Virus record (IMG/VR): IMGVR_UViG_3300025840_000015
Coordinates: 52,180 to 116,179 of that record
DNA from: a virus
Direction: 5' to 3' (one strand)
Length of the DNA stretch: 64,000 nt
A program made the translations under genes and the position numbers. The notes beneath the pieces were generated by a model, which saw only the letters and a list, made by a program, of their open reading frames with translations, made no database searches and was not told where the DNA came from. This document shows, piece by piece, positions 1 to 64,000 of the stretch (position 1 is its first letter; each line of letters begins with the position of its first letter).

Positions 1-221
1 ATAGGACTTTGAGGATTTTTGTGGGCACGAAAAATTTTTTGAATCGAGAAGCGTTTTATATTTACTTCGCGATCGTAACACTTTATAGATTAGGGTAGTT
101 AGGGGTTTTATATACGGGGGGGGCATGGATCGGATCATCGGCGCCCCGCCCGCGCGGGGCACTGTGTTTTACGAAGATTGGGGCGGCAGGGTATAAAGAA
201 CTGCCGCCCGCTAAGTGTAAC
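1..221. other. Non-coding end of window with two GC-rich hairpins
   Basis: I see no credible ORF here. There is an AT-rich stretch (1-115), a run of eight G at 116-123, a 7-bp perfect hairpin (143-149 with 154-160) and a 9-bp perfect hairpin (181-189 with 201-209). The second lies just past the stop of the DUF6011 gene on the minus strand. Confidence 0.6.
181..209 (-). terminator. GC-rich 3' hairpin of the DUF6011 gene
   Basis: GGGCGGCAG pairs perfectly with CTGCCGCCC around an 11-nt loop. It follows the stop codon by 12 nt but has no U-run, so it may stabilise the mRNA end or act as a non-canonical terminator. It is the first of a series of similar hairpins in this region. Confidence 0.5.
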
Positions 222-641
222 TTAGAGTCCGAACTTTTCCCGACAGATAGGACCGATTCCTAACTCTATTGAAAGAGGGTTAGTTAGTTCACGAGCGCAA
301 CACGAGCAGGTGCCAGTATTCTGCCCGTAAAGTTTAGCGGCAGAGTAAGGATCAGCGGCGACGGATTGCACCCGTTTGATTAGATCAACCTCACCCAGAT
401 TAGTGGCGTTAGAAGTGATCCAACCCAGATAAATGTTGCTCATTGTGCCCCACTGATTAACCTCTTTATCGTGAGAAAAAACATACATTTTTCCCTGATA
501 TTTCGAGGGTTTAACTATAAAGTCTTGGAATCGCATTGTGATTCGCTTAAGACCGCGATTCTGTGCCTCTTCAATTGCATTAATGATCCCGCTAAAGTTA
601 TGGGCGGGAATGGCATTGTGGCGGATGATGGGATGGCGCAT
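222..641 (-). CDS. DUF6011-type zinc-binding protein
   Basis: A 139-residue protein of unknown function. Its last 30 residues carry the mark of the DUF6011 family: a Cys cluster (C112, C114, C115) followed by REL-NP, then GIGPICREK with C133, probably one metal site. The N-terminal two thirds look alpha/beta and have no signal peptide. The gene stands alone between GC-rich hairpins; the leader contains a GCGGG/CCCGC hairpin (667-682) and no Shine-Dalgarno. DUF6011 proteins occur in phages and actinobacterial elements; what they bind is not known to me. The family call rests on the C-terminal motif only. Confidence 0.75.
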   Translation of the reverse strand: MRHPIIRHNAIPAHNFSGIINAIEEAQNRGLKRITMRFQDFIVKPSKYQGKMYVFSHDKEVNQWGTMSNIYLGWITSNATNLGEVDLIKRVQSVAADPYSAAKLYGQNTGTCSCCARELTNPLSIELGIGPICREKFGL

Positions 642-666
642 GATGCTTACCGGTGGTTTGGTTGGT

Positions 667-682
667 GCGGGTTCTGCCCCGC
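667..682 (-). promoter_or_regulatory. Leader hairpin GCGGG/CCCGC, copy 1
   Basis: A 5-bp stem with a 6-nt loop in the 5' leader of the DUF6011 gene. A close relative occurs, identical to each other, at 1853-1869 and 3013-3029 in front of two unrelated small genes. Confidence 0.55.
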
Positions 683-704
683 GTGATCTAATGGTAAAGA
701 GTAA

Positions 705-724
705 GGGGGGGAGAATGCCCCCCC
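705..724 (-). terminator. G7/C7 hairpin after the winged-helix gene
   Basis: Seven G (705-711) pair with seven C (718-724), 12 nt past the stop of the gene at 737-1036. On the transcript it is followed by CTTTACCATTAGA, which recurs after the hairpin at 1893-1910. Confidence 0.5.
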
Positions 725-736
725 GTTAACATTAGT

Positions 737-1036
737 TCACACTCCCAGGAACCGGGCGATCCGCTCACGCTTGCGAAGCGGCAGGAGGCGTTTGTAGGAA
801 ACAAAGGAGCGGCGCCCAATGCTGTATTCATAGCGGCGCACCATCCCTTGTGCCGCCATCTCCTTAAGAAGGATGGAAACGGTGGTGCGTGCCTCCTTGG
901 GCATCCCCAGCGCCCGGTTGATCTCAGAGGGTCCAAGACCGTGGCGGGTTTTGTCCCCATCCATCGGCAGAACCGACAGGATCGCCCATTGGTAGGTTGC
1001 GCCGAATGCCTTGCGATCGGTGATGGTGGTGAACAT
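737..1036 (-). CDS. Small winged-helix DNA-binding protein
   Basis: A 99-residue basic protein that reads as a single winged helix-turn-helix: a first helix around QWAILSVLP, a GPSEINRALG helix, a recognition-type helix (ARTTVSILLKEMAAQGMV) and a beta wing (RRYEYSIGRRSFVSYK). This is the layout of MarR/ArsR-like repressors, though I cannot name a family. It is the only recognisable transcription-factor-like protein near the palindromic sites of this region, so it is a candidate regulator. A 10-bp inverted repeat lies 59-94 nt upstream of its start. The leader ends in ACC-ATG without Shine-Dalgarno. Confidence 0.6.
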   Translation of the reverse strand: MFTTITDRKAFGATYQWAILSVLPMDGDKTRHGLGPSEINRALGMPKEARTTVSILLKEMAAQGMVRRYEYSIGRRSFVSYKRLLPLRKRERIARFLGV

Positions 1037-1094
1037 GGTTCAGTGGTGGTGAACGACCCCCATAAATTACCGGATCCACAGGAACCTGCCAACG

Positions 1095-1130
1095 TGGGGT
1101 TGTGACACCTTTAGGATTGGCACAACCCCA
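1095..1130. promoter_or_regulatory. 10-bp inverted repeat upstream of the winged-helix gene
   Basis: TGGGGTTGTG (1095-1104) is repeated inverted as CACAACCCCA (1121-1130) with a 16-nt gap. It could be an operator of the adjacent regulator or an RNA hairpin. Confidence 0.45.
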
Positions 1131-1333
1131 GTTTGTATAAAGAATAAAACAAGGATTGCAAGATATAAAGAATAAGACAGGACTGAATGTAAAGAATAAA
1201 CCACACCACTGACCAATAGTTTACATTCAATCCTGTGTTATTCTTTATACTCAGAGAAAATATAAAGAATAAAGAACTGATTAGGATTCATTCTTTATTC
1301 TTTATACTCAGTGTTAAGTATAAAGATTAAGAT
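1131..1333. repeat. Cluster of TATAAAGAATA direct and inverted repeats
   Basis: About seven copies of (T)ATAAAGAATAA in both orientations lie in 200 AT-rich bases. They include a perfect 16-bp inverted repeat (about 1261-1276 with 1291-1306) and a 17-bp inverted repeat with one mismatch (about 1177-1193 with 1220-1236). One more copy lies near 1446-1454, between two small genes. No ORF is visible. The arrangement resembles iterons of a replication origin or a multi-site regulatory region. Confidence 0.6.
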
Positions 1334-1444
1334 TTATTTCTTTTTCCTCCTTTTGTTTGCTGATTGTTTCTTCGGTGTTAGAATGTTCTTAAACCTTTTA
1401 TCAGGACGTGATTTACCATCCCGATGAATCCATTTGTTTGCCAT
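1334..1444 (-). CDS. Basic 36-residue peptide
   Basis: ATG to TAA, 36 residues. It starts MANKWIHRDGKSRP and ends in a lysine/arginine run (KKQSANKRRKKK), giving about 16 basic residues. It begins 6 nt after the stop of the next gene upstream, so the two are probably co-transcribed. Function unknown; a nucleic-acid-binding peptide is possible from the charge alone. Confidence 0.5.
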   Translation of the reverse strand: MANKWIHRDGKSRPDKRFKNILTPKKQSANKRRKKK

Positions 1445-1449
1445 GTTCT

Positions 1450-1614
1450 TTATACAAACTGTGCAGGTGAACCACAAGACTGATAGAATCTAATCATTCT
1501 CTCTGCCTCTTCCTTTGTAGTGAAAGATTGTGTTCGCCATTGGCATTCATTATATGGTGATATGTATTTAATTGTGAAACCAATTGAATTAATTTGTTTT
1601 TGATTGTTGTTCAT
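1450..1614 (-). CDS. Hypothetical 54-residue protein
   Basis: A small polar protein starting MNNNQKQINSIGFTIKYI. It has two Cys (one in NECQWR, one in YQSCGSP). It has its own promoter (1643-1670) whose -35 overlaps a CTCGTCGAG palindrome. The FTTKEEAERMIRFY stretch reads like a short amphipathic helix following a beta hairpin. I recognise no family. Confidence 0.6.
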   Translation of the reverse strand: MNNNQKQINSIGFTIKYISPYNECQWRTQSFTTKEEAERMIRFYQSCGSPAQFV

Positions 1615-1642
1615 TGTTTGGTGTTTGTTTTAATGTTGTTTT

Positions 1643-1670
1643 ATTGTATTGTGCGCACACATCTCGTCGA
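1643..1670 (-). promoter_or_regulatory. Promoter with palindrome over the -35
   Basis: -10 TACAAT (1643-1648), 16-nt spacer, -35 TCGACG (1665-1670). The -35 hexamer is the centre of the palindrome at 1661-1673. Confidence 0.5.
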
Positions 1671-1673
1671 GAT
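1661..1673. promoter_or_regulatory. CTCGTCGAG palindrome, site 1
   Basis: ATCTCG-T-CGAGAT, a perfect 6-bp inverted repeat around one base, over the -35 of the promoter for the gene at 1450-1614. Confidence 0.65.
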
Positions 1674-1686
1674 TCTGTATGCGCAC

Positions 1687-1699
1687 ATCTCGTCGAGAT
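1687..1699. promoter_or_regulatory. CTCGTCGAG palindrome, site 2
   Basis: A second identical copy, 26 bp (centre to centre) from site 1. Flanks are also shared: GCGCACATCTCG in site 2, GCGCACACATCTCG in site 1. It lies just past the stop of the gene at 1702-1836. Confidence 0.65.
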
Positions 1700-1701
1700 T
1701 T

Positions 1702-1836
1702 CTATACTTCCTCAACCTCCAATCCAAGGAGTTGATCAACAGTAACCTCCAAAAGTGCTGCCAATTCTTCATCACTCATCCATGTGATGTCGATCGGCAT
1801 TTCTTCGATCTGTGCGGTGGTGGTGAAGTGATCCAT
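1702..1836 (-). CDS. Acidic 44-residue peptide
   Basis: Begins MDHFTTTAQIEEMP and ends LLGLEVEEV; strongly acidic with a likely helix (DEELAALLEVTVDQLLGL). It is preceded by an SD-less leader containing the GCGGG/CCCGC hairpin at 1853-1869. Small acidic phage peptides often bind host proteins or mimic DNA, but nothing here proves that. Confidence 0.55.
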   Translation of the reverse strand: MDHFTTTAQIEEMPIDITWMSDEELAALLEVTVDQLLGLEVEEV

Positions 1837-1852
1837 GGTTTCTGGTGGTGGT

Positions 1853-1869
1853 GCGGGTTCCTGTCCCGC
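1853..1869 (-). promoter_or_regulatory. Leader hairpin GCGGG/CCCGC, copy 2
   Basis: Stem 1853-1857 with 1865-1869, loop TTCCTGT (plus strand). The 20 bases 1851-1870 are identical to 3011-3030. Confidence 0.6.
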
Positions 1870-1892
1870 TTGCTCTAATGGTAAAGGGTAAT

Positions 1893-1910
1893 GGGGGCGT
1901 TGCCGCCCCC
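1893..1910 (-). terminator. GGGGGCG/CGCCCCC hairpin
   Basis: A 7-bp perfect stem with a 4-nt loop, 12 nt past the stop of the gene at 1923-2132. Confidence 0.5.
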
Positions 1911-1922
1911 CTGGCAGACGGT

Positions 1923-2132
1923 TCAGCGATTGGCACGACGGCGGCGGATCTCATCGCCATAGGTGTGCGCCTCATCGTCGTAACGACCCTCAGCGATGGG
2001 GTTCCATCCCCGCATTGCCTCAGCGGCGCGGCGGGCATCCTGGGCGCTCCAGAGCAGCGCCTCATCGCTCATGCTCTTGGCACGTGCCTCCCAAGTGGCG
2101 AAATCAGCGGCGGTGGCGTAAGTGGCGATCAT
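1923..2132 (-). CDS. Hypothetical 69-residue protein
   Basis: Starts MIATYATAADFATWEARAKS and ends in an Arg-rich tail (RRRRANR). The middle, with ALLWSAQDARRAAEAMRGWNPIAEGR, looks helical. I take the ATG at 2132 because the preceding leader has the ACC-ATG form used by its neighbours and an extended -10 (TGCTACAAT) lies 25 nt upstream. Codons are much GC-richer than in the structural genes of the window. Confidence 0.6.
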   Translation of the reverse strand: MIATYATAADFATWEARAKSMSDEALLWSAQDARRAAEAMRGWNPIAEGRYDDEAHTYGDEIRRRRANR

Positions 2133-2271
2133 GGTCCGGTGGTGTGAACTGCGATAATTGTAGCAGATAATTGGGGGGGGAGAGAGGAGGAGATCGATCG
2201 AATCCCCATTGTGACGATTTATGAACAGTCCACCGATTGTCTGATTCTGGCGCCGGGCGCGTGTAGAATAA

Positions 2272-2332
2272 GGGGACAATCAGATGAGGGGTGGGGTAAC
2301 CCCGTTGATGAAATGGTCGCCACGCCCCCTGC
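2272..2332 (-). repeat. Duplicated upstream block, copy A
   Basis: About 60 bp resembling 4441-4503: both begin GGGGACAATC on the plus strand and end near GCCCCCTGC/GCCCCTGCC. Each copy lies about 140-205 nt upstream of a minus-strand ATG, and each abuts a -10-like hexamer on the minus strand. Confidence 0.5.
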
Positions 2333-2435
2333 GCAATTTTATTTGCGAACAATTGTGAAATGTGTTGACCCGACCGGATCCCCTATGCTAGGATTGGGGT
2401 AGAACCTTTTGTATGTTACGGATTGTTAAAGAAAG

Positions 2436-2451
2436 GGGGCGTTGCCGCCCC
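2436..2451 (-). terminator. GGGGCG/CGCCCC hairpin
   Basis: A 6-bp stem with a 4-nt loop, 9 nt past the stop of the gene at 2460-2747. Confidence 0.45.
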
Positions 2452-2459
2452 GTTGTGGT

Positions 2460-2747
2460 TCAATGGAAAAAGTCGTAAGGCGTTTGCTCTGTCGGATCAT
2501 ATCCCTCCCAGAGCATTGCTACAGTGCTAGCAATGCTGCGCTCTGCCTTCCAGCAGTCTAGGATGACATCCAGTGCCCAACCGTCATCAAGGGTGGCAGG
2601 GGGGCATTCCTGCGCCTCCACAGCATCCCAGAACTCTCCAAAGGACTCATCCTGCCAGCAGGATTCGGAATCCAGCGCCATGCGCCGGTTGTATTCTTGG
2701 CGCTCTTGGCGCTCCATCTCTGCAAGGGTGCTGTTGTGAAAATCCAT
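2460..2747 (-). CDS. Acidic 95-residue hypothetical protein
   Basis: From the ATG at 2747 the protein begins MDFHNSTLAEMERQERQ and is clearly acidic, with several Trp (ESCWQDESFGEFWDAVE). The start is favoured over an in-frame ATG further upstream because the ACC-ATG leader and a good sigma70-type promoter (2777-2805) sit directly in front of it. Function unknown. Confidence 0.65.
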   Translation of the reverse strand: MDFHNSTLAEMERQERQEYNRRMALDSESCWQDESFGEFWDAVEAQECPPATLDDGWALDVILDCWKAERSIASTVAMLWEGYDPTEQTPYDFFH

Positions 2748-2776
2748 GGTTCCGGTGTGGTGCGGTTTGCTTTGAA

Positions 2777-2805
2777 AGTATAGAGGCAAAGGGAGCAGGG
2801 GTCAA
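2777..2805 (-). promoter_or_regulatory. Sigma70-type promoter inside the upstream hairpin
   Basis: -35 TTGACC (2800-2805), 17-nt spacer, -10 TATACT (2777-2782). The -35 lies in the loop of the hairpin (2791-2815) that ends the preceding gene. Confidence 0.65.
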
Positions 2806-2815
2806 CCTGCCCCCC
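2791..2815 (-). terminator. GC-rich hairpin after the gene at 2823-2996
   Basis: GGG-GCAGG pairs with CCTGC-CCC around a loop that holds the -35 of the next gene's promoter. Confidence 0.45.
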
Positions 2816-2822
2816 GTAGGGA

Positions 2823-2996
2823 TCAGACCGTCTGATCCTTAATGGCATCATGTACCTCTCCCAGCATGTCATACCAACGGGTTAGACCTTTTTGACCCAT
2901 TTCGTGCCCTTTGGCGGACAGGAGCGCGATTCGGATCGTATCCCAATCGCCTGCGGCAAGGGTGACGGTTTTGTTTTTGGTGGTGGTGGTGCTCAT
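2823..2996 (-). CDS. Hypothetical 57-residue protein
   Basis: Starts MSTTTTKNKTVTLAAGDWDT and continues with a probable helical part (IRIALLSAKGHEMGQKGLTRWYDMLGEV split by glycines). It is a single gene with its own promoter (3038-3066) and a leader hairpin identical to that of the gene at 1702. No family recognised. Confidence 0.6.
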   Translation of the reverse strand: MSTTTTKNKTVTLAAGDWDTIRIALLSAKGHEMGQKGLTRWYDMLGEVHDAIKDQTV

Positions 2997-3012
2997 CAGT
3001 CTCGGGTGTGGT

Positions 3013-3029
3013 GCGGGTTCCTGTCCCGC
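3013..3029 (-). promoter_or_regulatory. Leader hairpin GCGGG/CCCGC, copy 3
   Basis: Stem 3013-3017 with 3025-3029; the 20 bases around it are identical to copy 2. Confidence 0.6.
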
Positions 3030-3037
3030 TTGAGCAT

Positions 3038-3066
3038 ATCCTACATCAGAAGGGGGGATCCGTCAT
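3038..3066 (-). promoter_or_regulatory. Sigma70-type promoter inside the upstream hairpin
   Basis: -35 ATGACG (3061-3066), 17-nt spacer, -10 TAGGAT (3038-3043). The -35 falls in the loop and 3' arm of the hairpin at 3052-3072. Confidence 0.55.
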
Positions 3067-3072
3067 CCCCCC
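3052..3072 (-). terminator. GGGGGGAT/ATCCCCCC hairpin
   Basis: An 8-bp perfect stem with a 5-nt loop, 13 nt past the stop of the gene at 3086-3748. Confidence 0.5.
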
Positions 3073-3085
3073 CAGTGGACGGTGG

Positions 3086-3748
3086 TCAGACCGTCACAAT
3101 CCTGTCTGCCTTTTTCTTTGCTGTTCCATGCGACGGAAAACATACAATAACGTTACGGTCGGAGTTAGCACAAATGCCGCAAGTTGCACATGTAACATTA
3201 TCATGAATCTTTGCAGGGCAGACTACACATTTGCGACCGTTGGTTGTTGTGAAGAACCGGCGCGATTCTGTGGAGGGAACAACAGCAACGGCAGGGATTC
3301 CGTGCTCTGTCATCACTTTATCAGCAACCTCTACAGACTCACAGGATGCAGAGATTGTGAAACCTTTGCTGTTTGCTTCCTTGATAATTTCAAGGTTCTC
3401 AGTGTTGAGAACGTGGTGAGTGTAAGTGTAACCTTTGCGCCCTTTGTTTGCTGCCACCAGATCAGCAACACTGGCGCGATCGATGTTCCCATCAACATGG
3501 GGCAGATCACCGGATACGTTGTGGCGCCAGATCTGACCGCGTGCAATCCGGCGAACCTTAGAGAGGAATTCCTCCCATACAATGCCGGTTTCGGATACCT
3601 TGCGCCATGCCGCGCCCTGGAAGTGGAATTTGGCGTAGCACGCTTCCGCCATGGGGCAGGTAGCGGGGCAGGATGCCTGTTCAGTGGTGCTGGCAGGGAT
3701 CCTGCCAAGTTGGGCGTTGCTGCTGGCGGGGTTGAAAGAGACGCGCAT
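3086..3748 (-). CDS. Cys-rich conserved phage protein, DUF7227-like
   Basis: A 220-residue protein with two Cys groups: SCPATCPMAEACYAKF near residues 27-41 and a C-terminal series CVVCPAK / CATCGICANS near residues 173-195. The start MRVSFNPASSNAQLGRIPAS and the SCPxxCP motif resemble a family of phage and cyanobacterial proteins (I believe DUF7227) whose function is unknown; metal or Fe-S binding is plausible from the Cys spacing. It has its own promoter (3771-3799) and terminal hairpin. Confidence 0.65.
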   Translation of the reverse strand: MRVSFNPASSNAQLGRIPASTTEQASCPATCPMAEACYAKFHFQGAAWRKVSETGIVWEEFLSKVRRIARGQIWRHNVSGDLPHVDGNIDRASVADLVAANKGRKGYTYTHHVLNTENLEIIKEANSKGFTISASCESVEVADKVMTEHGIPAVAVVPSTESRRFFTTTNGRKCVVCPAKIHDNVTCATCGICANSDRNVIVCFPSHGTAKKKADRIVTV

Positions 3749-3770
3749 TGGTGTGGTTGCGACTGATCAA

Positions 3771-3799
3771 ACAATAACAGGGGGGAGAGCGCCTGCCAA
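3771..3799 (-). promoter_or_regulatory. Sigma70-type promoter inside the upstream hairpin
   Basis: -35 TTGGCA (3794-3799), 17-nt spacer, -10 TATTGT (3771-3776). The -35 lies in the loop of the G6/C6 hairpin at 3780-3805. Confidence 0.6.
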
Positions 3800-3805
3800 C
3801 CCCCC
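3780..3805 (-). terminator. G6/C6 hairpin
   Basis: GGGGGG (3780-3785) with CCCCCC (3800-3805), just past the stop of the gene at 3819-4298. Confidence 0.45.
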
Positions 3806-3818
3806 TAGTGGACGGTTA

Positions 3819-4298
3819 TCAGATCGCCACACCATCCTGGCGAAGGCGATCCACAAGACGGGATGCCATGGCGCCACAATGGGGGCACTTTGTGGCGTAT
3901 TTGATCTCTGATTTAATTTTATGATCTTTCACCCGTGCGAACTTATAACGATAAACTTTGCTAAGTGTAAGCATTGCCTGCCTTTTTGTAATGTCGTTTT
4001 CATCAATCTCACGGTAGATTGTCACCAGATTGTGATAGGACAGGGTAGGATTACGGCGGATTTGATTCAATCGTGAAACTGCAAGTTTGGCGAATACTGC
4101 ATCACCAGTAGTTTCAGTGACTACATCAATCAGATAATCGTGAAAAGCAATAAGTTCTTCTTCTTTCTTTTGCTGCTGTTCTTTCTGTTCTTCCTCTTTC
4201 TTGATTGATTCGATCTGGGAGGTAATTTCCCGGAAAGATTCCACGAACTGCTTCTGCAGTTCGTTCAGGTTTGCGGTGAGAGTTTGGAGGTCGCTCAT
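3819..4298 (-). CDS. Coiled-coil protein with C-terminal CPHCG
   Basis: A 159-residue protein. Residues 1-60 are a charged coiled coil (KKEEEQKEQQQKKEEELIAF); the middle is helical; near the end is a CPHCG half zinc-knuckle with no obvious second pair, so a metal site would need a dimer. I use the ATG at 4298 (MSDLQTL); the in-frame extension upstream runs through the promoter-like GC-rich sequence. Function unknown. Confidence 0.65.
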   Translation of the reverse strand: MSDLQTLTANLNELQKQFVESFREITSQIESIKKEEEQKEQQQKKEEELIAFHDYLIDVVTETTGDAVFAKLAVSRLNQIRRNPTLSYHNLVTIYREIDENDITKRQAMLTLSKVYRYKFARVKDHKIKSEIKYATKCPHCGAMASRLVDRLRQDGVAI

Positions 4299-4440
4299 TG
4301 TTCTGGGTTGGGGTGGAATCGGATCCGTTTGTCCGATGGGCACAGTATGCCCCGGCAAGACGGGGCAGATCAACCAACCCTGTGCCACTACCAGAACCGT
4401 CCACAAGGGCGTTGTAAGGTCTTAAAATGCTCTATTGTAT

Positions 4441-4503
4441 GGGGACAATCGAAAGAGGGGAGGGGTATCCCTGTAGACGACAATACATCGCCACCGCCCC
4501 TGC
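4441..4503 (-). repeat. Duplicated upstream block, copy B
   Basis: Partner of 2272-2332. On the minus strand the block ends TTGTCCCC followed by ATACAATAG, a -10-like element. Confidence 0.5.
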
Positions 4504-4529
4504 CATAAAATAATTGTTTCAATATGTTA

Positions 4530-4559
4530 AAAAAAAGGATCCCGCACCACCAGGATCCT
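4530..4559 (-). terminator. Rho-independent terminator
   Basis: AGGATCC (4536-4542) pairs with GGATCCT (4553-4559); on the minus-strand transcript the stem is followed by a run of eight U. It ends transcripts from the gene at 4704. Confidence 0.75.
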
Positions 4560-4703
4560 CTAGACTCCAATCACCAGATACGCTATACCCATATTTTATC
4601 TTAACGTTCTCGCAGAGTGACTTTTTTTTTCTTTACAATGTGGGCAAACTCCTTCCCACACGGATAACTTTATTTTAGAGAGGCAAATCCCTTCCTCTTA
4701 AGA

Positions 4704-4898
4704 TTATTGTATCATCCAATGTGGGTCATTGTCAAGTGCAACCCAGAAAAAGTTACGATTGTTTGCACTTCTTAAGAATAGTTTGTTGTTCACGATTTGT
4801 TCAATAATGCATACAGAATCGCGTGCCATTAAATTGGCGAATCTGTTTTTTGCTTTTGATGAAATCGGTTTGACTTGAATGGTTTCCATGATGTCCAT
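4704..4898 (-). CDS. Conserved small cyanophage protein
   Basis: A 64-residue protein (MDIMETIQVKPISSKAKNRF...). The pattern KAKNRFAN, CIIEQ, LRSANNRNFFWV, DNDPHW is familiar from small conserved T4-like cyanophage ORFs of unknown function. The start could be the second Met (METIQV, 4889). The gene has a promoter with TATAAT (4911-4939) carrying a CTCGTCGAG palindrome over the -35, with a second palindrome 41 bp further. Confidence 0.7.
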   Translation of the reverse strand: MDIMETIQVKPISSKAKNRFANLMARDSVCIIEQIVNNKLFLRSANNRNFFWVALDNDPHWMIQ

Positions 4899-4910
4899 TG
4901 CAATGTGTTC

Positions 4911-4939
4911 ATTATAATGGATGGTGATAATCTCGTCGA
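4911..4939 (-). promoter_or_regulatory. Promoter with palindrome over the -35
   Basis: -10 TATAAT (4911-4916), 17-nt spacer, -35 TCGACG (4934-4939). The -35 is the core of the palindrome at 4930-4942. Confidence 0.6.
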
Positions 4940-4942
4940 GAT
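4930..4942. promoter_or_regulatory. CTCGTCGAG palindrome, site 3
   Basis: ATCTCG-T-CGAGAT on the -35 of the promoter for the gene at 4704-4898. Confidence 0.65.
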
Positions 4943-4970
4943 TGTGTGTGCCAATTGTTATGGTGTCACA

Positions 4971-4983
4971 ATCTCGACGAGAT
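4971..4983. promoter_or_regulatory. CTCGACGAG palindrome, site 4
   Basis: ATCTCG-A-CGAGAT, 41 bp (centre to centre) from site 3, close to four helical turns. It lies just past the stop of the gene at 4993-5214. Confidence 0.65.
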
Positions 4984-4992
4984 CCTTTTAGA

Positions 4993-5214
4993 TCACTGCT
5001 TGACGAGAGTCAGTTGATTCTCACGCAGTGCATTGTTGAAAAACTTACCAACGCTACCATCAGAATTGATGGTTTCCGTCAGAGTCGAAATAAACTGTTC
5101 TGCATTAACCACACCGTAGGTATAGTCTCGACCACCAGTAAAGGTGACGGTCACTTGATCATCGACAACATCAGAGATAGATTCGATGGCGGAAGAAGTG
5201 AACTTAGGGAACAT
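4993..5214 (-). CDS. KTSC-domain protein
   Basis: A 73-residue protein that fits the KTSC domain along its length: SSAIESISDVVDDQVTVTFTGG, a Tyr pair (DYTYGVV) and a C-terminal FFNNALREN corresponding to the domain's final helix. KTSC was named from the C-terminal region of some lysyl-tRNA synthetases and also occurs as stand-alone small phage proteins; its role is unknown. It has its own promoter (5277-5305). Confidence 0.75.
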   Translation of the reverse strand: MFPKFTSSAIESISDVVDDQVTVTFTGGRDYTYGVVNAEQFISTLTETINSDGSVGKFFNNALRENQLTLVKQ

Positions 5215-5276
5215 GATTTAGAATTGTGTAAAGGAACAGATGGAGTCTTTAGGGCGCTGCCGTTCCCTGTGTGATC

Positions 5277-5305
5277 AGTCTAGCATCAGAACTCGATGGT
5301 GTCTA
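5277..5305 (-). promoter_or_regulatory. Sigma70-type promoter, extended -10
   Basis: -35 TAGACA (5300-5305), 17-nt spacer, -10 TAGACT (5277-5282) preceded by TGC. It lies inside the last codons of the upstream gene. Confidence 0.55.
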
Positions 5306-5432
5306 GTGTAGGACAAACAGTTTCGCCAGATTCACAAGTGTCACTCCCATCACAGAGAACATCAAGAATTCGAAGGATTTCTGATCCATTGGAACCTTTG
5401 CGGAGTGCGTGGATGTAAAGTTCTTTAGTCAT
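5286..5432 (-). CDS. Small acidic protein, 48 residues
   Basis: MTKELYIHALRKGSNGSEILRILD, then an acidic Cys-containing tail (CDGSDTCESGETVC). The KGSNGSEILR-LDVLC pattern is typical of short conserved cyanophage proteins. The start at 5432 is preferred because the upstream extension has no supporting leader. Confidence 0.6.
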   Translation of the reverse strand: MTKELYIHALRKGSNGSEILRILDVLCDGSDTCESGETVCPTLDTIEF

Positions 5433-5502
5433 TGTTGCCTTTGGTTGACTCTGTAATTCTAAGGGCATGGCGGGGACATTGCTGCCCCCCTTGTGCCACT
5501 GC

Positions 5503-6009
5503 TCAGACTGTCATAAGGAGAGCAGGTTGTTCTGTAACGAAATCATACTCTTGGGTGTTAGTGTCACCCCAACCCAGTTTCCAACACTGCCATCCCAAAC
5601 CAGGAGTAAACAGATAGCACCATTCCTCTCCACAATCACCTGAGAGAAACTCATCGAAGTTGCTCATCCTAGGAGGAGCATCTTCACCTCGCTCACTATA
5701 ATACAGTGGAGCAGGTTTTGCTTTTACTGGAGAATAGACCCACTGTTCATTATCAGTGGTGATATATTCTACAGTTCTGTTACCCTCAGAATCATAGATC
5801 TCTTTTTTGAGAGGAACAGAATCCCAACGATGTGTGGTGTGCAACTGCCCCATATCACCACCGTTGATGAGTTCTTCTACCTGTTCTTTATACAGGTAGT
5901 TGTCAATAAGTTGGCGACCATTGTGTTGAATGTAACCATCATAATGACAGTAAACACTAATGATTTGATCGGGTCCGAGAGCAAGACCGATGCGAGAGCG
6001 AGTTCCCAT
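5503..6009 (-). CDS. Conserved phage protein starting MGTRSRIG
   Basis: A 168-residue protein. The start MGTRSRIGLALGPDQIISVY followed by CHYDGYIQHNG is the signature of a widespread phage and bacterial family of unknown function (GTRSxIG ... YxHxDGYxxHxG). Conserved His and Asp suggest metal or nucleotide binding, but that is inference. The rest has many Trp and Glu. It has its own promoter (6033-6061) with the -35 in the loop of a hairpin. Confidence 0.7.
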   Translation of the reverse strand: MGTRSRIGLALGPDQIISVYCHYDGYIQHNGRQLIDNYLYKEQVEELINGGDMGQLHTTHRWDSVPLKKEIYDSEGNRTVEYITTDNEQWVYSPVKAKPAPLYYSERGEDAPPRMSNFDEFLSGDCGEEWCYLFTPGLGWQCWKLGWGDTNTQEYDFVTEQPALLMTV

Positions 6010-6032
6010 GGTGTGTTGGGTGAACTGAGATC

Positions 6033-6061
6033 AGTGTAGCAGGTTTGGGGGATGCTGTCAT
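6033..6061 (-). promoter_or_regulatory. Sigma70-type promoter inside the upstream hairpin
   Basis: -35 ATGACA (6056-6061), 17-nt spacer, -10 TACACT (6033-6038) with TGC before it. The -35 is in the hairpin at 6047-6066. Confidence 0.6.
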
Positions 6062-6066
6062 CCCCC
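6047..6066 (-). terminator. GGGGGATG/CATCCCCC hairpin
   Basis: An 8-bp perfect stem with a 4-nt loop, 10 nt past the stop of the gene at 6076-6252. Confidence 0.55.
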
Positions 6067-6075
6067 TGTCAGGAA

Positions 6076-6252
6076 TCAGTAACTCAGATCCTCCAGATAT
6101 TCTGTGAAGATTTCTGACACTTCATCCCATTGGGCGTCCGTCAGAAAACCGCACTGATCCTCCATCCAGTTGGAAACCATAGACCAGTCTGCATCCATCT
6201 CTTGGATGAACTGGGGCAGGGACTGGAGAGCACTGATGAAATTAGAAGTCAT
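6076..6252 (-). CDS. Hypothetical 58-residue acidic protein
   Basis: MTSNFISALQSLPQFIQEMD..., ends YLEDLSY. Acidic and Trp-containing. Its ATG lies 8 nt inside the end of the preceding gene (6242-6376), so translation is probably coupled. No family recognised. Confidence 0.6.
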   Translation of the reverse strand: MTSNFISALQSLPQFIQEMDADWSMVSNWMEDQCGFLTDAQWDEVSEIFTEYLEDLSY

Positions 6253-6376
6253 GGTCGGAGTTGAGTTCCTGTTGAAAGTCTAGCATGGATTCCTGCATTT
6301 CGGGGATGTCGAAGATCTCACCCGGAGAATCCATGATCTCATTCCAGAGATCAGTGTCGATCAGATCAAATTCCAT
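6242..6376 (-). CDS. Hypothetical 44-residue acidic protein
   Basis: MEFDLIDTDLWNEIMDSPGE..., very acidic, no basic residue except one His. Overlaps its neighbours at both ends (11 nt), forming a three-gene coupled set with 6366-6560 and 6076-6252. Confidence 0.55.
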   Translation of the reverse strand: MEFDLIDTDLWNEIMDSPGEIFDIPEMQESMLDFQQELNSDHDF

Positions 6377-6560
6377 GAAGATTCTTAAGGTCTTGGATGG
6401 TGTGAGAGAGACCTGCCTTGCAGTATCCTACAGCATATGGGTAGGAACAGTCAAGATCACAGTCAGGTTTTGTTAGGTCTTGGGGACGTGCTGAGTATAG
6501 AACTTTTTGCATCCATTCCAGTTCCTGAATGATTTTTTCCAGTTTGGTTTTGTCGGTCAT
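6366..6560 (-). CDS. Hypothetical 64-residue protein with four Cys
   Basis: MTDKTKLEKIIQELEWMQKV, helical start, then CDLDCSYPYAVGYCKAG with three of its Cys close together. First gene of the coupled set. Function unknown. Confidence 0.6.
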   Translation of the reverse strand: MTDKTKLEKIIQELEWMQKVLYSARPQDLTKPDCDLDCSYPYAVGYCKAGLSHTIQDLKNLHGI

Positions 6561-6639
6561 TGGAGTTGGGTTCCGAACAAACGAATCATCTCACGGATTC
6601 CGGAGGGATGCAACGTGCCAGTGGACAGTCTATAAAGTG

Positions 6640-6765
6640 TCACCTGCGATAGGGAGAACTCCACCATTTGCGGTATGCAGTGTAAAGAATCACTGCAGTC
6701 GAAACGATACCGACCAGACCCAGAACTGTCACAGGGTCGCCGGAGAAATCATAAGTGTCTGGCAT
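6640..6765 (-). CDS. 41-residue membrane mini-protein
   Basis: MPDTYDFSGDPVTVLG, then one hydrophobic segment (VTVLGLVGIVSTAVILYTAY, with the last Tyr at residue 31) and a basic end (RKWWSSPYRR). Topology N-out, C-in by the positive-inside rule. Function unknown. Confidence 0.55.
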   Translation of the reverse strand: MPDTYDFSGDPVTVLGLVGIVSTAVILYTAYRKWWSSPYRR

Positions 6766-6771
6766 AATGAA

Positions 6772-6924
6772 TCAAAAAAACGGATCAACTTCGCGAATTG
6801 TAACATCAACTTCCTCTCCACCTTCAAGACCTAAAAGGTCTCTCCAGTCGAGTTTGTCAATGTCCAGATCATCATAACATGCAATGTCAAGTGTGACTGT
6901 GACTAAACGCTTTTGTGCTAGCAT
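6772..6924 (-). CDS. Acidic 50-residue protein
   Basis: MLAQKRLVTVTLDIACYDDLDIDKLDW..., ends IREVDPFF. The pattern beta-strand plus LDW-DLLGLEGGEEV is typical of a conserved small cyanophage protein. Its stop is 6 nt before the next gene (6765), so the two are one transcript. Confidence 0.6.
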   Translation of the reverse strand: MLAQKRLVTVTLDIACYDDLDIDKLDWRDLLGLEGGEEVDVTIREVDPFF

Positions 6925-6954
6925 GTGTCTTATGAGTATTGTTGATGTATTGTA

Positions 6955-7122
6955 TCATGCATAATGCTTATATGCAAGATCCTGATAGTCATTGTCACAC
7001 CTATCATAATCCTCATCATTGTCGTCATAAGACTCAAGACGAGAATAATGTTCGTAGTATGAGTCTTCGTCAAGACAATGATCATTGATGGTGATGTAGT
7101 CGAGATCGTAGTCGTCGTACAT
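6955..7122 (-). CDS. Asp/Tyr-rich 55-residue protein
   Basis: MYDDYDLDYITINDHCLDED... with about 16 Asp or Glu and 11 Tyr. Such composition suggests a disordered acidic protein or DNA mimic, by inference only. It is controlled by the most complex promoter of the region: three CTCGTCGAG sites, one within 2 nt of the start codon and one between -35 and -10. Confidence 0.6.
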   Translation of the reverse strand: MYDDYDLDYITINDHCLDEDSYYEHYSRLESYDDNDEDYDRCDNDYQDLAYKHYA

Positions 7123-7123
7123 A

Positions 7124-7135
7124 ACTCGTCGAGAT
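7124..7135. promoter_or_regulatory. CTCGTCGAG palindrome, site 5
   Basis: ACTCGTCGAGAT, one mismatch in the outer arm, directly before the ATG at 7122, where a ribosome would bind. Confidence 0.6.
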
Positions 7136-7153
7136 TCTACTGTTTACTTGTGT

Positions 7154-7182
7154 ATTGTAGCATGATTCTCGTCGAGATACAA
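7154..7182 (-). promoter_or_regulatory. Promoter with palindrome in the spacer
   Basis: -35 TTGTAT (7177-7182), 17-nt spacer, -10 TACAAT (7154-7159) preceded by TGC. Palindrome site 6 fills the spacer. Confidence 0.6.
7167..7178. promoter_or_regulatory. CTCGTCGAG palindrome, site 6
   Basis: TCTCGTCGAGA core between -35 and -10 of the promoter for the gene at 6955-7122, a classic repressor position. Confidence 0.65.
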
Positions 7183-7199
7183 CTAATTGCCTGATATAT

Positions 7200-7210
7200 T
7201 CTCGTCGAGA
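7200..7210. promoter_or_regulatory. CTCGTCGAG palindrome, site 7
   Basis: TCTCGTCGAGA, 32-33 bp upstream of site 6 (centre to centre), about three helical turns. Confidence 0.6.
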
Positions 7211-7595
7211 TCTCATACCATATATGTATAAAAACGTCAAGGAATTGTGTGGATTTGCAAATTTTTATGTCTGGATGTGAAGATTTTTGCCGGGCGCTTG
7301 ACATTTTCGGCGTCTTGTGATAGTGCGCACGCCAAACTCACAAGACCTGGGCACATTACCATAAGATATAAGAGTTATTACCATAAGATACCAGGCACAT
7401 TACCATAAGATATAAGAACCATTATCATAAGATATAAAAGTTATTATCATAAGATATAAGAGTTCAAAACCCTTTATTTATACAATTTAACTTCATTTTA
7501 ATCTCTTATATCCTGATTTCAACAAAAAATGCCCAAAAAAGCACTGTTACAATATAAATTACATACATACAATACAGTTAAACACTATTGCCCCA
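7211..7595. other. Intergenic region with promoter-like element and tandem repeats
   Basis: No supported gene. A possible plus-strand promoter has TTGACA at 7298-7303 and a weak TAGTGC at 7321-7326 (17-nt spacer). The 22-bp repeats follow at 7355-7464, then 100 AT-rich bases up to the GIY-YIG gene. Confidence 0.5.
7355..7464. repeat. Five tandem 22-bp repeats
   Basis: Five units of exactly 22 bp (7355, 7377, 7399, 7421, 7443) with the form ATTACCATAAGATATAAGAG-TT; units 4 and 5 have ATTATC, unit 2 differs at its end. The period is two DNA turns and the neighbouring sequence is AT-rich, as in iteron origins or multi-site operators. Confidence 0.8.
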
Positions 7596-8300
7596 ATGTC
7601 AGGCGCCATTTACCTCATAATCAACAAACAAAATGGACACAAATACATAGGAAAAACCACAGATTCAATAGATTCTGCCTGGAAAGAGCATATTATCCTA
7701 TCAAATCGTATGGATAGGAATCCACTACATCTTGCTCTTCGTAAGTATAAACCTCACATGTTTTTACTTAAACCAATAGAGGATGTAGATAATAATTTAG
7801 ATGAAAGATATGATTATTGGTTAGATAGATATAATCCAGAATACAATTCTAACTCCTTTACTGATGAGAATACTGAAGTTAAAACAATTGAAGTAAAGAA
7901 AGAAATAGTTTCTACCCCCAAAAAGAAGTCTAAAAGACCAGAAAAAACCAAGGGATACACAATACAAGGTATGAATCTGGCAACTGGTGAGATTAGAACA
8001 TGGGAATCTGCCAGGGAGGCAGCACGTGATATTACTGGTGATGCAAAGAAGAATTCAAATATATTACGATGTGCTCGTAATGGATATAAGTATTATGATC
8101 ATGTATGGAAAATTATTGAAGACTTTAGATTCAGAAAAGTGAAGGCGGTAAATAGAAAAACATGGCAGGAATTTCACTTTGACAATATAGCAGATGTATT
8201 TAAAAAGACCGGTGTTAAAAGAGATCCACGTTTAAAGAAAGTATTAGAAAGTAATGGTAGATTAACATGGAAAGGATATATGTGGTTCTATACGGAGTAA
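7596..8300 (+). CDS. GIY-YIG homing-type endonuclease
   Basis: A 234-residue protein. Residues 1-90 are a GIY-YIG nuclease: AIYLIINKQNGHKYIGKT is the signature (A replacing G), followed by DSAWKEHI and a C-terminal ERYDYWLDRYNP block. Residues 120-180 (GYTIQGMNLATGEIRTWESAREAAR...) and 188-234 resemble NUMOD-type DNA-binding repeats found in homing endonucleases. It is on the plus strand amid minus-strand genes and has no clear Shine-Dalgarno, as expected of a free-standing mobile gene. There is no sign of an intron. Confidence 0.8.
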   Translation: MSGAIYLIINKQNGHKYIGKTTDSIDSAWKEHIILSNRMDRNPLHLALRKYKPHMFLLKPIEDVDNNLDERYDYWLDRYNPEYNSNSFTDENTEVKTIEVKKEIVSTPKKKSKRPEKTKGYTIQGMNLATGEIRTWESAREAARDITGDAKKNSNILRCARNGYKYYDHVWKIIEDFRFRKVKAVNRKTWQEFHFDNIADVFKKTGVKRDPRLKKVLESNGRLTWKGYMWFYTE

Positions 8301-8304
8301 ACAA

Positions 8305-8475
8305 ATGAAACGCCCATTAAACACATGTTTTGATTGCGACTATACATGGTATCCACGTGGTCATTATATAAGTAAACACTGTCCCCATTGTGGTTCTAAT
8401 AACGTAGGCATACAATACATACAAATAATCCCACTACTGTTAATAGTGGGACTACTGTTGTTTATTTTAATTTAA
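8305..8475 (+). CDS. Zinc-ribbon membrane mini-protein
   Basis: 56 residues. N-terminal CFDCDYTWYPRG...CPHCGS gives two CxxC knuckles, a small zinc ribbon; the last 20 residues (IPLLLIVGLLLFILI) are a membrane segment. It starts 4 nt after the GIY-YIG stop. A tail-anchored zinc ribbon has no recognised function here. Confidence 0.65.
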   Translation: MKRPLNTCFDCDYTWYPRGHYISKHCPHCGSNNVGIQYIQIIPLLLIVGLLLFILI

Positions 8476-8477
8476 TT

Positions 8478-8705
8478 TCAATCCTCGAACCTTTCGTTCC
8501 ATTTACCATGAAACTTTTGCATAATACCCTCAATCATTTTGTGCCTTTTGGAAAGATATGATTCTGGGTCCATGTTATGCAGTTCGGTGATATTACCAAA
8601 TGAAAAGAACATAGAATCCAGTGTATGACACATGATCTCATTCATAATCTCATGTTCTTCAACAGTAAATGTGAGCGCAATGTCATGCTCTTTCATGGTC
8701 TTCAT
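8478..8705 (-). CDS. Hypothetical 75-residue protein
   Basis: MKTMKEHDIALTFTVEEHEIMNEIMCHT..., alternative start at the second Met (8696). Mixed helix with many Met, His and Glu. Last gene of the operon 9303-8478; convergent with the zinc-ribbon gene, 2 nt between the stops. Confidence 0.6.
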   Translation of the reverse strand: MKTMKEHDIALTFTVEEHEIMNEIMCHTLDSMFFSFGNITELHNMDPESYLSKRHKMIEGIMQKFHGKWNERFED

Positions 8706-8916
8706 GTTTAGATTTCCTTGATTTTGTTTTAACTAATTGGTCAATTTGATTCCGATAACATAATACCAGAACATGATACTTTTGATGTATGGATGGATCC
8801 GGCATTGGCGTTGTTGAAACTTCTATCGTAATATATTCAGTTCCAACATGATAAACCCATCCCTCAATGTTTTGTTGTTCCCAGACAACATAATCATTTT
8901 CTTTTGGACTATACAT
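8683..8916 (-). CDS. Hypothetical 77-residue protein
   Basis: MYSPKENDYVVWEQQNIEGWVYHVG...: a beta-rich start resembling an SH3-like barrel (DYVVW, GWVYHV, YITIEV), then a basic C-terminus. Overlaps the genes on both sides (8 and 23 nt). Seen in pattern in other cyanophages; no function known to me. Confidence 0.65.
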   Translation of the reverse strand: MYSPKENDYVVWEQQNIEGWVYHVGTEYITIEVSTTPMPDPSIHQKYHVLVLCYRNQIDQLVKTKSRKSKHEDHERA

Positions 8917-9076
8917 CCCTCACTGCACGTAGATAATTAGGATTAATTCCACGTCCAACATATTCTGACAATAGTGCATCACATCGTTCCCGTGTTAATT
9001 GTCTTGCAGATGGATCAATTAGTTCCCATCCATTCGTATAAAGTTCTTCAATACGATAAAGAATTGTTTCAGTCAT
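8909..9076 (-). CDS. Hypothetical 55-residue protein
   Basis: MTETILYRIEELYTNGWELIDPSARQLTRERC.... The WELID-SARQLTRERCDALL part looks like a short helical domain. ATGA overlap with the gene upstream, 8-nt overlap downstream. Confidence 0.65.
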   Translation of the reverse strand: MTETILYRIEELYTNGWELIDPSARQLTRERCDALLSEYVGRGINPNYLRAVRDV

Positions 9077-9303
9077 GTCGTAAACTCCGATACAATACCA
9101 GACTCATGATCACCATCCAAGGGATACACTAGAGCACTCTGAATACTTGGCATGATGTTATGCACATAGGTATCATCATAAGTATCTGACGACGAGAGAA
9201 TATCAAATACCTCCGAATCGTTCTCTCCAATTACGGCAACAATACCGCCATATTCAGAACTTGGAAATGGAACCCAATAATCCACCAGATAGATGTTTTT
9301 CAT
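9073..9303 (-). CDS. Hypothetical 76-residue protein
   Basis: MKNIYLVDYWVPFPSSEYGGIVAVIGENDSEVFDIL...: alternating strands and an acidic helix, a small alpha/beta protein. First gene of a four-gene coupled operon (9303-8478) served by the promoter at 9327-9355. Confidence 0.65.
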   Translation of the reverse strand: MKNIYLVDYWVPFPSSEYGGIVAVIGENDSEVFDILSSSDTYDDTYVHNIMPSIQSALVYPLDGDHESGIVSEFTT

Positions 9304-9326
9304 TAGTTCAGTTAAATTACCATGTC

Positions 9327-9355
9327 AGTTTAGTTTAGTTTGTTTGATTTGTCAA
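9327..9355 (-). promoter_or_regulatory. Sigma70-type early promoter
   Basis: -35 TTGACA (9350-9355), 17-nt spacer, -10 TAAACT (9327-9332). Confidence 0.65.
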
Positions 9356-9528
9356 ATAATGAATTCGGACAAATAATAATCAACGGTGATCTCCAGTTTT
9401 TCCGCCTGGCGTTCATAGAACATCTTCATCTCTTGACGATCATGATAATCATCAATCTCCTGTTCGGCATGTTCCATGAAGTCCTGCCATGCACGAATGA
9501 ACATTTCAATTTCCTTTTGTTCCATCAT
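9352..9528 (-). CDS. Hypothetical 58-residue protein
   Basis: MMEQKEIEMFIRAWQDFMEHAEQEID... is helical and acidic, possibly one long helix pair. The ATG at 9528 lies 23 nt inside the metallopeptidase-like gene, so coupling is likely; the longer in-frame reading would overlap that gene by more than 100 nt and is rejected. Confidence 0.55.
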   Translation of the reverse strand: MMEQKEIEMFIRAWQDFMEHAEQEIDDYHDRQEMKMFYERQAEKLEITVDYYLSEFII

Positions 9529-9934
9529 TAAATTGTTTGTAAAGAACAGTTTCAAGTAGTGCCGCCTCTTTTTCATGTGGTTGATCCTCATATGAAAGAT
9601 CCTCCACACTGACCAGATTATAACACAATCTACCACGTCGGTAGGTCAGTTTACCATCAATCCATTGTGATACATGCACCATCTCATGTAACAATACCCG
9701 AACATAATCCTCGGCATCCAGATAGGTCTGAATCTCAATTAGAAAATCTCTGGGATTCTTGGATTTGGCATCAACCACATCACAATAACCCCAGACATGT
9801 TCACGCTTTAATCCACGGTGCAATACATTAATCGTCACAAAATAATCGGGATAATAAGTTTCCAAATACCATGCAATTACATTCTCACATAGTTTCTTGG
9901 AATAACCATATCCCTCATGTAAAATTAATGTCAT
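9506..9934 (-). CDS. HExxH metallopeptidase-like protein
   Basis: A 142-residue protein with a gluzincin/SprT-like active site: LLHEMVHVSQW (H83, E84, H87), and a candidate third ligand in the acidic PHEKEAALLE helix near residue 120. No signal peptide, so it would act in the host cytoplasm. SprT-like proteins cut DNA-protein crosslinks or proteins; the substrate here is unknown. Similar short HExxH proteins occur in T4-like cyanophages. Confidence 0.7.
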   Translation of the reverse strand: MTLILHEGYGYSKKLCENVIAWYLETYYPDYFVTINVLHRGLKREHVWGYCDVVDAKSKNPRDFLIEIQTYLDAEDYVRVLLHEMVHVSQWIDGKLTYRRGRLCYNLVSVEDLSYEDQPHEKEAALLETVLYKQFNDGTKGN

Positions 9935-10025
9935 GTTAAAATGGCGAAAAACAATCGTGTCATCCAGTTCATGAAAATAAAGAAACTGGAAACAAACATA
10001 ATCTTTTCAAGTCGTGATAACATCA

Positions 10026-10280
10026 TTAGTAATAGTGCCTTCTACAGGGAACATTTTCATACCATGTTCTTACATAACCCGATCTCCATCTGTTACCGGG
10101 AATATATTCCTCCCGGCGGACTCTCTTGGTGCAATGAACATGACGATGATGATGACGATGACGTGATCTGTGATCACTATCCTCCTCTACAAATGGTTCC
10201 CAAAATTGTTGCCATGTGATGGCATTTGCCGGGGAACATAAAAGAATACCCGAAATTGCCAGGACTAATAGTTTTTCCAT
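10026..10280 (-). CDS. Secreted His/Arg-rich small protein
   Basis: 84 residues. MEKLLVLAISGILLCSPANA is a clear signal peptide with an A-N-A cleavage site. The mature part contains an acidic patch (EEDSD) and then RHRHHHRHVHC, followed by an Arg/Tyr-rich end with two more Cys-containing stretches. Metal binding in the periplasm or envelope is an inference. It starts inside the preceding 36-residue membrane gene (16-nt overlap). Confidence 0.65.
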   Translation of the reverse strand: MEKLLVLAISGILLCSPANAITWQQFWEPFVEEDSDHRSRHRHHHRHVHCTKRVRREEYIPGNRWRSGYVRTWYENVPCRRHYY

Positions 10281-10375
10281 TTATCATCCAAATGATCTAA
10301 ATGATTTAGTCTGGAACTGAACAGTGAAAAACATGCCCATGCAACTCCAAGTGAAATGATCAGAAAATAGATCAT
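10265..10375 (-). CDS. 36-residue membrane peptide
   Basis: MIYFLIISLGVAWACFSLF is a membrane segment followed by an acidic/His tail (NHLDHLDDKW). ATGA overlap with the gene upstream and 16-nt overlap with the secreted protein downstream, so the three are translated together. Confidence 0.55.
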   Translation of the reverse strand: MIYFLIISLGVAWACFSLFSSRLNHLDHLDDKWKNY

Positions 10376-10545
10376 GCGGCATCATCCATGTGATCATCAA
10401 CCAGTGATGAATCAGGAAGATTGTTGATCCGAGACTTCATTCGATTCATCTTGGAAATCTCCCATCCGTTCATTTCTGCATCATGCACCACACCATCCAA
10501 TTGGCGGCGCTCGCTTTCCGTATGATAATGACGATAATCGTTCAT
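10372..10545 (-). CDS. Hypothetical 57-residue protein
   Basis: MNDYRHYHTESERRQLDGVVHDAEMNGWEISKM..., polar and helical, ending in an acidic DDHMDDAA. First of a three-gene coupled set. No family recognised. Confidence 0.6.
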   Translation of the reverse strand: MNDYRHYHTESERRQLDGVVHDAEMNGWEISKMNRMKSRINNLPDSSLVDDHMDDAA

Positions 10546-10582
10546 GATTCATCTCCTCAGATAACATGTTCATTATAACACA

Positions 10583-11065
10583 TCATTTCTGATAAAGGTA
10601 TCCTCCAGACCAATCGGCATTTTCAAACAGATACTCACGATCTTCGATCAATCGCAAATCATAACGAACTCCCTTGGCAGGAGACTTCCATGATGCAGAC
10701 TTATAAACTTCACCGGTCTTACGATCCACAAAACAATGCACGGAACGTTGACCACCACCATCAATGAATACAATCTTGTGATATTTCTTACCGCTCACAA
10801 TCTCATAATCAATGTCACATCCACCATTCTTCAGTTCAACAATCTTATTAAGATGATACTGATACGTGGCAGAATTAGGATCCTGCTCCGGTGCGGCAGC
10901 ATTTAGAATAGAACGCTCGTGACCACGAATTGCATAATCACGATAGTTATCCTTCAGGGCATCAATCAGCATCAGAGACCACTTACGAACATTCAGTTCA
11001 ATGGTGTTCCTGGCATCCTGCTGGGATGCATATTCTGCGAAGGTTGGATTGGGAAGTGAGATCAT
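10583..11065 (-). CDS. Conserved cyanophage protein, 160 residues
   Basis: MISLPNPTFAEYASQQDARNTIELNVRK..., C-terminal VHCFVDRKTGEVYKSASWKSPAKGVRY is a pattern I associate with conserved cyanophage proteins of unknown function. The start at 11065 is preceded by AAGGG; a GTG three codons upstream is an alternative. Promoter at 11091-11120. Confidence 0.7.
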   Translation of the reverse strand: MISLPNPTFAEYASQQDARNTIELNVRKWSLMLIDALKDNYRDYAIRGHERSILNAAAPEQDPNSATYQYHLNKIVELKNGGCDIDYEIVSGKKYHKIVFIDGGGQRSVHCFVDRKTGEVYKSASWKSPAKGVRYDLRLIEDREYLFENADWSGGYLYQK

Positions 11066-11090
11066 GGTGATCACCCTTGATTACCTCCAT

Positions 11091-11120
11091 ATTATAAGGA
11101 CTCACAAGGCGCTTCGGCAA
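11091..11120 (-). promoter_or_regulatory. Promoter for the 160-residue gene
   Basis: -10 TATAAT (11091-11096), 18-nt spacer, -35 TTGCCG (11115-11120). It sits directly after a terminator. Confidence 0.55.
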
Positions 11121-11151
11121 TGCCGTTGTGACAGTTCTTCATGTGGACACT

Positions 11152-11185
11152 AAAAAGCGCCCTGAAGAGTCTCAGAGCGCTTTTT
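11152..11185. terminator. Bidirectional terminator
   Basis: AAAAAGCGC (11152-11160) pairs with GCGCTTTTT (11177-11185), with an inner CTGA/TCAG stem. It separates the operon 11670-11195 from the next promoter. Confidence 0.75.
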
Positions 11186-11194
11186 GTGGAAGGA

Positions 11195-11341
11195 TTAGCG
11201 AGCATATCTACATTTTGGATTCTCCATCTGTTCGGCACAAATAGAATCATATGCATCCAACATCTTCATATCTCTATTTGAGAGAAATGAATTATACATC
11301 AAAATACCAATTACGGCAAGAAAAATGTAAGAGGTTTTCAT
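11195..11341 (-). CDS. 48-residue membrane/secreted peptide
   Basis: MKTSYIFLAVIGILMYNSFL is a membrane segment or uncleaved signal, followed by a polar tail with two Cys (SICAEQMENPKC) able to form a disulfide outside the membrane. Last gene of a three-gene set. Confidence 0.55.
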   Translation of the reverse strand: MKTSYIFLAVIGILMYNSFLSNRDMKMLDAYDSICAEQMENPKCRYAR

Positions 11342-11343
11342 TT

Positions 11344-11502
11344 TCAATCAATGTCGGTGTAAAGAAACTTGTTATCTGGAAAAATACCCATTTCTTCGCA
11401 TCGCACTTCATAGGCAATTCGCTTTAGCAACTGCAAATCATAATTTTCAATGCTTTTAATCATGGTGCGACGAATCTGGGCAGTTTGAGTGTCGTCTTTC
11501 AT
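11344..11502 (-). CDS. Hypothetical 52-residue protein
   Basis: MKDDTQTAQIRRTMIKSIENYDLQLLKRIAYE..., helical. Two nt from the gene downstream, 3 nt from the gene upstream. Function unknown. Confidence 0.6.
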   Translation of the reverse strand: MKDDTQTAQIRRTMIKSIENYDLQLLKRIAYEVRCEEMGIFPDNKFLYTDID

Positions 11503-11505
11503 GGT

Positions 11506-11670
11506 TCAGAGAGATTCGATGATGGCGCGACGTGCTTGCATCGCGGTAAATTGATTGGGGAAAGTTGCGATCTTGGTGAAATCGTCTCTCCAGTATAGTG
11601 CCCATTTGGAGGTTCCCAGCATTGCTTGAACCTTGATGGGATTGTCGATTCCCAGTGGATAGGGTTTCAT
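11506..11670 (-). CDS. Hypothetical 54-residue protein
   Basis: MKPYPLGIDNPIKVQAMLGTSKWALYWRDDFTKIATFPNQFTAMQARRAIIESL. The WALYWRDDF-KIATFPNQFTAMQAR stretch looks like a small beta-alpha unit. First gene of the set; GGAGG precedes the ATG by 8 nt on the minus strand. Confidence 0.6.
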   Translation of the reverse strand: MKPYPLGIDNPIKVQAMLGTSKWALYWRDDFTKIATFPNQFTAMQARRAIIESL

Positions 11671-11752
11671 GGGGTTGCCTCCCTTGATTTCCTAATAATA
11701 CATGATCCATGCCATGCCACAACCACCAATGGACCAGTCCAAAAACTGGCAC

Positions 11753-11777
11753 AAAAAAAGGAAGACTCTCGCCTTCC
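11753..11777 (-). terminator. Rho-independent terminator
   Basis: GGAAGGCGAGAGTCTTCC followed by seven U on the minus-strand transcript; ends the gene at 11802-11966. Confidence 0.7.
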
Positions 11778-11801
11778 TCTGATAATGATTTCAGTAAAGA
11801 A

Positions 11802-11966
11802 TTACCGATTATGCAACTCTTTAAGAGACCGAACATAGAATTCCGTAAACCTTTCCATTCTTGTTGGACAAACAGTGCTTGGATCAAAATTGATGGCATT
11901 TTTAAGTGCCATCATCTCAATCATTTCATCATCCGTTAATTGACCTGCTTTTATAGGAAGAGACAT
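11802..11966 (-). CDS. Hypothetical 54-residue protein
   Basis: MSLPIKAGQLTDDEMIEMMALKNAINFDPSTV.... The LTDDEMIEMM helix is followed by a basic C-terminus (FTEFYVRSLKELHNR). Monocistronic with its own terminator. Confidence 0.6.
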   Translation of the reverse strand: MSLPIKAGQLTDDEMIEMMALKNAINFDPSTVCPTRMERFTEFYVRSLKELHNR

Positions 11967-12064
11967 GGTGGAATGCCCGATTGTGTTGAAATCATAACAT
12001 TAGTTATGCATAATGGACTGTTTCTTAATAATCATTTAATTATATTGTTACAGTCCTTAATAAT

Positions 12065-12331
12065 TTATACAACTACCCCTATTTTTGAATTGTAATACTT
12101 ATTGATCACTCTGGTTACAAACTCATAACACTTTATATCACAAAAACCATAATCATGGCAATTGTCTTCAAGATATGCATATATCTTCTCCTGTGCTCTT
12201 ACAGGAGAAGTAGTTGTATTGAATACTTCTAAAATATATTCGTTTATTTCTTTTATAGTTAAGTTAGAAACATCGCGTGAACACTGCCACTCCTCTCTGG
12301 CAATTAGAATCTTATTTTTGGAAATGATCAT
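12065..12331 (-). CDS. Hypothetical 88-residue protein
   Basis: MIISKNKILIAREEWQCSRDVSNLTIKEINEYI..., four Cys, helical with a hydrophobic end (KIGVVV). AT-rich surroundings. No family recognised. Confidence 0.6.
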   Translation of the reverse strand: MIISKNKILIAREEWQCSRDVSNLTIKEINEYILEVFNTTTSPVRAQEKIYAYLEDNCHDYGFCDIKCYEFVTRVINKYYNSKIGVVV

Positions 12332-12370
12332 GACTGTAATATATCTTTAAAATTATATATTTAATTGCAA

Positions 12371-12982
12371 TCAATTATTAAAAAGATTCATAAAAATACC
12401 ATCAGCACAATACATCCAACCTGTAGAAATATATTTTGTATTGGAAATTGGAGGAAGTCCTTGATGATGATATTCCCAAGTTGCCGGAAACAACAATATT
12501 TTTCCTTCTTTTGGTTTTACTGACTTTCCATTAATAAATTGAGTTTTTCCTCCTTCATAAACATCATTCAAATACCAAATATAGGTTAAAAATCTCCATC
12601 CCGGCGCTTCAGTAGCAGAATCATGATGTATTTTATAAAATTCATTAACTTTTGTTCTCTGTATCTGATATCCACTATCAGATTGCATTCCATAATCTGG
12701 AACTTTAAAATTGGGATTTAGTGATTTTACTTTATCTCTATACTCTCCAACAGCATCTAGTAAAGAATTATAAAAAATCTCATCTTCTTCTTCCCAACCA
12801 TCAAGATTAGTAATTAAAAGATCCCATGATCTTTTAATATCAAGATCTACTCCTTTACCTGTAAGTCCTTGAAATTTACGTTCATCCTTTTCAAATTTAT
12901 CAATTACATGTGAACAAAAATCAGAATCAAGTGAATTTTTTTTCGTAAAAATAAGTTCAGAGAAATAATCAATTTTACTCAT
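12371..12982 (-). CDS. 2OG-Fe(II) oxygenase (prolyl-4-hydroxylase type)
   Basis: A 203-residue double-stranded beta-helix dioxygenase. The iron triad is visible as YKIHHDSAT (H119-x-D121) and YHHQG (H172 or H173), with GKILLFPA as the strand before the distal His and a basic residue about 10 further on for 2-oxoglutarate. Related proteins are common in T4-like cyanophages; substrates are unknown, with protein or nucleic-acid hydroxylation proposed. ATGA overlap with the gene downstream in the set starting at 13197. Confidence 0.85.
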   Translation of the reverse strand: MSKIDYFSELIFTKKNSLDSDFCSHVIDKFEKDERKFQGLTGKGVDLDIKRSWDLLITNLDGWEEEDEIFYNSLLDAVGEYRDKVKSLNPNFKVPDYGMQSDSGYQIQRTKVNEFYKIHHDSATEAPGWRFLTYIWYLNDVYEGGKTQFINGKSVKPKEGKILLFPATWEYHHQGLPPISNTKYISTGWMYCADGIFMNLFNN

Positions 12983-13197
12983 AATTTACCATCAACTGTT
13001 CCACTATATGATGATGAATCTCCCCAACCATCTTGTTTTGCCTTAAGATAAAATCTTGTTGCTTTAACACAGTTTTCTTTCTTAAGAGATGTTAGTATTG
13101 GATTTCCTTCTTTATCGTATGAGTTCCACATTTTCCAACGTGATTCTTCCACGTAAAATGCACCATCATCAAAGTATTCTTTTAGATCATCCATCAT
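12979..13197 (-). CDS. Conserved 72-residue protein
   Basis: MMDDLKEYFDDGAFYVEESRWKMWNSYDKEGNPILTS.... The SRWKMWNSYDKEGNPI and RFYLKAKQDGWG patterns are familiar from small cyanophage proteins. Four-nt overlaps on both sides, between the oxygenase and the gene at 13194. Confidence 0.65.
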   Translation of the reverse strand: MMDDLKEYFDDGAFYVEESRWKMWNSYDKEGNPILTSLKKENCVKATRFYLKAKQDGWGDSSSYSGTVDGKL

Positions 13198-13613
13198 TTA
13201 TGCTCCCAAAAATCATCCCATTCTTTCTTGGTAGTGATATCTAATTTAGCACGTTGATTGTAGTATTCTGCTTCACGAAGATTATACTCTTGACACTGTT
13301 GTTTTTCCTGATCCGATGCTGCTTTATCGCACATTGCATTCAGTTCTTCTTCAGTATAATTAAAGTGCGTAATGTTACTATCAGAACATGTAATACCTCC
13401 AGTTAAATTATCAGAAGGTCCATTAATAAATGCCAAAACTGCTGCTGCTTTATCTTGTTTTTGCTTATGATAATCTTTCCATTCTTTTACAGCTTCATTT
13501 AGATCATAAACAAATGTCAAAAAAGAATAGTTATCATCATCAAGATACTCTCCAACTATATCAGCAAGACGATCCTTTATTTGTTGATGATGCAAATCAA
13601 TTTCCTTTTTCAT
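13194..13613 (-). CDS. Hypothetical 139-residue protein
   Basis: From MKKEIDLHHQQIKDRLADIVGEY the protein is helical and charged, with three Cys. It overlaps the 55-residue gene upstream by 17 nt. An in-frame ATG farther up would overlap that gene by 62 nt and is less likely. Confidence 0.6.
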   Translation of the reverse strand: MKKEIDLHHQQIKDRLADIVGEYLDDDNYSFLTFVYDLNEAVKEWKDYHKQKQDKAAAVLAFINGPSDNLTGGITCSDSNITHFNYTEEELNAMCDKAASDQEKQQCQEYNLREAEYYNQRAKLDITTKKEWDDFWEHK

Positions 13614-13764
13614 TGAGTTTCTCCTCAAGTTCATCAATTCTAACATAAAGATCTTCAATTAGCGAAGTAAGGTTGTAGAAGTTGACTTTACCAACCTCAT
13701 AGTATCCATTATCTGCTGTAACTTCACTGAAGATTTGTCTCCATTGTGGTGTTCTTTCAGTCAT
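13597..13764 (-). CDS. Hypothetical 55-residue protein
   Basis: MTERTPQWRQIFSEVTADNGYYEVGKVNFYNL..., then a coiled-coil end (LYVRIDELEEKLNEKGN). Start overlaps the stop of the gene upstream by 1 nt (TAATG). Confidence 0.6.
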   Translation of the reverse strand: MTERTPQWRQIFSEVTADNGYYEVGKVNFYNLTSLIEDLYVRIDELEEKLNEKGN

Positions 13765-13892
13765 TACAAGTGCCCATAGTTTTGTTGATAATAAAGAAAT
13801 CTTTGCATTGATGGTTTAACATTTAAACTTTCACAACATCTCAAATATGAAATGAATTCATACCAAGGTGCTGTAGGATCTGTGTCACTCAT
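13764..13892 (-). CDS. Hypothetical 42-residue protein
   Basis: MSDTDPTAPWYEFISYLRCCESLNVKPS..., ends YYQQNYGHL. Adjacent Cys pair. TAATG overlaps on both sides place it in one translational chain with its neighbours. Confidence 0.55.
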   Translation of the reverse strand: MSDTDPTAPWYEFISYLRCCESLNVKPSMQRFLYYQQNYGHL

Positions 13893-14050
13893 TATTTCAA
13901 CCTTTGAGATTCTAAACCTGTTACTTCTACTCCTCTGGAGATCATTTTCATCATTGCTTGTTGGGCAGTTTGTAATTCAAAATAAACTGCCCATTTTTGC
14001 TCATCCATGTATTTGTAACCTACTTTAGAAAATTCAACAGGAGATTTCAT
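13892..14050 (-). CDS. Hypothetical 52-residue protein
   Basis: MKSPVEFSKVGYKYMDEQKWAVYFELQTAQQAMMKM..., a helix-rich peptide directly downstream of CP12 and overlapping its stop by 1 nt. Confidence 0.6.
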   Translation of the reverse strand: MKSPVEFSKVGYKYMDEQKWAVYFELQTAQQAMMKMISRGVEVTGLESQRLK

Positions 14051-14277
14051 CAATCGTCGTAAATTTTACATTCAAGTGCATTTGGATTTGCATCACAATA
14101 CAATTCTAGTGGAGTTGGATCATGAGTATCATCTGGATGATTCAACTTATATGCTTCAAGTTGTTCCAGTTCAGACTCAATGTGACGGCGACGTTGTGCA
14201 GAAATGTTAGGATTCTCCAGTTCATCCTTGTCCATTTCAATGTGTTTGTTGATATTTTCCATTGTTTGTATCGACAT
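14050..14277 (-). CDS. cp12: CP12-like Calvin cycle inhibitor
   Basis: 75 residues. The C-terminus PLELYCDANPNALECKIYDD is the GAPDH-binding end of CP12, with the disulfide pair C61/C70 and the invariant ECxIYDD. CP12 is a disordered redox switch that ties glyceraldehyde-3-phosphate dehydrogenase and phosphoribulokinase into an inactive complex; phage copies are thought to slow carbon fixation and favour the pentose phosphate route. The N-terminal half is helical and has no Cys, so the first disulfide of plant CP12 is absent. A second Met at 14262 is an alternative start. Confidence 0.85.
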   Translation of the reverse strand: MSIQTMENINKHIEMDKDELENPNISAQRRRHIESELEQLEAYKLNHPDDTHDPTPLELYCDANPNALECKIYDD

Positions 14278-14282
14278 AATAC

Positions 14283-14507
14283 TTATTTATTAAAAAACAT
14301 ACCAAAATTGCCACTATCTCCCTTTTTTCTAGACTCAAGTTTATCTAGAATATCATCAGTTGATCTGAGAGTTTCAATTTCAAAAATTAGTTTTGATAGT
14401 GTTGTGCATATTATAGGACGTTCTTGTCTTGCTGCAAATGCAAGAGCATTTCTGAGAGATGCTTCTGCTTCTTTCAAAGAATCATCTACAGTTTTACTAA
14501 TTGCCAT
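14283..14507 (-). CDS. Conserved 74-residue helical protein
   Basis: MAISKTVDDSLKEAEASLRNALAFAARQERP..., a helical protein ending GDSGNFGMFFNK. The LKEAE-LRNALAFAA-ERP pattern is conserved in cyanophages. It lies 5 nt upstream of cp12. Confidence 0.65.
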   Translation of the reverse strand: MAISKTVDDSLKEAEASLRNALAFAARQERPIICTTLSKLIFEIETLRSTDDILDKLESRKKGDSGNFGMFFNK

Positions 14508-14508
14508 T

Positions 14509-14661
14509 TCAATTTCTCCAGTTTTTAATTTCTTCTTGAATGATGAGTTTCAGTTCTTCATCTGACATTTCATTCATCCATGACCACATTGGATCTTCTC
14601 GATCCCAATCAAAAGTAAATGATCCATCATCATTCAATGTTATCTTTAGACTGTTTTTCAC
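14509..14661 (-). CDS. Acidic 50-residue protein with GTG start
   Basis: A GTG start gives (M)KNSLKITLNDDGSFTFDWDR.... The NDDGSFTFDWD-DP-WSW beginning is a pattern of small cyanophage proteins, which supports the frame although no ATG is available before residue 22. It overlaps the end of the coiled-coil gene by 32 nt. Confidence 0.5.
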   Translation of the reverse strand: MKNSLKITLNDDGSFTFDWDREDPMWSWMNEMSDEELKLIIQEEIKNWRN

Positions 14662-14986
14662 GCTTTCTGACTGATTTTAGTGATTTAAGTTCAATTTTGA
14701 TATTTTGATATGCTGTTTCAGCATCAATCTTACCACCAAGTTCCATGGCGCAAATCATATCGACTCTTGTCCCAAAATGTGCAAGTGCTCTTTCAAAATT
14801 GTCTAGATCTTCATACATACTGATTACAGGATTAACTTCATTATACAGAATATCTATACGTGAATCAAGTGAGTTTTCAAGACGATACAATTCATTGGTT
14901 GTTCCAACATTTTCCTCCTCAAGAATTTCTACTCTCCTTTCAAGTTGTGTTAATTTATTTCTCCAGAGAGATTTCCATTTTATCAT
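14630..14986 (-). CDS. Coiled-coil protein, 118 residues
   Basis: Residues 8-50 form a leucine-heptad coiled coil (LTQLERRVEILEEENVGTT...). The remainder is helical with a basic C-terminal end (SVRKREKQSKD). Function unknown. Confidence 0.65.
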   Translation of the reverse strand: MIKWKSLWRNKLTQLERRVEILEEENVGTTNELYRLENSLDSRIDILYNEVNPVISMYEDLDNFERALAHFGTRVDMICAMELGGKIDAETAYQNIKIELKSLKSVRKREKQSKDNIE

Positions 14987-15006
14987 AGCACTTTAAATCC
15001 AATAGG

Positions 15007-15186
15007 TCAAGTTGTTTTGTTTGATATCTTATACTGATTCTTCCTAAGTTTTAATGACTTAATATACTTTTGCCTGTGTTCCTCACATTGAAAGTAACAT
15101 GTCTTTTCATTTCCATGATCATTAAATACCAACTTCCATGTCATTGATGGATATGGAAACTTATCTTCTTTTGCTTTTCTAGTCAT
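15007..15186 (-). CDS. Small basic protein with CxxxH
   Basis: MTRKAKEDKFPYPSMTWKLVFNDHG..., then CYFQCEEHRQKYIKSL, a possible partial zinc site; strongly basic C-terminus. Its ATG overlaps the stop of the gene upstream by 8 nt. Confidence 0.6.
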   Translation of the reverse strand: MTRKAKEDKFPYPSMTWKLVFNDHGNEKTCYFQCEEHRQKYIKSLKLRKNQYKISNKTT

Positions 15187-15313
15187 TTTCAAGGTCCTTT
15201 AAATAATCAATCCACCATTGAGGATCTTTGGTTTTTTTCCAATTAGGAACTTCCATTCCTTTCTCAGAATAATATTCAAACAGAGCACTATCTATAATCT
15301 GTGCGGTCTCCAT
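15179..15313 (-). CDS. Hypothetical 44-residue protein
   Basis: METAQIIDSALFEYYSEKGMEVPNWKKTKDPQWW.... The start is chosen at 15313; it overlaps the acidic tail of the membrane protein gene by 26 nt. Confidence 0.5.
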   Translation of the reverse strand: METAQIIDSALFEYYSEKGMEVPNWKKTKDPQWWIDYLKDLEND

Positions 15314-15497
15314 ATTCTTCTTCCTCCTCATCAACGTCAGCATATGGATTTTCCACATAGGGTCCTCTTCTTCGTAAAGGTTCTTTTCTGACATAGGACT
15401 GTTCTTGATTGACTGCAGCAATCCATACACTGAGTTTCATTATAATCCATATGATTGCTATTGGAAAAAAACAGGAAAGAAGAATTAATGTTTTCAT
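15288..15497 (-). CDS. Membrane protein with acidic tail, 69 residues
   Basis: MKTLILLSCFFPIAIIWIIMKLSVWIAAV is a signal anchor, followed by a basic patch (RKEPLRRRG) and an acidic tail (DVDEEEEEYGDRTD). ATGA overlap with the gene upstream fixes the start. Confidence 0.6.
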   Translation of the reverse strand: MKTLILLSCFFPIAIIWIIMKLSVWIAAVNQEQSYVRKEPLRRRGPYVENPYADVDEEEEEYGDRTDYR

Positions 15498-15694
15498 CCG
15501 TCCAACTCCCAACACTTGTTAAATCTATCTCTTAATTGATTTAGTTTAACTTTTTCTTGATATTCTAAAATGTAACCATTTATTAACTTTTCTTGTTCAG
15601 TAAGTGAAATACGATGTCTGAGTTTAATGTCAATCAAATGAACCATATCCATGTAGAATTCATTTCCTTTTGCAATAAACTCATCGTAGTTCAT
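15494..15694 (-). CDS. Hypothetical 66-residue protein
   Basis: MNYDEFIAKGNEFYMDMVHLIDIKLRHRISLTEQE..., all helical. ATGA overlaps on both sides. Confidence 0.6.
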   Translation of the reverse strand: MNYDEFIAKGNEFYMDMVHLIDIKLRHRISLTEQEKLINGYILEYQEKVKLNQLRDRFNKCWELDG

Positions 15695-15939
15695 ATGATC
15701 TCTCTATTTTGAAAATATTGAAGAGTTTCTTTTAGACTTCCAATATGCTCATGATTGATTGTAATCTGAGGATATTCTGCATCTTTACCAAACTCTGCAC
15801 GAAACTGACGATCACTAAAGTGAACACCAAGTTCATATTCAAGATATTCTCCACCTAAACTCTTGAGTAACATACGAATTCTCTCACATTCCTGACTACC
15901 GTCAGTATAAAGAATTGCACTAATCTTTTTATCAGTCAC
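15691..15939 (-). CDS. Glutaredoxin-like protein with single Cys
   Basis: 82 residues from a GTG start preceded by GGAGG. The fold signature is clear: a strand ISAILYTDGS, then QEC at the active-site position, a YPQITI cis-proline strand and a GSLKETLQYF helix. The usual CxxC is reduced to one Cys (S-Q-E-C), so it may act as a monothiol or non-catalytic glutaredoxin. An ATG start 17 codons upstream (15990) is possible but would overlap the next gene by 59 nt. Confidence 0.65.
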   Translation of the reverse strand: MTDKKISAILYTDGSQECERIRMLLKSLGGEYLEYELGVHFSDRQFRAEFGKDAEYPQITINHEHIGSLKETLQYFQNREII

Positions 15940-16249
15940 GTTGCCTCCAATCATCTGGTCTTTCTTGACTAAACCATTCAGCAATTTCATCTGCAGATTT
16001 GAAACCAGTTTTATGGTTAGATGGATCTGGATCTCCCAGACCCATCTTATTCATAAAATCATCCAAATCTCCCTCAACCATATCAGGATTAGATGCAGTT
16101 CTCCTTGCTTTATTCAACCATTCTCTTGCAGTTGTATTTGACTTGGCAAGTTTTTCTGCCCAAATCATTTCATCTAGAGAAACTTCTTCTTGATTTACAA
16201 TTTTATTACAAATTGCTTCAAGTTGAAGTCTATATTTCGTGGATAACAT
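15932..16249 (-). CDS. Conserved 105-residue cyanophage protein
   Basis: MLSTKYRLQLEAICNKIVNQEEVSLDEMIWAEKLAKSN.... The helical N-terminus with EMIWAEKLAK-N-TAREWL and GLGDPDPSNHKTGF is a pattern common to many T4-like cyanophages; function unknown. Overlaps the glutaredoxin-like gene by 8 nt. Confidence 0.7.
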   Translation of the reverse strand: MLSTKYRLQLEAICNKIVNQEEVSLDEMIWAEKLAKSNTTAREWLNKARRTASNPDMVEGDLDDFMNKMGLGDPDPSNHKTGFKSADEIAEWFSQERPDDWRQRD

Positions 16250-16268
16250 AATTCTTCTCTTGTTAAAT

Positions 16269-16508
16269 TTATTTATTTTGATATTCTTTCATAATTTCTT
16301 CTGCCATTTTAATTGATCTCCTCCAAATAATATATTTGACAATTGGATTCTTTGGATTGTTTAAAATCCACCAAATATGCTTTTTAAAGTAGAAACTAAT
16401 TATCTTACTGGTGTAAGTTACAAAAGATGCTACACTATTATCAGTAACAATTAAGTAAAGAAATATACTAAAAGTAAAATAACAAAAATAAATGTAATTG
16501 CTATTCAT
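16269..16508 (-). CDS. Membrane protein, 79 residues
   Basis: MNSNYIYFCYFTFSIFLYLIV is one membrane segment; a second weaker one (SFVTYTSKIISFYF) may follow. C-terminal part basic and helical. Overlaps the gene upstream by 8 nt. Confidence 0.55.
   Translation of the reverse strand: MNSNYIYFCYFTFSIFLYLIVTDNSVASFVTYTSKIISFYFKKHIWWILNNPKNPIVKYIIWRRSIKMAEEIMKEYQNK
16270..16277 (-). promoter_or_regulatory. Possible late promoter AATAAATA
   Basis: T4-type late -10 box, 20 nt upstream of the start of the gene at 15932-16249. Confidence 0.5.
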
Positions 16509-16710
16509 CTGTTCCCCCATATAATCCGACTTCTTCCTCATCAATATTGTAAAGATATTCCAATACTTCTTTTCTCAAATCCATCAATTCTTGAAAACAT
16601 CCTTGAGAGTATGCACATTGCCTAAGTTCAGAGTCTGGTTTTAACACGCTTTCAATGAAAAGTGCTCTTGCAAGAGATTTCTTTTGTTTTTTGTCCATGT
16701 TGGAAATCAT
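16501..16710 (-). CDS. Hypothetical 69-residue protein
   Basis: MISNMDKKQKKSLARALFIESVLKPDSELRQ..., helical, acidic end. The ATGA overlap favours the start at 16710; MDKKQ at 16698 is the alternative. Confidence 0.6.
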   Translation of the reverse strand: MISNMDKKQKKSLARALFIESVLKPDSELRQCAYSQGCFQELMDLRKEVLEYLYNIDEEEVGLYGGTDE

Positions 16711-16925
16711 CCTTTAGATTTGGATTTGAGTTGTTTTTTGATGTAAGAAACTGCCGATGGATAATTCTTAGCAGTATGCCACTGCTTACCATTATGTAGG
16801 ATAATGAACTTTTTTGATCCACCGATACTTAATGCAACCCATTCTCCATTTTTGGTAATGTATCCGTTAGGATACCCAGGAATAGGATCCAAAAGAGTTT
16901 CGTTTTGAACGTGCCAACCATCCAT
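16707..16925 (-). CDS. Hypothetical 72-residue protein
   Basis: MDGWHVQNETLLDPIPGYPNGYITKNGEWVALSIGGSKKF...: a beta-rich N-terminus with Gly-Trp hairpins and a basic helical end (SYIKKQLKSKSKG). Follows the 46-residue gene by 1 nt. Confidence 0.6.
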   Translation of the reverse strand: MDGWHVQNETLLDPIPGYPNGYITKNGEWVALSIGGSKKFIILHNGKQWHTAKNYPSAVSYIKKQLKSKSKG

Positions 16926-16926
16926 A

Positions 16927-17067
16927 TCAATAAACAATAGTAGAGGACATTACCCGTGCATTTGGGTATTGAGAAAGAGCAACGCGAATCGCTTCATCAC
17001 GATTTCGAGCATAACACTCCACGTAAAAGGTTTGACCGCTAACCATGCACATGACACGATGCCTCAT
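16927..17067 (-). CDS. Hypothetical 46-residue protein
   Basis: MRHRVMCMVSGQTFYVECYARNRDEAIRVALSQYP..., a small beta-beta-alpha-beta shape like a degenerate double-stranded-RNA or RRM half domain; that comparison is weak. Starts 11 nt after the helicase. Confidence 0.6.
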   Translation of the reverse strand: MRHRVMCMVSGQTFYVECYARNRDEAIRVALSQYPNARVMSSTIVY

Positions 17068-17078
17068 GATTCAAATCC

Positions 17079-18332
17079 TCACTTGTTGATTGTAGAGATG
17101 ATGGGTTCGCCATGGACAAAGATGGTATCAGACACTGCCTGAACCCTCCTTGCTGTCCCGATCCCAGTGTTATTATACACCGGAACATGGACGAAACCAT
17201 AGGGTTTTACAAATTCTTCACTTTTGTCTGGAGTCAAGGAACCTTCTGAGAGGCGCCTAGAATCGTCTGGATGAAGGCGGATTACCCTACCAATGGTTTG
17301 TGCCATGGCAATGTAATCAAGGTTCCTCATGAGGATACAGGATGTCAATCCAGGGCAATCAATACCCTCTGAAAGAATACTGTAATGAAGAACAACAAAC
17401 TTCCTACCGTTTTCTTTGCCATAAGACTTCAATGTATCGAAGAATACATCACGATCTACTTTATTTCCATTGATAAATGCGCCATACTTTGCAGTAATCC
17501 AGAACAAATCATATCCAAAAGACTGAATCTCTTTCATGAAATCAGTCTCTGCAAGCATACGAATCAAAACCTTAGTATTTGGTGCTGCTACAAGAACCTT
17601 ATCCATATTGTCTTCATTGACAATTGTATCAAGAAGAGTCATACAATCACGTTCTGCACCGAACTCCTTGTCCCTAACAGAATTGATGGTATGAGTCTTA
17701 ATCTTTGGCGAAACAATATGTCCCTTAGAAACCATCTCTGGTGCAGATACATTCACAATAATCTGACCATAAACATCACTACGATTCATTCCTGGTTTAT
17801 TTGCCTTCAAAGAATACTTTGGTGTTGCAGTGTATGAATAGAAACGATCACAAGACTTGGAAAGTTGCTCAACTGCAGGAAAGAAATTCTTCTGGATAGA
17901 ATTATGTGCTTCATCAATATGTGCAGTATCTACCTTGATACCAGACTCAATAATACGATGAAGAGAATGATATGTGGTAAAGATCAGTTTATGACCTTCT
18001 GTTTTATCAAACCAGTTCTTGATTACTTTTGGATTTGTTGAAGACTTATGCTTAGTCTCTCCACTATGGCAATGAAATACCGAAGCATTGGTAATAAACT
18101 CCAAATACTCATTAGAAAGTTGATTTGCAAGCATCAACCTAGGAGCAACCACAACAACAGTTTGTGATTCTTCCTTCTTGAACTCACGAATAGTGTCATA
18201 AACACCAATAAGAGTCTTACCTGCACCAGTCACAGCGCAAATGATTCCCTTATGGTAGACAGTCATTTTATTGGTAGCATCAGTCTGATGATCACGGAGA
18301 ATCATGGTGGTAATTGGATCAACTGAAGACAT
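17079..18332 (-). CDS. DEAH-box SF2 helicase, UvsW-like
   Basis: 417 residues with the full SF2 set: Walker A AVTGAGKT (33-40), DEAH (140-143), SYTATP motif III (166-171) and QTIGRVIR motif VI (345-352). In T4, UvsW unwinds R-loops and branched intermediates, ending origin-dependent replication and driving recombination-dependent replication. T4 UvsW has an extra N-terminal DNA-binding domain (about 500 residues in all); this protein starts almost at motif I and lacks it. It could be UvsW without that domain or the second SF2 helicase seen in some cyanophages. Own promoter at 18423-18451. Confidence 0.8.
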   Translation of the reverse strand: MSSVDPITTMILRDHQTDATNKMTVYHKGIICAVTGAGKTLIGVYDTIREFKKEESQTVVVVAPRLMLANQLSNEYLEFITNASVFHCHSGETKHKSSTNPKVIKNWFDKTEGHKLIFTTYHSLHRIIESGIKVDTAHIDEAHNSIQKNFFPAVEQLSKSCDRFYSYTATPKYSLKANKPGMNRSDVYGQIIVNVSAPEMVSKGHIVSPKIKTHTINSVRDKEFGAERDCMTLLDTIVNEDNMDKVLVAAPNTKVLIRMLAETDFMKEIQSFGYDLFWITAKYGAFINGNKVDRDVFFDTLKSYGKENGRKFVVLHYSILSEGIDCPGLTSCILMRNLDYIAMAQTIGRVIRLHPDDSRRLSEGSLTPDKSEEFVKPYGFVHVPVYNNTGIGTARRVQAVSDTIFVHGEPIISTINK

Positions 18333-18341
18333 TATAGCAAT

Positions 18342-18365
18342 AAAAAAGGATACCGTGTGGTATCC
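18342..18365 (-). terminator. Rho-independent terminator
   Basis: GGATACC (18348-18354) with GGTATCC (18359-18365) and six U on the minus-strand transcript. It ends transcripts coming from the tail-fibre genes. Confidence 0.75.
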
Positions 18366-18422
18366 TGTGACACTTATTAAACTGTCTTAAAGCTATTATT
18401 TCTCTTCAACCGGGACAAACCT

Positions 18423-18451
18423 AGTCTATAGAGGTTTTAACGATCTGTCAA
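18423..18451 (-). promoter_or_regulatory. Sigma70-type early promoter of the helicase
   Basis: -35 TTGACA (18446-18451), 17-nt spacer, -10 TAGACT (18423-18428). Confidence 0.75.
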
Positions 18452-18454
18452 GTC

Positions 18455-20476
18455 TTATGATAGTGGGATGATTGCACTACCAATTCCAGCAACATTTATG
18501 ATAAGATCAGTTCCATCTAGAATGAAATCAATCTGTGAAAAGACATTTGATGGATCTGGTGTTGCAATGTTAAAGGTAAGACCACCATCAGTGCTTTGGT
18601 CATAATATGAGAATGAAAGATTATTATCATTTCCATTATCAATTCCACTAGAATATAGTGAATAACCTGCAGTTACAAACGAATTAGCATTTACTGTTCC
18701 TCCAGTGCTAACAGTTCCAGGAGTTGAGAGAGTTATGCTGGTTCCAGTAATGTCTCCATAAGAATTAGCACTAACTTGATTGAAGTTTGCTGTTCCTGTT
18801 GATGCAGTTATTGATCCTCCAATCAAAGTAATATCTGTTCCTACAATTGATCCAAAAGAATTGCAATCAATGTTTGCAGCAGTTAAAGTTCCTTGAATAT
18901 CAGCATCATTTAATACTGTTAATTCAGTGGCAGAAATAGAATTGTTTACAGAAAGTGCATCTGCGAAAACACTTCCACCAAGTTCTAAACCTCCAGATGC
19001 TTTGATGTTCCCTAAGGAACTAATTCCAACACCATCTTGAGTTTGAGGATCATTACCAACTTGCAAATCATATGCAATTGGAATAGAATCACCAGAAACT
19101 GCTAATTTCTTCTTAATTATAGAATTATTATTTGTAGTTGAGTCTCCAGTGATTATTTCATTAAATGATGAAACTCCGAAGAAGTCTGCATTTCCATTTA
19201 CACTTAATAATGTATTTGGATTAGTGTCATTTAATCCCAAATATCCATTATTTGTTACCGTAAATATCTCAGAAAGTGCTGGATTGAAGATTTTAAGTGA
19301 TCCAGAACCTGCACCACCTGGATTTAAATAGAAATTAATATCGCCATTACTATAGTTGATTATATCTAGAGATGTATCATTACTATCTGGGAATGAACCA
19401 TCAGTGCTTCCATATCTCAATTGAGCATTATTAGATGTCTTATTTTCCAATCTACCAAAAGTAATAGTAGATTGATTTGTTCCGTCACTGGTTAATTGAA
19501 GTGAAGACTCTCCATTCTTTCTAATGTGAAGTTGTGAATTTGGAGTATCTGTTCCCAAACCAAACTGATTATCAACAATAAGAGTATCAGTTATTGTTGA
19601 TACTCCAGAAGTTGAATATTGACTATTGATAGAATTTACACTTACATCTGCTGTTGGTTCAATATCACTAGCTACAGATGCAGTTCCAGATAAATCTCCT
19701 ACAAAAGTTGTTGCTTTGAAAGAACTTGCGGTAACTATTCCTGTATAGTATCCATTTCCTTGAACATATAGTTTAGATGATGGTAAATTTGTTCCTATAC
19801 CAACGTTCTGTTCTTTAGATAATACAAGTAATGGTATTTCTGGGAAGTCTTGACTAAATTGCTCTCTTACATTAAAATTGAGATCACAGTTATCAATATC
19901 TAAAGTAGTGTTTATTAACGCCCCTAGGACACTTGTTCCATTATTTGCATATCTAACATCAAATCCTATTCCAGATCTTTTACTGTCTCCAGTAATATCA
20001 CTAGTATTTTCAATTCCATCAAAAGCATTGATAATGATGTGTCCATCATTCAACCTCAGTGTTGAACCTATTGCAACATCTCCATTGACTTCAAATTTAA
20101 AGTCTGATGTATCAGTTCCTATTCCAACACTAGATGTTGTTGATATAAATGAACCACCAGAAGTTACATGCCATCCATCAACTGCAATTGCAAATATATC
20201 AGTCAATCCAAGAGCACTTCCTTCAAATCTAGTTGCTGTAAGAACACCAACAACTGTTCCACCCTCAGTAGAATCAATGTATCTTGTAGTAATTTGATCA
20301 GATATTACTTCATTTGTTATTGTTGCTCCACTTACCTGAGCATTTCCATAAACATCTAATAATTGTGTTGGAATTGATGTTCCAATTCCAACCAATCCAT
20401 TGTTATTGATAACAAAATTATCATTATCTACCTGAACACCATTCCTAAAATTGAATGATTTGTTAAAATTTGCCAT
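18455..20476 (-). CDS. Tail fibre / virion structural protein, 673 residues
   Basis: A beta-rich protein with several GIGT-P-QLLDVYGNA-type repeats (near residues 31-50, 116-130, 225-240, 305-320), the hallmark of phage fibre shafts and cyanophage structural proteins. The start MANFNKSFNFRNGVQVDNDNF is typical of proteins attached to the baseplate or a preceding fibre segment. The C-terminus is a plain beta domain without a tail-collar motif. It is the last gene of the fibre block before a terminator and is preceded by a late promoter. Confidence 0.8.
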   Translation of the reverse strand: MANFNKSFNFRNGVQVDNDNFVINNNGLVGIGTSIPTQLLDVYGNAQVSGATITNEVISDQITTRYIDSTEGGTVVGVLTATRFEGSALGLTDIFAIAVDGWHVTSGGSFISTTSSVGIGTDTSDFKFEVNGDVAIGSTLRLNDGHIIINAFDGIENTSDITGDSKRSGIGFDVRYANNGTSVLGALINTTLDIDNCDLNFNVREQFSQDFPEIPLLVLSKEQNVGIGTNLPSSKLYVQGNGYYTGIVTASSFKATTFVGDLSGTASVASDIEPTADVSVNSINSQYSTSGVSTITDTLIVDNQFGLGTDTPNSQLHIRKNGESSLQLTSDGTNQSTITFGRLENKTSNNAQLRYGSTDGSFPDSNDTSLDIINYSNGDINFYLNPGGAGSGSLKIFNPALSEIFTVTNNGYLGLNDTNPNTLLSVNGNADFFGVSSFNEIITGDSTTNNNSIIKKKLAVSGDSIPIAYDLQVGNDPQTQDGVGISSLGNIKASGGLELGGSVFADALSVNNSISATELTVLNDADIQGTLTAANIDCNSFGSIVGTDITLIGGSITASTGTANFNQVSANSYGDITGTSITLSTPGTVSTGGTVNANSFVTAGYSLYSSGIDNGNDNNLSFSYYDQSTDGGLTFNIATPDPSNVFSQIDFILDGTDLIINVAGIGSAIIPLS

Positions 20477-20493
20477 TTTTTATGGTTTTTAGT

Positions 20494-20501
20494 TATTTAT
20501 T
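20494..20501 (-). promoter_or_regulatory. Late promoter AATAAATA
   Basis: T4-type late -10 box 18 nt upstream of the 673-residue structural gene. Confidence 0.6.
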
Positions 20502-23500
20502 ATGAAATTCTAATTAAGTAGATCATTCCCATGTATGGAGGTAAATTCTTACCAGTTCCATTTTGCCCTTCTTGAGAAGTGACATAACTGTGAGAATGAC
20601 TTGTGCTATTTTCTTGTGTAATGAATGGATGCTGGTGTTTAGTTGTGTTTGGACCAGTAGTGAATGGGTGTTGGTGTTTATTTGAAGCACCACCAGTTCC
20701 AAATGAATTTGGTCCTGAAGTATTGTTTAGATTTCCAAATCTATAATACCACCAATAATAATAACTATTTGCAGTGTATGGTATATCATGAGTATGATCT
20801 GGAGTATCATCATCTGTAGTTCCTTGGTGAATGTGGTCAACATTGTTGAATCCACTAACTCCTTGGTGAGTATGTTTTTCACTTTCTGCCGAAGTATTTC
20901 CATTATGACTGTGCTGAACAAGAACTGCATCTGCACTTCCTCCAGTTTGACCAATTGTATAATTGCTTCCAGTTCCAACAACAAATCTATTTGTCATGTT
21001 GGGTAGTCTAAATCTTGTTCCAACATTTGCACCATATGGGAAAGTGGTCCCATTATTGGTTAGAATGTTATAACAATCAGTATAATCTGCAATTTCTAAT
21101 AATGCTCCATTACATACTCTCCAGTTATCTGGGAAGTTTGATAATGAACCAGGCCACAATAATATTCCACCAATTGGATTGATGTTTGGTGCTACAAGAT
21201 AGTTTGCACTTATTCTACCTTCACTTTGACTTGACTTAGTTAAGTCTAAGTTTCCATATATGTCTACTCCAGTGGTTGTAGTCTCAAGTTTCTTAGAATT
21301 ATTATGATATACTTCAATGCCAGCATCTGGAATTGCTTTTAAGATTGGTTCATATGATGCAAGAGGACCTTTTCCAATCAAAATTCCATTTGGACCATTA
21401 GAAAGTATTCTAAGATCCCCAGAACCAGAATCTTCAATTATGGAATTGGATCCATTATGATATATCTTTAGATCACTGTCATTTCCAATAAAAATACCTT
21501 TATCATCATTAATGGTTAAATCTCCACCAATATTCAAATTACTACCAACAGATAATTCACCTCCAATAATACCACTACCAAAGACATCTAGTGCATTTGA
21601 ACTTGTATCTTTGATTCTGACATTTTTACTGAAAATAGAAGTATCTTTGAATCTAGTTTGTTTGTTGAATGTTACTGGACCATCAAATTGAGATAGAACC
21701 GTTCCAGACTCTCCACCTTCAACAACTAACCTTTCTTTTACTGTAAGTTCATCAAATAGAGCACTTGATTTGGATGGACTATCACCAGTAATAGTTGGTT
21801 TTGGAATATCATATGATGTAATTTGACCAGATGAAGATGATGTCTTAGTGTTTCCATTGAAGAAATCACCTTGATTATTCATTCCAGTATATACTACAAT
21901 TCCACCAGATCTTTCTTGAGACTGAACTAAGAAACTTTCTCTTTCAGAAAGTGACTTAAATTGAACTTGTGGAAGTGAAGTTGAATAATTTCCTGGACCA
22001 TAACCAAGATATTCAAATGTATGTCCAGAAGCACGAAGAATAGAAGGTCTACGGAATTCTACTGCAATTGGTTTTATCTTTTTAATCAATGAATCTGCAG
22101 GATGTGATTGTTTTCTTGTCCCTAAAGATCCACGAATTACAGTCAATTGAGTGGTGTTTGCAGATGAAACAACTCTCATAATTTCATCCCTAATTTGGAT
22201 ATATGTTCCAATTGGGAATCTATTGTTTACTCCACCACCAGTTGTAAGTTCGGATATTGAAAGTATATTTGAAGTTACTGAGTCGTTAATTGCAGAAGAT
22301 AATCTTAATGCATCATTTCCATATAGTGTAAAGTGTCTTGCTGCAATATTTTCCTCTCTAATATCAGATATTCCTTGGTTTGATGAGTAACCGTGCTTCA
22401 ATACATATCCATTAACCAGTGATAGATCTTGTGATACTACTGTAAATTGAGTTACACTAAGTCTATCTTTAACTAAGTAATCTCCAAGATTATTTGAAGA
22501 TGAATCAGTCAATCTAATTTTATTTCCAGAAACTAATCCATGTGGAGTAGATGTGGTAATCGTAATAAGATTATTAGAATATGACTTTGAAGAAATTTGA
22601 GAAGATGGTCCAACAACAAGAGCATATTGACCAACAACTGGTGTTGGATCACCAGCAGTTTTTGCAATGGAAACTTTTTGACTGCTAACAAGAGATGTTA
22701 TTCTATAATAACCATCTTCTTGATTTCCATCTCCTGTTATTTGAACAACGTCACCAATAAATCTAGATAAACCGTTTGAGGTTATAGTGTAAGTTCCGTT
22801 ATTTCCAGATCCAATTACAGAGGTATCAAAATAAAGAACATCCGATACTGAATAATCTGATCCGGAAGAAACTATATTTACGGAGGAAATATTGCCACCA
22901 GCAGCAACAGTAACATTTGCCGTAGCACCATTCCAAACAGTAAGTCCAGAATTTGAATATAATTTTACATCATAATATGTTCCTGGCGTAAATCCAGATG
23001 ATGAACCAATAGCACCCTCAACAACACCTGCAAATTCATGCTGTCTATCAAATTTTATATCTGCAGAGGATCCAGAATCAGTTACACTAATAATTTCTTT
23101 TCCTAATCCAAATGATTTAGTAAATTTATCAATACTTTCTCTTGTTGTGCTTCTCTTAAGATCATTTGTAACTACATCTCCAATTGGAGATCTTAGTGCA
23201 AATGTGGTTGATGCAGGTGGATTAGAGTCAAAATTATCTCTATCAAGTTGTGGATACAGATCAGTTGTGTTTTGAGAATATTTTAGACCTGTAAATTCTT
23301 CTGTTATTGTATTGCTAGCATTTAAAAGATATAAGTGGTATATTCCATCTTGTGATCCTTCGATGTAGTTTGAGATAACTTCATTTCTATAGATGTAAAG
23401 ATTTGATTGCAAATCACTTCTCTCATATCTTGGAAGAAGACCAATTTCAGATGGAGTTGATCTTAAATTTATGTCATTGGTGCTTTCTAATCCTACAACA

Positions 23501-26211
23501 TGAACATTTCCAAAGATATCTGTAGTTTTATATTCAAACTCATAATCTGATGATGATGTCACAAAGAATTTTCCATTATATCCAATATTAAAATCACCAT
23601 CAACATTAATCGAATCAGTAATATTTCTGATAACTACAATATCACCAACATTTAGATTATTTTTGGTGCAGGTTTCTACAGTAATTGTTTCGGCAGAATC
23701 AAAACTAGTTCTTCTTATGAATTTTTGATTTCTCTTATATTCATAATCAGTGCTATCAATAGTTGTTAATGTGAAATCTCCACTTCTAGCACCGGTAGAT
23801 CCAGATTCTTGCAATATAAATCCTTCTTCAGGATCTTTTGCTCCTGATAACTCTTTTGGTATTACAACTCTTAATTTGTATAACTTTTCATCCAAACTTC
23901 TATCATCAACTACTCTCTTTACATATGCTAAATCTGTAAAGATATCTAAAGTCGATTGATTTGCTACTAAGTATGGATATATTGTATTTGAGGAATCTAC
24001 ATTAATATACCAATTTTCATTGGCAGCATCATATTGAATTGGAGACCCAAGTTCACCAGAAATTCTGTCTGATACTCTACTATAAACAACTAATGAACTG
24101 CCACCAGAAATATCAAGACTTTCCTCATTCAAAGCATTGGTGAATGAAGTTGCCAATTTAATTTTGTTGGCATTTATTCTAATTGCATAATAAACAATAT
24201 GTGGAGTTACATTTTCAGGCAAATCTCCAATACTGCTGTTTATAATTATTTTTTCTCCAGTAGAAAGATTGTGAGCACCAATACTCAAAACAGAAGCACT
24301 GTTTACATTTCCTACAGTATAAACTTTAGATGATGAAGATCCATCATCCATGTAAATACTTGCATTAAGTTCAGAACCATTGAGTTTTACATATAGTTTA
24401 TCATCATTTCTTGCTCCAATCCTATATCCTTGAGAGATATGTGAAGGAACATCATCAACCAGAGTAAATCCATACAGATATAATCTAGTTGGATCGGCAA
24501 CACTTACAGTCTTTGTTACATCAATTGATAACCATTCAATATCTTCTTCTACATTGACATCAACTTCTCTTGGTGGAATTACTGAAGTGATGAAACCTTT
24601 ATCATCTTTATCAAATGCTTCAGATTTAAATCCTTCTGAACTTAATGAAATTTGACCGAAGTTTGAATTGGAGTTTGTTATTGAAGCATCGCCACCAGAT
24701 TGAATATCAAAATGCTTATTAAATCCAATAGCAAAAACAGATACTATTTGTATAAATGCATCATTTGAAACTTTAATATGACTGGTTTCCCAACCATTTC
24801 TATAAATTGCAGATTGATCTAAGTGATATATTTTTCCAGTATCAGTTTGTGATGCTTCTAATGGCAATGATGCGCCATAAACAGTTGTAAAGTTTACACC
24901 TTCATATGATCTAGAAACTGGATCATACTTTACAAATGCTCTATCATCTTTTTGAAGTGAAACAGCGGTAAACTGTGCCACAACCATTGAACGGAAACCA
25001 GATGCTTTGCTACCATCTGCGTGCATTCCATTCATACCCCAAACTGATCTCAATGAGCAGTTGAAAATATATGGAGATGCTCCAGATACAGTATCAGTTT
25101 CTACTGTTACTGTAGATCCAGAAGAACTTGGACTTGCATTTAAATTGATTGGATATGATGGTAGTAAATATGTAAATGTAAAGTCATCAATTACACTTTG
25201 AACACTTGTTGAAACATTATAATTCTGAACACCAACACCTCTAATCTTAATTGGAGTTCCTACATTTAAATCATGTGCAATTGAAGTTCTTACAGTAATT
25301 AGATTGGATGCAGTTATACCATTTCCAGAGAAAATACTCTCAATTGCTACTGGATCTGTTGCAAATGCACCAACAATTTGCCATTCTGGATCTCTCTTTG
25401 CAAAACTAGTTAGACTATTTGGAAACTTCTCTGATGAAGGAATTTCTCTAAATGTATTAAAAGCATTCGATAATTTGCTATAATACATATCCAGATCAGT
25501 GAGATTATACCTGGAATCAATGTTTACACCATCTGCATATTCAAAGCATGATAGTTTGTGGTGTGAAAATCTTGGAGTTGATTTGTATGCAGAACTAAAG
25601 AATGTTGGATGAGTATATACTAAATCGCTATCATCACCATCAAAGAATGAGAATTGCCAGAAGTAACAAGCACCAGTTACCCTGAATATTGATGATTTTT
25701 GTGCGAATGGATCTGTTGGGTTTGGAACATACTTTGGTCTTATCTTTGTCTTTCTTAGATCTAAACCAACAATAGAAGTTCCTCTTGGAATTATTACTCC
25801 ACCATTGATACTATTGAATTTGTAGAGTATATTATCTTCTTGAGATAGATCAAATACACTATCTAATTCCAAAGAAAGTGTAGAAAGTGCGGGAGAACCT
25901 ACTCCTCCCGATGGTGGAACAGAATATGCAATTCCATTGTTGTCATATATTGCATATCCAGGTCTATTATCTATAACGTGTTCTGCAGGAAATACTAGAA
26001 TTGTAGTTTTTTCTACTAGATCGTTTCCACTACCACTGATATATGAAAATCTTGCTGATTCTAATAATGCTCTTTGAATTGTCTTAAACGGTTGAGCAAG
26101 AGAATTACCTGTATTTGTAATTGAATCGCTAGAATCCAAATCATTTGGATTTACATATAAAATACGGCCATCAGTGTTCTTAATGAAGTTTTGTAACTTA
26201 TTCAGTGGCAT
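20500..26211 (-). CDS. Giant tail fibre with collar and HxH tip, 1903 residues
   Basis: Residues 10-90 (GRILYVNPNDL...SLAQPFKTIQRALLESA) begin a pectate-lyase-like parallel beta-helix. A long beta-rich shaft follows. From about residue 1675 there is a phage tail-collar (microcystin-dependent-type) domain: PIGGILLWPG, WRVCNGALL, RFRLPNMTNRFVVG, ending LPPYMGMIYLIRI. Between these lie seven HxH motifs (HSH, HTH, HIH, HTH, HQH, HQH, HSH). In the T4 long-fibre tip, HxH motifs bind a line of iron ions; a similar metal-stabilised receptor-binding tip is likely here. Expressed from a late promoter at 26244-26251. Confidence 0.85.
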   Translation of the reverse strand: MPLNKLQNFIKNTDGRILYVNPNDLDSSDSITNTGNSLAQPFKTIQRALLESARFSYISGSGNDLVEKTTILVFPAEHVIDNRPGYAIYDNNGIAYSVPPSGGVGSPALSTLSLELDSVFDLSQEDNILYKFNSINGGVIIPRGTSIVGLDLRKTKIRPKYVPNPTDPFAQKSSIFRVTGACYFWQFSFFDGDDSDLVYTHPTFFSSAYKSTPRFSHHKLSCFEYADGVNIDSRYNLTDLDMYYSKLSNAFNTFREIPSSEKFPNSLTSFAKRDPEWQIVGAFATDPVAIESIFSGNGITASNLITVRTSIAHDLNVGTPIKIRGVGVQNYNVSTSVQSVIDDFTFTYLLPSYPINLNASPSSSGSTVTVETDTVSGASPYIFNCSLRSVWGMNGMHADGSKASGFRSMVVAQFTAVSLQKDDRAFVKYDPVSRSYEGVNFTTVYGASLPLEASQTDTGKIYHLDQSAIYRNGWETSHIKVSNDAFIQIVSVFAIGFNKHFDIQSGGDASITNSNSNFGQISLSSEGFKSEAFDKDDKGFITSVIPPREVDVNVEEDIEWLSIDVTKTVSVADPTRLYLYGFTLVDDVPSHISQGYRIGARNDDKLYVKLNGSELNASIYMDDGSSSSKVYTVGNVNSASVLSIGAHNLSTGEKIIINSSIGDLPENVTPHIVYYAIRINANKIKLATSFTNALNEESLDISGGSSLVVYSRVSDRISGELGSPIQYDAANENWYINVDSSNTIYPYLVANQSTLDIFTDLAYVKRVVDDRSLDEKLYKLRVVIPKELSGAKDPEEGFILQESGSTGARSGDFTLTTIDSTDYEYKRNQKFIRRTSFDSAETITVETCTKNNLNVGDIVVIRNITDSINVDGDFNIGYNGKFFVTSSSDYEFEYKTTDIFGNVHVVGLESTNDINLRSTPSEIGLLPRYERSDLQSNLYIYRNEVISNYIEGSQDGIYHLYLLNASNTITEEFTGLKYSQNTTDLYPQLDRDNFDSNPPASTTFALRSPIGDVVTNDLKRSTTRESIDKFTKSFGLGKEIISVTDSGSSADIKFDRQHEFAGVVEGAIGSSSGFTPGTYYDVKLYSNSGLTVWNGATANVTVAAGGNISSVNIVSSGSDYSVSDVLYFDTSVIGSGNNGTYTITSNGLSRFIGDVVQITGDGNQEDGYYRITSLVSSQKVSIAKTAGDPTPVVGQYALVVGPSSQISSKSYSNNLITITTSTPHGLVSGNKIRLTDSSSNNLGDYLVKDRLSVTQFTVVSQDLSLVNGYVLKHGYSSNQGISDIREENIAARHFTLYGNDALRLSSAINDSVTSNILSISELTTGGGVNNRFPIGTYIQIRDEIMRVVSSANTTQLTVIRGSLGTRKQSHPADSLIKKIKPIAVEFRRPSILRASGHTFEYLGYGPGNYSTSLPQVQFKSLSERESFLVQSQERSGGIVVYTGMNNQGDFFNGNTKTSSSSGQITSYDIPKPTITGDSPSKSSALFDELTVKERLVVEGGESGTVLSQFDGPVTFNKQTRFKDTSIFSKNVRIKDTSSNALDVFGSGIIGGELSVGSNLNIGGDLTINDDKGIFIGNDSDLKIYHNGSNSIIEDSGSGDLRILSNGPNGILIGKGPLASYEPILKAIPDAGIEVYHNNSKKLETTTTGVDIYGNLDLTKSSQSEGRISANYLVAPNINPIGGILLWPGSLSNFPDNWRVCNGALLEIADYTDCYNILTNNGTTFPYGANVGTRFRLPNMTNRFVVGTGSNYTIGQTGGSADAVLVQHSHNGNTSAESEKHTHQGVSGFNNVDHIHQGTTDDDTPDHTHDIPYTANSYYYWWYYRFGNLNNTSGPNSFGTGGASNKHQHPFTTGPNTTKHQHPFITQENSTSHSHSYVTSQEGQNGTGKNLPPYMGMIYLIRIS

Positions 26212-26243
26212 GGTATTAGAACATCTACTTTTTTTCTATGATT

Positions 26244-26251
26244 TATTTATC
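26244..26251 (-). promoter_or_regulatory. Late promoter GATAAATA
   Basis: T4-type late box 33 nt upstream of the 1903-residue fibre gene. Confidence 0.6.
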
Positions 26252-26552
26252 CCATAAAATCTTCCTCATCATAATAATATGCTAAATCATCAGGCAAAAT
26301 ATCTGGATTCAATATCTCTATGGGATCAAAGTATGGATGGCAACTTTCCATAATTAAATAGTTTGATCCTTTATAAACATCATCAATTTGATATTTTCTA
26401 TTACTACTGGCAGATAAAACTAATTCTTTATCATAAAGATGTCCATCAGGATATTCATCAAAAGTAAAAGGAACATCATTTAAAAAATACATCTTTACGA
26501 TGATCCTTTCATTGTCATACCAACAATTCTTAGCGCATATGGTATAAGACAT
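26247..26552 (-). CDS. Hypothetical 101-residue protein
   Basis: MSYTICAKNCWYDNERIIVKMYFLNDVPF..., acidic, Tyr-rich, ending YYYDEEDFMG. Has its own late promoter (26572-26579), so possibly a minor virion protein or fibre-related factor. Not recognised. Confidence 0.65.
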   Translation of the reverse strand: MSYTICAKNCWYDNERIIVKMYFLNDVPFTFDEYPDGHLYDKELVLSASSNRKYQIDDVYKGSNYLIMESCHPYFDPIEILNPDILPDDLAYYYDEEDFMG

Positions 26553-26571
26553 AACATTTTCTGTTTAGTCT

Positions 26572-26579
26572 TATTTATT
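26572..26579 (-). promoter_or_regulatory. Late promoter AATAAATA
   Basis: T4-type late box 20 nt upstream of the gene at 26247-26552. Confidence 0.55.
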
Positions 26580-26587
26580 TTAGTAAT

Positions 26588-26670
26588 GCGAGTAGGGAGA
26601 CTTGAACTCCCACGGGATTGCTCCCAACAGATTTTAAGTCTGGTGCGTCTACCGATTCCGCCACACTCGC
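26588..26670 (-). tRNA. tRNA-Leu (UAA), copy 1
   Basis: 83 nt, class II. Acceptor GCGAGTG/TACTCGC, D-arm GCGGAATCGGTAGACGC, anticodon loop CTTAAAA giving UAA, a long variable arm (GGGAGCAATCCC), T-arm GGGAGTTCAAGTCTCCC. No CCA is encoded. It reads UUA, a codon favoured by AT-rich phage genes. Confidence 0.92.
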
Positions 26671-26725
26671 TTGATGGTATTATGCTTTGAATGCTAATAA
26701 AAGCATTACAACCTGAATACCAAGT

Positions 26726-26808
26726 AGGAACGGAGAGACTTGAACTCTCACGGGCAATTGCCCAACAGATTTTAAGTCTGGTGCGTCTACCGATTCCGCC
26801 ACGCTCCC
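26726..26808 (-). tRNA. tRNA-Leu (UAA), copy 2
   Basis: 83 nt, class II, anticodon UAA again. The D-arm and anticodon arm are identical to copy 1; acceptor (GGGAGCG/CGTTCCT), variable arm and T-arm differ with compensating changes. No CCA encoded. Confidence 0.92.
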
Positions 26809-26815
26809 ATTTGTT

Positions 26816-26890
26816 TGGTAGGACTGGAGGGAATTGAACCCTCTTCACACCGTTATAAGCAGTGGGCCTTAACCAATAGGCGACAGTCCC
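26816..26890 (-). tRNA. tRNA-Ile (UAU), copy 1
   Basis: Acceptor GGGACTG/CAGTCCT, D-arm GCCTATTGGTTAAGGC, anticodon stem CACTG/CGGTG with loop CTTATAA giving UAU, T-arm GAGGGTTCAATTCCCTC. A CCA end is encoded (26816-26818). It reads AUA. The anticodon is read from the loop alone; the identity elements were not tested. Confidence 0.85.
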
Positions 26891-26893
26891 ATT

Positions 26894-26968
26894 TGGTAGG
26901 AATACTGGGAGTTGAACCCAGACTAACCCGTTATAAGCAGGCCGCTCTAACCATTAAGCTATATTCCC
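26894..26968 (-). tRNA. tRNA-Ile (UAU), copy 2
   Basis: Acceptor GGGAATA/TATTCCT, anticodon stem GCCTG/CGGGT with loop CTTATAA giving UAU, T-arm CTGGGTTCAACTCCCAG, CCA encoded (26894-26896). Only 3 nt from copy 1, so the two are processed from one transcript. Confidence 0.85.
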
Positions 26969-26985
26969 TTAAAAGTTACTCAACA

Positions 26986-27014
26986 ATCATAAGACATAAA
27001 CCTCAGATTGTCAA
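26986..27014 (-). promoter_or_regulatory. Sigma70-type promoter of the tRNA cluster
   Basis: -35 TTGACA (27009-27014), 17-nt spacer, -10 TATGAT (26986-26991), 18 nt from the first tRNA. Confidence 0.75.
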
Positions 27015-27023
27015 GTGATTGTA

Positions 27024-27230
27024 TCAGACCTCGTAAGTTGGTGGATGATACTTGAGATACTCAAGGAAAGTCATTTTCATTTCCTTATGAGTCATTCCAC
27101 AGTGCCTTGCCGCTGTGGGTAGATTCATTGTAGCATAGAATAATGCCTTGTTTGCTTCTTCTACATTTTCTGGTGTGGTTTTCACACGATGTTCAATCAA
27201 AGAATTTTGATCAACTTTTTTGAAAATCAT
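27024..27230 (-). CDS. Conserved 68-residue protein, putative HTH
   Basis: MIFKKVDQNSLIEHRVKTTPENVEEANKALFYATMNLPTAARHCGMTHKEMKMTFLEYL. The NLPTAARHCGMTHKEMK part reads like a helix-turn-helix, so DNA binding is possible. ATGA overlap with the gene upstream. Confidence 0.6.
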   Translation of the reverse strand: MIFKKVDQNSLIEHRVKTTPENVEEANKALFYATMNLPTAARHCGMTHKEMKMTFLEYLKYHPPTYEV

Positions 27231-27409
27231 AGTGGACTTGAATAGGAAATTGAGTTTTCATCCAATGTTTCTCGGACAAATTGTAGCACGTTCATGAACT
27301 GATCGACGGTTTCGCAGGACACTTCCTTTTCTGACCCTTCACTCGAATACAAATACACCTTTTTCCTAATAGGATCAAGGACGCATCGAGTCAGATACTC
27401 TTCAGTCAT
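27227..27409 (-). CDS. Conserved 60-residue protein
   Basis: MTEEYLTRCVLDPIRKKVYLYSSEGSEKEVSCETVDQFMNVLQFVRE..., two strands and a helix. First gene of a two-gene early unit with promoter 27435-27463. Confidence 0.6.
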   Translation of the reverse strand: MTEEYLTRCVLDPIRKKVYLYSSEGSEKEVSCETVDQFMNVLQFVRETLDENSISYSSPL

Positions 27410-27434
27410 TTGGTTGCCGATTGATTACCATGTA

Positions 27435-27463
27435 ATGGTAGCACGCGCCACCTGGGTTGTCAA
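27435..27463 (-). promoter_or_regulatory. Sigma70-type early promoter, extended -10
   Basis: -35 TTGACA (27458-27463), 17-nt spacer, -10 TACCAT (27435-27440) preceded by TGC. Confidence 0.7.
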
Positions 27464-27473
27464 GCAAAAAAAA

Positions 27474-28202
27474 TCAATTTTCTGGAGACGTTGGCTTTTC
27501 TGCTGGTAGACTATTTAAATAATCTCTTAATTCATATGGATCAAGAGTTAAATTGTTCAATACATCTTCAATAGTATCATGTCGGATCATATTTTGAAGA
27601 ATCGCATCTTTAAAAGTAATATTAAAGAACTGATTGAATGCTGCATTAATATCAGCGTCACCATCACTAACTTCAAGATAAGATTTTACCGTTTCTTTAG
27701 AAATATTAAATCTACTTAATAAAGAATTTAAACTTCCATTATAAGAATCTTTTAATTTATCTGAAATTTTCTCTACAAAATCATTAGTATTCAAATTCAA
27801 TATTTTTCCAATTTTTTCCTCAAAACTCAGTTCTGCAAGAGATTTAATACCATCTTTTAATTTTTGTTCCCATTGAGTCCCATCCCAAATAATTTCATGA
27901 TTACTATCTATTGGATCATGCGGACATAAATTTGTATATCCATCCATATTGCAACATGGATTGTCATTATTTACGATATTTTTCGTATCTATACAGTAAT
28001 AACATCCTCTTTTATCTACAACAACTTCCCAATATTCTTCTAATGGATTAAATACTGCAATACATCCATCAGAAAATTTTGGAGGTTCTAATGTAGTAGA
28101 TCCTGGGGGCATAATATAATTTTGAGGATCATCAGGGTCTGCCTGGGCATAATCTTCCCCAAGGTAGAAATAATATTGCTGATCATATCTGTATATTTTC
28201 AT
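27474..28202 (-). CDS. Putative tail-fibre assembly protein
   Basis: 242 residues. The first 70 resemble tail-fibre assembly chaperones: a short start followed by PPGSTTLEPPKFSDGCIAVFNPLEEYWEVVVDKRG. Then a Cys-rich loop (CYYC, CC, C) and a helical C-terminal half. It sits directly after the 2048-residue fibre gene, where such chaperones normally lie, and has a late promoter. No stronger family evidence. Confidence 0.55.
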   Translation of the reverse strand: MKIYRYDQQYYFYLGEDYAQADPDDPQNYIMPPGSTTLEPPKFSDGCIAVFNPLEEYWEVVVDKRGCYYCIDTKNIVNNDNPCCNMDGYTNLCPHDPIDSNHEIIWDGTQWEQKLKDGIKSLAELSFEEKIGKILNLNTNDFVEKISDKLKDSYNGSLNSLLSRFNISKETVKSYLEVSDGDADINAAFNQFFNITFKDAILQNMIRHDTIEDVLNNLTLDPYELRDYLNSLPAEKPTSPEN

Positions 28203-28225
28203 ATTTTTTAATTTATTCTAGAACA

Positions 28226-28233
28226 TATTTATG
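28226..28233 (-). promoter_or_regulatory. Late promoter CATAAATA
   Basis: T4-type late box 24 nt upstream of the fibre-assembly-like gene. Confidence 0.55.
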
Positions 28234-28238
28234 AACTT

Positions 28239-31200
28239 TTATTCATACTTAATACAAGGAAGTAAAGCTAAATATGGTGGAATGTTGGGGTGTGCTTGAC
28301 TATTGCCTGCATTGCCAGTGTTTCCAGTAATGTTAATTGCCACGTTTGCATTTGAGGTTAGATTCAATGAGTGATTGTGTTCTCCAGTGCCTCCAGTAGT
28401 AAATCCGCCGGTCAAAAAAGCGTTCCAGCAAGCTCTATTATCACCTTGTTTATTTCCAGCAGTATTTGGTCTTGCATAATTATGAGAGTGCCCTCCTCCA
28501 GTTAGAGTATAATTTGCATTTGAAGTTATATTTGCATCACTAGTAATATTTACTAAGGGGTGTGCGTGTTGTGGAATCTGATTTACGGTAAGTGTTACAT
28601 TTTCAGATCCACCAGTATCTCCAACATCATATGTTCCACCAGGACCTTTACCTGCAATAAATCTTCTTTCTAAGTTAGGAAGTCTAAATTGAGATGCTGA
28701 TTCTCCCCCAGTATTAAATCTTGTAGAAATAACTGAGAATAGATTAGCATAAATTCCACCATTAGAGAATACTGAACCATTACAAACAAGATATCCACTT
28801 GGAGCTGCAATTCCAGCAAACCATATTACAGTTCCAATGGGAACTCCAAGACCACTAAGATCAATTGTTTCAGTAATAACTGAAGTTACTAGTCCCTTTT
28901 CATTTACGGTTATTTTAGGAACTGTAGTAGAACTTCCAAATGTTCCAGTGGTAGAATTGACAGTTGCTAATGTTCCTGCTGCAGATACATTAGCAGACCC
29001 ATCAAAATTGACATTCCAAGCCAAATCTCCAGTTATTGCAATATTTCTTGCATTTGTTAGTTTATCTGCTGATTGTGCGGCTCCGGTAACTGTTCCTATA
29101 AATGTATTTGCATAAACTTTATCCCATTTAAGACCTGTGGAACCAAGATCCATGGTCCCATTTTGATTTCCTGGGTATAATCCAGCTTGAGTTAGAGTTA
29201 AATATCTTTGCGTTGCATTATCAAGTGGAATAGCAGTTCCAGCTGCAACATTAGCAATCAAATAGAAAGACATTTGTGGATTTGATGTAGCATCCACGTT
29301 AACACTTATTCTTGCAGAATTTCCACTTCTATCTGGAGTCAATCTGGTATGATTAAAGCAAAGATTTGCATTTCCTCCACCATCATTTGTTGCCAATGAT
29401 GTTTCTCCACTACCTCTTCCGGACGCAATAATACCACTAGCATATAAATCATTTTTAGATGCATCCCAATTTAAACTACCATCTACAAGAATATCATCAT
29501 AATCTCCAGAAACTCCATTTTTAAGTAAGGCAGGTTGATAAATTGATCCGGCAGTATTTGATGCTCCCGAAACAAGTATTTTATCAGCTTTATCTGCAGT
29601 TCCACTAACTGCTCCATCAAAAGTAGTTGCATATATTGTTCTCCACTTCTTAGTTCCAGTTCCTATGTCGATTGCATTGGTAGTTTTTGGAACTATATTT
29701 CCTGTAAATGAGGATCTTATTATAATATCAGTATTAGAATTTGCTCCAAGTGTGGAACCACCATTTACAGTTAAATTAGCATTTACAAGAACCTCTTTTA
29801 TTGTCAATTTGCCCGCATTTGGATTGAATGAAATATCACCATCCGTAAATAATCCATTGTATTCTCCTACATTATTATTATCATCTACAAATGTGGGATA
29901 AAATGTGGCATTATCATTTTTAGTTATTGTTTTTATTAAATCTGCTTGAGATGCTGTTCCACTAAATGAACCATTAAATGTATTTGCAAATATGGTTCCA
30001 AATCTATTTCCTGCTGCACCAATATTAATGCTATCTGATCTTGGTAGTAGAGTAGTATTTGCTTTTGCATTGAAGTTTAAATTATCATCACCATTACTTC
30101 CAAGGAATATATTTCCATTTACTCTCAGAATATTGCCTATAGTTGCATTGCTAGTGGTTAAAAGATTTGTGCCAGGATTATATGATATTCCACCGTCAGT
30201 ATATACGATTCTAGCTGCTCTAGTGCTACTATTTGTATCTACAAAAGTTAAAAAGTAAGAAGCATTTGTGTTAATGGATGCAGTTTCAATTTCTTTTGCC
30301 TTATCTGCTGTTCCATTGAACGAACCATCAAAAGTAGTTGCATATACTGTTTTCCATCTTTTAGTAGATTCTCCAATATCGTAAGTATTATTTGCATCTG
30401 GAAGAACATTAGTGTCAATTGTTCCCGTAAGTGATAGGCTAGTAGATACATCTAGATTTGTGATTCCCGCATTTGTTACTGTTAATTTATTACCGTTTGG
30501 GTTATAGCTAATACTAGCATCGGTATAAAAACTATTTAAAGATGCAGTAGAGGCATTATCGTCTACAAAAGTTAAATAGAAAGAAGTATTTGACTGATTT
30601 CTAACAGTAAGTAATTTTTCTGCACCATCTGCTGTTCCAGTTACAGAACCATCAAAAGTATCAGCATAAACTGTTCCCCATCTTTGACTATTAGTTCCAA
30701 GATCAATTTTTGCCTCTGATGTTCTGGTAAATGTTGTAGAATTAAGACTAACACCAGAATCATAAGTAATAGGATTATCTTTTACATTTGAGATATTTTT
30801 ATTTCTAACCCTAACTGTAAATGCTCCATTTCCCCCATCAGATGTTAATTGAACTTTTGTTGCCCCTTGATTATCTACAGCATATTTTTCAGCACCATTG
30901 TAATAACATCCTGCTCTTATTGTTATATCTCCACCACCATCATTGAAAGAAATTCTCTTGGTTGCATCTTCTAGAAGAATAGCTCCACTAGCCCCAGATA
31001 ACCATAATGCACCCCTATCTAATTGTGTTGCACTAGGTGAAGATAGTCGTAAAACATTTAAATTTGGGTTATATTCAATACTGCCATCAGTATATAAATC
31101 CTCATCTGCACCTGGAGAATCATTATCACTATTTACAAATGTTAAGAACTGATATGCATTAGTTGAATTTTTCTGAGTCTTTATCTTATTTGCATTATCT

Positions 31201-34200
31201 GCTCTATTTACAGTAATATTTGCATCAGTTGCCCAATTTATTCCAGTTCCAGTAGAAACTAAAACCTGACCTGAAGAACCTGGATCACCATCAGTATCTA
31301 ATAATTTTTTACTTGGTTTAAAATCTCCATTTATTGTAACAGTTCCAGCTGCACCTGCCGGTGTATCATCTGGTTCTATTACAATTGATTGTTGTCCTAA
31401 TATTTTACCTTCATCTAAAGGTCCGGTTAGTTTAATTCCAGCACTATCTGTTTGAAGTCTTAAAAGATCATTAAAGTAAAAATCTACTGTAGAATTTCTG
31501 TTGAATACTGCAAATTTTTCATCACTAGTAGTTCCAAACTCCATTCCATAATCCTGTCCAGTTCCATTGAACTGGATATATCCCATATTCGTGGAATCAA
31601 TAGTCTTCTGAATTCTAGTATAAGCAGATTGCCAATTACTTCCGTTACTATCTCTCTGTTCTATTACATCTAAGTATGATGTATTATTATTATCTGCTAT
31701 AAATGAAGCTAATTTTTGATTATCTCCAGCATTTGATCCTAAAGAAACAGTTGGTTGAACTAATATACCTTCTCTTGGATTAACTTTAATTGATGTGCTA
31801 CTGTATAAATCCTCATAAGATGCCAGTGGAGGATCAACTGCTGGAGAATTATTTTCTTCAACGAAAGAAATATAATAATATTTATTATCATCTGCAGTTT
31901 CTGATAGTATCGTATCTGCAGTTGCCGCATTTCCTACGGTAATATCATCTGGATTTCCCCATTTAATTACGTCTCCGGTAGATAGTAATACTTGATTATT
32001 GAGTCCTTTACTGTCAAAACCATCATACAGAGCACCATCTACACCAAGACTACCTCTAATATCTAAATTATATCTTGGACTATTTGAAGAAATGCCAATA
32101 TTTCCATCAGTCTTTAAATATAACTGATCTGGATTATTTCTAGTTCCTCCATTAGCACTGACATCTGTTTCAATTGAAATATCCTTTGGAGTTCCAGAAG
32201 TAGCAGATGCAGTATCAAGTCTTACATAATCTGCAGTTGAAAAAATTCTAAAATTATCCCAAGAGTTTAGATTTGAATAATAGTCATTTGTAAAGAATTC
32301 AAATTGAGAATTTCCATTTCCATTTGGTATTACTCTTAATACCGTATGTTTATTAGTATTCAGATTTCTAAAAGTTGGACTTCCCTTCTGATTACCGTCT
32401 GCATCAGAAAATGCATAAAAATGAAGATCTCCAACTCTAATTCCAGCATCATCACCATACTTTCTTAAATCCAACTGTTTTGATACTACAGTTGTTCCTA
32501 TACCAACATCACCATCACCTTTAAGTGACAGTATAGGTGTAGATTGACCAACAGTTGCATTATGAACATCAAAGTTCATGTAATTTTCATCTATGACATT
32601 TGAATTGAATGTCTTGATGAAGAAAGGTCTATTTACATTATCTTCTCTGTTTATTTCTATCACACCCTCTCTTTCGAAGGTTGGCATCGTATCAAATATT
32701 ACGCCACCTTTTACATGAATAGCTTGTTGAGGTTCTGAAGTTCCTACTCCCAATCTCTCATCTACATATGCCTTTTGTTTAAAAGTTGCAATTCCAGTAA
32801 TTAATAAGTCTCTTGTTTTTACAAATTCACTAAATTCACCGGTTCTTGCTTGCAGTTCATCATAAAATACATCATCCTTTACATATAAATCGCCACCAAC
32901 ATAAAGATCTCCACCAGTTGTAACAATTCCAGAATTCGTTGCTAAACTAACTTCATCTCCAACAAATAACTTTTTAGCAATTCCTACGCCACCAGGAGTA
33001 TATAATGAACCATCATTGACACCGGTAGAATCACTATTATCATGAACAAAAACTTTATCTTTTATTTCTACTATACCCTCAGAATCTATTACTAAATTTC
33101 CTTGTCCTGTTAAAATTGATATAGTATTTGTGTCTAATTTGATATTGCCAATTGTTGTTATACCAGTGGCAGATATACTAGTAAAATCGGCAGGACCATC
33201 AAAATCTGCATAGTTAGATACTGATAGATCTTTTAATTGAGTATCTTGATATACTTCTAGTCTTCCTGTTGTTGTAAGTCCGGTTATTTTAACATCTTGT
33301 AAAAATGTTGCAATACCAGTTACATATAAATCATTAACATCTATACTTCCTTTAAATTTAGTAGCAGTTACAATTCCAGTAAATTCTGCAAATTTGCCTT
33401 CAATATTATCTAATGTTGAAGTATGATATACTGTCAGATCTCTAGATGTTGTTAGTCCAGATACTTTAAGATCTTTGGATGTAGTTACTCCAGTTACTTT
33501 TAAATTATCTATTGTCACTCCACCACTGAATTGAGATTCTCCCAAAACATCCAACAATTTATTTGGAGTTGTGCTACCAATACCAATTCTATCTACTACA
33601 TCATCATAAACGAAATTATCTGCTCCGTCTACAACACCTGCAGAATTTCTATACTGAACAGACTTATAGAATCCACCTGCAGCTGCTGGAAGTGTAGATG
33701 AGTCTACCCACAAAACTCCTTGAACACCAGCAATATCACCTCTAGTAAGAACTTGACCTACAGTTCCAGGTTCTTCTTCAATATCAATAATTGCTCCTCT
33801 GAGCCTGGTATTCCCATAGACATCTAGAGTATATGTTGGATCATTGGTTCCAATACCAACATAATATTGTTCATTAACAGAAAATACTGTTCCCCCGGCA
33901 CCAATATAAACTCTATCACCAGCAGTAAGTAAAGAATCTGCTACGTCATATGTTAACTTACTTGATGTTGAAAAATCATTAGAAGAATTAAACTGAATTT
34001 CTCCCTCGTTTCCGGGAGCAAATACAGTAATAGTTACTGCTGTTCCAGGATTTGTCATCCCGGTTCTATAACCTTCAGCAACTATAGCATTTCCCTTGAT
34101 GATTAAATCTGTAGTGCTATTGGGTCCACCAACTAGTATGGTTTCATCAAATACACTAATTGAACCAGGAATTACTCCACCACCCCTTGGAATCCAGTAT

Positions 34201-34385
34201 CTTTTTCCAGGAAAACCTTCAACAGAAATTATTTGAAACTGCGGTCCAGCAGGAATAATATCACCACTTCCCGATGGATCACCAAGGTTTGGTTCTGCAT
34301 CTCCAAGTGTTAGATAAGTAAATCTATCATCTCGTAATTGACTTTGAGGAGTTCTTCTTGTTCTTCCCGATAAGTATCTTGGCAT
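28239..34385 (-). CDS. Giant tail fibre, 2048 residues, with tandem repeats and collar tip
   Basis: The N-terminal half has GIGT-P-YTLDVYGN repeats and coiled-coil-free beta segments. From about residue 860 two short modules alternate: a FYLTFVDDN...LYTDGSISYNPN module (about six copies) and a DIGTGTKKWRTIYATTFDGA..GTADKADK module (five copies), giving a periodic shaft. The C-terminal 220 residues are a tail-collar domain: PIGTVIWFAGIAAPSGYLVCNG, RFRLPNLERRFIAG, ending IPPYLALLPCIKYE, with HAH, HSH and HNH motifs. Probably a host-recognition fibre. Confidence 0.85.
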   Translation of the reverse strand: MPRYLSGRTRRTPQSQLRDDRFTYLTLGDAEPNLGDPSGSGDIIPAGPQFQIISVEGFPGKRYWIPRGGGVIPGSISVFDETILVGGPNSTTDLIIKGNAIVAEGYRTGMTNPGTAVTITVFAPGNEGEIQFNSSNDFSTSSKLTYDVADSLLTAGDRVYIGAGGTVFSVNEQYYVGIGTNDPTYTLDVYGNTRLRGAIIDIEEEPGTVGQVLTRGDIAGVQGVLWVDSSTLPAAAGGFYKSVQYRNSAGVVDGADNFVYDDVVDRIGIGSTTPNKLLDVLGESQFSGGVTIDNLKVTGVTTSKDLKVSGLTTSRDLTVYHTSTLDNIEGKFAEFTGIVTATKFKGSIDVNDLYVTGIATFLQDVKITGLTTTGRLEVYQDTQLKDLSVSNYADFDGPADFTSISATGITTIGNIKLDTNTISILTGQGNLVIDSEGIVEIKDKVFVHDNSDSTGVNDGSLYTPGGVGIAKKLFVGDEVSLATNSGIVTTGGDLYVGGDLYVKDDVFYDELQARTGEFSEFVKTRDLLITGIATFKQKAYVDERLGVGTSEPQQAIHVKGGVIFDTMPTFEREGVIEINREDNVNRPFFIKTFNSNVIDENYMNFDVHNATVGQSTPILSLKGDGDVGIGTTVVSKQLDLRKYGDDAGIRVGDLHFYAFSDADGNQKGSPTFRNLNTNKHTVLRVIPNGNGNSQFEFFTNDYYSNLNSWDNFRIFSTADYVRLDTASATSGTPKDISIETDVSANGGTRNNPDQLYLKTDGNIGISSNSPRYNLDIRGSLGVDGALYDGFDSKGLNNQVLLSTGDVIKWGNPDDITVGNAATADTILSETADDNKYYYISFVEENNSPAVDPPLASYEDLYSSTSIKVNPREGILVQPTVSLGSNAGDNQKLASFIADNNNTSYLDVIEQRDSNGSNWQSAYTRIQKTIDSTNMGYIQFNGTGQDYGMEFGTTSDEKFAVFNRNSTVDFYFNDLLRLQTDSAGIKLTGPLDEGKILGQQSIVIEPDDTPAGAAGTVTINGDFKPSKKLLDTDGDPGSSGQVLVSTGTGINWATDANITVNRADNANKIKTQKNSTNAYQFLTFVNSDNDSPGADEDLYTDGSIEYNPNLNVLRLSSPSATQLDRGALWLSGASGAILLEDATKRISFNDGGGDITIRAGCYYNGAEKYAVDNQGATKVQLTSDGGNGAFTVRVRNKNISNVKDNPITYDSGVSLNSTTFTRTSEAKIDLGTNSQRWGTVYADTFDGSVTGTADGAEKLLTVRNQSNTSFYLTFVDDNASTASLNSFYTDASISYNPNGNKLTVTNAGITNLDVSTSLSLTGTIDTNVLPDANNTYDIGESTKRWKTVYATTFDGSFNGTADKAKEIETASINTNASYFLTFVDTNSSTRAARIVYTDGGISYNPGTNLLTTSNATIGNILRVNGNIFLGSNGDDNLNFNAKANTTLLPRSDSINIGAAGNRFGTIFANTFNGSFSGTASQADLIKTITKNDNATFYPTFVDDNNNVGEYNGLFTDGDISFNPNAGKLTIKEVLVNANLTVNGGSTLGANSNTDIIIRSSFTGNIVPKTTNAIDIGTGTKKWRTIYATTFDGAVSGTADKADKILVSGASNTAGSIYQPALLKNGVSGDYDDILVDGSLNWDASKNDLYASGIIASGRGSGETSLATNDGGGNANLCFNHTRLTPDRSGNSARISVNVDATSNPQMSFYLIANVAAGTAIPLDNATQRYLTLTQAGLYPGNQNGTMDLGSTGLKWDKVYANTFIGTVTGAAQSADKLTNARNIAITGDLAWNVNFDGSANVSAAGTLATVNSTTGTFGSSTTVPKITVNEKGLVTSVITETIDLSGLGVPIGTVIWFAGIAAPSGYLVCNGSVFSNGGIYANLFSVISTRFNTGGESASQFRLPNLERRFIAGKGPGGTYDVGDTGGSENVTLTVNQIPQHAHPLVNITSDANITSNANYTLTGGGHSHNYARPNTAGNKQGDNRACWNAFLTGGFTTGGTGEHNHSLNLTSNANVAINITGNTGNAGNSQAHPNIPPYLALLPCIKYE

Positions 34386-34390
34386 AATTA

Positions 34391-35065
34391 TTATGTTGTG
34401 CTATTTTCTAGGATACTGCAAATAAATTCCATTTGAAGTGGGGCAACTTTGCCACCAGTTGAATAATTGTGAATAATTCCAGAAACAGTTCCAGAATTAG
34501 TAACAAAAGTCTTTGATACACCAACACCATCAGTAATGATAGATTCTACAATAAATGATTGTTGTGGTGAAGGAAATATGCTAGTTGTAAGTCCATAATT
34601 TCCTGGAGGACATGTAAACTCTAGTCCACTCATTGTTACATAATCATCCACAGCAAAATTATGTGGTGTTGTAGTTGTTACTGTAGTAACACCTGTCACA
34701 TTATCATATTCGCAATTCTCTACATCAAGAATTCCATCTTGAAATCCTTCAATAACAATAGAGTCTGTTATAATTGCCGTTCTTTCTAATACCAATCTAC
34801 CATCAATGATTACCAAAGAATCATTTGGTGGAATTTCAATATCTTTTATCACTCTTACGTTTCTGGTGTTACCAGCTGTTCTGGCAGAAGTGCTCTTTCT
34901 TCTGTGCGTAAAAGTTAATGTTGGATAAGTGTTTACTCCAACGTTTGCAACTTGTGCATATAGAACAATAGCAGAAACTCCAGTAGGAGTTGTATATACT
35001 GTTTGTTCTCCAGGAGCAACTGGAACAGCAACTGTTAAAAATTTATTAAGTGGTGCAACTGCCAT
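34391..35065 (-). CDS. Virion structural protein, 224 residues
   Basis: MAVAPLNKFLTVAVPVAPGEQTVYTTPTGVSAIVLYAQVAN..., an all-beta protein with a central TGVTTVTTTTPHNFAVDDYVTMSG segment similar to the HNF-GD-V motif found repeatedly in the large fibre proteins. Only 5-6 nt separate it from its neighbours, so it is one transcript with the fibre genes. Likely a fibre connector or baseplate protein. Confidence 0.65.
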   Translation of the reverse strand: MAVAPLNKFLTVAVPVAPGEQTVYTTPTGVSAIVLYAQVANVGVNTYPTLTFTHRRKSTSARTAGNTRNVRVIKDIEIPPNDSLVIIDGRLVLERTAIITDSIVIEGFQDGILDVENCEYDNVTGVTTVTTTTPHNFAVDDYVTMSGLEFTCPPGNYGLTTSIFPSPQQSFIVESIITDGVGVSKTFVTNSGTVSGIIHNYSTGGKVAPLQMEFICSILENSTT

Positions 35066-35071
35066 ATTTTT

Positions 35072-38000
35072 TTACCTTAATGCTAGTATTAGAGGGGTAA
35101 CTTCAGCTTGTATTGCCTTACTAAAATCTCTTCCACGAATTGTTGATGTTGGTTGGTTAATTTGGAATCCCTCTCCAATATCAAAGTTTCCTTTTTGATC
35201 AGTGCTAGTAAATGGAACTTGTGCTCCATCTAAAGCAACAATCTCATTTTCCTTAATAGGAACAGCCCCTTGGAAAGGCGTTGAGTTATTTATATTAACA
35301 CCCGTTCCAATATATTCAAATGAATGTGAACTTGTTAGGATCCTACTTATCCTCTTGAAAGAAACTCTTTCATTTCCAAATAATTCATAAGGAATAAATT
35401 CATTAAATGTTACTGTTGTAATTCCAACGCTAGTTCCTGATGTTCTGGTAGGTAAAGTTCCCAAATCAATGGCATCAGTAACTATTGCAAATAATGTATC
35501 AATAGAACTTTGGACATCTGCACAAGATGCTGGATCTTGGTTTGATCCAGTAACAGGATCTGCAATGATGGATAGATCAATGACTTGTTCAAAAGTATTG
35601 ATAGTAGTATAAGATTGTTTAGTTACAACAACATTGTTTATAATTGACTTTGCAAGATCTCTAGCATTATTAAATGTCTCAATAGATTCTGCTTCTTCTC
35701 CAGCCAAATATGCATTATCGATATAAATTTTTCCAGCATCATATGCTTTATCATTTCCACCATATACTAAGTTATATGATATAGCATCTAAAACTAATTT
35801 CGTATCTTCAACACAACGATCATTTCCACCAGGAATAGTAAACGATGGATTATTAAATAGCATTCTATCAACTGCTTCAGTAGCAATAAAATCTATGTTT
35901 CTTCTTATTAAAGATATTGCATCAGCGTATCTACCTACTGCAGGAACTGGTTGTGTTGCAGAATCAACTGTATAATATATTGGTTGTGTTATTATTTCTG
36001 CCGAAGCTCCCACTGCAGCTCCACCATCAATAAAGACTTCAAGATTTTGAGATGGTAAATAATTTCTTCCACTATTTACAACATCTATTTCAACAATTGA
36101 TCCTGTAATCTCATCAATTGTTGGACTCAATTCTGCAATAATTCCTTGTGGACCTTTTGGATCTTGTGTTAAATCGTCAGCATCTCTAATTATAACTGTT
36201 GGTGGAGCAGCAGGACTAAAACCAGAACCACCATTGGTAACTACAATTTCTTGTATTTGGAGCATTGGTGTTGTTAATATAGAGGATGGCAATCCTGATA
36301 CATAAGACTGATTGACATCTCCATAATTTGTGAGATCTATTTCAAAGAAAATTGCTTGACCATCATATGGTCTTCTAACATTATTGTATATGTCAGAAAT
36401 ATTTTTGAAAGTGACAACATCACTGGCAGCATCAACTCCATCTGCAGTTCTTGATGGGGGATATCTTCCAACATTTGAAGTATATTCTGTTATACCTAAA
36501 CCTACAGCATATAAACCATAGTTACCAAAAGATGAGTTGGAGTTTGTAAGATCGCATGATCCACCAGTATCTGCATAAATTCCAATATCAGAGTTAATTG
36601 TAAAAATAGAAACTAACTGAGCATATCCATTATTTGTGATCGATACTCCAATACCATTCTCATTATATTGAGTAAATGAGTCACAAACCATACATTTCAA
36701 ATTATTTCCAATATTATTGATGGGATCAGTAACAGATGCATGATCACCATCAATTCTCATACCAATACTGCCACTCATAAAGTTTGTGCAGTTTCTTATA
36801 TATGGACTTCTCCACCTACCACTTGGACCTTCAAGTGTTGGTCCAACTTCTATAAAACCAGTATTAGCAACTTTACTTGGATCTATTGGTGGAAATGCTA
36901 TTGCTCCACATCCGGTATGATTTACAGTAATACTTGTTCCGGCAAAGTTTATATTTTCAATTAAACATCCTCTTCTAACATGGAAAACATCTAGATTTGG
37001 ATTTAATGGAGTTACAGTAACCAATCTTAAATCTTGTCCTGTTACAGTAACATCATACCTCAATCCAATCGGATTATTCTCTACATATACTCCTGGTCTA
37101 ATGACTATAGTATCCCCTGGTTCCGCAATCGCAGCAGCAGCACCTATAGTAGCTTTTGCATCTCCTTCCAGAAGTCCACTGTTAGCATCATCACCATCTT
37201 TGGTCACCCAGACAGTATTTTGAGTCTCTACTCCAGAAGGTCTCCACGAAACACCAGTTCCTACCGCAGATAATCTCCAATCTCTTTTAGTTTCTGCTCT
37301 AAAATCATTTATATCGACCAAATATGAATCTAATTCTAACTCTCCGACTATTCTTGCATTACCCCCAACATTCAAATTCTCTTCAATTCCAACACCACCC
37401 TCAGTTACTATAGAACCAGTGTCTTTATCTATAGAGGTAGCATTGCTATTTACAGTAAGAATTCCATCAATAGTGACATTTAGATCAAATTGAGCATCTC
37501 CTCCAACATTCAATGTGGATTGTAGTGTTGTTGCACCTAAAACATCTAATGTAGATTGTAGTGATGTTGCATCTATAACATTCAATGTGGATTGTAGATT
37601 TGTTGCACCTACAACATCTAATGTATCCTGAAGTGTTGTTGCTCCAAAAACATCTAGTGTATCCTGAAGTGTTGTTTCACCTACAACATCCAATGTGGAT
37701 TGTAGATTTGTTGCACCTACAACATCTAATGTATCTTGTAATTCAGTAGCACCACCTACGGTAAGAGTTAAGTCTAATTCAGTATCTCCTTGTACATTAA
37801 AATTTGATTCGACAAGTCCATCTGAGGAAACACGAAGATTTCCCTCTACATCAAGTTTATATGCAGGATCACTTAAACCAATACCAACCCTATCATTAAA
37901 TGCTACTGCTAAAGTTGGATTTGGGGATGCAAAAAGTGGATCAGCAGTATAAACTTCAAATGGATTTCCTGGAATAGAGCTATTAATTCCAACACTAGTA

Positions 38001-38215
38001 TTTCTATAAACTGCTCCTCTACTATCCCACCCCCACAAATCTTGAGTCTCAATATCAACTATCCATGATGGTGCATCTGGATTAGATAGGGGAGTTAAAG
38101 TATCTGTTCCTATGCCAAGACTATTTACATTTTTAAAATTAAGAGCGGCGTAAGCTTGTGCTAACTGAGTAGTTGGCACATATGTTCCCTGATCTAAAAT
38201 GTAAAAATATGCCAT
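35072..38215 (-). CDS. Structural protein with 12-residue repeats and beta-helix, 1047 residues
   Basis: Three parts: an N-terminal GIGLSDPAYKLDVEG-type region, seven tandem 12-residue repeats of the form T-LQ-TLDVVGA (about residues 157-240), and a pectate-lyase-like beta-helix starting TVWVTKDGDDANSG...TIGAAAAIAEPGDTIVIRPGVYVE near residue 340. The C-terminal half has GGSGFSPAAPPTVII elements shared with the gp5-like protein. Baseplate-associated fibre or tailspike is most likely; no catalytic residues could be assigned. Confidence 0.75.
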   Translation of the reverse strand: MAYFYILDQGTYVPTTQLAQAYAALNFKNVNSLGIGTDTLTPLSNPDAPSWIVDIETQDLWGWDSRGAVYRNTSVGINSSIPGNPFEVYTADPLFASPNPTLAVAFNDRVGIGLSDPAYKLDVEGNLRVSSDGLVESNFNVQGDTELDLTLTVGGATELQDTLDVVGATNLQSTLDVVGETTLQDTLDVFGATTLQDTLDVVGATNLQSTLNVIDATSLQSTLDVLGATTLQSTLNVGGDAQFDLNVTIDGILTVNSNATSIDKDTGSIVTEGGVGIEENLNVGGNARIVGELELDSYLVDINDFRAETKRDWRLSAVGTGVSWRPSGVETQNTVWVTKDGDDANSGLLEGDAKATIGAAAAIAEPGDTIVIRPGVYVENNPIGLRYDVTVTGQDLRLVTVTPLNPNLDVFHVRRGCLIENINFAGTSITVNHTGCGAIAFPPIDPSKVANTGFIEVGPTLEGPSGRWRSPYIRNCTNFMSGSIGMRIDGDHASVTDPINNIGNNLKCMVCDSFTQYNENGIGVSITNNGYAQLVSIFTINSDIGIYADTGGSCDLTNSNSSFGNYGLYAVGLGITEYTSNVGRYPPSRTADGVDAASDVVTFKNISDIYNNVRRPYDGQAIFFEIDLTNYGDVNQSYVSGLPSSILTTPMLQIQEIVVTNGGSGFSPAAPPTVIIRDADDLTQDPKGPQGIIAELSPTIDEITGSIVEIDVVNSGRNYLPSQNLEVFIDGGAAVGASAEIITQPIYYTVDSATQPVPAVGRYADAISLIRRNIDFIATEAVDRMLFNNPSFTIPGGNDRCVEDTKLVLDAISYNLVYGGNDKAYDAGKIYIDNAYLAGEEAESIETFNNARDLAKSIINNVVVTKQSYTTINTFEQVIDLSIIADPVTGSNQDPASCADVQSSIDTLFAIVTDAIDLGTLPTRTSGTSVGITTVTFNEFIPYELFGNERVSFKRISRILTSSHSFEYIGTGVNINNSTPFQGAVPIKENEIVALDGAQVPFTSTDQKGNFDIGEGFQINQPTSTIRGRDFSKAIQAEVTPLILALR
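37494..37745 (-). repeat. Seven in-frame 36-bp tandem repeats
   Basis: The DNA encodes seven 12-residue units; several neighbours are nearly identical at the DNA level (for example around 37580-37740), which points to recent expansion by slippage or unequal recombination. Confidence 0.75.
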
Positions 38216-38236
38216 TCTTTTATACTATTATATCCT

Positions 38237-38244
38237 TATTTATA
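38237..38244 (-). promoter_or_regulatory. Late promoter TATAAATA
   Basis: Exact T4 late consensus, 22 nt upstream of the 1047-residue gene. Confidence 0.7.
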
Positions 38245-38262
38245 AATTGGATTTGAGATAAT

Positions 38263-38901
38263 TTATGGATTAAAAATTGGAACTCCTTCATCAAGAATAA
38301 ACATAAATGCAGTAGAAATTCCAGCTGGTCCATCTCCAGTAAAATCAGGTTCTCCTGGGGGTATATCACCAACTTGTGGAATCCATCTTATTCCACCAGC
38401 ATCTCTTGAGAGTATATATGTCAATTTTCCAGGAGAATTTGCAGAGTCATATATTTGAGCATCAATTTTAACACTTCCGGCAACATCAAGTCTTTGCTCT
38501 GGAATATAACTACCTATACCTATACTTTCAGTGGTTACTATAACTCCATTTACGTCTAAAGGTTGTTTTGGTTGAGTGCTGGCAATACCAACTCTACCAT
38601 CAGCAGTATCTATTCTGAATACTTCTCCACCGGTCTCCGGCCTACCAACATAAAATCTTTCAGTTACTGTTAATGTATCATAAAAATATGAAGGTCCAAA
38701 AAATCTTGAAGTTCCATAAACATCAAGATCATTTAAAGAAAGTTTATCATATTTGAAATAGTCAAATTTTAATTCACCATGAATTGTCACATTTTTATAG
38801 AAAATTACATCTCTATTAAAATGTGCCTCCTGACCATAAAATTCAGCATCAGAAGCTGGTGTTTTAAAATTTTGTGCGTCCCAAGTAGAGCTAACTATCA
38901 T
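38263..38901 (-). CDS. Structural protein, 212 residues
   Basis: MIVSSTWDAQNFKTPASDAEFYGQEAHFNRDVIFYKNVTIHG.... It carries repeats of the VGIASTQPKQPLDVNG and GIGSYIPEQRLDVAG type near residues 109-150, like the larger fibre proteins, and a Pro-rich C-terminus (PPGEPDFTGDGP). A short fibre or adaptor of the baseplate is likely. Confidence 0.7.
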   Translation of the reverse strand: MIVSSTWDAQNFKTPASDAEFYGQEAHFNRDVIFYKNVTIHGELKFDYFKYDKLSLNDLDVYGTSRFFGPSYFYDTLTVTERFYVGRPETGGEVFRIDTADGRVGIASTQPKQPLDVNGVIVTTESIGIGSYIPEQRLDVAGSVKIDAQIYDSANSPGKLTYILSRDAGGIRWIPQVGDIPPGEPDFTGDGPAGISTAFMFILDEGVPIFNP

Positions 38902-38915
38902 TTTTTTTTCTCCTA

Positions 38916-40019
38916 TTAACCTACAATATCCCCAAGAATATCACCAATTGTTCCACCAGTGCTTCCTCCAATCAACCCCCCAACATCACCCAAAACACCA
39001 CCAAAATCACCATCTAATACACCTTCAATAATATTTCCAGTGTCACTTCCCAACACTCCACTTACGGCATTAGTGACTGCACCTTGAATATCTCCGGATA
39101 AAACACCACCGGCAATATCCCCAACTACACCACCAAGTCCACCACCCAAAACACCACCTGCAATATCTCCGATAGCACCACCGATTCCACCTCCACCTAA
39201 TAATCCACCTGCAACATCGCCAATAGCACCACCGATTCCACCTCCACCTAATAATCCACCAGCAACATCTCCGATGGCACCACCGATTCCACCTCCACCT
39301 AATAATCCACCAGCAACATTACCAATAGCACCACCAATTCCGCCACCACCTAATAATCCACCAGCAACATTACCAACTACACTACCAAGTCCACCTCCAC
39401 CTAATAATCCACCAGCAACAGTGCCAAGAAGACCTCCACCAGGAATAACCTTATCAACTACATTATTGACAACATTGCTAACTATTCCTCCAGTAATGTT
39501 GTCAATGAAATCAATACCAATAAAACTTCCAGCAAATGCCAATTTCGTAAAATCTTTTCCGAGTTGAGATATTAAGTTTCCAGAACTTCCCTCAATGTCA
39601 ACTCTTCCACCATCAAGCATAATTCTACCACCACCGGTAACCAAATTTATATTTCTTCCCGCTTTAAAATGTATATCTTTTTCAGCATCTATAAGTATGT
39701 CGGTGGCATGAATTCTAACCATGCCTTGAGATGCAGTAATAGATATATTTCCACTATTACCTACAATAACAATATCCTCTCTTCCCTGACGATTTTTAGC
39801 ACCACCAGATATTTCGATAGTCCTGTCATTATAAATTGAGAATAATCCAGAACTACTCAAACTCATTGAATTTTGAGTATCTTTAGTGTTAGTTACTGCA
39901 TATATCTTATAGATATCAGTTCCTGATTCACCCATTAATGTGGAAGCAGTATCAATCCTAAAATTTGGATTAAAACTAACTAATTGTCTCTTAAAAATAT
40001 TTTTATTTCTTGCTGGCAT
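38916..40019 (-). CDS. Spike-like beta-helix with Gly-rich repeat tail, 367 residues
   Basis: Residues 75-160 form short repeats such as DIVIVGNSGNISITASQGMVRIHATDILIDA (shown in parts) with V/I-x-G spacing, like the triple-stranded beta-helix of gp5/VgrG spikes. Residues 185-367 are a low-complexity tail of GGLLGGGGIGGAIGDVAG units (about 19 residues). It directly follows the gp5-like OB-fold gene, so it may be the needle part of the central spike encoded separately. Confidence 0.6.
   Translation of the reverse strand: MPARNKNIFKRQLVSFNPNFRIDTASTLMGESGTDIYKIYAVTNTKDTQNSMSLSSSGLFSIYNDRTIEISGGAKNRQGREDIVIVGNSGNISITASQGMVRIHATDILIDAEKDIHFKAGRNINLVTGGGRIMLDGGRVDIEGSSGNLISQLGKDFTKLAFAGSFIGIDFIDNITGGIVSNVVNNVVDKVIPGGGLLGTVAGGLLGGGGLGSVVGNVAGGLLGGGGIGGAIGNVAGGLLGGGGIGGAIGDVAGGLLGGGGIGGAIGDVAGGLLGGGGIGGAIGDIAGGVLGGGLGGVVGDIAGGVLSGDIQGAVTNAVSGVLGSDTGNIIEGVLDGDFGGVLGDVGGLIGGSTGGTIGDILGDIVG
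39110..39425 (-). repeat. 57-bp in-frame tandem repeats
   Basis: Four to five near-identical 57-bp units coding for the glycine-rich 19-residue repeat of the spike-like protein. Confidence 0.75.
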
Positions 40020-40023
40020 AATT

Positions 40024-42120
40024 TTATGTTGGGCAATCTATAGATGTTACTGATTTTTGCTTGAAGAGATTAGAATCTGTAGATTCTATAGAATTATCTC
40101 CAGTAATGGTGCTTACCTGAGAACTATCAATAGTATTTACTGATAGTTGTCCATCATCATCTGTGGTTACTATAAGTTCTCTTACTGAACCCAATATTGG
40201 TCTAACAACGGCACCAGAACCAGTATCCGACAATACCTCAATAAGTGGAAGTCCATCCACATTAGTATTATTTATTGGGTCAATCTGTGTTATACTTCCA
40301 TCTTCATCTAAGACAAATGTATAATCATTACCTAGATCATCAAATATTTCAGTATTATCGTAAGTATATCCAGAACCACCATCTTCAATGTATACACCTG
40401 TGATGGAATAATCAAAAATACTTCCTACAGAATATCCCTCACCTTCAGAAACCATGTATATCTGATCAATTCTACCATCATCAGTAATAGTGCATCTTGC
40501 GACGGCACCATATCCTTGATCCATTTCATCACATATTTCAACAAATGGTGGATAATCATACCCAAATCCAGGATCTACAAGTTGAATTCCAATAATACTA
40601 GCTGTAATTTCGCCATCATTATCAGCAACAACATTTCCAAATATAGGAACTGCTTTACCACCTTCACCATCTCCACCTCCACCAAAAATGCAGATTTGTG
40701 GTGGTGGAGCTGGTTTTATATCATCAGTCTTACATTTTTTCTTCTTTCTCCTCCTTCTCCTTTTTTTCTTAATATCTTTAGTAATTTCTCTTATATTCTC
40801 AAAAGTTCCTTGCATACTCTTTTCAATAGTAGAAGTTGATCCAGAATATCCAACTCCAAGAATCCATTCATTCGCCATTCGCGAATAGGATTTGGCTGAT
40901 TGATTTGTAAAGAATCCAATTCCAAATTCAGACAGCATTCCAATCGAATCTCTAAGAGTATCTCCAAGATTGAAATTTGTAAAGAACTGTAATATTTTGA
41001 AAATTGCATCCAATGGTCCTTTCAAAAATCTTTCACATAATGAAATAATATCATTTAAGAAGCTTGCGGTAAATTGATCTGCTGCACATGAAACAAATCT
41101 CTTATAATTCTTAAGAGCATCTTTAAGAATTTTAGAAACTTTATTCTTAACTTTATCAACAATCAGACCAACTATTTGACTGAATGATTCTTCAAGAAGT
41201 TTTACTGGATATACCATTACTTCCTGAGCAGCAACTCCGGCAAGATGAGCTGCTACAGGATTTCCAGTTGCGGCAAGAACTTTAGCAAAAACTAATTTGT
41301 ATAGTAGATTTAATCCTTCTTTTATAAGTTTTATAAGACCACCAAATCCTGATTTATTTCCTTTAATTAAAAATCTGAATAAAGTTCCAACAATATCATT
41401 CGCCATGTTTGTAATTTTATCAATGGCTTGATTTATTGATTCCTTTACTTTTTTTCTATTACCTTTAAGTGTCTTTAATGTATCAATTAAATTCTGAACT
41501 ACAGATTTTATTCTATCAAATATAGTATTTTTTACTGGATTTGCAAGAGCAACTTTTTTACCAACTGAAGAACTTGAACTAAAAACTTTTTGTTGTGCTT
41601 TTTTAGATACTCTATCTAATTTTTTTGGTTTTAATGTTTGAGGAGTTCTATTACTATTCTCCTTTGGTTCATTAGATTCTGGAAATGGAGTTGTTAATGA
41701 AGATTGTGGTATTGCTTTTGAAAAACCAGTAAATGGGACAAATGGGGAATCATACTTTTCAGAACCAACAGCATCTGTTCTTCCAAATGTTGCCATAATT
41801 ACTGGAACTTGTGCATTATCTCCATCAAGGAAGAAACCAAACACCATATCTCCTGGTTGCAATTGCACACCAGTCATCACATTTGCTGCACCACTTCCTG
41901 CAGTTGTAGGAATTAAAACCTGTGCCCAAGGCAAATCTTCATTTGGGAGTTCATCTTCATTAAAGGGATGATATCCCATTATTCGAACTTTAAATCTGTT
42001 TCCCCATCCACCACCTTTAGTCTGCTTCTTCATGGATTCGAGTGGTGGAATTTGTCCTATCCACCAAACAAACCCATCTCTACCTACAAAATTATTTTGG
42101 ATCGTTGATTGGTCTAACAT
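40024..42120 (-). CDS. 5: gp5-like baseplate hub protein, OB fold, 698 residues
   Basis: The first 120 residues (VGRDGFVWWIGQIPPLES...GNRFKVRIMGYHPF, LPWAQVLIPTTAGSG, QPGDMVFGFFLDGDNAQVPVIMATFGR) are the gp5-type OB fold that binds the gp27 ring. No T4-lysozyme domain follows; instead there are about 300 helical residues, an extreme basic tract (KKKRRRRRKKKKCK near residue 460), then repeated PGFGY-YPP and GEGYSVG beta elements. The lytic function seems moved to the 643-residue protein upstream. T4 gp5 has 575 residues. Confidence 0.8.
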   Translation of the reverse strand: MLDQSTIQNNFVGRDGFVWWIGQIPPLESMKKQTKGGGWGNRFKVRIMGYHPFNEDELPNEDLPWAQVLIPTTAGSGAANVMTGVQLQPGDMVFGFFLDGDNAQVPVIMATFGRTDAVGSEKYDSPFVPFTGFSKAIPQSSLTTPFPESNEPKENSNRTPQTLKPKKLDRVSKKAQQKVFSSSSSVGKKVALANPVKNTIFDRIKSVVQNLIDTLKTLKGNRKKVKESINQAIDKITNMANDIVGTLFRFLIKGNKSGFGGLIKLIKEGLNLLYKLVFAKVLAATGNPVAAHLAGVAAQEVMVYPVKLLEESFSQIVGLIVDKVKNKVSKILKDALKNYKRFVSCAADQFTASFLNDIISLCERFLKGPLDAIFKILQFFTNFNLGDTLRDSIGMLSEFGIGFFTNQSAKSYSRMANEWILGVGYSGSTSTIEKSMQGTFENIREITKDIKKKRRRRRKKKKCKTDDIKPAPPPQICIFGGGGDGEGGKAVPIFGNVVADNDGEITASIIGIQLVDPGFGYDYPPFVEICDEMDQGYGAVARCTITDDGRIDQIYMVSEGEGYSVGSIFDYSITGVYIEDGGSGYTYDNTEIFDDLGNDYTFVLDEDGSITQIDPINNTNVDGLPLIEVLSDTGSGAVVRPILGSVRELIVTTDDDGQLSVNTIDSSQVSTITGDNSIESTDSNLFKQKSVTSIDCPT

Positions 42121-42134
42121 TTAATTAATCTTTG

Positions 42135-43433
42135 TTATCTTTTGATTTTACCGAATACATCTCTTATCAATTTTAAAGAAGTATATGAACTGTCACTATC
42201 AAAGTGATGACAAAGTTCTTTAATAATATATAGACCACTTTGCTCTCTATCATATTCTTTTTTGTCACCTGAAGTTAGCAATGGAAAATAGCATTCAATA
42301 CAATCACCTGCCTTCAAATTAGTATTAGAAGAAATCATTATATTCATATCTTGAGTGAAGATAGTATTATATCTCATTATTGATTGTGACTGATATTCAG
42401 TTGGATCATTATTTTCTTTTTTAGATACATTTCTATCGAAAGTTCCAATATCTTTTATAAAAGTCATATTTCTTGATGGTATATCACCAAGAGTTATATC
42501 TGAATTTTGAGATATAATTGGCAACTTTAATTTTTTGGAGAATGAAGTGTCAGAAACTTTAAATAGTTTTCTTTTTATTGAAAAATCAGTTGGATCGAAG
42601 AAAGTATGTTGACTTGCGTAACTACCTATTCTTAATTTTTCTATTAAATTTTGATTTCTATTGGTAAAATAATTCAATATTTTAAAATCATTATCTATCT
42701 TTCTTGCATTTTCATCAAAATTATCAGAAACATCCTTAACATAATATTTTGCAGATGGACTTTGAGAAAATAGTCCATCTAAAGATCTAAATTGAAATCC
42801 ATTCTTATCTTCATAAAAAACAAATCCTGCTTTTGCACTTCCGGAATTTTCTGGAATTGATTTAGATGCCAGTGAAGTTAGAATAGTAAAAGGTTTTCTC
42901 ATATTACCTATGAATCCATAAGTATTTTTTGTAGTATCAATTGTTCCTATTTTTTTAGTCTTTAGATAATCTTTGAGGATTATATTTACAGAATCACTTA
43001 TCCTTAAGGAAGGTTTAAACTTTATAGGAACTCTCGATGTCTCATTAGTAATTGCTTCCCTAGAAGTTAAGTGTAAGGTAAAACTTTCCCTATCCCCATC
43101 AATTATTACATCAGTAATAGAAGAAACATAAAAATATTTTTCTGCAATTTTGGAAAAATCTAACCCAGGATTTCTATTAGAATTTCCCGCAATTTTAACT
43201 ACAACTCTTTCACCTCCTCTTAATGGCAATCCATTATAAATTGATTGAATATCACCCCTTTGATCTTTTATTACATTTCCACCCGCAACTATTTTTAATT
43301 TTGCAGTTATAATTGGTGAAAATATATCTTCAAAATATTCAAATGCTATAGCGCCTCTCCTTAGATCAACTGTTCTAAGACCATCATTAGATTCTATTGT
43401 TAATACTTTATATACCGATTTTTTAGTTGACAT
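42135..43433 (-). CDS. Baseplate hub protein, gp27-like
   Basis: 432 residues. The start (YKVLTIESNDGLRTVDLRRGAIAFEYFEDIFSPIITAKLKIV) and the tube-like beta-barrel pattern fit the hub ring that adapts the six-fold tube to the three-fold spike, as gp27 (391 residues) does in T4. It lies immediately upstream of the gp5-like gene, matching the physical partnership. 1-nt overlap with the gene upstream. Confidence 0.65.
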   Translation of the reverse strand: MSTKKSVYKVLTIESNDGLRTVDLRRGAIAFEYFEDIFSPIITAKLKIVAGGNVIKDQRGDIQSIYNGLPLRGGERVVVKIAGNSNRNPGLDFSKIAEKYFYVSSITDVIIDGDRESFTLHLTSREAITNETSRVPIKFKPSLRISDSVNIILKDYLKTKKIGTIDTTKNTYGFIGNMRKPFTILTSLASKSIPENSGSAKAGFVFYEDKNGFQFRSLDGLFSQSPSAKYYVKDVSDNFDENARKIDNDFKILNYFTNRNQNLIEKLRIGSYASQHTFFDPTDFSIKRKLFKVSDTSFSKKLKLPIISQNSDITLGDIPSRNMTFIKDIGTFDRNVSKKENNDPTEYQSQSIMRYNTIFTQDMNIMISSNTNLKAGDCIECYFPLLTSGDKKEYDREQSGLYIIKELCHHFDSDSSYTSLKLIRDVFGKIKR

Positions 43434-45364
43434 TATAGGAAAGATAAATCTGTTAAAAGTTTTTTCTTAATGAAGTTATTTAACATATTAAACTCAGAAA
43501 CTACTGGTCTATAACCAGCGCCACCACCACCAGAAGATGCTCCAGAAGATGGTGCTGATGGTTTTGTATCATCAATCATGATAATTTCAGATCCTTTTCT
43601 TTCCGGAGTGCTTATTCTTTGCGCATTTGGTGGTTTTGGAGAAATTGCAGCATCTTTCTCTTTGCGTTCAACAGATCCTCCAGATACATTTGATCCGGAT
43701 ACGAGTGTAGATATGTAATTTTGAATTACAGAGTCTGGTGCTTGAATATGAACATGAGTTCCTTCTGGTCCTGGTGGGACTGTTCTTCCACTGTGTCCTT
43801 GCAATCCTAAAATACTACCAACAGTAACTTTATCTCCTGTCTGAACATTAAGTGAATTGAAATGTCCAAGTTCAACTAATCCCTGTGGAGATTCTATTTC
43901 AACCCACTTACCACCATTTCCGGAATATCCTGCCCAATTTACTGTCCCATCAACTGGAGATGGGACTGGAATATTTAAAAATTCATTTCCTTTATATAAA
44001 GTAAAGTCAGTAATTAATCTACTACCAGCATATGATGTTCTTGTTTTACCTGAATGTGTTCCTAATTGTGATATTGAATTTATATTTTTACCACCACTAG
44101 TGACTCTATATCCATTCAATGTTGCTTTAGGTTGTCCTTGTATTACTGCATTTTTCTCTTTATCCAAACTTTGTTGATATACTTGCTTTAATTGAGTTTT
44201 TTGTTTGGTTGGTTGATTATAAGTATTTCCTGGAAAAGATGCCCATGTTGGAGATAGTTTTTTTATTACAGCATCACTTAATCCCTCTTTTCTTAAAACT
44301 TCTGGAGTTACTCCTGCTCTGGCAGCAAGTTTAAGTGCCAATTCATCTTGAAATTCTTTATCAAACTTTCTGTTGGTATCCATACCAACAGACTCTGCTA
44401 GACCTGTAATATTGATAAATTGATATGCACCTACAGCAGCAGATCTATCTAATTTTCCAGTTTTGTCCCTGAATTGAGATTGTGGATCTTTTAAGAATTT
44501 GTCAACTAATTGTTCAACTTCAGCAACACTTAATTTTGTCAAATCACCATATTTTGCTTCCCCATACTTATCTCCAAAAAACATACTATATCCAGTTGGT
44601 CCTGATGTTCCCTCTGCATATCTTATGGTTTGTAACAATGCTTGTTGATCAACACTACCAACACGAGAAACATCATCTGGTGCATTAGATCTAACTTCCC
44701 CAAGAACTGGTGCTTTTTCTCCAGTATCAATATCTTCATTCAATGGTGTTGTGAATATCTTAAAGCTTTCTACAATATCATCTCCAAGTATTGATATTGA
44801 ATCATTTAATTCATCAAATGATTTAGATATTTCGCCACTAGAAAATGCTTCAAAATCAAGATTAATGAGACTAGAATACAATCCCCCCATAGAAACTGTA
44901 AAATTATCTATTACAGTCTTAGTATTTGTAACAAATTTATCTAAGGATTCTTTTAATTTTTTAATTCTTTTTATAAATTGCGCTCCCACAAAAATCCAAG
45001 TTGGAAGATTATTCATTATCCAACCAGCGGTAATATATCCAAGTGCTTTCAATAATCTACTCAGAGGACCATCATTACTGGCAGTAATGACAGATAATGG
45101 AGATGCCTTTGATTGAGAAATTTTATTAATTTCAATTTCATCTTCTGAGATTTTTCTTCTATCAGATTCCAATCTTCGATATTCTAATAATCTCGATCTA
45201 GAATAAAAATCTCTTCTTATTTGATTATTAGAACTAATAACGTTAGAAATATTGTCAATAGAATTTCTAGCAGAAGAAACACTTCTTCTACTGCTTTCCA
45301 GAGACTCTGAGATTGCTCCCAAATTTATTGTCGATCTTCTTAAAGTATCTACTGCTGTTGCCAT
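43433..45364 (-). CDS. Hub protein with muramidase and M23 peptidase domains
   Basis: 643 residues. N-terminal 220 residues helical with a hydrophobic GYITAGWIMNNLPTWIFVG. Residues about 235-355 look like a GH104/lambda-lysozyme-type domain (TIRYAEGT near 250, GAYQF near 315). Residues about 450-560 are an M23 metallopeptidase: LGHFNSL (His near 501) and GTHVHIQ (HxH near 538), with GYSGNGGKWVEIE before. The two activities would cut both glycan and peptide bonds of peptidoglycan during injection. The C-terminal 60 residues are Pro/Ser/Gly-rich. Confidence 0.75.
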   Translation of the reverse strand: MATAVDTLRRSTINLGAISESLESSRRSVSSARNSIDNISNVISSNNQIRRDFYSRSRLLEYRRLESDRRKISEDEIEINKISQSKASPLSVITASNDGPLSRLLKALGYITAGWIMNNLPTWIFVGAQFIKRIKKLKESLDKFVTNTKTVIDNFTVSMGGLYSSLINLDFEAFSSGEISKSFDELNDSISILGDDIVESFKIFTTPLNEDIDTGEKAPVLGEVRSNAPDDVSRVGSVDQQALLQTIRYAEGTSGPTGYSMFFGDKYGEAKYGDLTKLSVAEVEQLVDKFLKDPQSQFRDKTGKLDRSAAVGAYQFINITGLAESVGMDTNRKFDKEFQDELALKLAARAGVTPEVLRKEGLSDAVIKKLSPTWASFPGNTYNQPTKQKTQLKQVYQQSLDKEKNAVIQGQPKATLNGYRVTSGGKNINSISQLGTHSGKTRTSYAGSRLITDFTLYKGNEFLNIPVPSPVDGTVNWAGYSGNGGKWVEIESPQGLVELGHFNSLNVQTGDKVTVGSILGLQGHSGRTVPPGPEGTHVHIQAPDSVIQNYISTLVSGSNVSGGSVERKEKDAAISPKPPNAQRISTPERKGSEIIMIDDTKPSAPSSGASSGGGGAGYRPVVSEFNMLNNFIKKKLLTDLSFL

Positions 45365-45365
45365 A

Positions 45366-47141
45366 TTATACTATTACATTGTAAGTTAATTGAGAATATA
45401 GCAAATAGAAGTTATCAGAATTTGATGAATTTATTAATGGAACTTCAGCAATTGGTTCACTAGAAACTACAGAACCTTCTTGCTGATTTTGTCCACTTGA
45501 TGTTTTAATCATTGTCAATGATGGCTTTGGTTCTGGTAACTGTCCCACTTTCTGTGGTTTTGGTGGAATTGTTGCTATTGATGCTGGAGTTATGCTCTCA
45601 GCATTAACTTTAGACTGTTGCTCCTTAACTGGTTCATCAATAATGACTGGAGAAACTTGTTTTGTTTCTTCAGATTCTATCTGATTTGATTGGGAACTAT
45701 TAACATTTTCTAAAGGTGATTGATCAGATGATGTAGTAGGTTGAATCATTGAAACTTCGGTTCCAGAAGAAGTTTCAATGTTAGTAGAATCCTCCATGGG
45801 AGGAATCATAGACTGATCAGTTACATTATCACCCATTATAGTTTCTTGGGGAGAAACTGTATCTTTAATATTTTTTTCCAGATCTTTCTTGAGAGAAGTG
45901 ATAGATTCTGGTTTTATAACAGGATCTATTGTTTGTTTAGATTCTTGAGAGTTTTGTGTCTCTTTATTTTCCGCAGATTTACTTTCTGGTATTTTACTTT
46001 CTAATGGTTTATTTGAAGGAGGTGGTGTCTCAGTTTTATTTTCAGTTTCCTTTAATTTATTTGCTTCTTCTACTACTTGATCTGCAACAACTTTATTATT
46101 TGGATTCTTTCCAAATATATTGCTCCCGAATATTTCTGCAATTTGATCTGCACCATATGCAAGTTTGGCGCTTGTTGTTACTAATCTAACCCAAACATTT
46201 GCTCCACCAAGTGTAGATATTGCACCTATCAATGCGTCAGCGTTTTCACCATTCTTAAGATTCATAAATGTAGTAAGCAATCTCATAGAATTATTAAATA
46301 GGTAATCTTTTCCTTTTGCAAGAGGATTTTTCGGTTTTGGTGGAGTTCTTGGTGTTGTTGGTGTTGTTGGTGTTGTTGGACTAGTTCTTGGAGAACTTCT
46401 CGGTCCCCTTTGTTGACGCCTGTTAAATCTATCAACTATCTTTTTAAGAGGGTTTAATTTTGAAGAAACATTAGATAAAATATTTTTTAATATACTAAAT
46501 CCTGCCCTTAATGTAAGTAAACTACCAACAACAATTCCAATATTTTTTAAAATATTCTTTTTTATTTGATCTAATCTTTGATTATTTCCATCCTCTGATG
46601 CTTGTATTGCTTCTGCAGTTTGATCAGTCAACCAACCAGCAAACAATAATCCTAAAGCAGTTCCAATTCTCCCAAAAATATCATTCATTTTGGGAGCTAA
46701 TGTATTAACTGGTTTTATTACAGCATTTGTAATCTTTGTTTCAATTTGATTTTCCTTACCAATTCTTACTTGTCTTTCTGCAAGTAATCTATTTCTACTT
46801 TCTTCATCTCTAAGTCTTTGTTGCTCTTCAAAAGAACCTCTACTAATTAAAGAAGCAATTCTATCTAGACCATCACTAATACCATCTATCTCTGATCTTA
46901 AACTTAAAATATTAGAATTTAATGATGAAAGTGTTTGCTCCTGTTGAGTTATTACATTACTAGTCTGAGTATCTACTATATTCCTTCTTTGTTCTACACC
47001 CAGAATATCACTTCTAATTGTGGATGCATTTATTATTGTTCTATTTACTATTAATTCGCGAACCTGAGGAGAAAGAATGGATCCAGTATATGGATCCATT
47101 CCTGTTCTAACTACATTTGATGCTACATCTTCTCTAGCCAT
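45366..47141 (-). CDS. Hub/tape-measure-like structural protein, 591 residues
   Basis: Coiled-coil N-terminal third (IVDTQTSNVITQQEQTL...), a hydrophobic GRIGTALGLLFAGWLTDQ, a second hydrophobic stretch (NIGIVVGSLLTLRAGFSIL), a TPTTPTTPTTPRTPPKPK linker and a Ser/Thr/Pro/Gln-rich C-terminus. The GLLFAGWLTDQ block resembles GYITAGWIMNN in the next gene, suggesting a shared origin. T4 gp29, the tape measure and hub protein, has 590 residues and a similar character, so gp29 is a candidate; there is no motif to prove it. Confidence 0.5.
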   Translation of the reverse strand: MAREDVASNVVRTGMDPYTGSILSPQVRELIVNRTIINASTIRSDILGVEQRRNIVDTQTSNVITQQEQTLSSLNSNILSLRSEIDGISDGLDRIASLISRGSFEEQQRLRDEESRNRLLAERQVRIGKENQIETKITNAVIKPVNTLAPKMNDIFGRIGTALGLLFAGWLTDQTAEAIQASEDGNNQRLDQIKKNILKNIGIVVGSLLTLRAGFSILKNILSNVSSKLNPLKKIVDRFNRRQQRGPRSSPRTSPTTPTTPTTPRTPPKPKNPLAKGKDYLFNNSMRLLTTFMNLKNGENADALIGAISTLGGANVWVRLVTTSAKLAYGADQIAEIFGSNIFGKNPNNKVVADQVVEEANKLKETENKTETPPPSNKPLESKIPESKSAENKETQNSQESKQTIDPVIKPESITSLKKDLEKNIKDTVSPQETIMGDNVTDQSMIPPMEDSTNIETSSGTEVSMIQPTTSSDQSPLENVNSSQSNQIESEETKQVSPVIIDEPVKEQQSKVNAESITPASIATIPPKPQKVGQLPEPKPSLTMIKTSSGQNQQEGSVVSSEPIAEVPLINSSNSDNFYLLYSQLTYNVIV

Positions 47142-47304
47142 TGCTGTTCTTTAGATTTTCTTCCTCAATGTATTGTTGCAAGAGAGTTATGTAAACTTCT
47201 CTCTCCCAAGGAATCATATTTTCTATCTCTGTCAAAGAGTATTTATGATGCTGAACCAGAGAAAAGTTAGTCTTATAGTATGACTCAAGACTTTCATGGG
47301 CCAT
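47134..47304 (-). CDS. Small baseplate-cluster protein, gp51-like position
   Basis: 56 residues: MAHESLESYYKTNFSLVQHHKYSLTEIENMIPWEREVYITLL.... The IENMIPWEREVYI core is conserved behind gene 26 in T4-like phages, where T4 has gene 51, a hub assembly factor. Identity with gp51 is an inference from position and size class. Overlaps the next gene by 8 nt. Confidence 0.55.
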   Translation of the reverse strand: MAHESLESYYKTNFSLVQHHKYSLTEIENMIPWEREVYITLLQQYIEEENLKNSNG

Positions 47305-47306
47305 AC

Positions 47307-48023
47307 CTATGCTAAAAAACTAGTTAGTCCCTCTAGAACAACTTCACTGTCAACTCCAGTGTTTGGATTTTTTACTTTTATAGTATGTGATAGTTTTGGC
47401 ATGGTCTCAAAAAATTTCTCAACCGCTTTAAACTGGGATGATGTAAATCCTTCAATAAAATCAGATAATTCTTTTTTAGTGCAATCAGAAGCACTCCAAG
47501 ATTCTTCTTCAGTATAAACTTGCTCTATACAAGAACATATCATATCAAATGTTTCATCAACAGTAACTCCCTGAGATGTAAAATTCTTTTTAATGAATTC
47601 TTTCATTGAGGGATACTTCATTCTTAGAGTCAGATCATCAGACAACTTAATATCTCTAGAATGATTTTTCAATGTTTTAACATTAATCTCATCAAGATTA
47701 ATACTTTTTGGAACCTGGGTTTTTCCATCATCAGGACATGTGATTAAAACATCAACACTTTCACCTACAGATTTTCCTCGGATATTTAAAAATAAATATT
47801 CAATATCAAAAGTTGATAAATCTTCAACTTTGATTCCTGGAGTAGTAATACAGTTTTGAATTACTTGTTGAACTGCATCTCCGATCTGCTCCGGATCTTC
47901 ACTTTCAATTGCAATTATTAATATTTTCTCCTCCTTCACAAGAAAAGGTCTATATTTAATTTTCTTTTTTATAGAAGGAATTTCTAAAGAATAAGTTGGA
48001 AATGATACTGATGGTAATGGCAT
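47307..48023 (-). CDS. 26: Baseplate hub subunit gp26
   Basis: 238 residues with the T4 gp26 layout: PTYSLEIPSIKKKIKYRPFLVKEEKILIIA, then ESEDPEQIGDAVQQVIQNC, DLSTFDIEYLFLNIRGKSVGE, and a CPDDGKTQVP strand pair. In T4 gp26 is a hub assembly component. Late promoter CATAAATA at 48049-48056. Confidence 0.85.
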   Translation of the reverse strand: MPLPSVSFPTYSLEIPSIKKKIKYRPFLVKEEKILIIAIESEDPEQIGDAVQQVIQNCITTPGIKVEDLSTFDIEYLFLNIRGKSVGESVDVLITCPDDGKTQVPKSINLDEINVKTLKNHSRDIKLSDDLTLRMKYPSMKEFIKKNFTSQGVTVDETFDMICSCIEQVYTEEESWSASDCTKKELSDFIEGFTSSQFKAVEKFFETMPKLSHTIKVKNPNTGVDSEVVLEGLTSFLA

Positions 48024-48048
48024 AATTTTTGCTACAAGATCATATCAA

Positions 48049-48056
48049 TATTTATG
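48049..48056 (-). promoter_or_regulatory. Late promoter CATAAATA
   Basis: T4-type late box 26 nt upstream of gene 26. Confidence 0.65.
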
Positions 48057-48764
48057 TTAGAATAGAAAATCTCCTTGCAGAGGATCTCTATTATTAGAAT
48101 CTCTTTTAAAAATATCATAACTTGCAGATCTACCAATCACATACCTATCAATTTTAAATGATGCCTGCATTGTCAAAATATTTGATTGTGAATATGATAC
48201 TGGAATTGAAGCTATATTATAAGGATATAATCCTATAAATGTATACTCCAAAACATTCTTTTTATTTTTTCCATCATAATCCCTCTCAAATTTAAATATT
48301 TTTGTTTTATTTGATTTATAATATTCTGGATATTGCATTCTAATATAATAAGCATCATCAATGTTTTCTGAAATTGGACCTAATTCTCCTTCTAATGGAT
48401 TTGTTGAACCACTTGCAATAAATTCCATCCAATGCTCTAAGAATTTTAAAGATTTATAATTTTTATCAACATAAAATTCCATAGTTATATCTTGATATTG
48501 CCTCCTGTGAGCAATTGATTCTGTCATTCCAATATAGTTTCCATTTATATCTGCAGTGGCAAGTTGAGTTGTTGGCAATGCTGCATTATTGCAAAGAAGT
48601 CCAACATCCTCGGAAATAAATTGCCTATCTATACCTCTTTTATAGAGATAGTCTTTTAATTCCCTACCCAATCCACCAAACCTTACTTGATAGAATGATG
48701 ATTGCGATAAATTAGTAAAAAGTGGTGAGATTTCTGATATTTTTTTTACTTTTGGTCTTGCCAC
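48057..48764 (-). CDS. Tail-tube-fold baseplate protein (gp54/gp19-like)
   Basis: 235 residues from a GTG start. The pattern SSFYQVRFGGL, CNNAALPTTQLAT, HRRQYQDITMEFYVDKNYKSLKFLEHWMEF, and a C-terminal NILTMQASFKIDRY is that of the tail-tube beta-barrel family. gp54, the tube initiator partner of gp48, belongs to this fold, and gene 48 is close by on the other strand; the tube protein gp19 itself is expected elsewhere. Confidence 0.55.
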   Translation of the reverse strand: MARPKVKKISEISPLFTNLSQSSFYQVRFGGLGRELKDYLYKRGIDRQFISEDVGLLCNNAALPTTQLATADINGNYIGMTESIAHRRQYQDITMEFYVDKNYKSLKFLEHWMEFIASGSTNPLEGELGPISENIDDAYYIRMQYPEYYKSNKTKIFKFERDYDGKNKKNVLEYTFIGLYPYNIASIPVSYSQSNILTMQASFKIDRYVIGRSASYDIFKRDSNNRDPLQGDFLF

Positions 48765-48794
48765 TCTAAATACCTACGTGTAAAACTTGGTGTA

Positions 48795-48802
48795 TATTTA
48801 TT
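48795..48802 (-). promoter_or_regulatory. Possible late promoter AATAAATA
   Basis: T4-type late box 31 nt upstream of the GTG of the tube-fold gene; it overlaps the leader of gene 4 on the other strand. Confidence 0.5.
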
Positions 48803-48805
48803 TAG

Positions 48806-49246
48806 ATGTCTTACAAGGGAAAATACAGTCCTTCATATCCCGAAAAATACAGTGGAAATCCTTCAAATATAATTTATAGATCTTTGTGGGAAAGAAAGTA
48901 TATGAAATACTTGGATTTGAATGAAAATATTATACAATGGTCCAGTGAAGAATTTTACATTTGGTATAAATCACCAGTTGATGGAAAACCACACAGATAT
49001 TTTCCAGATTTTATTGTAAAGGAAAAGACATCTTCCGGAAAAATACTAAACTATGTGGTAGAAATAAAACCAAAAAAGCAAACTAAGGCTCCAAAAGAAC
49101 CAAAAAGAAGAACTAAAGGTTATCTTTATGAGGTCATGGAGTATGCTAAGAATCAATCAAAATGGAAGGTTGCCAAAGAATGGTGTGAAGATAGAGGTTA
49201 TGAATTTAGAATACTTACTGAAGAAGATCTAAACATAAGATACTAA
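48806..49246 (+). CDS. 4: Head completion protein gp4
   Basis: 146 residues closely following T4 gp4 (also called gp50/65): MSYKGKYSPSYPEKYSGNPS, IIYRSLWERKYMKYLD, RYFPDFIVKE, VVEIKPKKQTKAP, EVMEYAKNQSKW. It has the D..EIK nuclease-fold core (PDFIV, VEIKPKKQ) and is needed to finish filled heads before tail joining. First gene of a plus-strand set 48806-51437. Confidence 0.9.
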   Translation: MSYKGKYSPSYPEKYSGNPSNIIYRSLWERKYMKYLDLNENIIQWSSEEFYIWYKSPVDGKPHRYFPDFIVKEKTSSGKILNYVVEIKPKKQTKAPKEPKRRTKGYLYEVMEYAKNQSKWKVAKEWCEDRGYEFRILTEEDLNIRY

Positions 49247-49247
49247 A

Positions 49248-49832
49248 ATGGCACTCACCGGATACGAAAAAGGATTAGATGAATATACTAAAAATGAATT
49301 AATTGAAATTGCAGAAAAATATACCATATACTACCAAACCAAAAGTGGACAAGGTAGAACTGGATCATATAATAGACTTACAAAACACCAACTAATTAGT
49401 CTAATAAAAAATGATCAAGATTATAAGGATCAAAATCCAAGTTATAGAAGAAGAAGACCAGATGGTAAATTAATAACTGATAGATTTAAAGAATTATTGA
49501 GATCAATATATGGAAATGAAACTCCAGAAGATCTCATGAATGAAATATTAAATAGAGCACAATCAACTATAAGGCAATTTCCAGAGCCAGGGAAACATTA
49601 TACATATATTTACTATGCAAAAACTCCAAATATATTTTATGATCGCCACCCATTAATAACATGTGGAGAAATACTTGAAAAGGGATTTTATGGATTCAAT
49701 TATCATTGGGGAAAGATAAGACAGTATAATACTGTTGATGGTGATAGATTACTTAGTGGTCTTTATGAAATAAGTTCCAAAGAACTCACCACACTAAGAA
49801 AAATTCCTTATGGTAAAAAAATAAGAACATAA
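49248..49832 (+). CDS. Conserved protein between genes 4 and 48, unknown
   Basis: 194 residues. N-terminal YTKNELIEIAEKYTI...RLTKHQLISLI resembles a SAP/HeH-like helical pair; the C-terminal half has YTYIYYAKTPNIFYDRHPLI and GFYGFNYHWGKIRQY, a motif I associate with conserved myovirus proteins but cannot name. It starts 1 nt after gene 4, so it is probably co-translated and has a morphogenetic role. Confidence 0.65.
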   Translation: MALTGYEKGLDEYTKNELIEIAEKYTIYYQTKSGQGRTGSYNRLTKHQLISLIKNDQDYKDQNPSYRRRRPDGKLITDRFKELLRSIYGNETPEDLMNEILNRAQSTIRQFPEPGKHYTYIYYAKTPNIFYDRHPLITCGEILEKGFYGFNYHWGKIRQYNTVDGDRLLSGLYEISSKELTTLRKIPYGKKIRT

Positions 49833-49834
49833 AT

Positions 49835-49842
49835 CATAAATA
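49835..49842 (+). promoter_or_regulatory. Late promoter CATAAATA
   Basis: T4-type late box directly upstream (9 nt) of the gene 48 ATG; the distance is short, so it may instead drive a transcript starting within gene 48 or be fortuitous. Confidence 0.35.
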
Positions 49843-49851
49843 GTTAAAAAA

Positions 49852-50739
49852 ATGTCATTAAGGTATCCTATAAAAAATATTGGAGAACAAGACGATTATT
49901 TAATGATTCAAATTGTAGAGTATAAACCACCAGGATTAACAAGCCAAGGTGGGGGAAGAACATTTGCTCTGCAAACTTCTGCAGATTCTTTGGGAAATTC
50001 GAAAACTATAGAAACGATCATTCTCCCAATGCCACAAAATATTCAAGATAATAATGCCGCAGATTGGGTTAGTGGGACTATGAATCCATTACAAGCATCA
50101 TTGGCAAGTGGTGGTGCAGATGTAATACAAAGTAAGAATTATTTAAAGGGAATTTTTGATGCAGGAAAAGAATATTTTGATGCCATTGGTAACGAGTTAA
50201 CAACAGGATCTTCGCAAAGTGGAGTTGCTGCTGGATTTGTTGCTGCCGCAATTAATCAAATAGTTGGACAGACTGATTTAAACCAAGTAATTTCAAGGCA
50301 ATCTGGACAGGTATTTAATTCTAATGCAGAAGTTTTATTTAATGGAGTAGTTCTTCGCCCTGCATTTTCTTTCACTTTTGATTTGATTCCAAGATCAAAC
50401 ACAGAGTCTGTGAGAATTAAAGAAATTATTAGAGCATTTAAGTCTAATATGCTTGCTAAAAAAAATATTGAAGCAAGTAAAACAGGTCTTTTTGTTTCAG
50501 CACCAAATGTATTTAAATTGGCATATAAAAGTGGTGGTAAAAATCATCCATTTTTACACAAATTTAAACCTTGTGCATTGACTCAAATGAATGTCAACTA
50601 TAATGCATCTGGTCAGTATGCCACATATTCTGATGCAACTCCCGTTCATATGCAACTATCTCTTCAATTCCAAGAATTATCACCAATATATGCAGAAGAA
50701 CAAGAAGCAATCCCATTCAATGAAGGAGTAGGTTACTAA
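49852..50739 (+). CDS. 48: Baseplate tail-tube cap gp48
   Basis: 295 residues (T4 gp48: 364). MSLRYPIKNIGEQDDYLMIQIVEYKPPG, LPMPQNIQDNNAADWVSGTMNPLQAS, and the C-terminal tube-fold part FNSNAEVLFNGVVLRPAFSFTFDLIPRSNTESVRIKEIIRAFK (read in sections) fit gp48, which with gp54 starts tube polymerisation on the baseplate. Confidence 0.85.
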   Translation: MSLRYPIKNIGEQDDYLMIQIVEYKPPGLTSQGGGRTFALQTSADSLGNSKTIETIILPMPQNIQDNNAADWVSGTMNPLQASLASGGADVIQSKNYLKGIFDAGKEYFDAIGNELTTGSSQSGVAAGFVAAAINQIVGQTDLNQVISRQSGQVFNSNAEVLFNGVVLRPAFSFTFDLIPRSNTESVRIKEIIRAFKSNMLAKKNIEASKTGLFVSAPNVFKLAYKSGGKNHPFLHKFKPCALTQMNVNYNASGQYATYSDATPVHMQLSLQFQELSPIYAEEQEAIPFNEGVGY

Positions 50740-51437
50740 TGTCATATTTTAGATTAATACCAGAATTAGAATATCAGTCATTTTTACCAGGAACTTCATC
50801 TTCAAAAAACTATATTACTGTAAAAAATCTATTTAAAGTTGCAAGACTTAGAGATGATCTCCAAAATGTTTTTACAATATTCAACAAATATGAAATAAAG
50901 GAAGGATCAAGACCTGATCTAATAGCAGAAGAATTTTATGGAAGTGCTGAATATGATTGGGTTGTTTTAGTTTGTGCTGGAATTACAAATTATAGAGATC
51001 AGTGGCCATTGTCAGACAATGATTTCTATAAGTATTGCTTAAAAATATATGAAAATGAGCAGAATCTATATTCCCCACATCATTATGAAACTATAGAAAT
51101 AAGAGACTCTGAAGATAGATTGATTCTTCCTAAAGGAAAGATAGTTGATAAAGAGTTTACACTATCATATAAAGATGGTGATAGAATCTATAGCAATGAT
51201 CCTGAAGTAACAGGACCAAATGTATATCCAATAGGAAAAAGTATTGTAATAGAGATCAGTAATTATGATTATGAAATAAGAAAAAATGATGATAAAAGAA
51301 CAATTTACTTATTAAAACCAGAATATTTGATAGAAGTCTTGAATGATATAGAAGACATTATGACGTATGATGAATCATCAGAATTTGTAAATGATAGAAT
51401 AATAAAAACTGAAAATACTAAAGTAGTATTGAAATAA
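50739..51437 (+). CDS. 53: Baseplate wedge subunit gp53
   Basis: 232 residues. LIAEEFYGSAEYDWVVLVCAGITNYRDQWPLSDNDFYKYC is the conserved core of gp53, which links the wedges to the hub. The start overlaps the gene 48 stop (TAATG). The C-terminal part (IGKSIVIEISNYDYEIRKNDDKRTIYLLKPEYL) is a beta region matching the LysM-like end of gp53. Confidence 0.85.
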   Translation: MSYFRLIPELEYQSFLPGTSSSKNYITVKNLFKVARLRDDLQNVFTIFNKYEIKEGSRPDLIAEEFYGSAEYDWVVLVCAGITNYRDQWPLSDNDFYKYCLKIYENEQNLYSPHHYETIEIRDSEDRLILPKGKIVDKEFTLSYKDGDRIYSNDPEVTGPNVYPIGKSIVIEISNYDYEIRKNDDKRTIYLLKPEYLIEVLNDIEDIMTYDESSEFVNDRIIKTENTKVVLK

Positions 51438-51466
51438 AAAAAGGAGGGTTTTAAACCCTCCTTCAA
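51437..51466. terminator. Bidirectional terminator between genes 53 and 32
   Basis: GGAGGGTTTTAAACCCTCC (51443-51461) with an A-run on its 5' side; serves the convergent genes 53 and 32. Confidence 0.75.
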
Positions 51467-51470
51467 TCAA

Positions 51471-52397
51471 TCATTCATCTGCAAGTCGTGCAAAGTATGA
51501 AAGAGTTTCATCATCGTCATCATCATAACTAGAAGAAGAATTGCTACGAGATGGTTTGAGATCATTCAGTTCACTTCGCAAATCTTGTGTAATTTCGCGA
51601 GATGGACCACGGAAGTCTTCTTCATCTTGAACTTCTTCATCAATGTTGGGGCGTTGTTGCTTAACTCCAATAACATTATCAAAACGCTTTTTCAGTTCAT
51701 CATAAGTCTTGAACTGATCAGAGGCAACCAACTGCTCCAAAGAATATTGCTTTTTCCAGATTGCTTCCATTTCATCGTCATCATCAAGAAGTTGACCAGG
51801 ACGAGAAAACTCTGAAGAATCATAGTTGCGATAACCAGCAACATTCTTTGCTTTGAGTTTAAAATTAGCGCCTGTCCAGAAGTCAAAAGGATCAATTGCT
51901 TCCTCATCTTCAAATTCTGGTTGCATTGCTGCAGTCAGTTTATCAAAGATCTTTTTACCAAACTTATAAAGGAAAACTCGACCTTCATTATCAGGATTTG
52001 TTGGATCCTTGACAACATAAATGTTAGCAATGTAAGTCAATTTACGCTTTTGCTTACGTGCTTGTTCTTTTCCAGCATCAGTTCCATTATTCCAGAGCAT
52101 AGAGTTATATTCCGAAACTGGATCTTTTTGTCCCATGGTCGTCAAAGAGTTTTCAATATACCAACCACCAGGACCTTGGAAAGCGTGACTATAGAGTTTC
52201 ACAAAAGGAAGATCTTCATTTTCTGGTGCAGGGAGAAAACGAATTACTGCATAACCATTGCCACTTTTGTCAACTTCAAGTTTCCAGAAGCGTTCATCTG
52301 CAGATCCACTTGTATTATTCATTTTTTCAACTTCCTTGACAAGTTTTTGAGTCAAGGAACCAAGTTTGGATTGCTTTTTAAGATTTGCGAAAGACAT
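51471..52397 (-). CDS. 32: Single-stranded DNA-binding protein gp32
   Basis: 308 residues. MSFANLKKQSKLGSLTQKLVKEVEK is the cooperative N-terminal domain; the OB core is marked by YAVIRFLPAPENEDLPFV, YIANIYVVKDPTNPDNEGRVFLYKFGKKI and WTGANFKLK; the C-terminus is the acidic protein-binding tail (SYDDDDDETLSYFARLADE). The T4 zinc ligands (H-x12-C-x9-C-x2-C) are missing and the whole protein has no Cys. Expressed from a consensus early promoter (52449-52477). Confidence 0.92.
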   Translation of the reverse strand: MSFANLKKQSKLGSLTQKLVKEVEKMNNTSGSADERFWKLEVDKSGNGYAVIRFLPAPENEDLPFVKLYSHAFQGPGGWYIENSLTTMGQKDPVSEYNSMLWNNGTDAGKEQARKQKRKLTYIANIYVVKDPTNPDNEGRVFLYKFGKKIFDKLTAAMQPEFEDEEAIDPFDFWTGANFKLKAKNVAGYRNYDSSEFSRPGQLLDDDDEMEAIWKKQYSLEQLVASDQFKTYDELKKRFDNVIGVKQQRPNIDEEVQDEEDFRGPSREITQDLRSELNDLKPSRSNSSSSYDDDDDETLSYFARLADE

Positions 52398-52448
52398 TTT
52401 AGATTCGGAGGATAAATTGGATTTGTCGGATTTGTTTTCGACCTCTTT

Positions 52449-52477
52449 ATTATAGAGTCACCATAATGGGATGTCAA
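52449..52477 (-). promoter_or_regulatory. Consensus sigma70 promoter of gene 32
   Basis: -35 TTGACA (52472-52477), 17-nt spacer, -10 TATAAT (52449-52454), both perfect. Confidence 0.85.
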
Positions 52478-52492
52478 GCCCTGGTCTGAGGG

Positions 52493-52822
52493 TCAATCTA
52501 TAAAAAGTTTTAATTCTTCGATGGTGGCATCCATAGATTTAAATAATGTTTGCATATCAGTGCTTGGGGGATAACCCATCATGTTTACAGATTTTTCTAA
52601 GTTTCTCTTCATTTCTATGGCACTTTCATCATCTGAAAGAGATAACCTAGTATACATTATTCTTTGCTTTTGCAACAGTTCTTGCAACTTTTCAATATGA
52701 TTCATTTTTGAATCTCTATCCATCATATCAAAGGAAAAAATTGTCTCTGATATTTCCTGTTGAAGTCTATTAATTTCAGAAATTTCTTCCTGTATTATTT
52801 CGGAGTCAAAAAAATTATTCAT
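52493..52822 (-). CDS. DUF1825 family protein
   Basis: 109 residues. The start NNFFDSEIIQEEISEIN and RIMYTRLSLSDDESA follow the cyanobacterial DUF1825 family (FFDSEIVQEE ... FMKRFELSDDF). Members are conserved across cyanobacteria and occur in their T4-like phages; the function is unknown. It is the last gene of the operon 54332/55090-52493 and overlaps gene 59 by 8 nt. Confidence 0.75.
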   Translation of the reverse strand: MNNFFDSEIIQEEISEINRLQQEISETIFSFDMMDRDSKMNHIEKLQELLQKQRIMYTRLSLSDDESAIEMKRNLEKSVNMMGYPPSTDMQTLFKSMDATIEELKLFID

Positions 52823-53405
52823 TTAAAATTTCTCGCAGTATCTTCTTATAATGAAATATATCAATATTTAGAAACTGATTATACTTGGAAATTTTTAAAT
52901 TGACACAACTCCAAATTGGATCATCCAAATTTTTATTAAAGTTTTTTGAAAAATTGAATATTTTTTCGTATATTACCAATGTTTCTATTGATAAATCCCC
53001 ACCTAGAAAAGATTTTAGTATCTGAGGATGTCCCTTGGAGCACTTGAAAACATCCTCTAATCCTCTCTCCGATAGTAATTGTGTTGATTGTTCTTTGAAA
53101 TAATACGTCAAACTCTGCTGTCGTTTTATCCATTCCAGATAAGTTCTTTCTCCAGAATTTATAATTTCTCCAATCCATAGGTTTTGTGGGTTATCGGAAG
53201 CAACAAAATTAGATACAAAAAAATCAACTATTTCTTTGTCAGAGTATTTTCTAGAACTCTTTTCAAAAAAATACTTATCCTTTCTTTTATTAAAAGATGT
53301 TATGGAAGCTTTTGTTTTTTTATGATATTTGAAATAATCGTATTTTGGGTTTGTAAAGTGATTTTTCAAACCCAAATACTGAGTATAACATTCAAAAGGT
53401 GACAT
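52815..53405 (-). CDS. 59: Helicase loader gp59
   Basis: 196 residues (T4: 217). MSPFECYTQYLGLKNHFTNPKYDYFKYHKKTKAS is the conserved gp59 start; the all-helical C-terminal half contains GGDLSIETLVIYEKIFNF. gp59 loads the replicative helicase on gp32-coated forks; gene 32 lies just downstream. Confidence 0.85.
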   Translation of the reverse strand: MSPFECYTQYLGLKNHFTNPKYDYFKYHKKTKASITSFNKRKDKYFFEKSSRKYSDKEIVDFFVSNFVASDNPQNLWIGEIINSGERTYLEWIKRQQSLTYYFKEQSTQLLSERGLEDVFKCSKGHPQILKSFLGGDLSIETLVIYEKIFNFSKNFNKNLDDPIWSCVNLKISKYNQFLNIDIFHYKKILREILNE

Positions 53406-53665
53406 TAGATAGGCAAACGTGCTCGGGATGTTTTTTTCATAAAGTTAAGGCGTGTTGCATCCCACTTTAATTTTTCTTTCAAAGGTTTTGATACAAGTTT
53501 AGTTACTGATTCAATCTCCAATTCATTCAATTCACAATAATGAATAATTGCATCGATGTAATTGAGTTTTTCATCAATAACAATTTTCTCTATCTCTAAA
53601 GAAAATTTTGATGGTGATAAAAACTTATTTTCTATCGCTTTTTTTAGTTCTTTATTGGGTTCCAT
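53405..53665 (-). CDS. 33: Late transcription co-activator gp33
   Basis: 86 residues from MEPNKELKK. FSLEIEKIVIDEKLNYIDAIIHYCELNELEIESVTKLVS and the end SRARLPI fit the gp33 family, which bridges host RNA polymerase and the sliding clamp for late transcription. Start chosen for the 14-nt overlap with the nuclease gene; an upstream in-frame ATG would overlap by 95 nt. Confidence 0.75.
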   Translation of the reverse strand: MEPNKELKKAIENKFLSPSKFSLEIEKIVIDEKLNYIDAIIHYCELNELEIESVTKLVSKPLKEKLKWDATRLNFMKKTSRARLPI

Positions 53666-54332
53666 AGAGTTCCAGTTTATCTCTAACAAACTTTCTAATA
53701 TATTCGGAGAGAAGTTTGATGTATTTTGATTTGTCATATTCTTCATAAATTACAGATTCTCCATTTTCACATGCCATGATGATTACAAGTTTTTTGACTG
53801 AAATTCCAGTCATTTCATATAGCATACAACCATATGCCATACACTGAACAAAATAATGTTCGATCCACTCTCGTGGTTTTGGTTTTTTAGATGTTTTAAA
53901 ATCTATTATTGCTAATTCTTTATTATATTCAGCAATACAGTCTACTGTTCCCGCAATACCTAATTGTTTACTATATAGGGAACTTTCAAGAGCGTATATG
54001 TTATTTATGCAATTTAAATCTTTCTTAACTATATTGAATAAAAATTCTGAAATAGGTTGGACTTTTGGAAGTTCTTTGTTCAACAGATGGCATTCAGTAA
54101 GAGTATGCATATCTGTCCCACGACTTGTAGCAGCTTTTGTTATTTGATTTGCTTTTTCTTCCCCAACTTTATTTCTCCATTTTACAAAAATTTCTTTATT
54201 AAAATGACTGGTTACCGATGTAATGGAAACCAGTCTAAGAAGTTCTTCTTCTGTTGGAACTCTGTAGTAACGAATTCCATCAAGAGTTTCCCTTTCTAAT
54301 TTGGGAAACTCAATATCAACATGATTAAACAT
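53652..54332 (-). CDS. PD-(D/E)XK (RecB/Cas4-like) nuclease
   Basis: 226 residues. Catalytic set: GTDMH (H76), D131 in GTVDCIA, D144 and K146 in IIDFKTSKK, and a following QCMAYG helix, the RecB-type arrangement. The Fe-S cysteines of Cas4 are not present. Similar nucleases sit between phoH and gene 33 in T4-like cyanophages; recombination or host DNA degradation is likely. 1-nt overlap with phoH. Confidence 0.8.
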   Translation of the reverse strand: MFNHVDIEFPKLERETLDGIRYYRVPTEEELLRLVSITSVTSHFNKEIFVKWRNKVGEEKANQITKAATSRGTDMHTLTECHLLNKELPKVQPISEFLFNIVKKDLNCINNIYALESSLYSKQLGIAGTVDCIAEYNKELAIIDFKTSKKPKPREWIEHYFVQCMAYGCMLYEMTGISVKKLVIIMACENGESVIYEEYDKSKYIKLLSEYIRKFVRDKLELYGTQ

Positions 54333-55090
54333 TAAAAACCTGCATCAATTTTTGCAACAAGATACTCTTTTACAAGACCAGATCGAACAATGTCATCTAA
54401 TCCAAACTCTATTATATCAAAAGATGGCATTTTACGCAAGACCGACATAAAATCTACAATGCCATTTTTTTCATTTTGTTTTTGTAAATCAGATTGTCTA
54501 GTATCTCCACAAAAACAAATCTTAGTATTTTCACCAACACGTGTAATTATAGAATCTAATTCATGGAAATTCAAATTTTGAAACTCATCGACAATGATGA
54601 TTGAATTATCTAATGTGGTTCCTCTTAAGAAAGAAGTGGACCAAAATTTAATTGTTTCTTGTGATTTTAAATTACCATAAAGCATTTCAAAATCAGCATC
54701 ACTAGGCATCTGGAACATATACTTTACCATATTTTTATATGGAATTTGATATATGTCAGCTTTATCTTCATGGGAACCTGGAAGGAATCCAATCTCTCTG
54801 GTCGCTACAAGAGATCTGACAAGGTATATTCTTTCATATGGAGTATATTCATTCAAAACATCTTTCAATGCATTGTATAGGGTTATAAAGGTCTTTCCGG
54901 TTCCTGCGCAACCATATGCAACTAAATGTTTTTGCTCAGAATACGAATCAAACAAACGTTTTTGATTGTTTGTAAGAGGTTCAATATCTATTAGATATTC
55001 AGAGCTTAATGGTTTTTTCCTCTTCATTTGCTTTGCAGTCATACCAACACCAATTGGTTGGTCGAAAGATGATCTCTTTTTTCTTGCCAT
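54332..55090 (-). CDS. phoH: PhoH-like ATPase
   Basis: 252 residues. Walker A GCAGTGKT (60-67), IYLVRSLVATREIGFLPG, Walker B IIIVDEFQN, and FCGDTRQSDL are the PhoH signature. PhoH proteins are RNA-linked P-loop ATPases; the gene is a hallmark of marine phages and was named from a phosphate-starvation gene, though its phage role is unsettled. Confidence 0.92.
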   Translation of the reverse strand: MARKKRSSFDQPIGVGMTAKQMKRKKPLSSEYLIDIEPLTNNQKRLFDSYSEQKHLVAYGCAGTGKTFITLYNALKDVLNEYTPYERIYLVRSLVATREIGFLPGSHEDKADIYQIPYKNMVKYMFQMPSDADFEMLYGNLKSQETIKFWSTSFLRGTTLDNSIIIVDEFQNLNFHELDSIITRVGENTKICFCGDTRQSDLQKQNEKNGIVDFMSVLRKMPSFDIIEFGLDDIVRSGLVKEYLVAKIDAGF

Positions 55091-55091
55091 A

Positions 55092-55340
55092 CTAGATTTT
55101 CTTTACTCTGGATCCTGGTGCTTTTGATGCTTTATCTAGAACTTCATTCCAACCGGGATTCTTGTTTACAAGTTTATCCCTCCACTCACCAACCTCTCCA
55201 GGTTGAGGGCATGTGGATGGATCAGACCAATCTCTGATCCATTCTGGATTATCTTGTTTCCATTGATCCCAGTCGTGAACGCTCATTTCAACTTCTTTTT
55301 GTTCACCACTAGTAACATGAATAACTGGATATGTTGCCAT
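55092..55340 (-). CDS. Conserved 82-residue cyanophage protein
   Basis: MATYPVIHVTSGEQKEVEMSVHDWDQWKQDNPEW..., then DPSTCPQPGEVGEWRDKLV-KNPGWNEVLDKASKAPGS. This pattern is conserved next to phoH in cyanophages; function unknown. Late promoter TATAAATA at 55365-55372. Shares its transcript with phoH (1 nt between). Confidence 0.7.
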   Translation of the reverse strand: MATYPVIHVTSGEQKEVEMSVHDWDQWKQDNPEWIRDWSDPSTCPQPGEVGEWRDKLVNKNPGWNEVLDKASKAPGSRVKKI

Positions 55341-55364
55341 TGTTATCAATTCAAAACATAAAGT

Positions 55365-55372
55365 TATTTATA
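55365..55372 (-). promoter_or_regulatory. Late promoter TATAAATA
   Basis: Exact T4 late consensus, 25 nt upstream of the 82-residue gene. Confidence 0.65.
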
Positions 55373-55378
55373 GGTGGT

Positions 55379-56053
55379 TTAATACTTTGATATTACATTG
55401 AAAGAAACTGTAATCCTATCCTCATAAGAGTTATTATAATTTACATAATGCATTAACTCAGAAGGAAAAATAATTACATAACCCTCTTCCATTTTTTTTG
55501 TAGTTAAAATTTGAGAAGAATCTAAGGAAATACAATTTATTGATTTGGATTCGTTAGTAAAGCATGTAGTATTGGCGTATTCCAAATTCATAATGTATAT
55601 TCCAGAAAATGAAGGAACACTATAAGAAGTTGGAGATTCTGGAAAAATAGGTATTATTGAATGATTATGTATTTCTTGCCAATGACTTCCTTTATAATGA
55701 TTATACCATATTTTTGCAATATTAGAGGTTCTAGGAATTTTAACATTAAGAATAGGATTCATCTGTTCAATTAATTCATCAATAGGTTCCCATATTATTT
55801 TTTCAAAAAAATTTTGATCAAATATATTAAAATTATTTTTATCTGAATCATCAAAAAAACTACTAACTATATCACAATTCCAAGTATTCTTTTTATTATA
55901 CGTTCTCCCATTTTTTTTAATATCTTCCATTATCAATGGAAGATATGTATTTTTTATTTTTTTGTGAGATTTAATTTTTTTCCACCAAACAAAAGGAGTT
56001 TGAAATATAAAAAAATTACTTTCCTCAAGATCCAAATCTTTAGTATCTGACAT
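55379..56053 (-). CDS. Putative 2OG-Fe(II) oxygenase, type 5
   Basis: 224 residues. WYNHYKGSHWQEIHNHSI gives the first His pair, and GYVIIFPSELMHYVNYNNSYEDRITVSFNV the distal His and the Arg that binds 2-oxoglutarate, as in the 2OG-FeII_Oxy_5 family common in cyanophages. The substrate is unknown. Start at 56053 chosen for the ATG overlapping the thyX stop. Confidence 0.7.
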   Translation of the reverse strand: MSDTKDLDLEESNFFIFQTPFVWWKKIKSHKKIKNTYLPLIMEDIKKNGRTYNKKNTWNCDIVSSFFDDSDKNNFNIFDQNFFEKIIWEPIDELIEQMNPILNVKIPRTSNIAKIWYNHYKGSHWQEIHNHSIIPIFPESPTSYSVPSFSGIYIMNLEYANTTCFTNESKSINCISLDSSQILTTKKMEEGYVIIFPSELMHYVNYNNSYEDRITVSFNVISKY

Positions 56054-56691
56054 TAATTCCACTCCAGAGATTCTGAAACAGTTGGAAACTGTTCCATAAA
56101 GATCTTCTTACAAGCATCAGCAATATCCATATGCTCCTTCTGTGTTCCATGACCAGAACGCAGAGAAATATAATGAATCCAAGAACGACATGATCCACTC
56201 ATATAAATTCGTGTTGGAGTTGCTAGAGGCAATACAAAACGAGCACATTCCTTTGCGATTCCCATATCAAGCATTGACTGATAGAGAACCATAGAGTCAT
56301 CAAAGTGCTTGCGAATCTTATTCTCAAACTCTTGCTTTACAGAATCATCAATATCATCAATAGAGTTCTGGCGGTTCTTAGTATCCTGACGACGCAAGTC
56401 AAAGAGAGGAATACTATCTCCCAGAAGAGAACTATCAGCATAGCGTTGAGAGAACTCTTGATAGGTGAAGGAACGGTGCCTCAGGATCTGTGCCGCAATT
56501 CCCCTACTAGTTTCAATCTCAAGAGTCATAAATGCCTGCTCAAATACGCTCCAGTGCTGGTGTTTGATACAATATCCCAACAACTTTGCATAATTAGGAT
56601 TTTCTTGATTATTTGGATTTGAGACCCTGGCAACATATGCCATTGTCTTTTCTGCATCTGGAGTAACACTGATGAATTTTACACTGTTCAT
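56053..56691 (-). CDS. thyX: Flavin-dependent thymidylate synthase ThyX
   Basis: 212 residues. The ThyX motif RHRSFTYQEFSQR is at 71-83 and the C-terminal SCRSWIHYISLR block binds FAD and dUMP. It makes dTMP for phage DNA. ATGA overlap with the 54-residue gene upstream. Confidence 0.93.
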   Translation of the reverse strand: MNSVKFISVTPDAEKTMAYVARVSNPNNQENPNYAKLLGYCIKHQHWSVFEQAFMTLEIETSRGIAAQILRHRSFTYQEFSQRYADSSLLGDSIPLFDLRRQDTKNRQNSIDDIDDSVKQEFENKIRKHFDDSMVLYQSMLDMGIAKECARFVLPLATPTRIYMSGSCRSWIHYISLRSGHGTQKEHMDIADACKKIFMEQFPTVSESLEWN

Positions 56692-56852
56692 TTTTTACCA
56701 AATCCTTTTGAATTAATTTGCTCTGCTTCTGCGATTTGTTCTTTTACCGCACGCAATTGATTTTTCATCTCTTGAATTCTTTCATCATTATAGAGATGAT
56801 CTTGCTTGATAAGTCTTTCAAGCAATTTTACAAGTTCTTTTGCTCTACTCAT
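56688..56852 (-). CDS. 54-residue coiled-coil protein
   Basis: MSRAKELVKLLERLIKQDHLYNDERIQEMKNQL..., one long charged helix, probably a coiled-coil dimer. Directly upstream of thyX with an ATGA overlap. Function unknown. Confidence 0.65.
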   Translation of the reverse strand: MSRAKELVKLLERLIKQDHLYNDERIQEMKNQLRAVKEQIAEAEQINSKGFGKK

Positions 56853-56870
56853 TTTTCTCTTTGCTACTGT

Positions 56871-57041
56871 TCAATCAGGATAACCATCATCATCTTCAAA
56901 GATTTCATAATAGTCATACTTTGGTAGATTTTCTTTTTTACTTCTCAAATAACTTTGAGAATCGGAATAAATTTCTGTTTTTAGAGAATCGACTAATATT
57001 TCAAGATTTCTTACAATAAGCTTTAGTCTTTCTTTGTCCAT
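56871..57041 (-). CDS. Conserved 56-residue protein
   Basis: MDKERLKLIVRNLEILVDSLKTEIYSDSQSY..., helical, acidic end (EIFEDDDGYPD). The MDKERLKL-VRNLE-LVDSLK start is conserved in cyanophages, which supports it over the in-frame start 11 codons upstream. Confidence 0.65.
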   Translation of the reverse strand: MDKERLKLIVRNLEILVDSLKTEIYSDSQSYLRSKKENLPKYDYYEIFEDDDGYPD

Positions 57042-57073
57042 GAAATCTGGGTTGTTACTGAACCAGTATACCA

Positions 57074-57099
57074 TAAAAAAAGAGGGTCAGCAACCCTCT
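57074..57099 (-). terminator. Rho-independent terminator
   Basis: AGAGGGT (57081-57087) with ACCCTCT (57093-57099) and eight U on the minus-strand transcript. Confidence 0.75.
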
Positions 57100-57105
57100 C
57101 AAAAT

Positions 57106-57225
57106 TTATTTTGTTTTGCAAAATCCTGCCATGCAGAGTTGCGCTTCTTTTAGTTTTTTCTTTTTGACTTCTTGCAATTTAATTAAAGAAAGCCAATTTG
57201 ATTGAACTTTTTGTGGTTGTGTCAT
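57106..57225 (-). CDS. Basic 39-residue peptide
   Basis: MTQPQKVQSNWLSLIKLQEVKKKKLKEAQLCMAGFCKTK, helical with a KKKK run. ATGA overlap with the DUF4278 gene and a terminator right after. Confidence 0.55.
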   Translation of the reverse strand: MTQPQKVQSNWLSLIKLQEVKKKKLKEAQLCMAGFCKTK

Positions 57226-57356
57226 GATACTACCTCAACCTTCTCTTCATGCTTTACTCCTCTGTAGGTTTCTACAAAAGTTTTTAATTCATGACTTTGT
57301 TGATTTGGTCTTTTGGCGGTATCATATTTTACGCCACGATAAACGACTTGTGCCAT
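57222..57356 (-). CDS. DUF4278-type small protein
   Basis: 44 residues beginning MAQVVYRGVKYDTAKRP. The YRGVKYD core is that of the cyanobacterial DUF4278 family, small proteins of unknown function also found in cyanophages; likely of host origin. Confidence 0.65.
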   Translation of the reverse strand: MAQVVYRGVKYDTAKRPNQQSHELKTFVETYRGVKHEEKVEVVS

Positions 57357-57396
57357 TATTGACTCCTAAAGAAATGAGAATATAATTCCCGTTCCT

Positions 57397-57597
57397 TCAG
57401 TCGTTTGCGTCTTTAGTTCCTAACCTAAAACATGCTGGTTCAGTTCCTCTAATAAAAATAGAGATAAACTCTAACTTTTCATTTCGATCTAACAAAGTAG
57501 ATTCAAAAACTCCCTGTGCCAACCAATCAAAGTCATTACATGACAATAATTTTGGGTCTGGTTCTGCTGTTGCCAACAGTAAAGGTAAAAGAAACAT
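57397..57597 (-). CDS. Exported 66-residue protein
   Basis: MFLLPLLLATAEP is a short signal-like start; the mature part SCNDFDWLAQGVF...KLEFISIFIRGTEPACF has two Cys likely joined outside the cytoplasm. First gene of an early operon with a strong promoter at 57711-57739. Confidence 0.65.
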   Translation of the reverse strand: MFLLPLLLATAEPDPKLLSCNDFDWLAQGVFESTLLDRNEKLEFISIFIRGTEPACFRLGTKDAND

Positions 57598-57818
57598 AAG
57601 ATGAACGATCCCGTTCCGCGACTTACTTGCGATCCCATAAAGTATTACACCTTGAATACTAATGAAAGTATTATGCTTAGAATACTAATTAGGGATTGAA
57701 CGACAGGTCTATTATAGACCATATAAAGTATATAGTCAAGTTACTTTGTAACATTTGATACAAAATTAAACTATATGGACAAAAAAATATGGCGAATTTT
57801 TTTGCCATATTTTTGGAA
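57598..57818. other. Early promoter region
   Basis: No gene. Besides the promoter at 57711-57739 there are three GAATACTA/GTATTA-type repeats (57640-57695), which could be regulator sites downstream of the start point. Confidence 0.5.
57711..57739 (-). promoter_or_regulatory. Sigma70-type early promoter
   Basis: -35 TTGACT (57734-57739), 17-nt spacer, -10 TATAAT (57711-57716). Confidence 0.8.
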
Positions 57819-58127
57819 TTATTTTTTCGATTTGTTTTTGGGTTTTGTAGTGTTGCCCCAGAGCTTTGGATTTATTCTACCATAACCAAAATCAATACTC
57901 TTTATACCACCTCTAAATTTATCATAATACATATCAAAAATTTTAGAAACTTTAGAGCTTCTGGTGAGATCATATCTAATCTCACCATTTACTTCATAAG
58001 TTACAATTCTAGCATCATTAGGAACATCTTTAGTTTTTACCTCCTGAAGAGTTCCATTTTCAATTAAAATTTCACATCCATATTTTGCTTTTGAATTTTC
58101 TTTTTCTTCAATAGTCCATTTATCCAT
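57819..58127 (-). CDS. Conserved 102-residue protein
   Basis: MDKWTIEEKENSKAKYGCEILIENGTLQEVKTKDVPNDARIVTYEV...: three or four strands then a basic Lys-rich tail (TTKPKNKSKK). Found in pattern in other cyanophages; function unknown. It follows the DUF6433 gene by 21 nt. Confidence 0.65.
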   Translation of the reverse strand: MDKWTIEEKENSKAKYGCEILIENGTLQEVKTKDVPNDARIVTYEVNGEIRYDLTRSSKVSKIFDMYYDKFRGGIKSIDFGYGRINPKLWGNTTKPKNKSKK

Positions 58128-58148
58128 GTTTTTATTCTCTTATTTAAT

Positions 58149-58715
58149 CTATGATCTTCCACCCCAAACGATATCGGGATATGCTTCAGATACAATTTGC
58201 TTTGTGATTTTATACTTATCCTGAAGTTTCTTGTCCTTAATCAAACAAACAATTTGCGCTTCCAATGGATGAAGACCTTGAAGAACATTTATAAACATTG
58301 TTTCTCTTCGAAGAGATGATAAAGAATCATTACCACCTTTAATGAAATTAAAAAACTTATTATATTCTTTTCTAATTGAAGATTTTCCCTGGTCTTGTGA
58401 CCCAAGAGAACTTGTTTTCAATTCATCCATAGTTTTAACAGCACTATCAATCTTTTCAGTTAAAGTTCCTTTAAATGAATCCATTTCATCTACTGCTGCA
58501 TATGGAACATCTCCAGGGGGAAGAGCACTAACAATACTATCATCAAAATTCCAAATAAAGATTGCTTTGATGGAAGGATGTTCATACTTCTTCAAAATTT
58601 CAATCTTCTTAGCATTTGTCCTTTGCTTTGAAACAAGATTCAATATTTCAAATACAAAAGGATTTGCTGGAAGATCTGTATTTGTAGATGGTGATTTTTT
58701 CTTTGTCGCTGTCAT
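58149..58715 (-). CDS. DUF6433 family protein
   Basis: 188 residues. PFVFEILNLVSKQRTNAKKIEILKKYEH at the N-terminus and LQGLHPLEAQIVCLIKDKKLQDKYKITKQIVSEAYPDIVWGG at the C-terminus (read in parts) are the family's two conserved blocks. Widespread in T4-like cyanophages, unknown role. Late promoter CATAAATA at 58747-58754. Confidence 0.75.
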   Translation of the reverse strand: MTATKKKSPSTNTDLPANPFVFEILNLVSKQRTNAKKIEILKKYEHPSIKAIFIWNFDDSIVSALPPGDVPYAAVDEMDSFKGTLTEKIDSAVKTMDELKTSSLGSQDQGKSSIRKEYNKFFNFIKGGNDSLSSLRRETMFINVLQGLHPLEAQIVCLIKDKKLQDKYKITKQIVSEAYPDIVWGGRS

Positions 58716-58746
58716 TGTTATAAACTATAATGAATTATTATGAAAT

Positions 58747-58754
58747 TATTTATG
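58747..58754 (-). promoter_or_regulatory. Late promoter CATAAATA
   Basis: T4-type late box 32 nt upstream of the DUF6433 gene. Confidence 0.6.
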
Positions 58755-58767
58755 ATGTGCAAATATA

Positions 58768-59004
58768 TCAGATTTCTTCTTCATCTTCGTCAAAGTCTTC
58801 AGAATCAAAAAAATCTTGACTGAATGTAACTGCAAAAATTTCATCTGGAATTACATTTCCATGCTCATCAAAAAACTCAGGATGAAGAGCAGGTCTATCC
58901 TGATATTTCAACATATATTCTCTTACTGACCATCCACCAATGAGTCCAACTATAAGAAATAGTATAGTCATTAAAAATCCAAAAACTAAACTTACTGCTA
59001 ACAT
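58768..59004 (-). CDS. Membrane protein with acidic cytoplasmic tail
   Basis: 78 residues. MLAVSLVFGFLMTILFLIVGLIGGW is one membrane segment; LHPEFFDEHGNVIPDEI and a run DSEDFDEDEEEI follow. The start at 59004 is set by AGGAGA 8 nt before it. The HPEFFDE-GNVIPDEI pattern is a known conserved cyanophage protein. Confidence 0.7.
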   Translation of the reverse strand: MLAVSLVFGFLMTILFLIVGLIGGWSVREYMLKYQDRPALHPEFFDEHGNVIPDEIFAVTFSQDFFDSEDFDEDEEEI

Positions 59005-59024
59005 TTTTTTTCTCCTAGAAATAA

Positions 59025-59216
59025 CTATCTTTTTCTTATGCAATTGAATGAAAACTCTAAGTGGATAGTTACTTCTCTTTTAAAAAAGCAAACTATCTTC
59101 TCAAAGATAAATTTAAATGTTTTGGTTTGCTTTTTCTTTCCTCCATTAAGAACAAGTTCAACACCACGATTGTAGCATGGCTTATCATTATTTATGTTCG
59201 ATTTCTTCTCTTTCAT
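59025..59216 (-). CDS. Basic 63-residue protein
   Basis: MKEKKSNINNDKPCYNRGVELVLNGGKKKQTKTFKF..., then a hydrophobic/basic FEKIVCFFKREVT. It overlaps the glutaredoxin gene by 29 nt. I am less sure of this gene. Confidence 0.5.
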   Translation of the reverse strand: MKEKKSNINNDKPCYNRGVELVLNGGKKKQTKTFKFIFEKIVCFFKREVTIHLEFSFNCIRKR

Positions 59217-59436
59217 TTTTGATATATTGAATCGTCTCAATTGCACCTCCAATCAATTTATCATTGTAAAATACCTGCGGAAAAGTTGCATTGTTTCCAA
59301 ATTTCAAAATAAAGTCTTCTTTACTAAAATCTTCATTTAAATTATATACAACAAAATTTTTTCCAGTAAGTTCCAAAACTTGTTTTACTTTATAACAGTA
59401 ATTGCAGTCATCTTTCGAATATACTTCAAATTTCAT
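59188..59436 (-). CDS. Glutaredoxin (NrdC-type)
   Basis: 82 residues. Active site C11-NY-C14 after the first strand MKFEVYS, cis-proline in TFPQVF, and the GGAIETIQYI glutathione-site helix. It would reduce phage ribonucleotide reductase or other disulfides. Confidence 0.88.
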   Translation of the reverse strand: MKFEVYSKDDCNYCYKVKQVLELTGKNFVVYNLNEDFSKEDFILKFGNNATFPQVFYNDKLIGGAIETIQYIKNEREEIEHK

Positions 59437-59438
59437 TT

Positions 59439-59810
59439 TCAATAAACTTTTGTTTTTCTAGGATTATATATCTTAAGAAGAGATTTTTCTTTTGGTTCCA
59501 TCCATTTCATTATAGCATTCATCCTATCATGTGTAAAGAACTGCTGTTTCTTATACCATTCTTTCCAATCAGAATGTCCTTTACTTTTATTGCATTCTTT
59601 ACAACAACATAAACAATTAGATGAAAAATCAATTCCCCCTTTGCATTGAGGAATAATATGATCTATGGTTAATTGATCTTCAGATCCACAATATGCACAT
59701 TTAAAATCCCATTTTTCCTTAATGGTCTGTTTCCACATCCTTCTAGCTTCGCCAGAATTACATGTATGTAGATTATACATGTAGTCTTTAAAACTTGAAT
59801 ATAATGGCAT
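59439..59810 (-). CDS. HNH endonuclease
   Basis: 123 residues. CAYC (38-41), IDHIIPQCKGG (H51), N65 and CKEC (70-73) make the zinc-stabilised HNH site. Small free-standing HNH genes act as homing enzymes or in DNA packaging; here it stands among host-interaction genes, so homing is more likely. Confidence 0.85.
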   Translation of the reverse strand: MPLYSSFKDYMYNLHTCNSGEARRMWKQTIKEKWDFKCAYCGSEDQLTIDHIIPQCKGGIDFSSNCLCCCKECNKSKGHSDWKEWYKKQQFFTHDRMNAIMKWMEPKEKSLLKIYNPRKTKVY

Positions 59811-59813
59811 TAT

Positions 59814-60152
59814 TCAATTAACTTCCACTAAATCAAGCATATCGTAGTATGTTCCCTTTACATTTCGATCCAAAAATCTTGTAATAACTCCAAGCGGCAC
59901 ATCATTTTCATAAGTTTCATCTTTTTTTCTTTTTTTGTAAGCAAAATTCACAATTTCAACTACTCTATTGTGAACAGATTTCCTTGAAGGATTTACAAAT
60001 TTATACTTTTTACCAATTTCAATAGTGTTATATCTAACAACACCTGGGCGAACTTCAACTTTAAATGTAAACTTAGAAATAGGTTGATCTTGACTCCTTA
60101 AATCAAATAATTCAATTTTTTCTTCTTCCGATAAACTTGAATAATCGATCAT
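59814..60152 (-). CDS. Conserved 112-residue protein
   Basis: MIDYSSLSEEEKIELFDLRSQDQPISKFTFKVEVRPG..., a beta-rich centre (VVRYNTIEIGKKYKFVNPSRKS) and a basic helix KKRKKDETYEN. Exact late promoter box at 60177-60184. Function unknown. Confidence 0.65.
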   Translation of the reverse strand: MIDYSSLSEEEKIELFDLRSQDQPISKFTFKVEVRPGVVRYNTIEIGKKYKFVNPSRKSVHNRVVEIVNFAYKKRKKDETYENDVPLGVITRFLDRNVKGTYYDMLDLVEVN

Positions 60153-60176
60153 TCTTTTAGATGAAATTGTTAAAAG

Positions 60177-60184
60177 TATTTATA
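60177..60184 (-). promoter_or_regulatory. Late promoter TATAAATA
   Basis: Exact T4 late consensus 25 nt upstream of the 112-residue gene. Confidence 0.65.
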
Positions 60185-60191
60185 TTTTCAC

Positions 60192-60215
60192 AAAAAAAAG
60201 GAGGATTTCTCCTCC
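60192..60215 (-). terminator. Rho-independent terminator
   Basis: GGAGGA/TCCTCC stem (60200-60215) followed by eight U on the minus-strand transcript; ends the petE-thioredoxin operon. Confidence 0.75.
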
Positions 60216-60221
60216 CAATAA

Positions 60222-60608
60222 TTAAGTGGTATGTTTATCAAAAACTTCTATTAAGTTTTTTACAATATTAACCCCACCAATATGTTCTTCAATTTTTAAA
60301 CCATTTTTGTCAGTAACAACAAAAACTGGTGTTGCGGTAATTCCGTATAATCTTGCAAGATTTAAATTTTCTTCAGGAATTGGATCATCAGTAGCATCTT
60401 CTAAATCAATTTTTTCAATCATATTAATTCTTTGATCATCAAGACTATCAAAGTATTTTTCTACAAGTCTACAAGGACCGCATGATTCTTTAGAAAATAG
60501 TAAAAACTTTTTCATTGGTTTTTCTTTTAATGATTTTCTATATAAGTTTGGCCAAGTGTCTCTAATTATTTCAGAAACTTTATATGGAGTTTCGGAATTA
60601 ATCATCAT
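60222..60608 (-). CDS. Thioredoxin-like protein
   Basis: 128 residues with CGPC at 43-46 (FSKESCGPC) and the cis-proline in ITATPVFVV. The coupled ATG at 60608 adds 31 residues before the thioredoxin fold; a shorter start MKKFLLF (60515) gives the normal 97-residue size. It lies in one operon with plastocyanin, suggesting a role in redox control of photosynthetic targets. Confidence 0.8.
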   Translation of the reverse strand: MMINSETPYKVSEIIRDTWPNLYRKSLKEKPMKKFLLFSKESCGPCRLVEKYFDSLDDQRINMIEKIDLEDATDDPIPEENLNLARLYGITATPVFVVTDKNGLKIEEHIGGVNIVKNLIEVFDKHTT

Positions 60609-60715
60609 GGATTGTGATCTTTATTTCCTTTAATTTTGTTGTAACCCCAGACAACAAGAGCGCCAGCGCCGACGCCTACGATACAGCAGATAATCATATG
60701 TTCTAAGTGATGCAT
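60605..60715 (-). CDS. 36-residue membrane peptide
   Basis: MHHLEHMIICCIVGVGAGALVVWGYNKIKGN: a His-rich start, a membrane segment with CC and a GxGxGA patch, then a basic end. Overlaps both neighbours (1 and 4 nt). Confidence 0.55.
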   Translation of the reverse strand: MHHLEHMIICCIVGVGAGALVVWGYNKIKGNKDHNP

Positions 60716-60798
60716 TAATTTTTGTTTTTATTTGACCAAGTTAATTCTAACGTAGTTGCCAATAAAATGGCAAACGCAAATATAAAAAGATGAGGCAT
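60715..60798 (-). CDS. 27-residue membrane peptide
   Basis: MPHLFIFAFAILLATTLELTWSNKNKN, a single membrane helix of the size of small photosystem subunits (20-40 residues). Coupled by TGATG to plastocyanin upstream and by TAATG to the next gene. Any link to photosynthetic membranes is speculation. Confidence 0.5.
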   Translation of the reverse strand: MPHLFIFAFAILLATTLELTWSNKNKN

Positions 60799-61121
60799 CA
60801 GTTTACAGTTACGTGTCCAATCATTCCAGCCCCTTTATGAGGATCGCACCAAAAGGTATACTCACCAGGAACATCAAAGGAAACGTCAAAGGATTCTCCA
60901 GGAGAAAATGCCAGACCTGTATGGCTGAGCTCGGGATGACCATCAACAATGACATTGTGAGGAGGTAACACGTTATTGACAAAGTGGATGCTATCACCAG
61001 CAGCAATTGTAACTTCTGAGGGTTCAAAGACTAGTCCTCCATTATAACCCATCTGAACATCAACTGCCCAGGCAGGAAGCGCAAAGAAAAGAGTTGCGAT
61101 AAGTGTGAAAAAGAACTTCAT
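60798..61121 (-). CDS. petE: Plastocyanin
   Basis: 107 residues. Signal peptide to about A19 (PAWA), then a cupredoxin with copper ligands H55 (PPHN), C92, H95 and M100 (WCDPHKGAGM). It carries electrons from cytochrome b6f to photosystem I in the thylakoid lumen. Phage plastocyanin would keep electron flow going as host synthesis stops. First of a coupled chain with two membrane peptides and thioredoxin. Confidence 0.95.
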   Translation of the reverse strand: MKFFFTLIATLFFALPAWAVDVQMGYNGGLVFEPSEVTIAAGDSIHFVNNVLPPHNVIVDGHPELSHTGLAFSPGESFDVSFDVPGEYTFWCDPHKGAGMIGHVTVN

Positions 61122-61127
61122 AAAAGT

Positions 61128-61343
61128 TTATGTAACTTTATTATGTATATGCCTTAGGTTTTTATACTTATCATTTGTCAGGTATTCCTGATGAATCATT
61201 TCAGAAAACTCATCTGCACATTTCATCCAAGTTTTTCTTGCTGTTGGTGCTAACTCGTCATTATTCATCATCATTTCATACCAGATATTCCATAATATCC
61301 TACACTCTTCAGACTTCTTCTGAAGATGTGGTTCCCTATACAT
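61128..61343 (-). CDS. Hypothetical 71-residue protein
   Basis: MYREPHLQKKSEECRILWNIWYEMMMNNDELAPTARKTW..., helical with two Cys and a His-rich end. 6 nt upstream of petE, so it is in the same operon. Confidence 0.65.
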   Translation of the reverse strand: MYREPHLQKKSEECRILWNIWYEMMMNNDELAPTARKTWMKCADEFSEMIHQEYLTNDKYKNLRHIHNKVT

Positions 61344-61381
61344 TGGAACATTTTGGGATGTGTGCCCGTGACTGTAACTAT

Positions 61382-61855
61382 TTACACAGAATACAATCCA
61401 GTAATAGTATCAACATCTGCCGGTCTGAATGCTCTCACGGGAGAGATCCAGTTGTAAGACATCACTGTGTCGTTGGTGTCCGCATCATACCATATATCAC
61501 CGTCTCTGTCATCGTGTGGATGTTCAAGTCCTAGTGCGTGACCCCACTCATGCATATACACATACTTCCTATCATGAGAACGTTTCTTTACTAGGATGGT
61601 ATATCCTTTCTCTGTTGGTATACACAAACCGGCAGCATACCCATATGGTTCTGGGATGTTCTTTCGTTCATAAAATGCAACCTCAGCATGTTTTGGTTTC
61701 TTCAACAATTTAATGTCAAATGATACAATCTCATCTGTGGATGCTAGCATATTGCGAGTGAACCTCGTTGGACTATCAACATACACCTTGAGGATGTTGT
61801 CATCCAAGAATTGAGATGTGTGTTGATAGTTACGAGGATAGATTAGTTCTTCCAT
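61382..61855 (-). CDS. Metzincin-type metalloprotease
   Basis: 157 residues. HEWGHALGLEH (H102, E103, H106, G109, H112) is the full metzincin zinc motif and VMSYN supplies the Met-turn (M132), with an Asp-rich DDRDGD loop between. No signal or propeptide is visible and it is at the minimal size for the fold. Such proteases usually act outside cells, so it may be a virion or lysis-associated enzyme. 1 nt from the double oxygenase gene. Confidence 0.85.
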   Translation of the reverse strand: MEELIYPRNYQHTSQFLDDNILKVYVDSPTRFTRNMLASTDEIVSFDIKLLKKPKHAEVAFYERKNIPEPYGYAAGLCIPTEKGYTILVKKRSHDRKYVYMHEWGHALGLEHPHDDRDGDIWYDADTNDTVMSYNWISPVRAFRPADVDTITGLYSV

Positions 61856-61856
61856 T

Positions 61857-62969
61857 TTACTTAATCCATGTAACTATAGAATATCTTACTCCTTCAGTTA
61901 CTGTAGTGATTTGATGTGGATAAAGAAAAGAAGATGGAAAAATTATTAAAGATCCCTTTTTACAGTTTACCTTATATTCGCCATCAAAAAAAAGAAGATC
62001 ACCTCCCTCATATCCGTCATTTAAAATGATTGAGCAAGATAATGTTCTTCTCATATCAGCTCCAGAATCAGTATGTTCTTTATAAAATTCTCCAGTATTA
62101 TATCTCAATAACTGATATCCAGAATCTCCATCAATTGCAGATGCATATTTAAATTTATCCACATACTTATTAATATGATCAGACAATATGTTAAAAATTG
62201 TATCATCAATTTTTTTTCTGACTTTATAATTTTTTTCAATCACCCTATCAGTTGAAATTTCTACCTCCTTACATGTCCTATAATAAGATATATCGATACT
62301 GGTTTTACATTCATTATATTCTTCTTCAGAATATTCTTTAATTATTTCATCACAAAGTTCATCAGAAAAAGAATTATCAAAAACAGCAATATAATTCTCT
62401 AAGCAGTTTTCATTTGCATTTTCTTTTTTATTGAAGTTTAATTTGTCAAAATAATACTCTTTATATTTTCCATTTAATTTAACATAGTGTAAGAAGCATT
62501 GTGCATACTTATTACCAAGAAATTTATCTCTACCGTGAAAAACTTCTTTTCCATAATATATTACTGCATCACCAGGATTCAAATTTATATATTCTTTTCT
62601 ACCAGAATTTTTCATGTAAATTGGCCATTCACAATCACCATCCAAATGAACTGTGATACTCACTTCACATGATTCTCTATCAATGTGCTCTTCTAATAAA
62701 CTATTATTTTTATAAACTCTAGCATACGAATAAGCAGGTAATACTGTTTCTCCAATGATCTTAGAAACTTTTTTGCATTTATTAGAAAGCAATCCTACAA
62801 AAGGGAGATAATTATAATATGCGGAGGAGTCTACAACTTGAGGATCTCCTTTAATATTATTTTCTAAACAAAAATTAATAAATTTTTCGCCAAGATCTTT
62901 TGCTTTTTCTGCAGATATAAAGTTTTTAATTACTTTGTATTTTTTACCGTTAAAATCATTCACAATCAC
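61857..62969 (-). CDS. Tandem double 2OG-Fe(II) oxygenase
   Basis: 370 residues with two dioxygenase domains. Domain 1 (1-175): H95-x-D97, H145 followed by GRDKF. Domain 2 (190-370): H299-x-D301, H352, R362, with GYEGGDLLFFDG and KKGSLIIFPSS typical of prolyl-4-hydroxylases. Both active sites look intact. Substrate unknown. ATGA overlap with the gene upstream. Confidence 0.82.
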   Translation of the reverse strand: MIVNDFNGKKYKVIKNFISAEKAKDLGEKFINFCLENNIKGDPQVVDSSAYYNYLPFVGLLSNKCKKVSKIIGETVLPAYSYARVYKNNSLLEEHIDRESCEVSITVHLDGDCEWPIYMKNSGRKEYINLNPGDAVIYYGKEVFHGRDKFLGNKYAQCFLHYVKLNGKYKEYYFDKLNFNKKENANENCLENYIAVFDNSFSDELCDEIIKEYSEEEYNECKTSIDISYYRTCKEVEISTDRVIEKNYKVRKKIDDTIFNILSDHINKYVDKFKYASAIDGDSGYQLLRYNTGEFYKEHTDSGADMRRTLSCSIILNDGYEGGDLLFFDGEYKVNCKKGSLIIFPSSFLYPHQITTVTEGVRYSIVTWIK

Positions 62970-63214
62970 TCACCTCTTACAATATGGTCCCATGCAACTT
63001 TATATTTATCATCCCAATTATCACAGTATGGAGGATAAAAAGCATTGAGAGCAGCAGTAGTATCAACGATGCGTTGTGTATCACCAGCATCTACTGCTTC
63101 TTGTAGTTTATCAAGAAGAAAACTAAATGACGTGATTTGATTGAATGCCTCTTGAAGGTCATTCATTACTTTCCAGGTTTTGTCTTTCATTGTATTCTCA
63201 TCCAAGGTTTCCAT
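62966..63214 (-). CDS. Conserved 82-residue helical protein
   Basis: METLDENTMKDKTWKVMNDLQEAFNQITSFSFLLDKLQEA..., then DTQRIVDTTAALNAFYPPYCDNWD. A pattern of conserved cyanophage proteins. The start may instead be MKDKT (63190); the longer one overlaps the gene upstream by 17 nt. Confidence 0.7.
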   Translation of the reverse strand: METLDENTMKDKTWKVMNDLQEAFNQITSFSFLLDKLQEAVDAGDTQRIVDTTAALNAFYPPYCDNWDDKYKVAWDHIVRGE

Positions 63215-63557
63215 CAGAATAAAGTTCCCAAGCATCGCGATCATCAGTTCCCAAAGCATCTTTGAGTGCTTCTGTTACATTCTCTTTGAAGTTCTTACGT
63301 GGGATGAAGATATCATCAACATCACGTTTGTAATCTGGGAACTTCTCTTCAAACTCCACCTCTACATCATACAATAGTGACCCTACAATGTTATTAATAG
63401 TTTCGATGGTTTGTCCTTGGAGTTGATCCCAGTTATATCCTGGGAACATATCATCTTTGACACGATCAAGCAATGCTTTCTTACAGTGCCATCGTGCATC
63501 AAACATACTGGTGAATGCTTCCCAATCATGTTGGGATTTGAAATTAGGGATTGTCAT
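63198..63557 (-). CDS. Conserved 119-residue protein
   Basis: M-TIPNFKSQHDWEAFTSMFDARWHCKK..., helical and acidic, ending DDRDAWELYSDGNLG. Start at 63557 chosen for its 14-nt overlap with the gene upstream; longer in-frame readings would overlap by over 100 nt. Function unknown. Confidence 0.65.
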   Translation of the reverse strand: MTIPNFKSQHDWEAFTSMFDARWHCKKALLDRVKDDMFPGYNWDQLQGQTIETINNIVGSLLYDVEVEFEEKFPDYKRDVDDIFIPRKNFKENVTEALKDALGTDDRDAWELYSDGNLG

Positions 63558-63867
63558 AGGTCGAAAAGAGAAATACTTTGATTGTTTGTCCATCATCTTG
63601 TAGTGACACTTGAACGTTAGAACATTCATAACGAACATACTCACGTCCTTCACTACCAATCACCTCTACACGGGTGACATCAGGATAGTTCTTGATGTGA
63701 TCACCATTTGGTGCTTCATAATCTAAATCACCTTCATTCCAAGGTTTTTGTCCAAAGGTTTCACGATCAATTCCAAGAGATTTCAATGCAAGTTCTTCAT
63801 TGAATCCATCATACGTTGTATCCAACCATGGAGCATCATCTTTGTCAGGTAGATTGTGTTCAGTCAT
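63544..63867 (-). CDS. Hypothetical 107-residue protein
   Basis: MTEHNLPDKDDAPWLDTTYDGFNEELALKSLGIDRETF..., then beta strands (RVEVIGSEGREYVRYECSNVQVSL). ATGA overlap with the 44-residue gene. Not recognised. Confidence 0.65.
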   Translation of the reverse strand: MTEHNLPDKDDAPWLDTTYDGFNEELALKSLGIDRETFGQKPWNEGDLDYEAPNGDHIKNYPDVTRVEVIGSEGREYVRYECSNVQVSLQDDGQTIKVFLFSTYDNP

Positions 63868-63998
63868 CGTTTTTGCTCAGCATATTCGATAATGATCTTC
63901 TTATGCTCTTTATGCTTATCAGTTACAAGGACAGTATAAAGTTTACCACCAAGTTCTTCTGCAACCATTTCAAGCAATGTCAGTTGTTCGTCAGTCAT
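63864..63998 (-). CDS. 44-residue protein at the window edge
   Basis: MTDEQLTLLEMVAEELGGKLYTVLVTDKHKEHKKIIIEYAEQKR, complete within the window, but only 2 nt upstream are visible so the start cannot be checked. Helix-strand-helix, basic end. Confidence 0.6.
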   Translation of the reverse strand: MTDEQLTLLEMVAEELGGKLYTVLVTDKHKEHKKIIIEYAEQKR

Positions 63999-64000
63999 GA

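Follow-up and report, generated by a model that had tools for sequence, protein, structure and literature searches.

The window, as we call the whole 64-kb stretch of viral DNA analysed here, has Synechococcus phage S-SRM01 (Kyanoviridae) as its nearest named relative by megablast. Between positions 1662 and 7210 it carries seven copies of the 11-bp palindrome TCTCGWCGAGA, which lie beside the promoters of the small-protein genes fam12, fam23 and fam1/fam0 (Table 1). The copies were counted with a tolerance of at most one mismatch, which is used only by the one starting at 7124. As the original prediction had claimed, no further copy was found elsewhere in the window, and the same count returned a mean of 0.25 matches in 100 dinucleotide shuffles, none of which reached seven. 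The complete virus record of 116,179 b contains six exact copies, all within the same interval, against 0.024 expected from base composition. The repeat had been described as 11-13 bp long; the 11-bp core holds for all seven sites, whereas the exact 13-mer occurs only four times in the window, one outer base being different in the three sites near 7.1-7.2 kb.

The promoters and the sites on them were located where they had been predicted to be. In both the fam12 and the fam23 promoter the site covers the -35 position, no good -35 hexamer is present, and the -10 offset is 24-25. The fam1/fam0 promoter reads TTGTAT-CTCGACGAGAATCATGC-TACAAT (7182-7154). The site that had been placed at the start of the gene at 6955 ends 1-2 nt before the ATG (ORF 7122-6955).

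Table 1. Putative operator sites, promoters and genes in the window; spacings are start to start
Feature	Position	Strand	Remarks
Winged-helix protein gene, 99 aa	737..1036	-	Probably belongs to the regulon; lies downstream of fam12 promoter
fam12 small gene, 54 aa	1450..1614	-	Target of sites 1-2; 35 loci have a family member
fam12 promoter	1643..1670	-	-10 TACAAT 1648-1643; -35 position taken by site 1
Operator site 1 (TCTCGTCGAGA)	1662..1672		Over -35 position of fam12 promoter
Operator site 2	1688..1698		26 bp from site 1
fam23 small gene, 64 aa, phrog_1653	4704..4898	-	Target of sites 3-4; 28 loci have a family member
fam23 promoter	4911..4939	-	-10 TATAAT 4916-4911
Operator site 3	4931..4941		Over -35 position of fam23 promoter
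Operator site 4 (TCTCGACGAGA)	4972..4982		41 bp from site 3
fam0 gene, 50 aa, phrog_12516	6772..6924	-	Downstream of fam1, same strand
fam1 gene, very acidic protein	6955..7122	-	Codons hold further operator sites (DLDE) in relatives
Operator site 5 (ACTCGTCGAGA)	7124..7134		Between fam1 transcription start and start codon
fam1/fam0 promoter	7154..7182	-	-35 TTGTAT 7182-7177, 17-bp spacer, extended -10 TGcTACAAT (hexamer 7159-7154)
Operator site 6	7167..7177		Within -35/-10 spacer of fam1/fam0 promoter; 43 bp from site 5
Operator site 7	7200..7210		Upstream of -35 of fam1/fam0 promoter; 33 bp from site 6

Distribution and promoter geometry in related phages

When IMG/VR was searched for pairs of sites separated by 8-38 bp, at least 119 stretches proved to contain them. 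In the loci fetched from this database, any base was permitted at the centre of the site, yet all 409 exact sites carry A or T there. At up to one mismatch the number of sites rises to 763, of which 753 are clustered and 10 isolated; the changes tolerated affect chiefly the outermost base or turn C into A at position 4, so that the core becomes CTMGWCKAG. Among the exact sites, the distance from one start to the next is commonest at 22-24, 31-33 and about 42 bp, and these peaks fit a period of 9-10.5 bp only roughly. The sites of each genome all fall in one region of 5-8 kb; for S-SRM01, 13 of the 14 lie within 5.5 kb of the syntenic region. Site clusters are also present in P-SSM2, S-SKS1, P-SSM5 and S-T4, and were absent from thirteen other T4-like phages, including S-PM2, syn9, P-SSM4, S-RSM4, Bellamy, S-CRM01 and T4. 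When 17 genomes or contigs were scanned with the core, clusters appeared solely in phages of the operator group and in G001, with none in the reversed-sequence controls. The operators of G001 carry two outer mismatches, and this genome is thus counted among the operator-bearing phages.

The genes beside the clusters belong mostly to three small-protein families, i.e., fam0 with its upstream partner fam1, fam23, and fam12. The association is complete for fam0, with sites directly upstream in 88/88 loci. In G007, an extra pair of sites precedes a tRNA-Leu gene. A scatter of the motif at random positions inside genes, genome-wide, was to have counted against a regulon; the motif is instead confined within the record and clustered at the same promoters in relatives, and the regulon was not refuted. 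Judged from sequence, we take the palindrome to be an operator that is conserved within one clade of T4-like cyanophages.

The position of the sites relative to the promoters is fixed. Along the strand of the target gene, a hexamer resembling TATAAT starts 18 nt after the site in 54 cases and 17 nt after it in 21, about 75 in all, whereas randomly placed sites gave at most 10 hexamers at any offset. Other sites form a second group, 22-25 nt beyond the -10. In the aligned fam1/fam0 promoters TTG stands at -35, the operator fills the spacer, and the -10 is of the extended type (TGcTATAAT). In the P-SSM2 promoter (TTGACA-ATCTCGACTAGATCTGG-TATAAT) the operator again occupies the spacer and the -35 is exactly TTGACA. 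On the fam12 and fam23 promoters the centre base has little strand bias (22:17 and 33:20), in keeping with a symmetric dimer. Two features by which a phage repressor-operator regulon was to be recognised are found here, namely confinement to promoters above chance and a fixed overlap with core promoter elements. The layout of a repressor regulon that had been proposed for the window is strongly supported by the fixed -10 geometry, the near-helical spacings and the recurrence of the same three promoters in many phages.

Putative operators within the fam1 coding sequence

In relatives, operators also occur inside the fam1 gene, where 80/80 share a single frame; almost all of them specify LDE, usually as part of DLDE. 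Third codon positions of fam1 vary twice as much as the other positions, which indicates that the fam1 protein is real. The exact string CTCGACGAG is used for 95 of the 120 LDE tripeptides in fam1, while codon usage predicts 1.3% and other genes employ it in 19/138. Protein selection alone does not account for the LDE codons in fam1. Given the excess of this string, selection appears to act on the acidic peptide and on the DNA sequence alike, and the fam1 operators represent a clear case in which a protein sequence and putative DNA-binding sites are selected together.

Probable repression and its alternatives

Because the same sequence is found on the same promoters in about 100 related viral sequences, it is very probably the docking site of a viral switch protein by which a set of early genes is turned off. 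We consider it probable that a dimeric DNA-binding repressor, encoded by the phage, uses the sites as its operators and targets early-type promoters. Most likely, these strong sigma70-type promoters would be read by the host RNA polymerase and fire at once after infection, and the accumulating repressor would then shut them off, its dimers binding cooperatively at sites about 2, 3 or 4 helical turns apart. RNA polymerase would be obstructed by a protein occupying the spacer and by another directly behind the start, and we infer from this that repression is the best reading. Multiple palindromic sites over promoters, at a spacing suited to cooperative dimers, are likewise features of lambda OR/OL and of Arc/Mnt of P22. 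Unlike those operators, the present ones belong to lytic T4-like cyanophages and imply no lysogeny genes; the site is compact (11-13 bp), and it forms arrays of up to 9, some of them in coding sequence.

Activation in place of repression is unlikely. The sites might bind an activator at middle-type promoters like those of MotA in T4, in which the activator site replaces the -35, and the fam12 and fam23 promoters, with a site where a good -35 hexamer would be, could suit such a protein. However, fam1/fam0 is the most conserved promoter, and its site lies in the spacer between a -35 that the promoter retains and an extended -10; another fam1 site is downstream of the start, a place in which an activator would be an obstacle. 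The T4 middle promoters share with the present ones the T4-superfamily setting, a phage-encoded factor (presumed here) and a sigma70-type -10. Yet the MotA box is non-palindromic and activating, an element at -30 that replaces the -35, and the palindrome does not match it: what was found is a perfect palindrome in the spacer of a complete promoter as well as downstream of a start. Because the palindrome is enclosed by promoters with a -35 of their own, the system is not a middle-promoter system of the MotA type. T4-like cyanophages are not known to possess the T4 middle regulator MotA, and the timing of their genes is poorly known.

A repressor could be encoded close to the sites themselves, and the winged-helix protein at 737-1036, a member of the fam73 superfamily, had been proposed for this role. 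It has a classical DNA-binding fold with a weak MarR/IclR match. Operator clusters are present in 42 of the 44 loci with the gene (the family numbers 44 ORFs in the collected loci and genomes), and the gene marks three-cluster regulons (12/15). It is, however, absent from the complete operator-bearing genomes of P-SSM2, S-SKS1, S-T4 and G001. Among the 73 operator-bearing complete regions, defined as those spanning fam0/fam1 to fam3, the gene is missing from 53. As a general regulator, which should be present wherever the operators are, the winged-helix protein was rejected on this count (20/73 regions). In the window, S-SRM01 and G007 the gene lies inside an operon downstream of an operator-bearing promoter and is thus probably a target or member of the regulon. 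That it encodes the repressor seems improbable to us.

A regulator supplied by the host, also suggested in the original prediction, is very unlikely. In its favour, no protein of the phages could be singled out as the repressor. Nevertheless, in 84,980 bacterial and archaeal species genomes 57 stretches have a site pair; none of them is titled cyanobacterial, and the majority come from high-GC genomes and resemble chance matches. The existence of other cyanophages that do without the sites was also counted against a host regulator. One genome match (L146) carries the phage winged-helix gene and is probably a misbinned phage contig.

A role of the arrays in replication origin, partition or packaging rather than in transcription control we regard as highly improbable: the restriction of all sites of a genome to a single region would agree with it, but the sites keep a fixed distance to -10 boxes and start codons, and three separate operons each have one cluster at their promoter. 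That the palindrome acts as an RNA hairpin in 5' leaders is hardly credible. A stem of 6 bp closed by a loop of 3 nt (-3 kcal/mol) is possible, and one site precedes a start codon, but many sites are situated within the promoter or upstream of it and hence outside its transcript, the variant on the fam1 promoter has no folding advantage over shuffles (z -0.18), and the palindrome has no Rfam match.

Candidate repressor

For a phage-encoded dimeric repressor, the leading candidate, which we rate at clearly less than even odds, is a 58-aa protein, phrog_661, for which a model suggests an AbrB/MazE fold; this assignment is tentative. Its gene (G000:C1:51982-52158) is located in the same record, 21 bp to the left of the window. 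The protein is encoded in 70 of the 73 operator-bearing complete regions and in 3 of the 6 regions without operators, one of which is cut at the promoter. A Fisher test of the association gave p about 0.005, with relatedness not corrected for, and the association is inherited in part, because the operator-bearing phages are phylogenetically related. The AlphaFold model is of moderate confidence (pLDDT 71); its first Foldseek matches are AbrB, MazE and SpoVT, with probabilities of 0.93-0.98 but E values of about 0.1. The protein has no Pfam match, and a sequence-profile search of the PDB with the alignment of this AbrB-like protein returned nothing significant. The Pfam MazE model, when run over the phage records, was too insensitive for classifying them. 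AbrB, MazE and SpoVT proteins bind DNA as dimers and often autoregulate, and phrog_661 is predicted to share their fold. Unlike them, it is acidic, comprises only 58 aa, and no toxin partner was noticed.

As the sole regulator, phrog_661 first seemed a perfect match, and counterexamples were then encountered. The lineage G007/L045/L072 has operators and lacks the protein, while Sf-CH8 has the protein and lacks operators. S-CAM7 and ACG-2014f encode a divergent version and have no operators, and related AbrB-fold proteins occur in operator-free phages as well. In an unbiased phyletic profiling for proteins that track the operators, the best profile was that of DUF7294 (69 aa), which is not DNA-binding by any evidence and was set aside. 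Genome-wide, the profiling revealed neither a basic conserved HTH protein that tracks the operators nor any candidate better than phrog_661. Another phage protein takes most of the probability that remains after phrog_661, the winged-helix protein and a host factor.

If the acidic AbrB-fold protein were the repressor, the system could be a temporal switch of lytic T4-like cyanophages, in which this protein silences early promoters of the host polymerase via operator arrays, some operators doubling as fam1 codons. The fam1 protein would then be a possible DNA-mimic anti-repressor, whose gene carries the very sites with which it competes. Taken as a whole we regard this scheme as speculative and rather doubtful. 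Since a defined operator is at hand in the cultured phages P-SSM2, S-SKS1, S-T4 and S-SRM01, the shut-off of early genes is directly testable, and the operator, which is common in IMG/VR contigs, serves as a sequence bait for the regulator. In the freely accessible literature searched, no description of the operator was found, in line with the earlier statement that no described cyanophage operator of this sequence was known to its author; the papers listed for the site sequence were unrelated, and the one phage match was a predicted terminator stem of DLP6 (PMC5349666).

Endonuclease genes beside the operator clusters

In the window, the largest cluster of the palindromic operator is adjoined by a GIY-YIG endonuclease gene, and one cluster of the cyanophage S-SRM01 is adjoined by an HNH endonuclease. 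This mixed endonuclease family (GIY-YIG/HNH) was found in 45 of the collected loci, and homing of endonuclease genes into operator regions is possible.

Coordinates of the features discussed
Feature	Record	Position	Detail
GIY-YIG endonuclease gene	window	7596-8300	Pfam PF01541 match
ATTACCATAAGATATAAGAG repeat	window	7350-7465	~5 tandem-like copies, non-palindromic
TATAAAGAATAA and its inverse	window	1130-1330	several copies
tRNA gene duplicates	window	26587-26968	neighbouring; 2x tRNA-Leu(TAA), 2x tRNA-Ile(TAT)
Operator pair	L564 (G007)	2347-2533 (122347-122533)	immediately 5' of tRNA-Leu(TAA) gene
CGAGATACA repeat	S-SKS1 HQ633071	~150650-151330	half-site-like, ~10 copies; two full palindromes alongside
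Five-site cluster	S-T4 MH412654	2747-2934; 174316-174503	present twice

Operator arrays and other repeats

The CGAGATACA copies of S-SKS1 lie within and around the fam1 (acidic-protein) gene. The two five-site clusters of S-T4 have identical spacing and are separated by 171,569 bp, a duplication which suggests a terminal repeat or an assembly overlap in this record. In the window, the second repeat family, TATAAAGAATAA, is located between the winged-helix gene and the small gene fam12, and may constitute another regulatory array.

tRNA genes and AbrB/MazE-fold-like proteins

The promoter spacer of the tRNA-Leu(TAA) gene in G007, a member of an operator-bearing lineage, holds a degenerate third operator site. 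Short acidic AbrB/MazE-fold-like proteins are widespread among the T4-like cyanophages, occurring in many genomes, and most are annotated as hypothetical.
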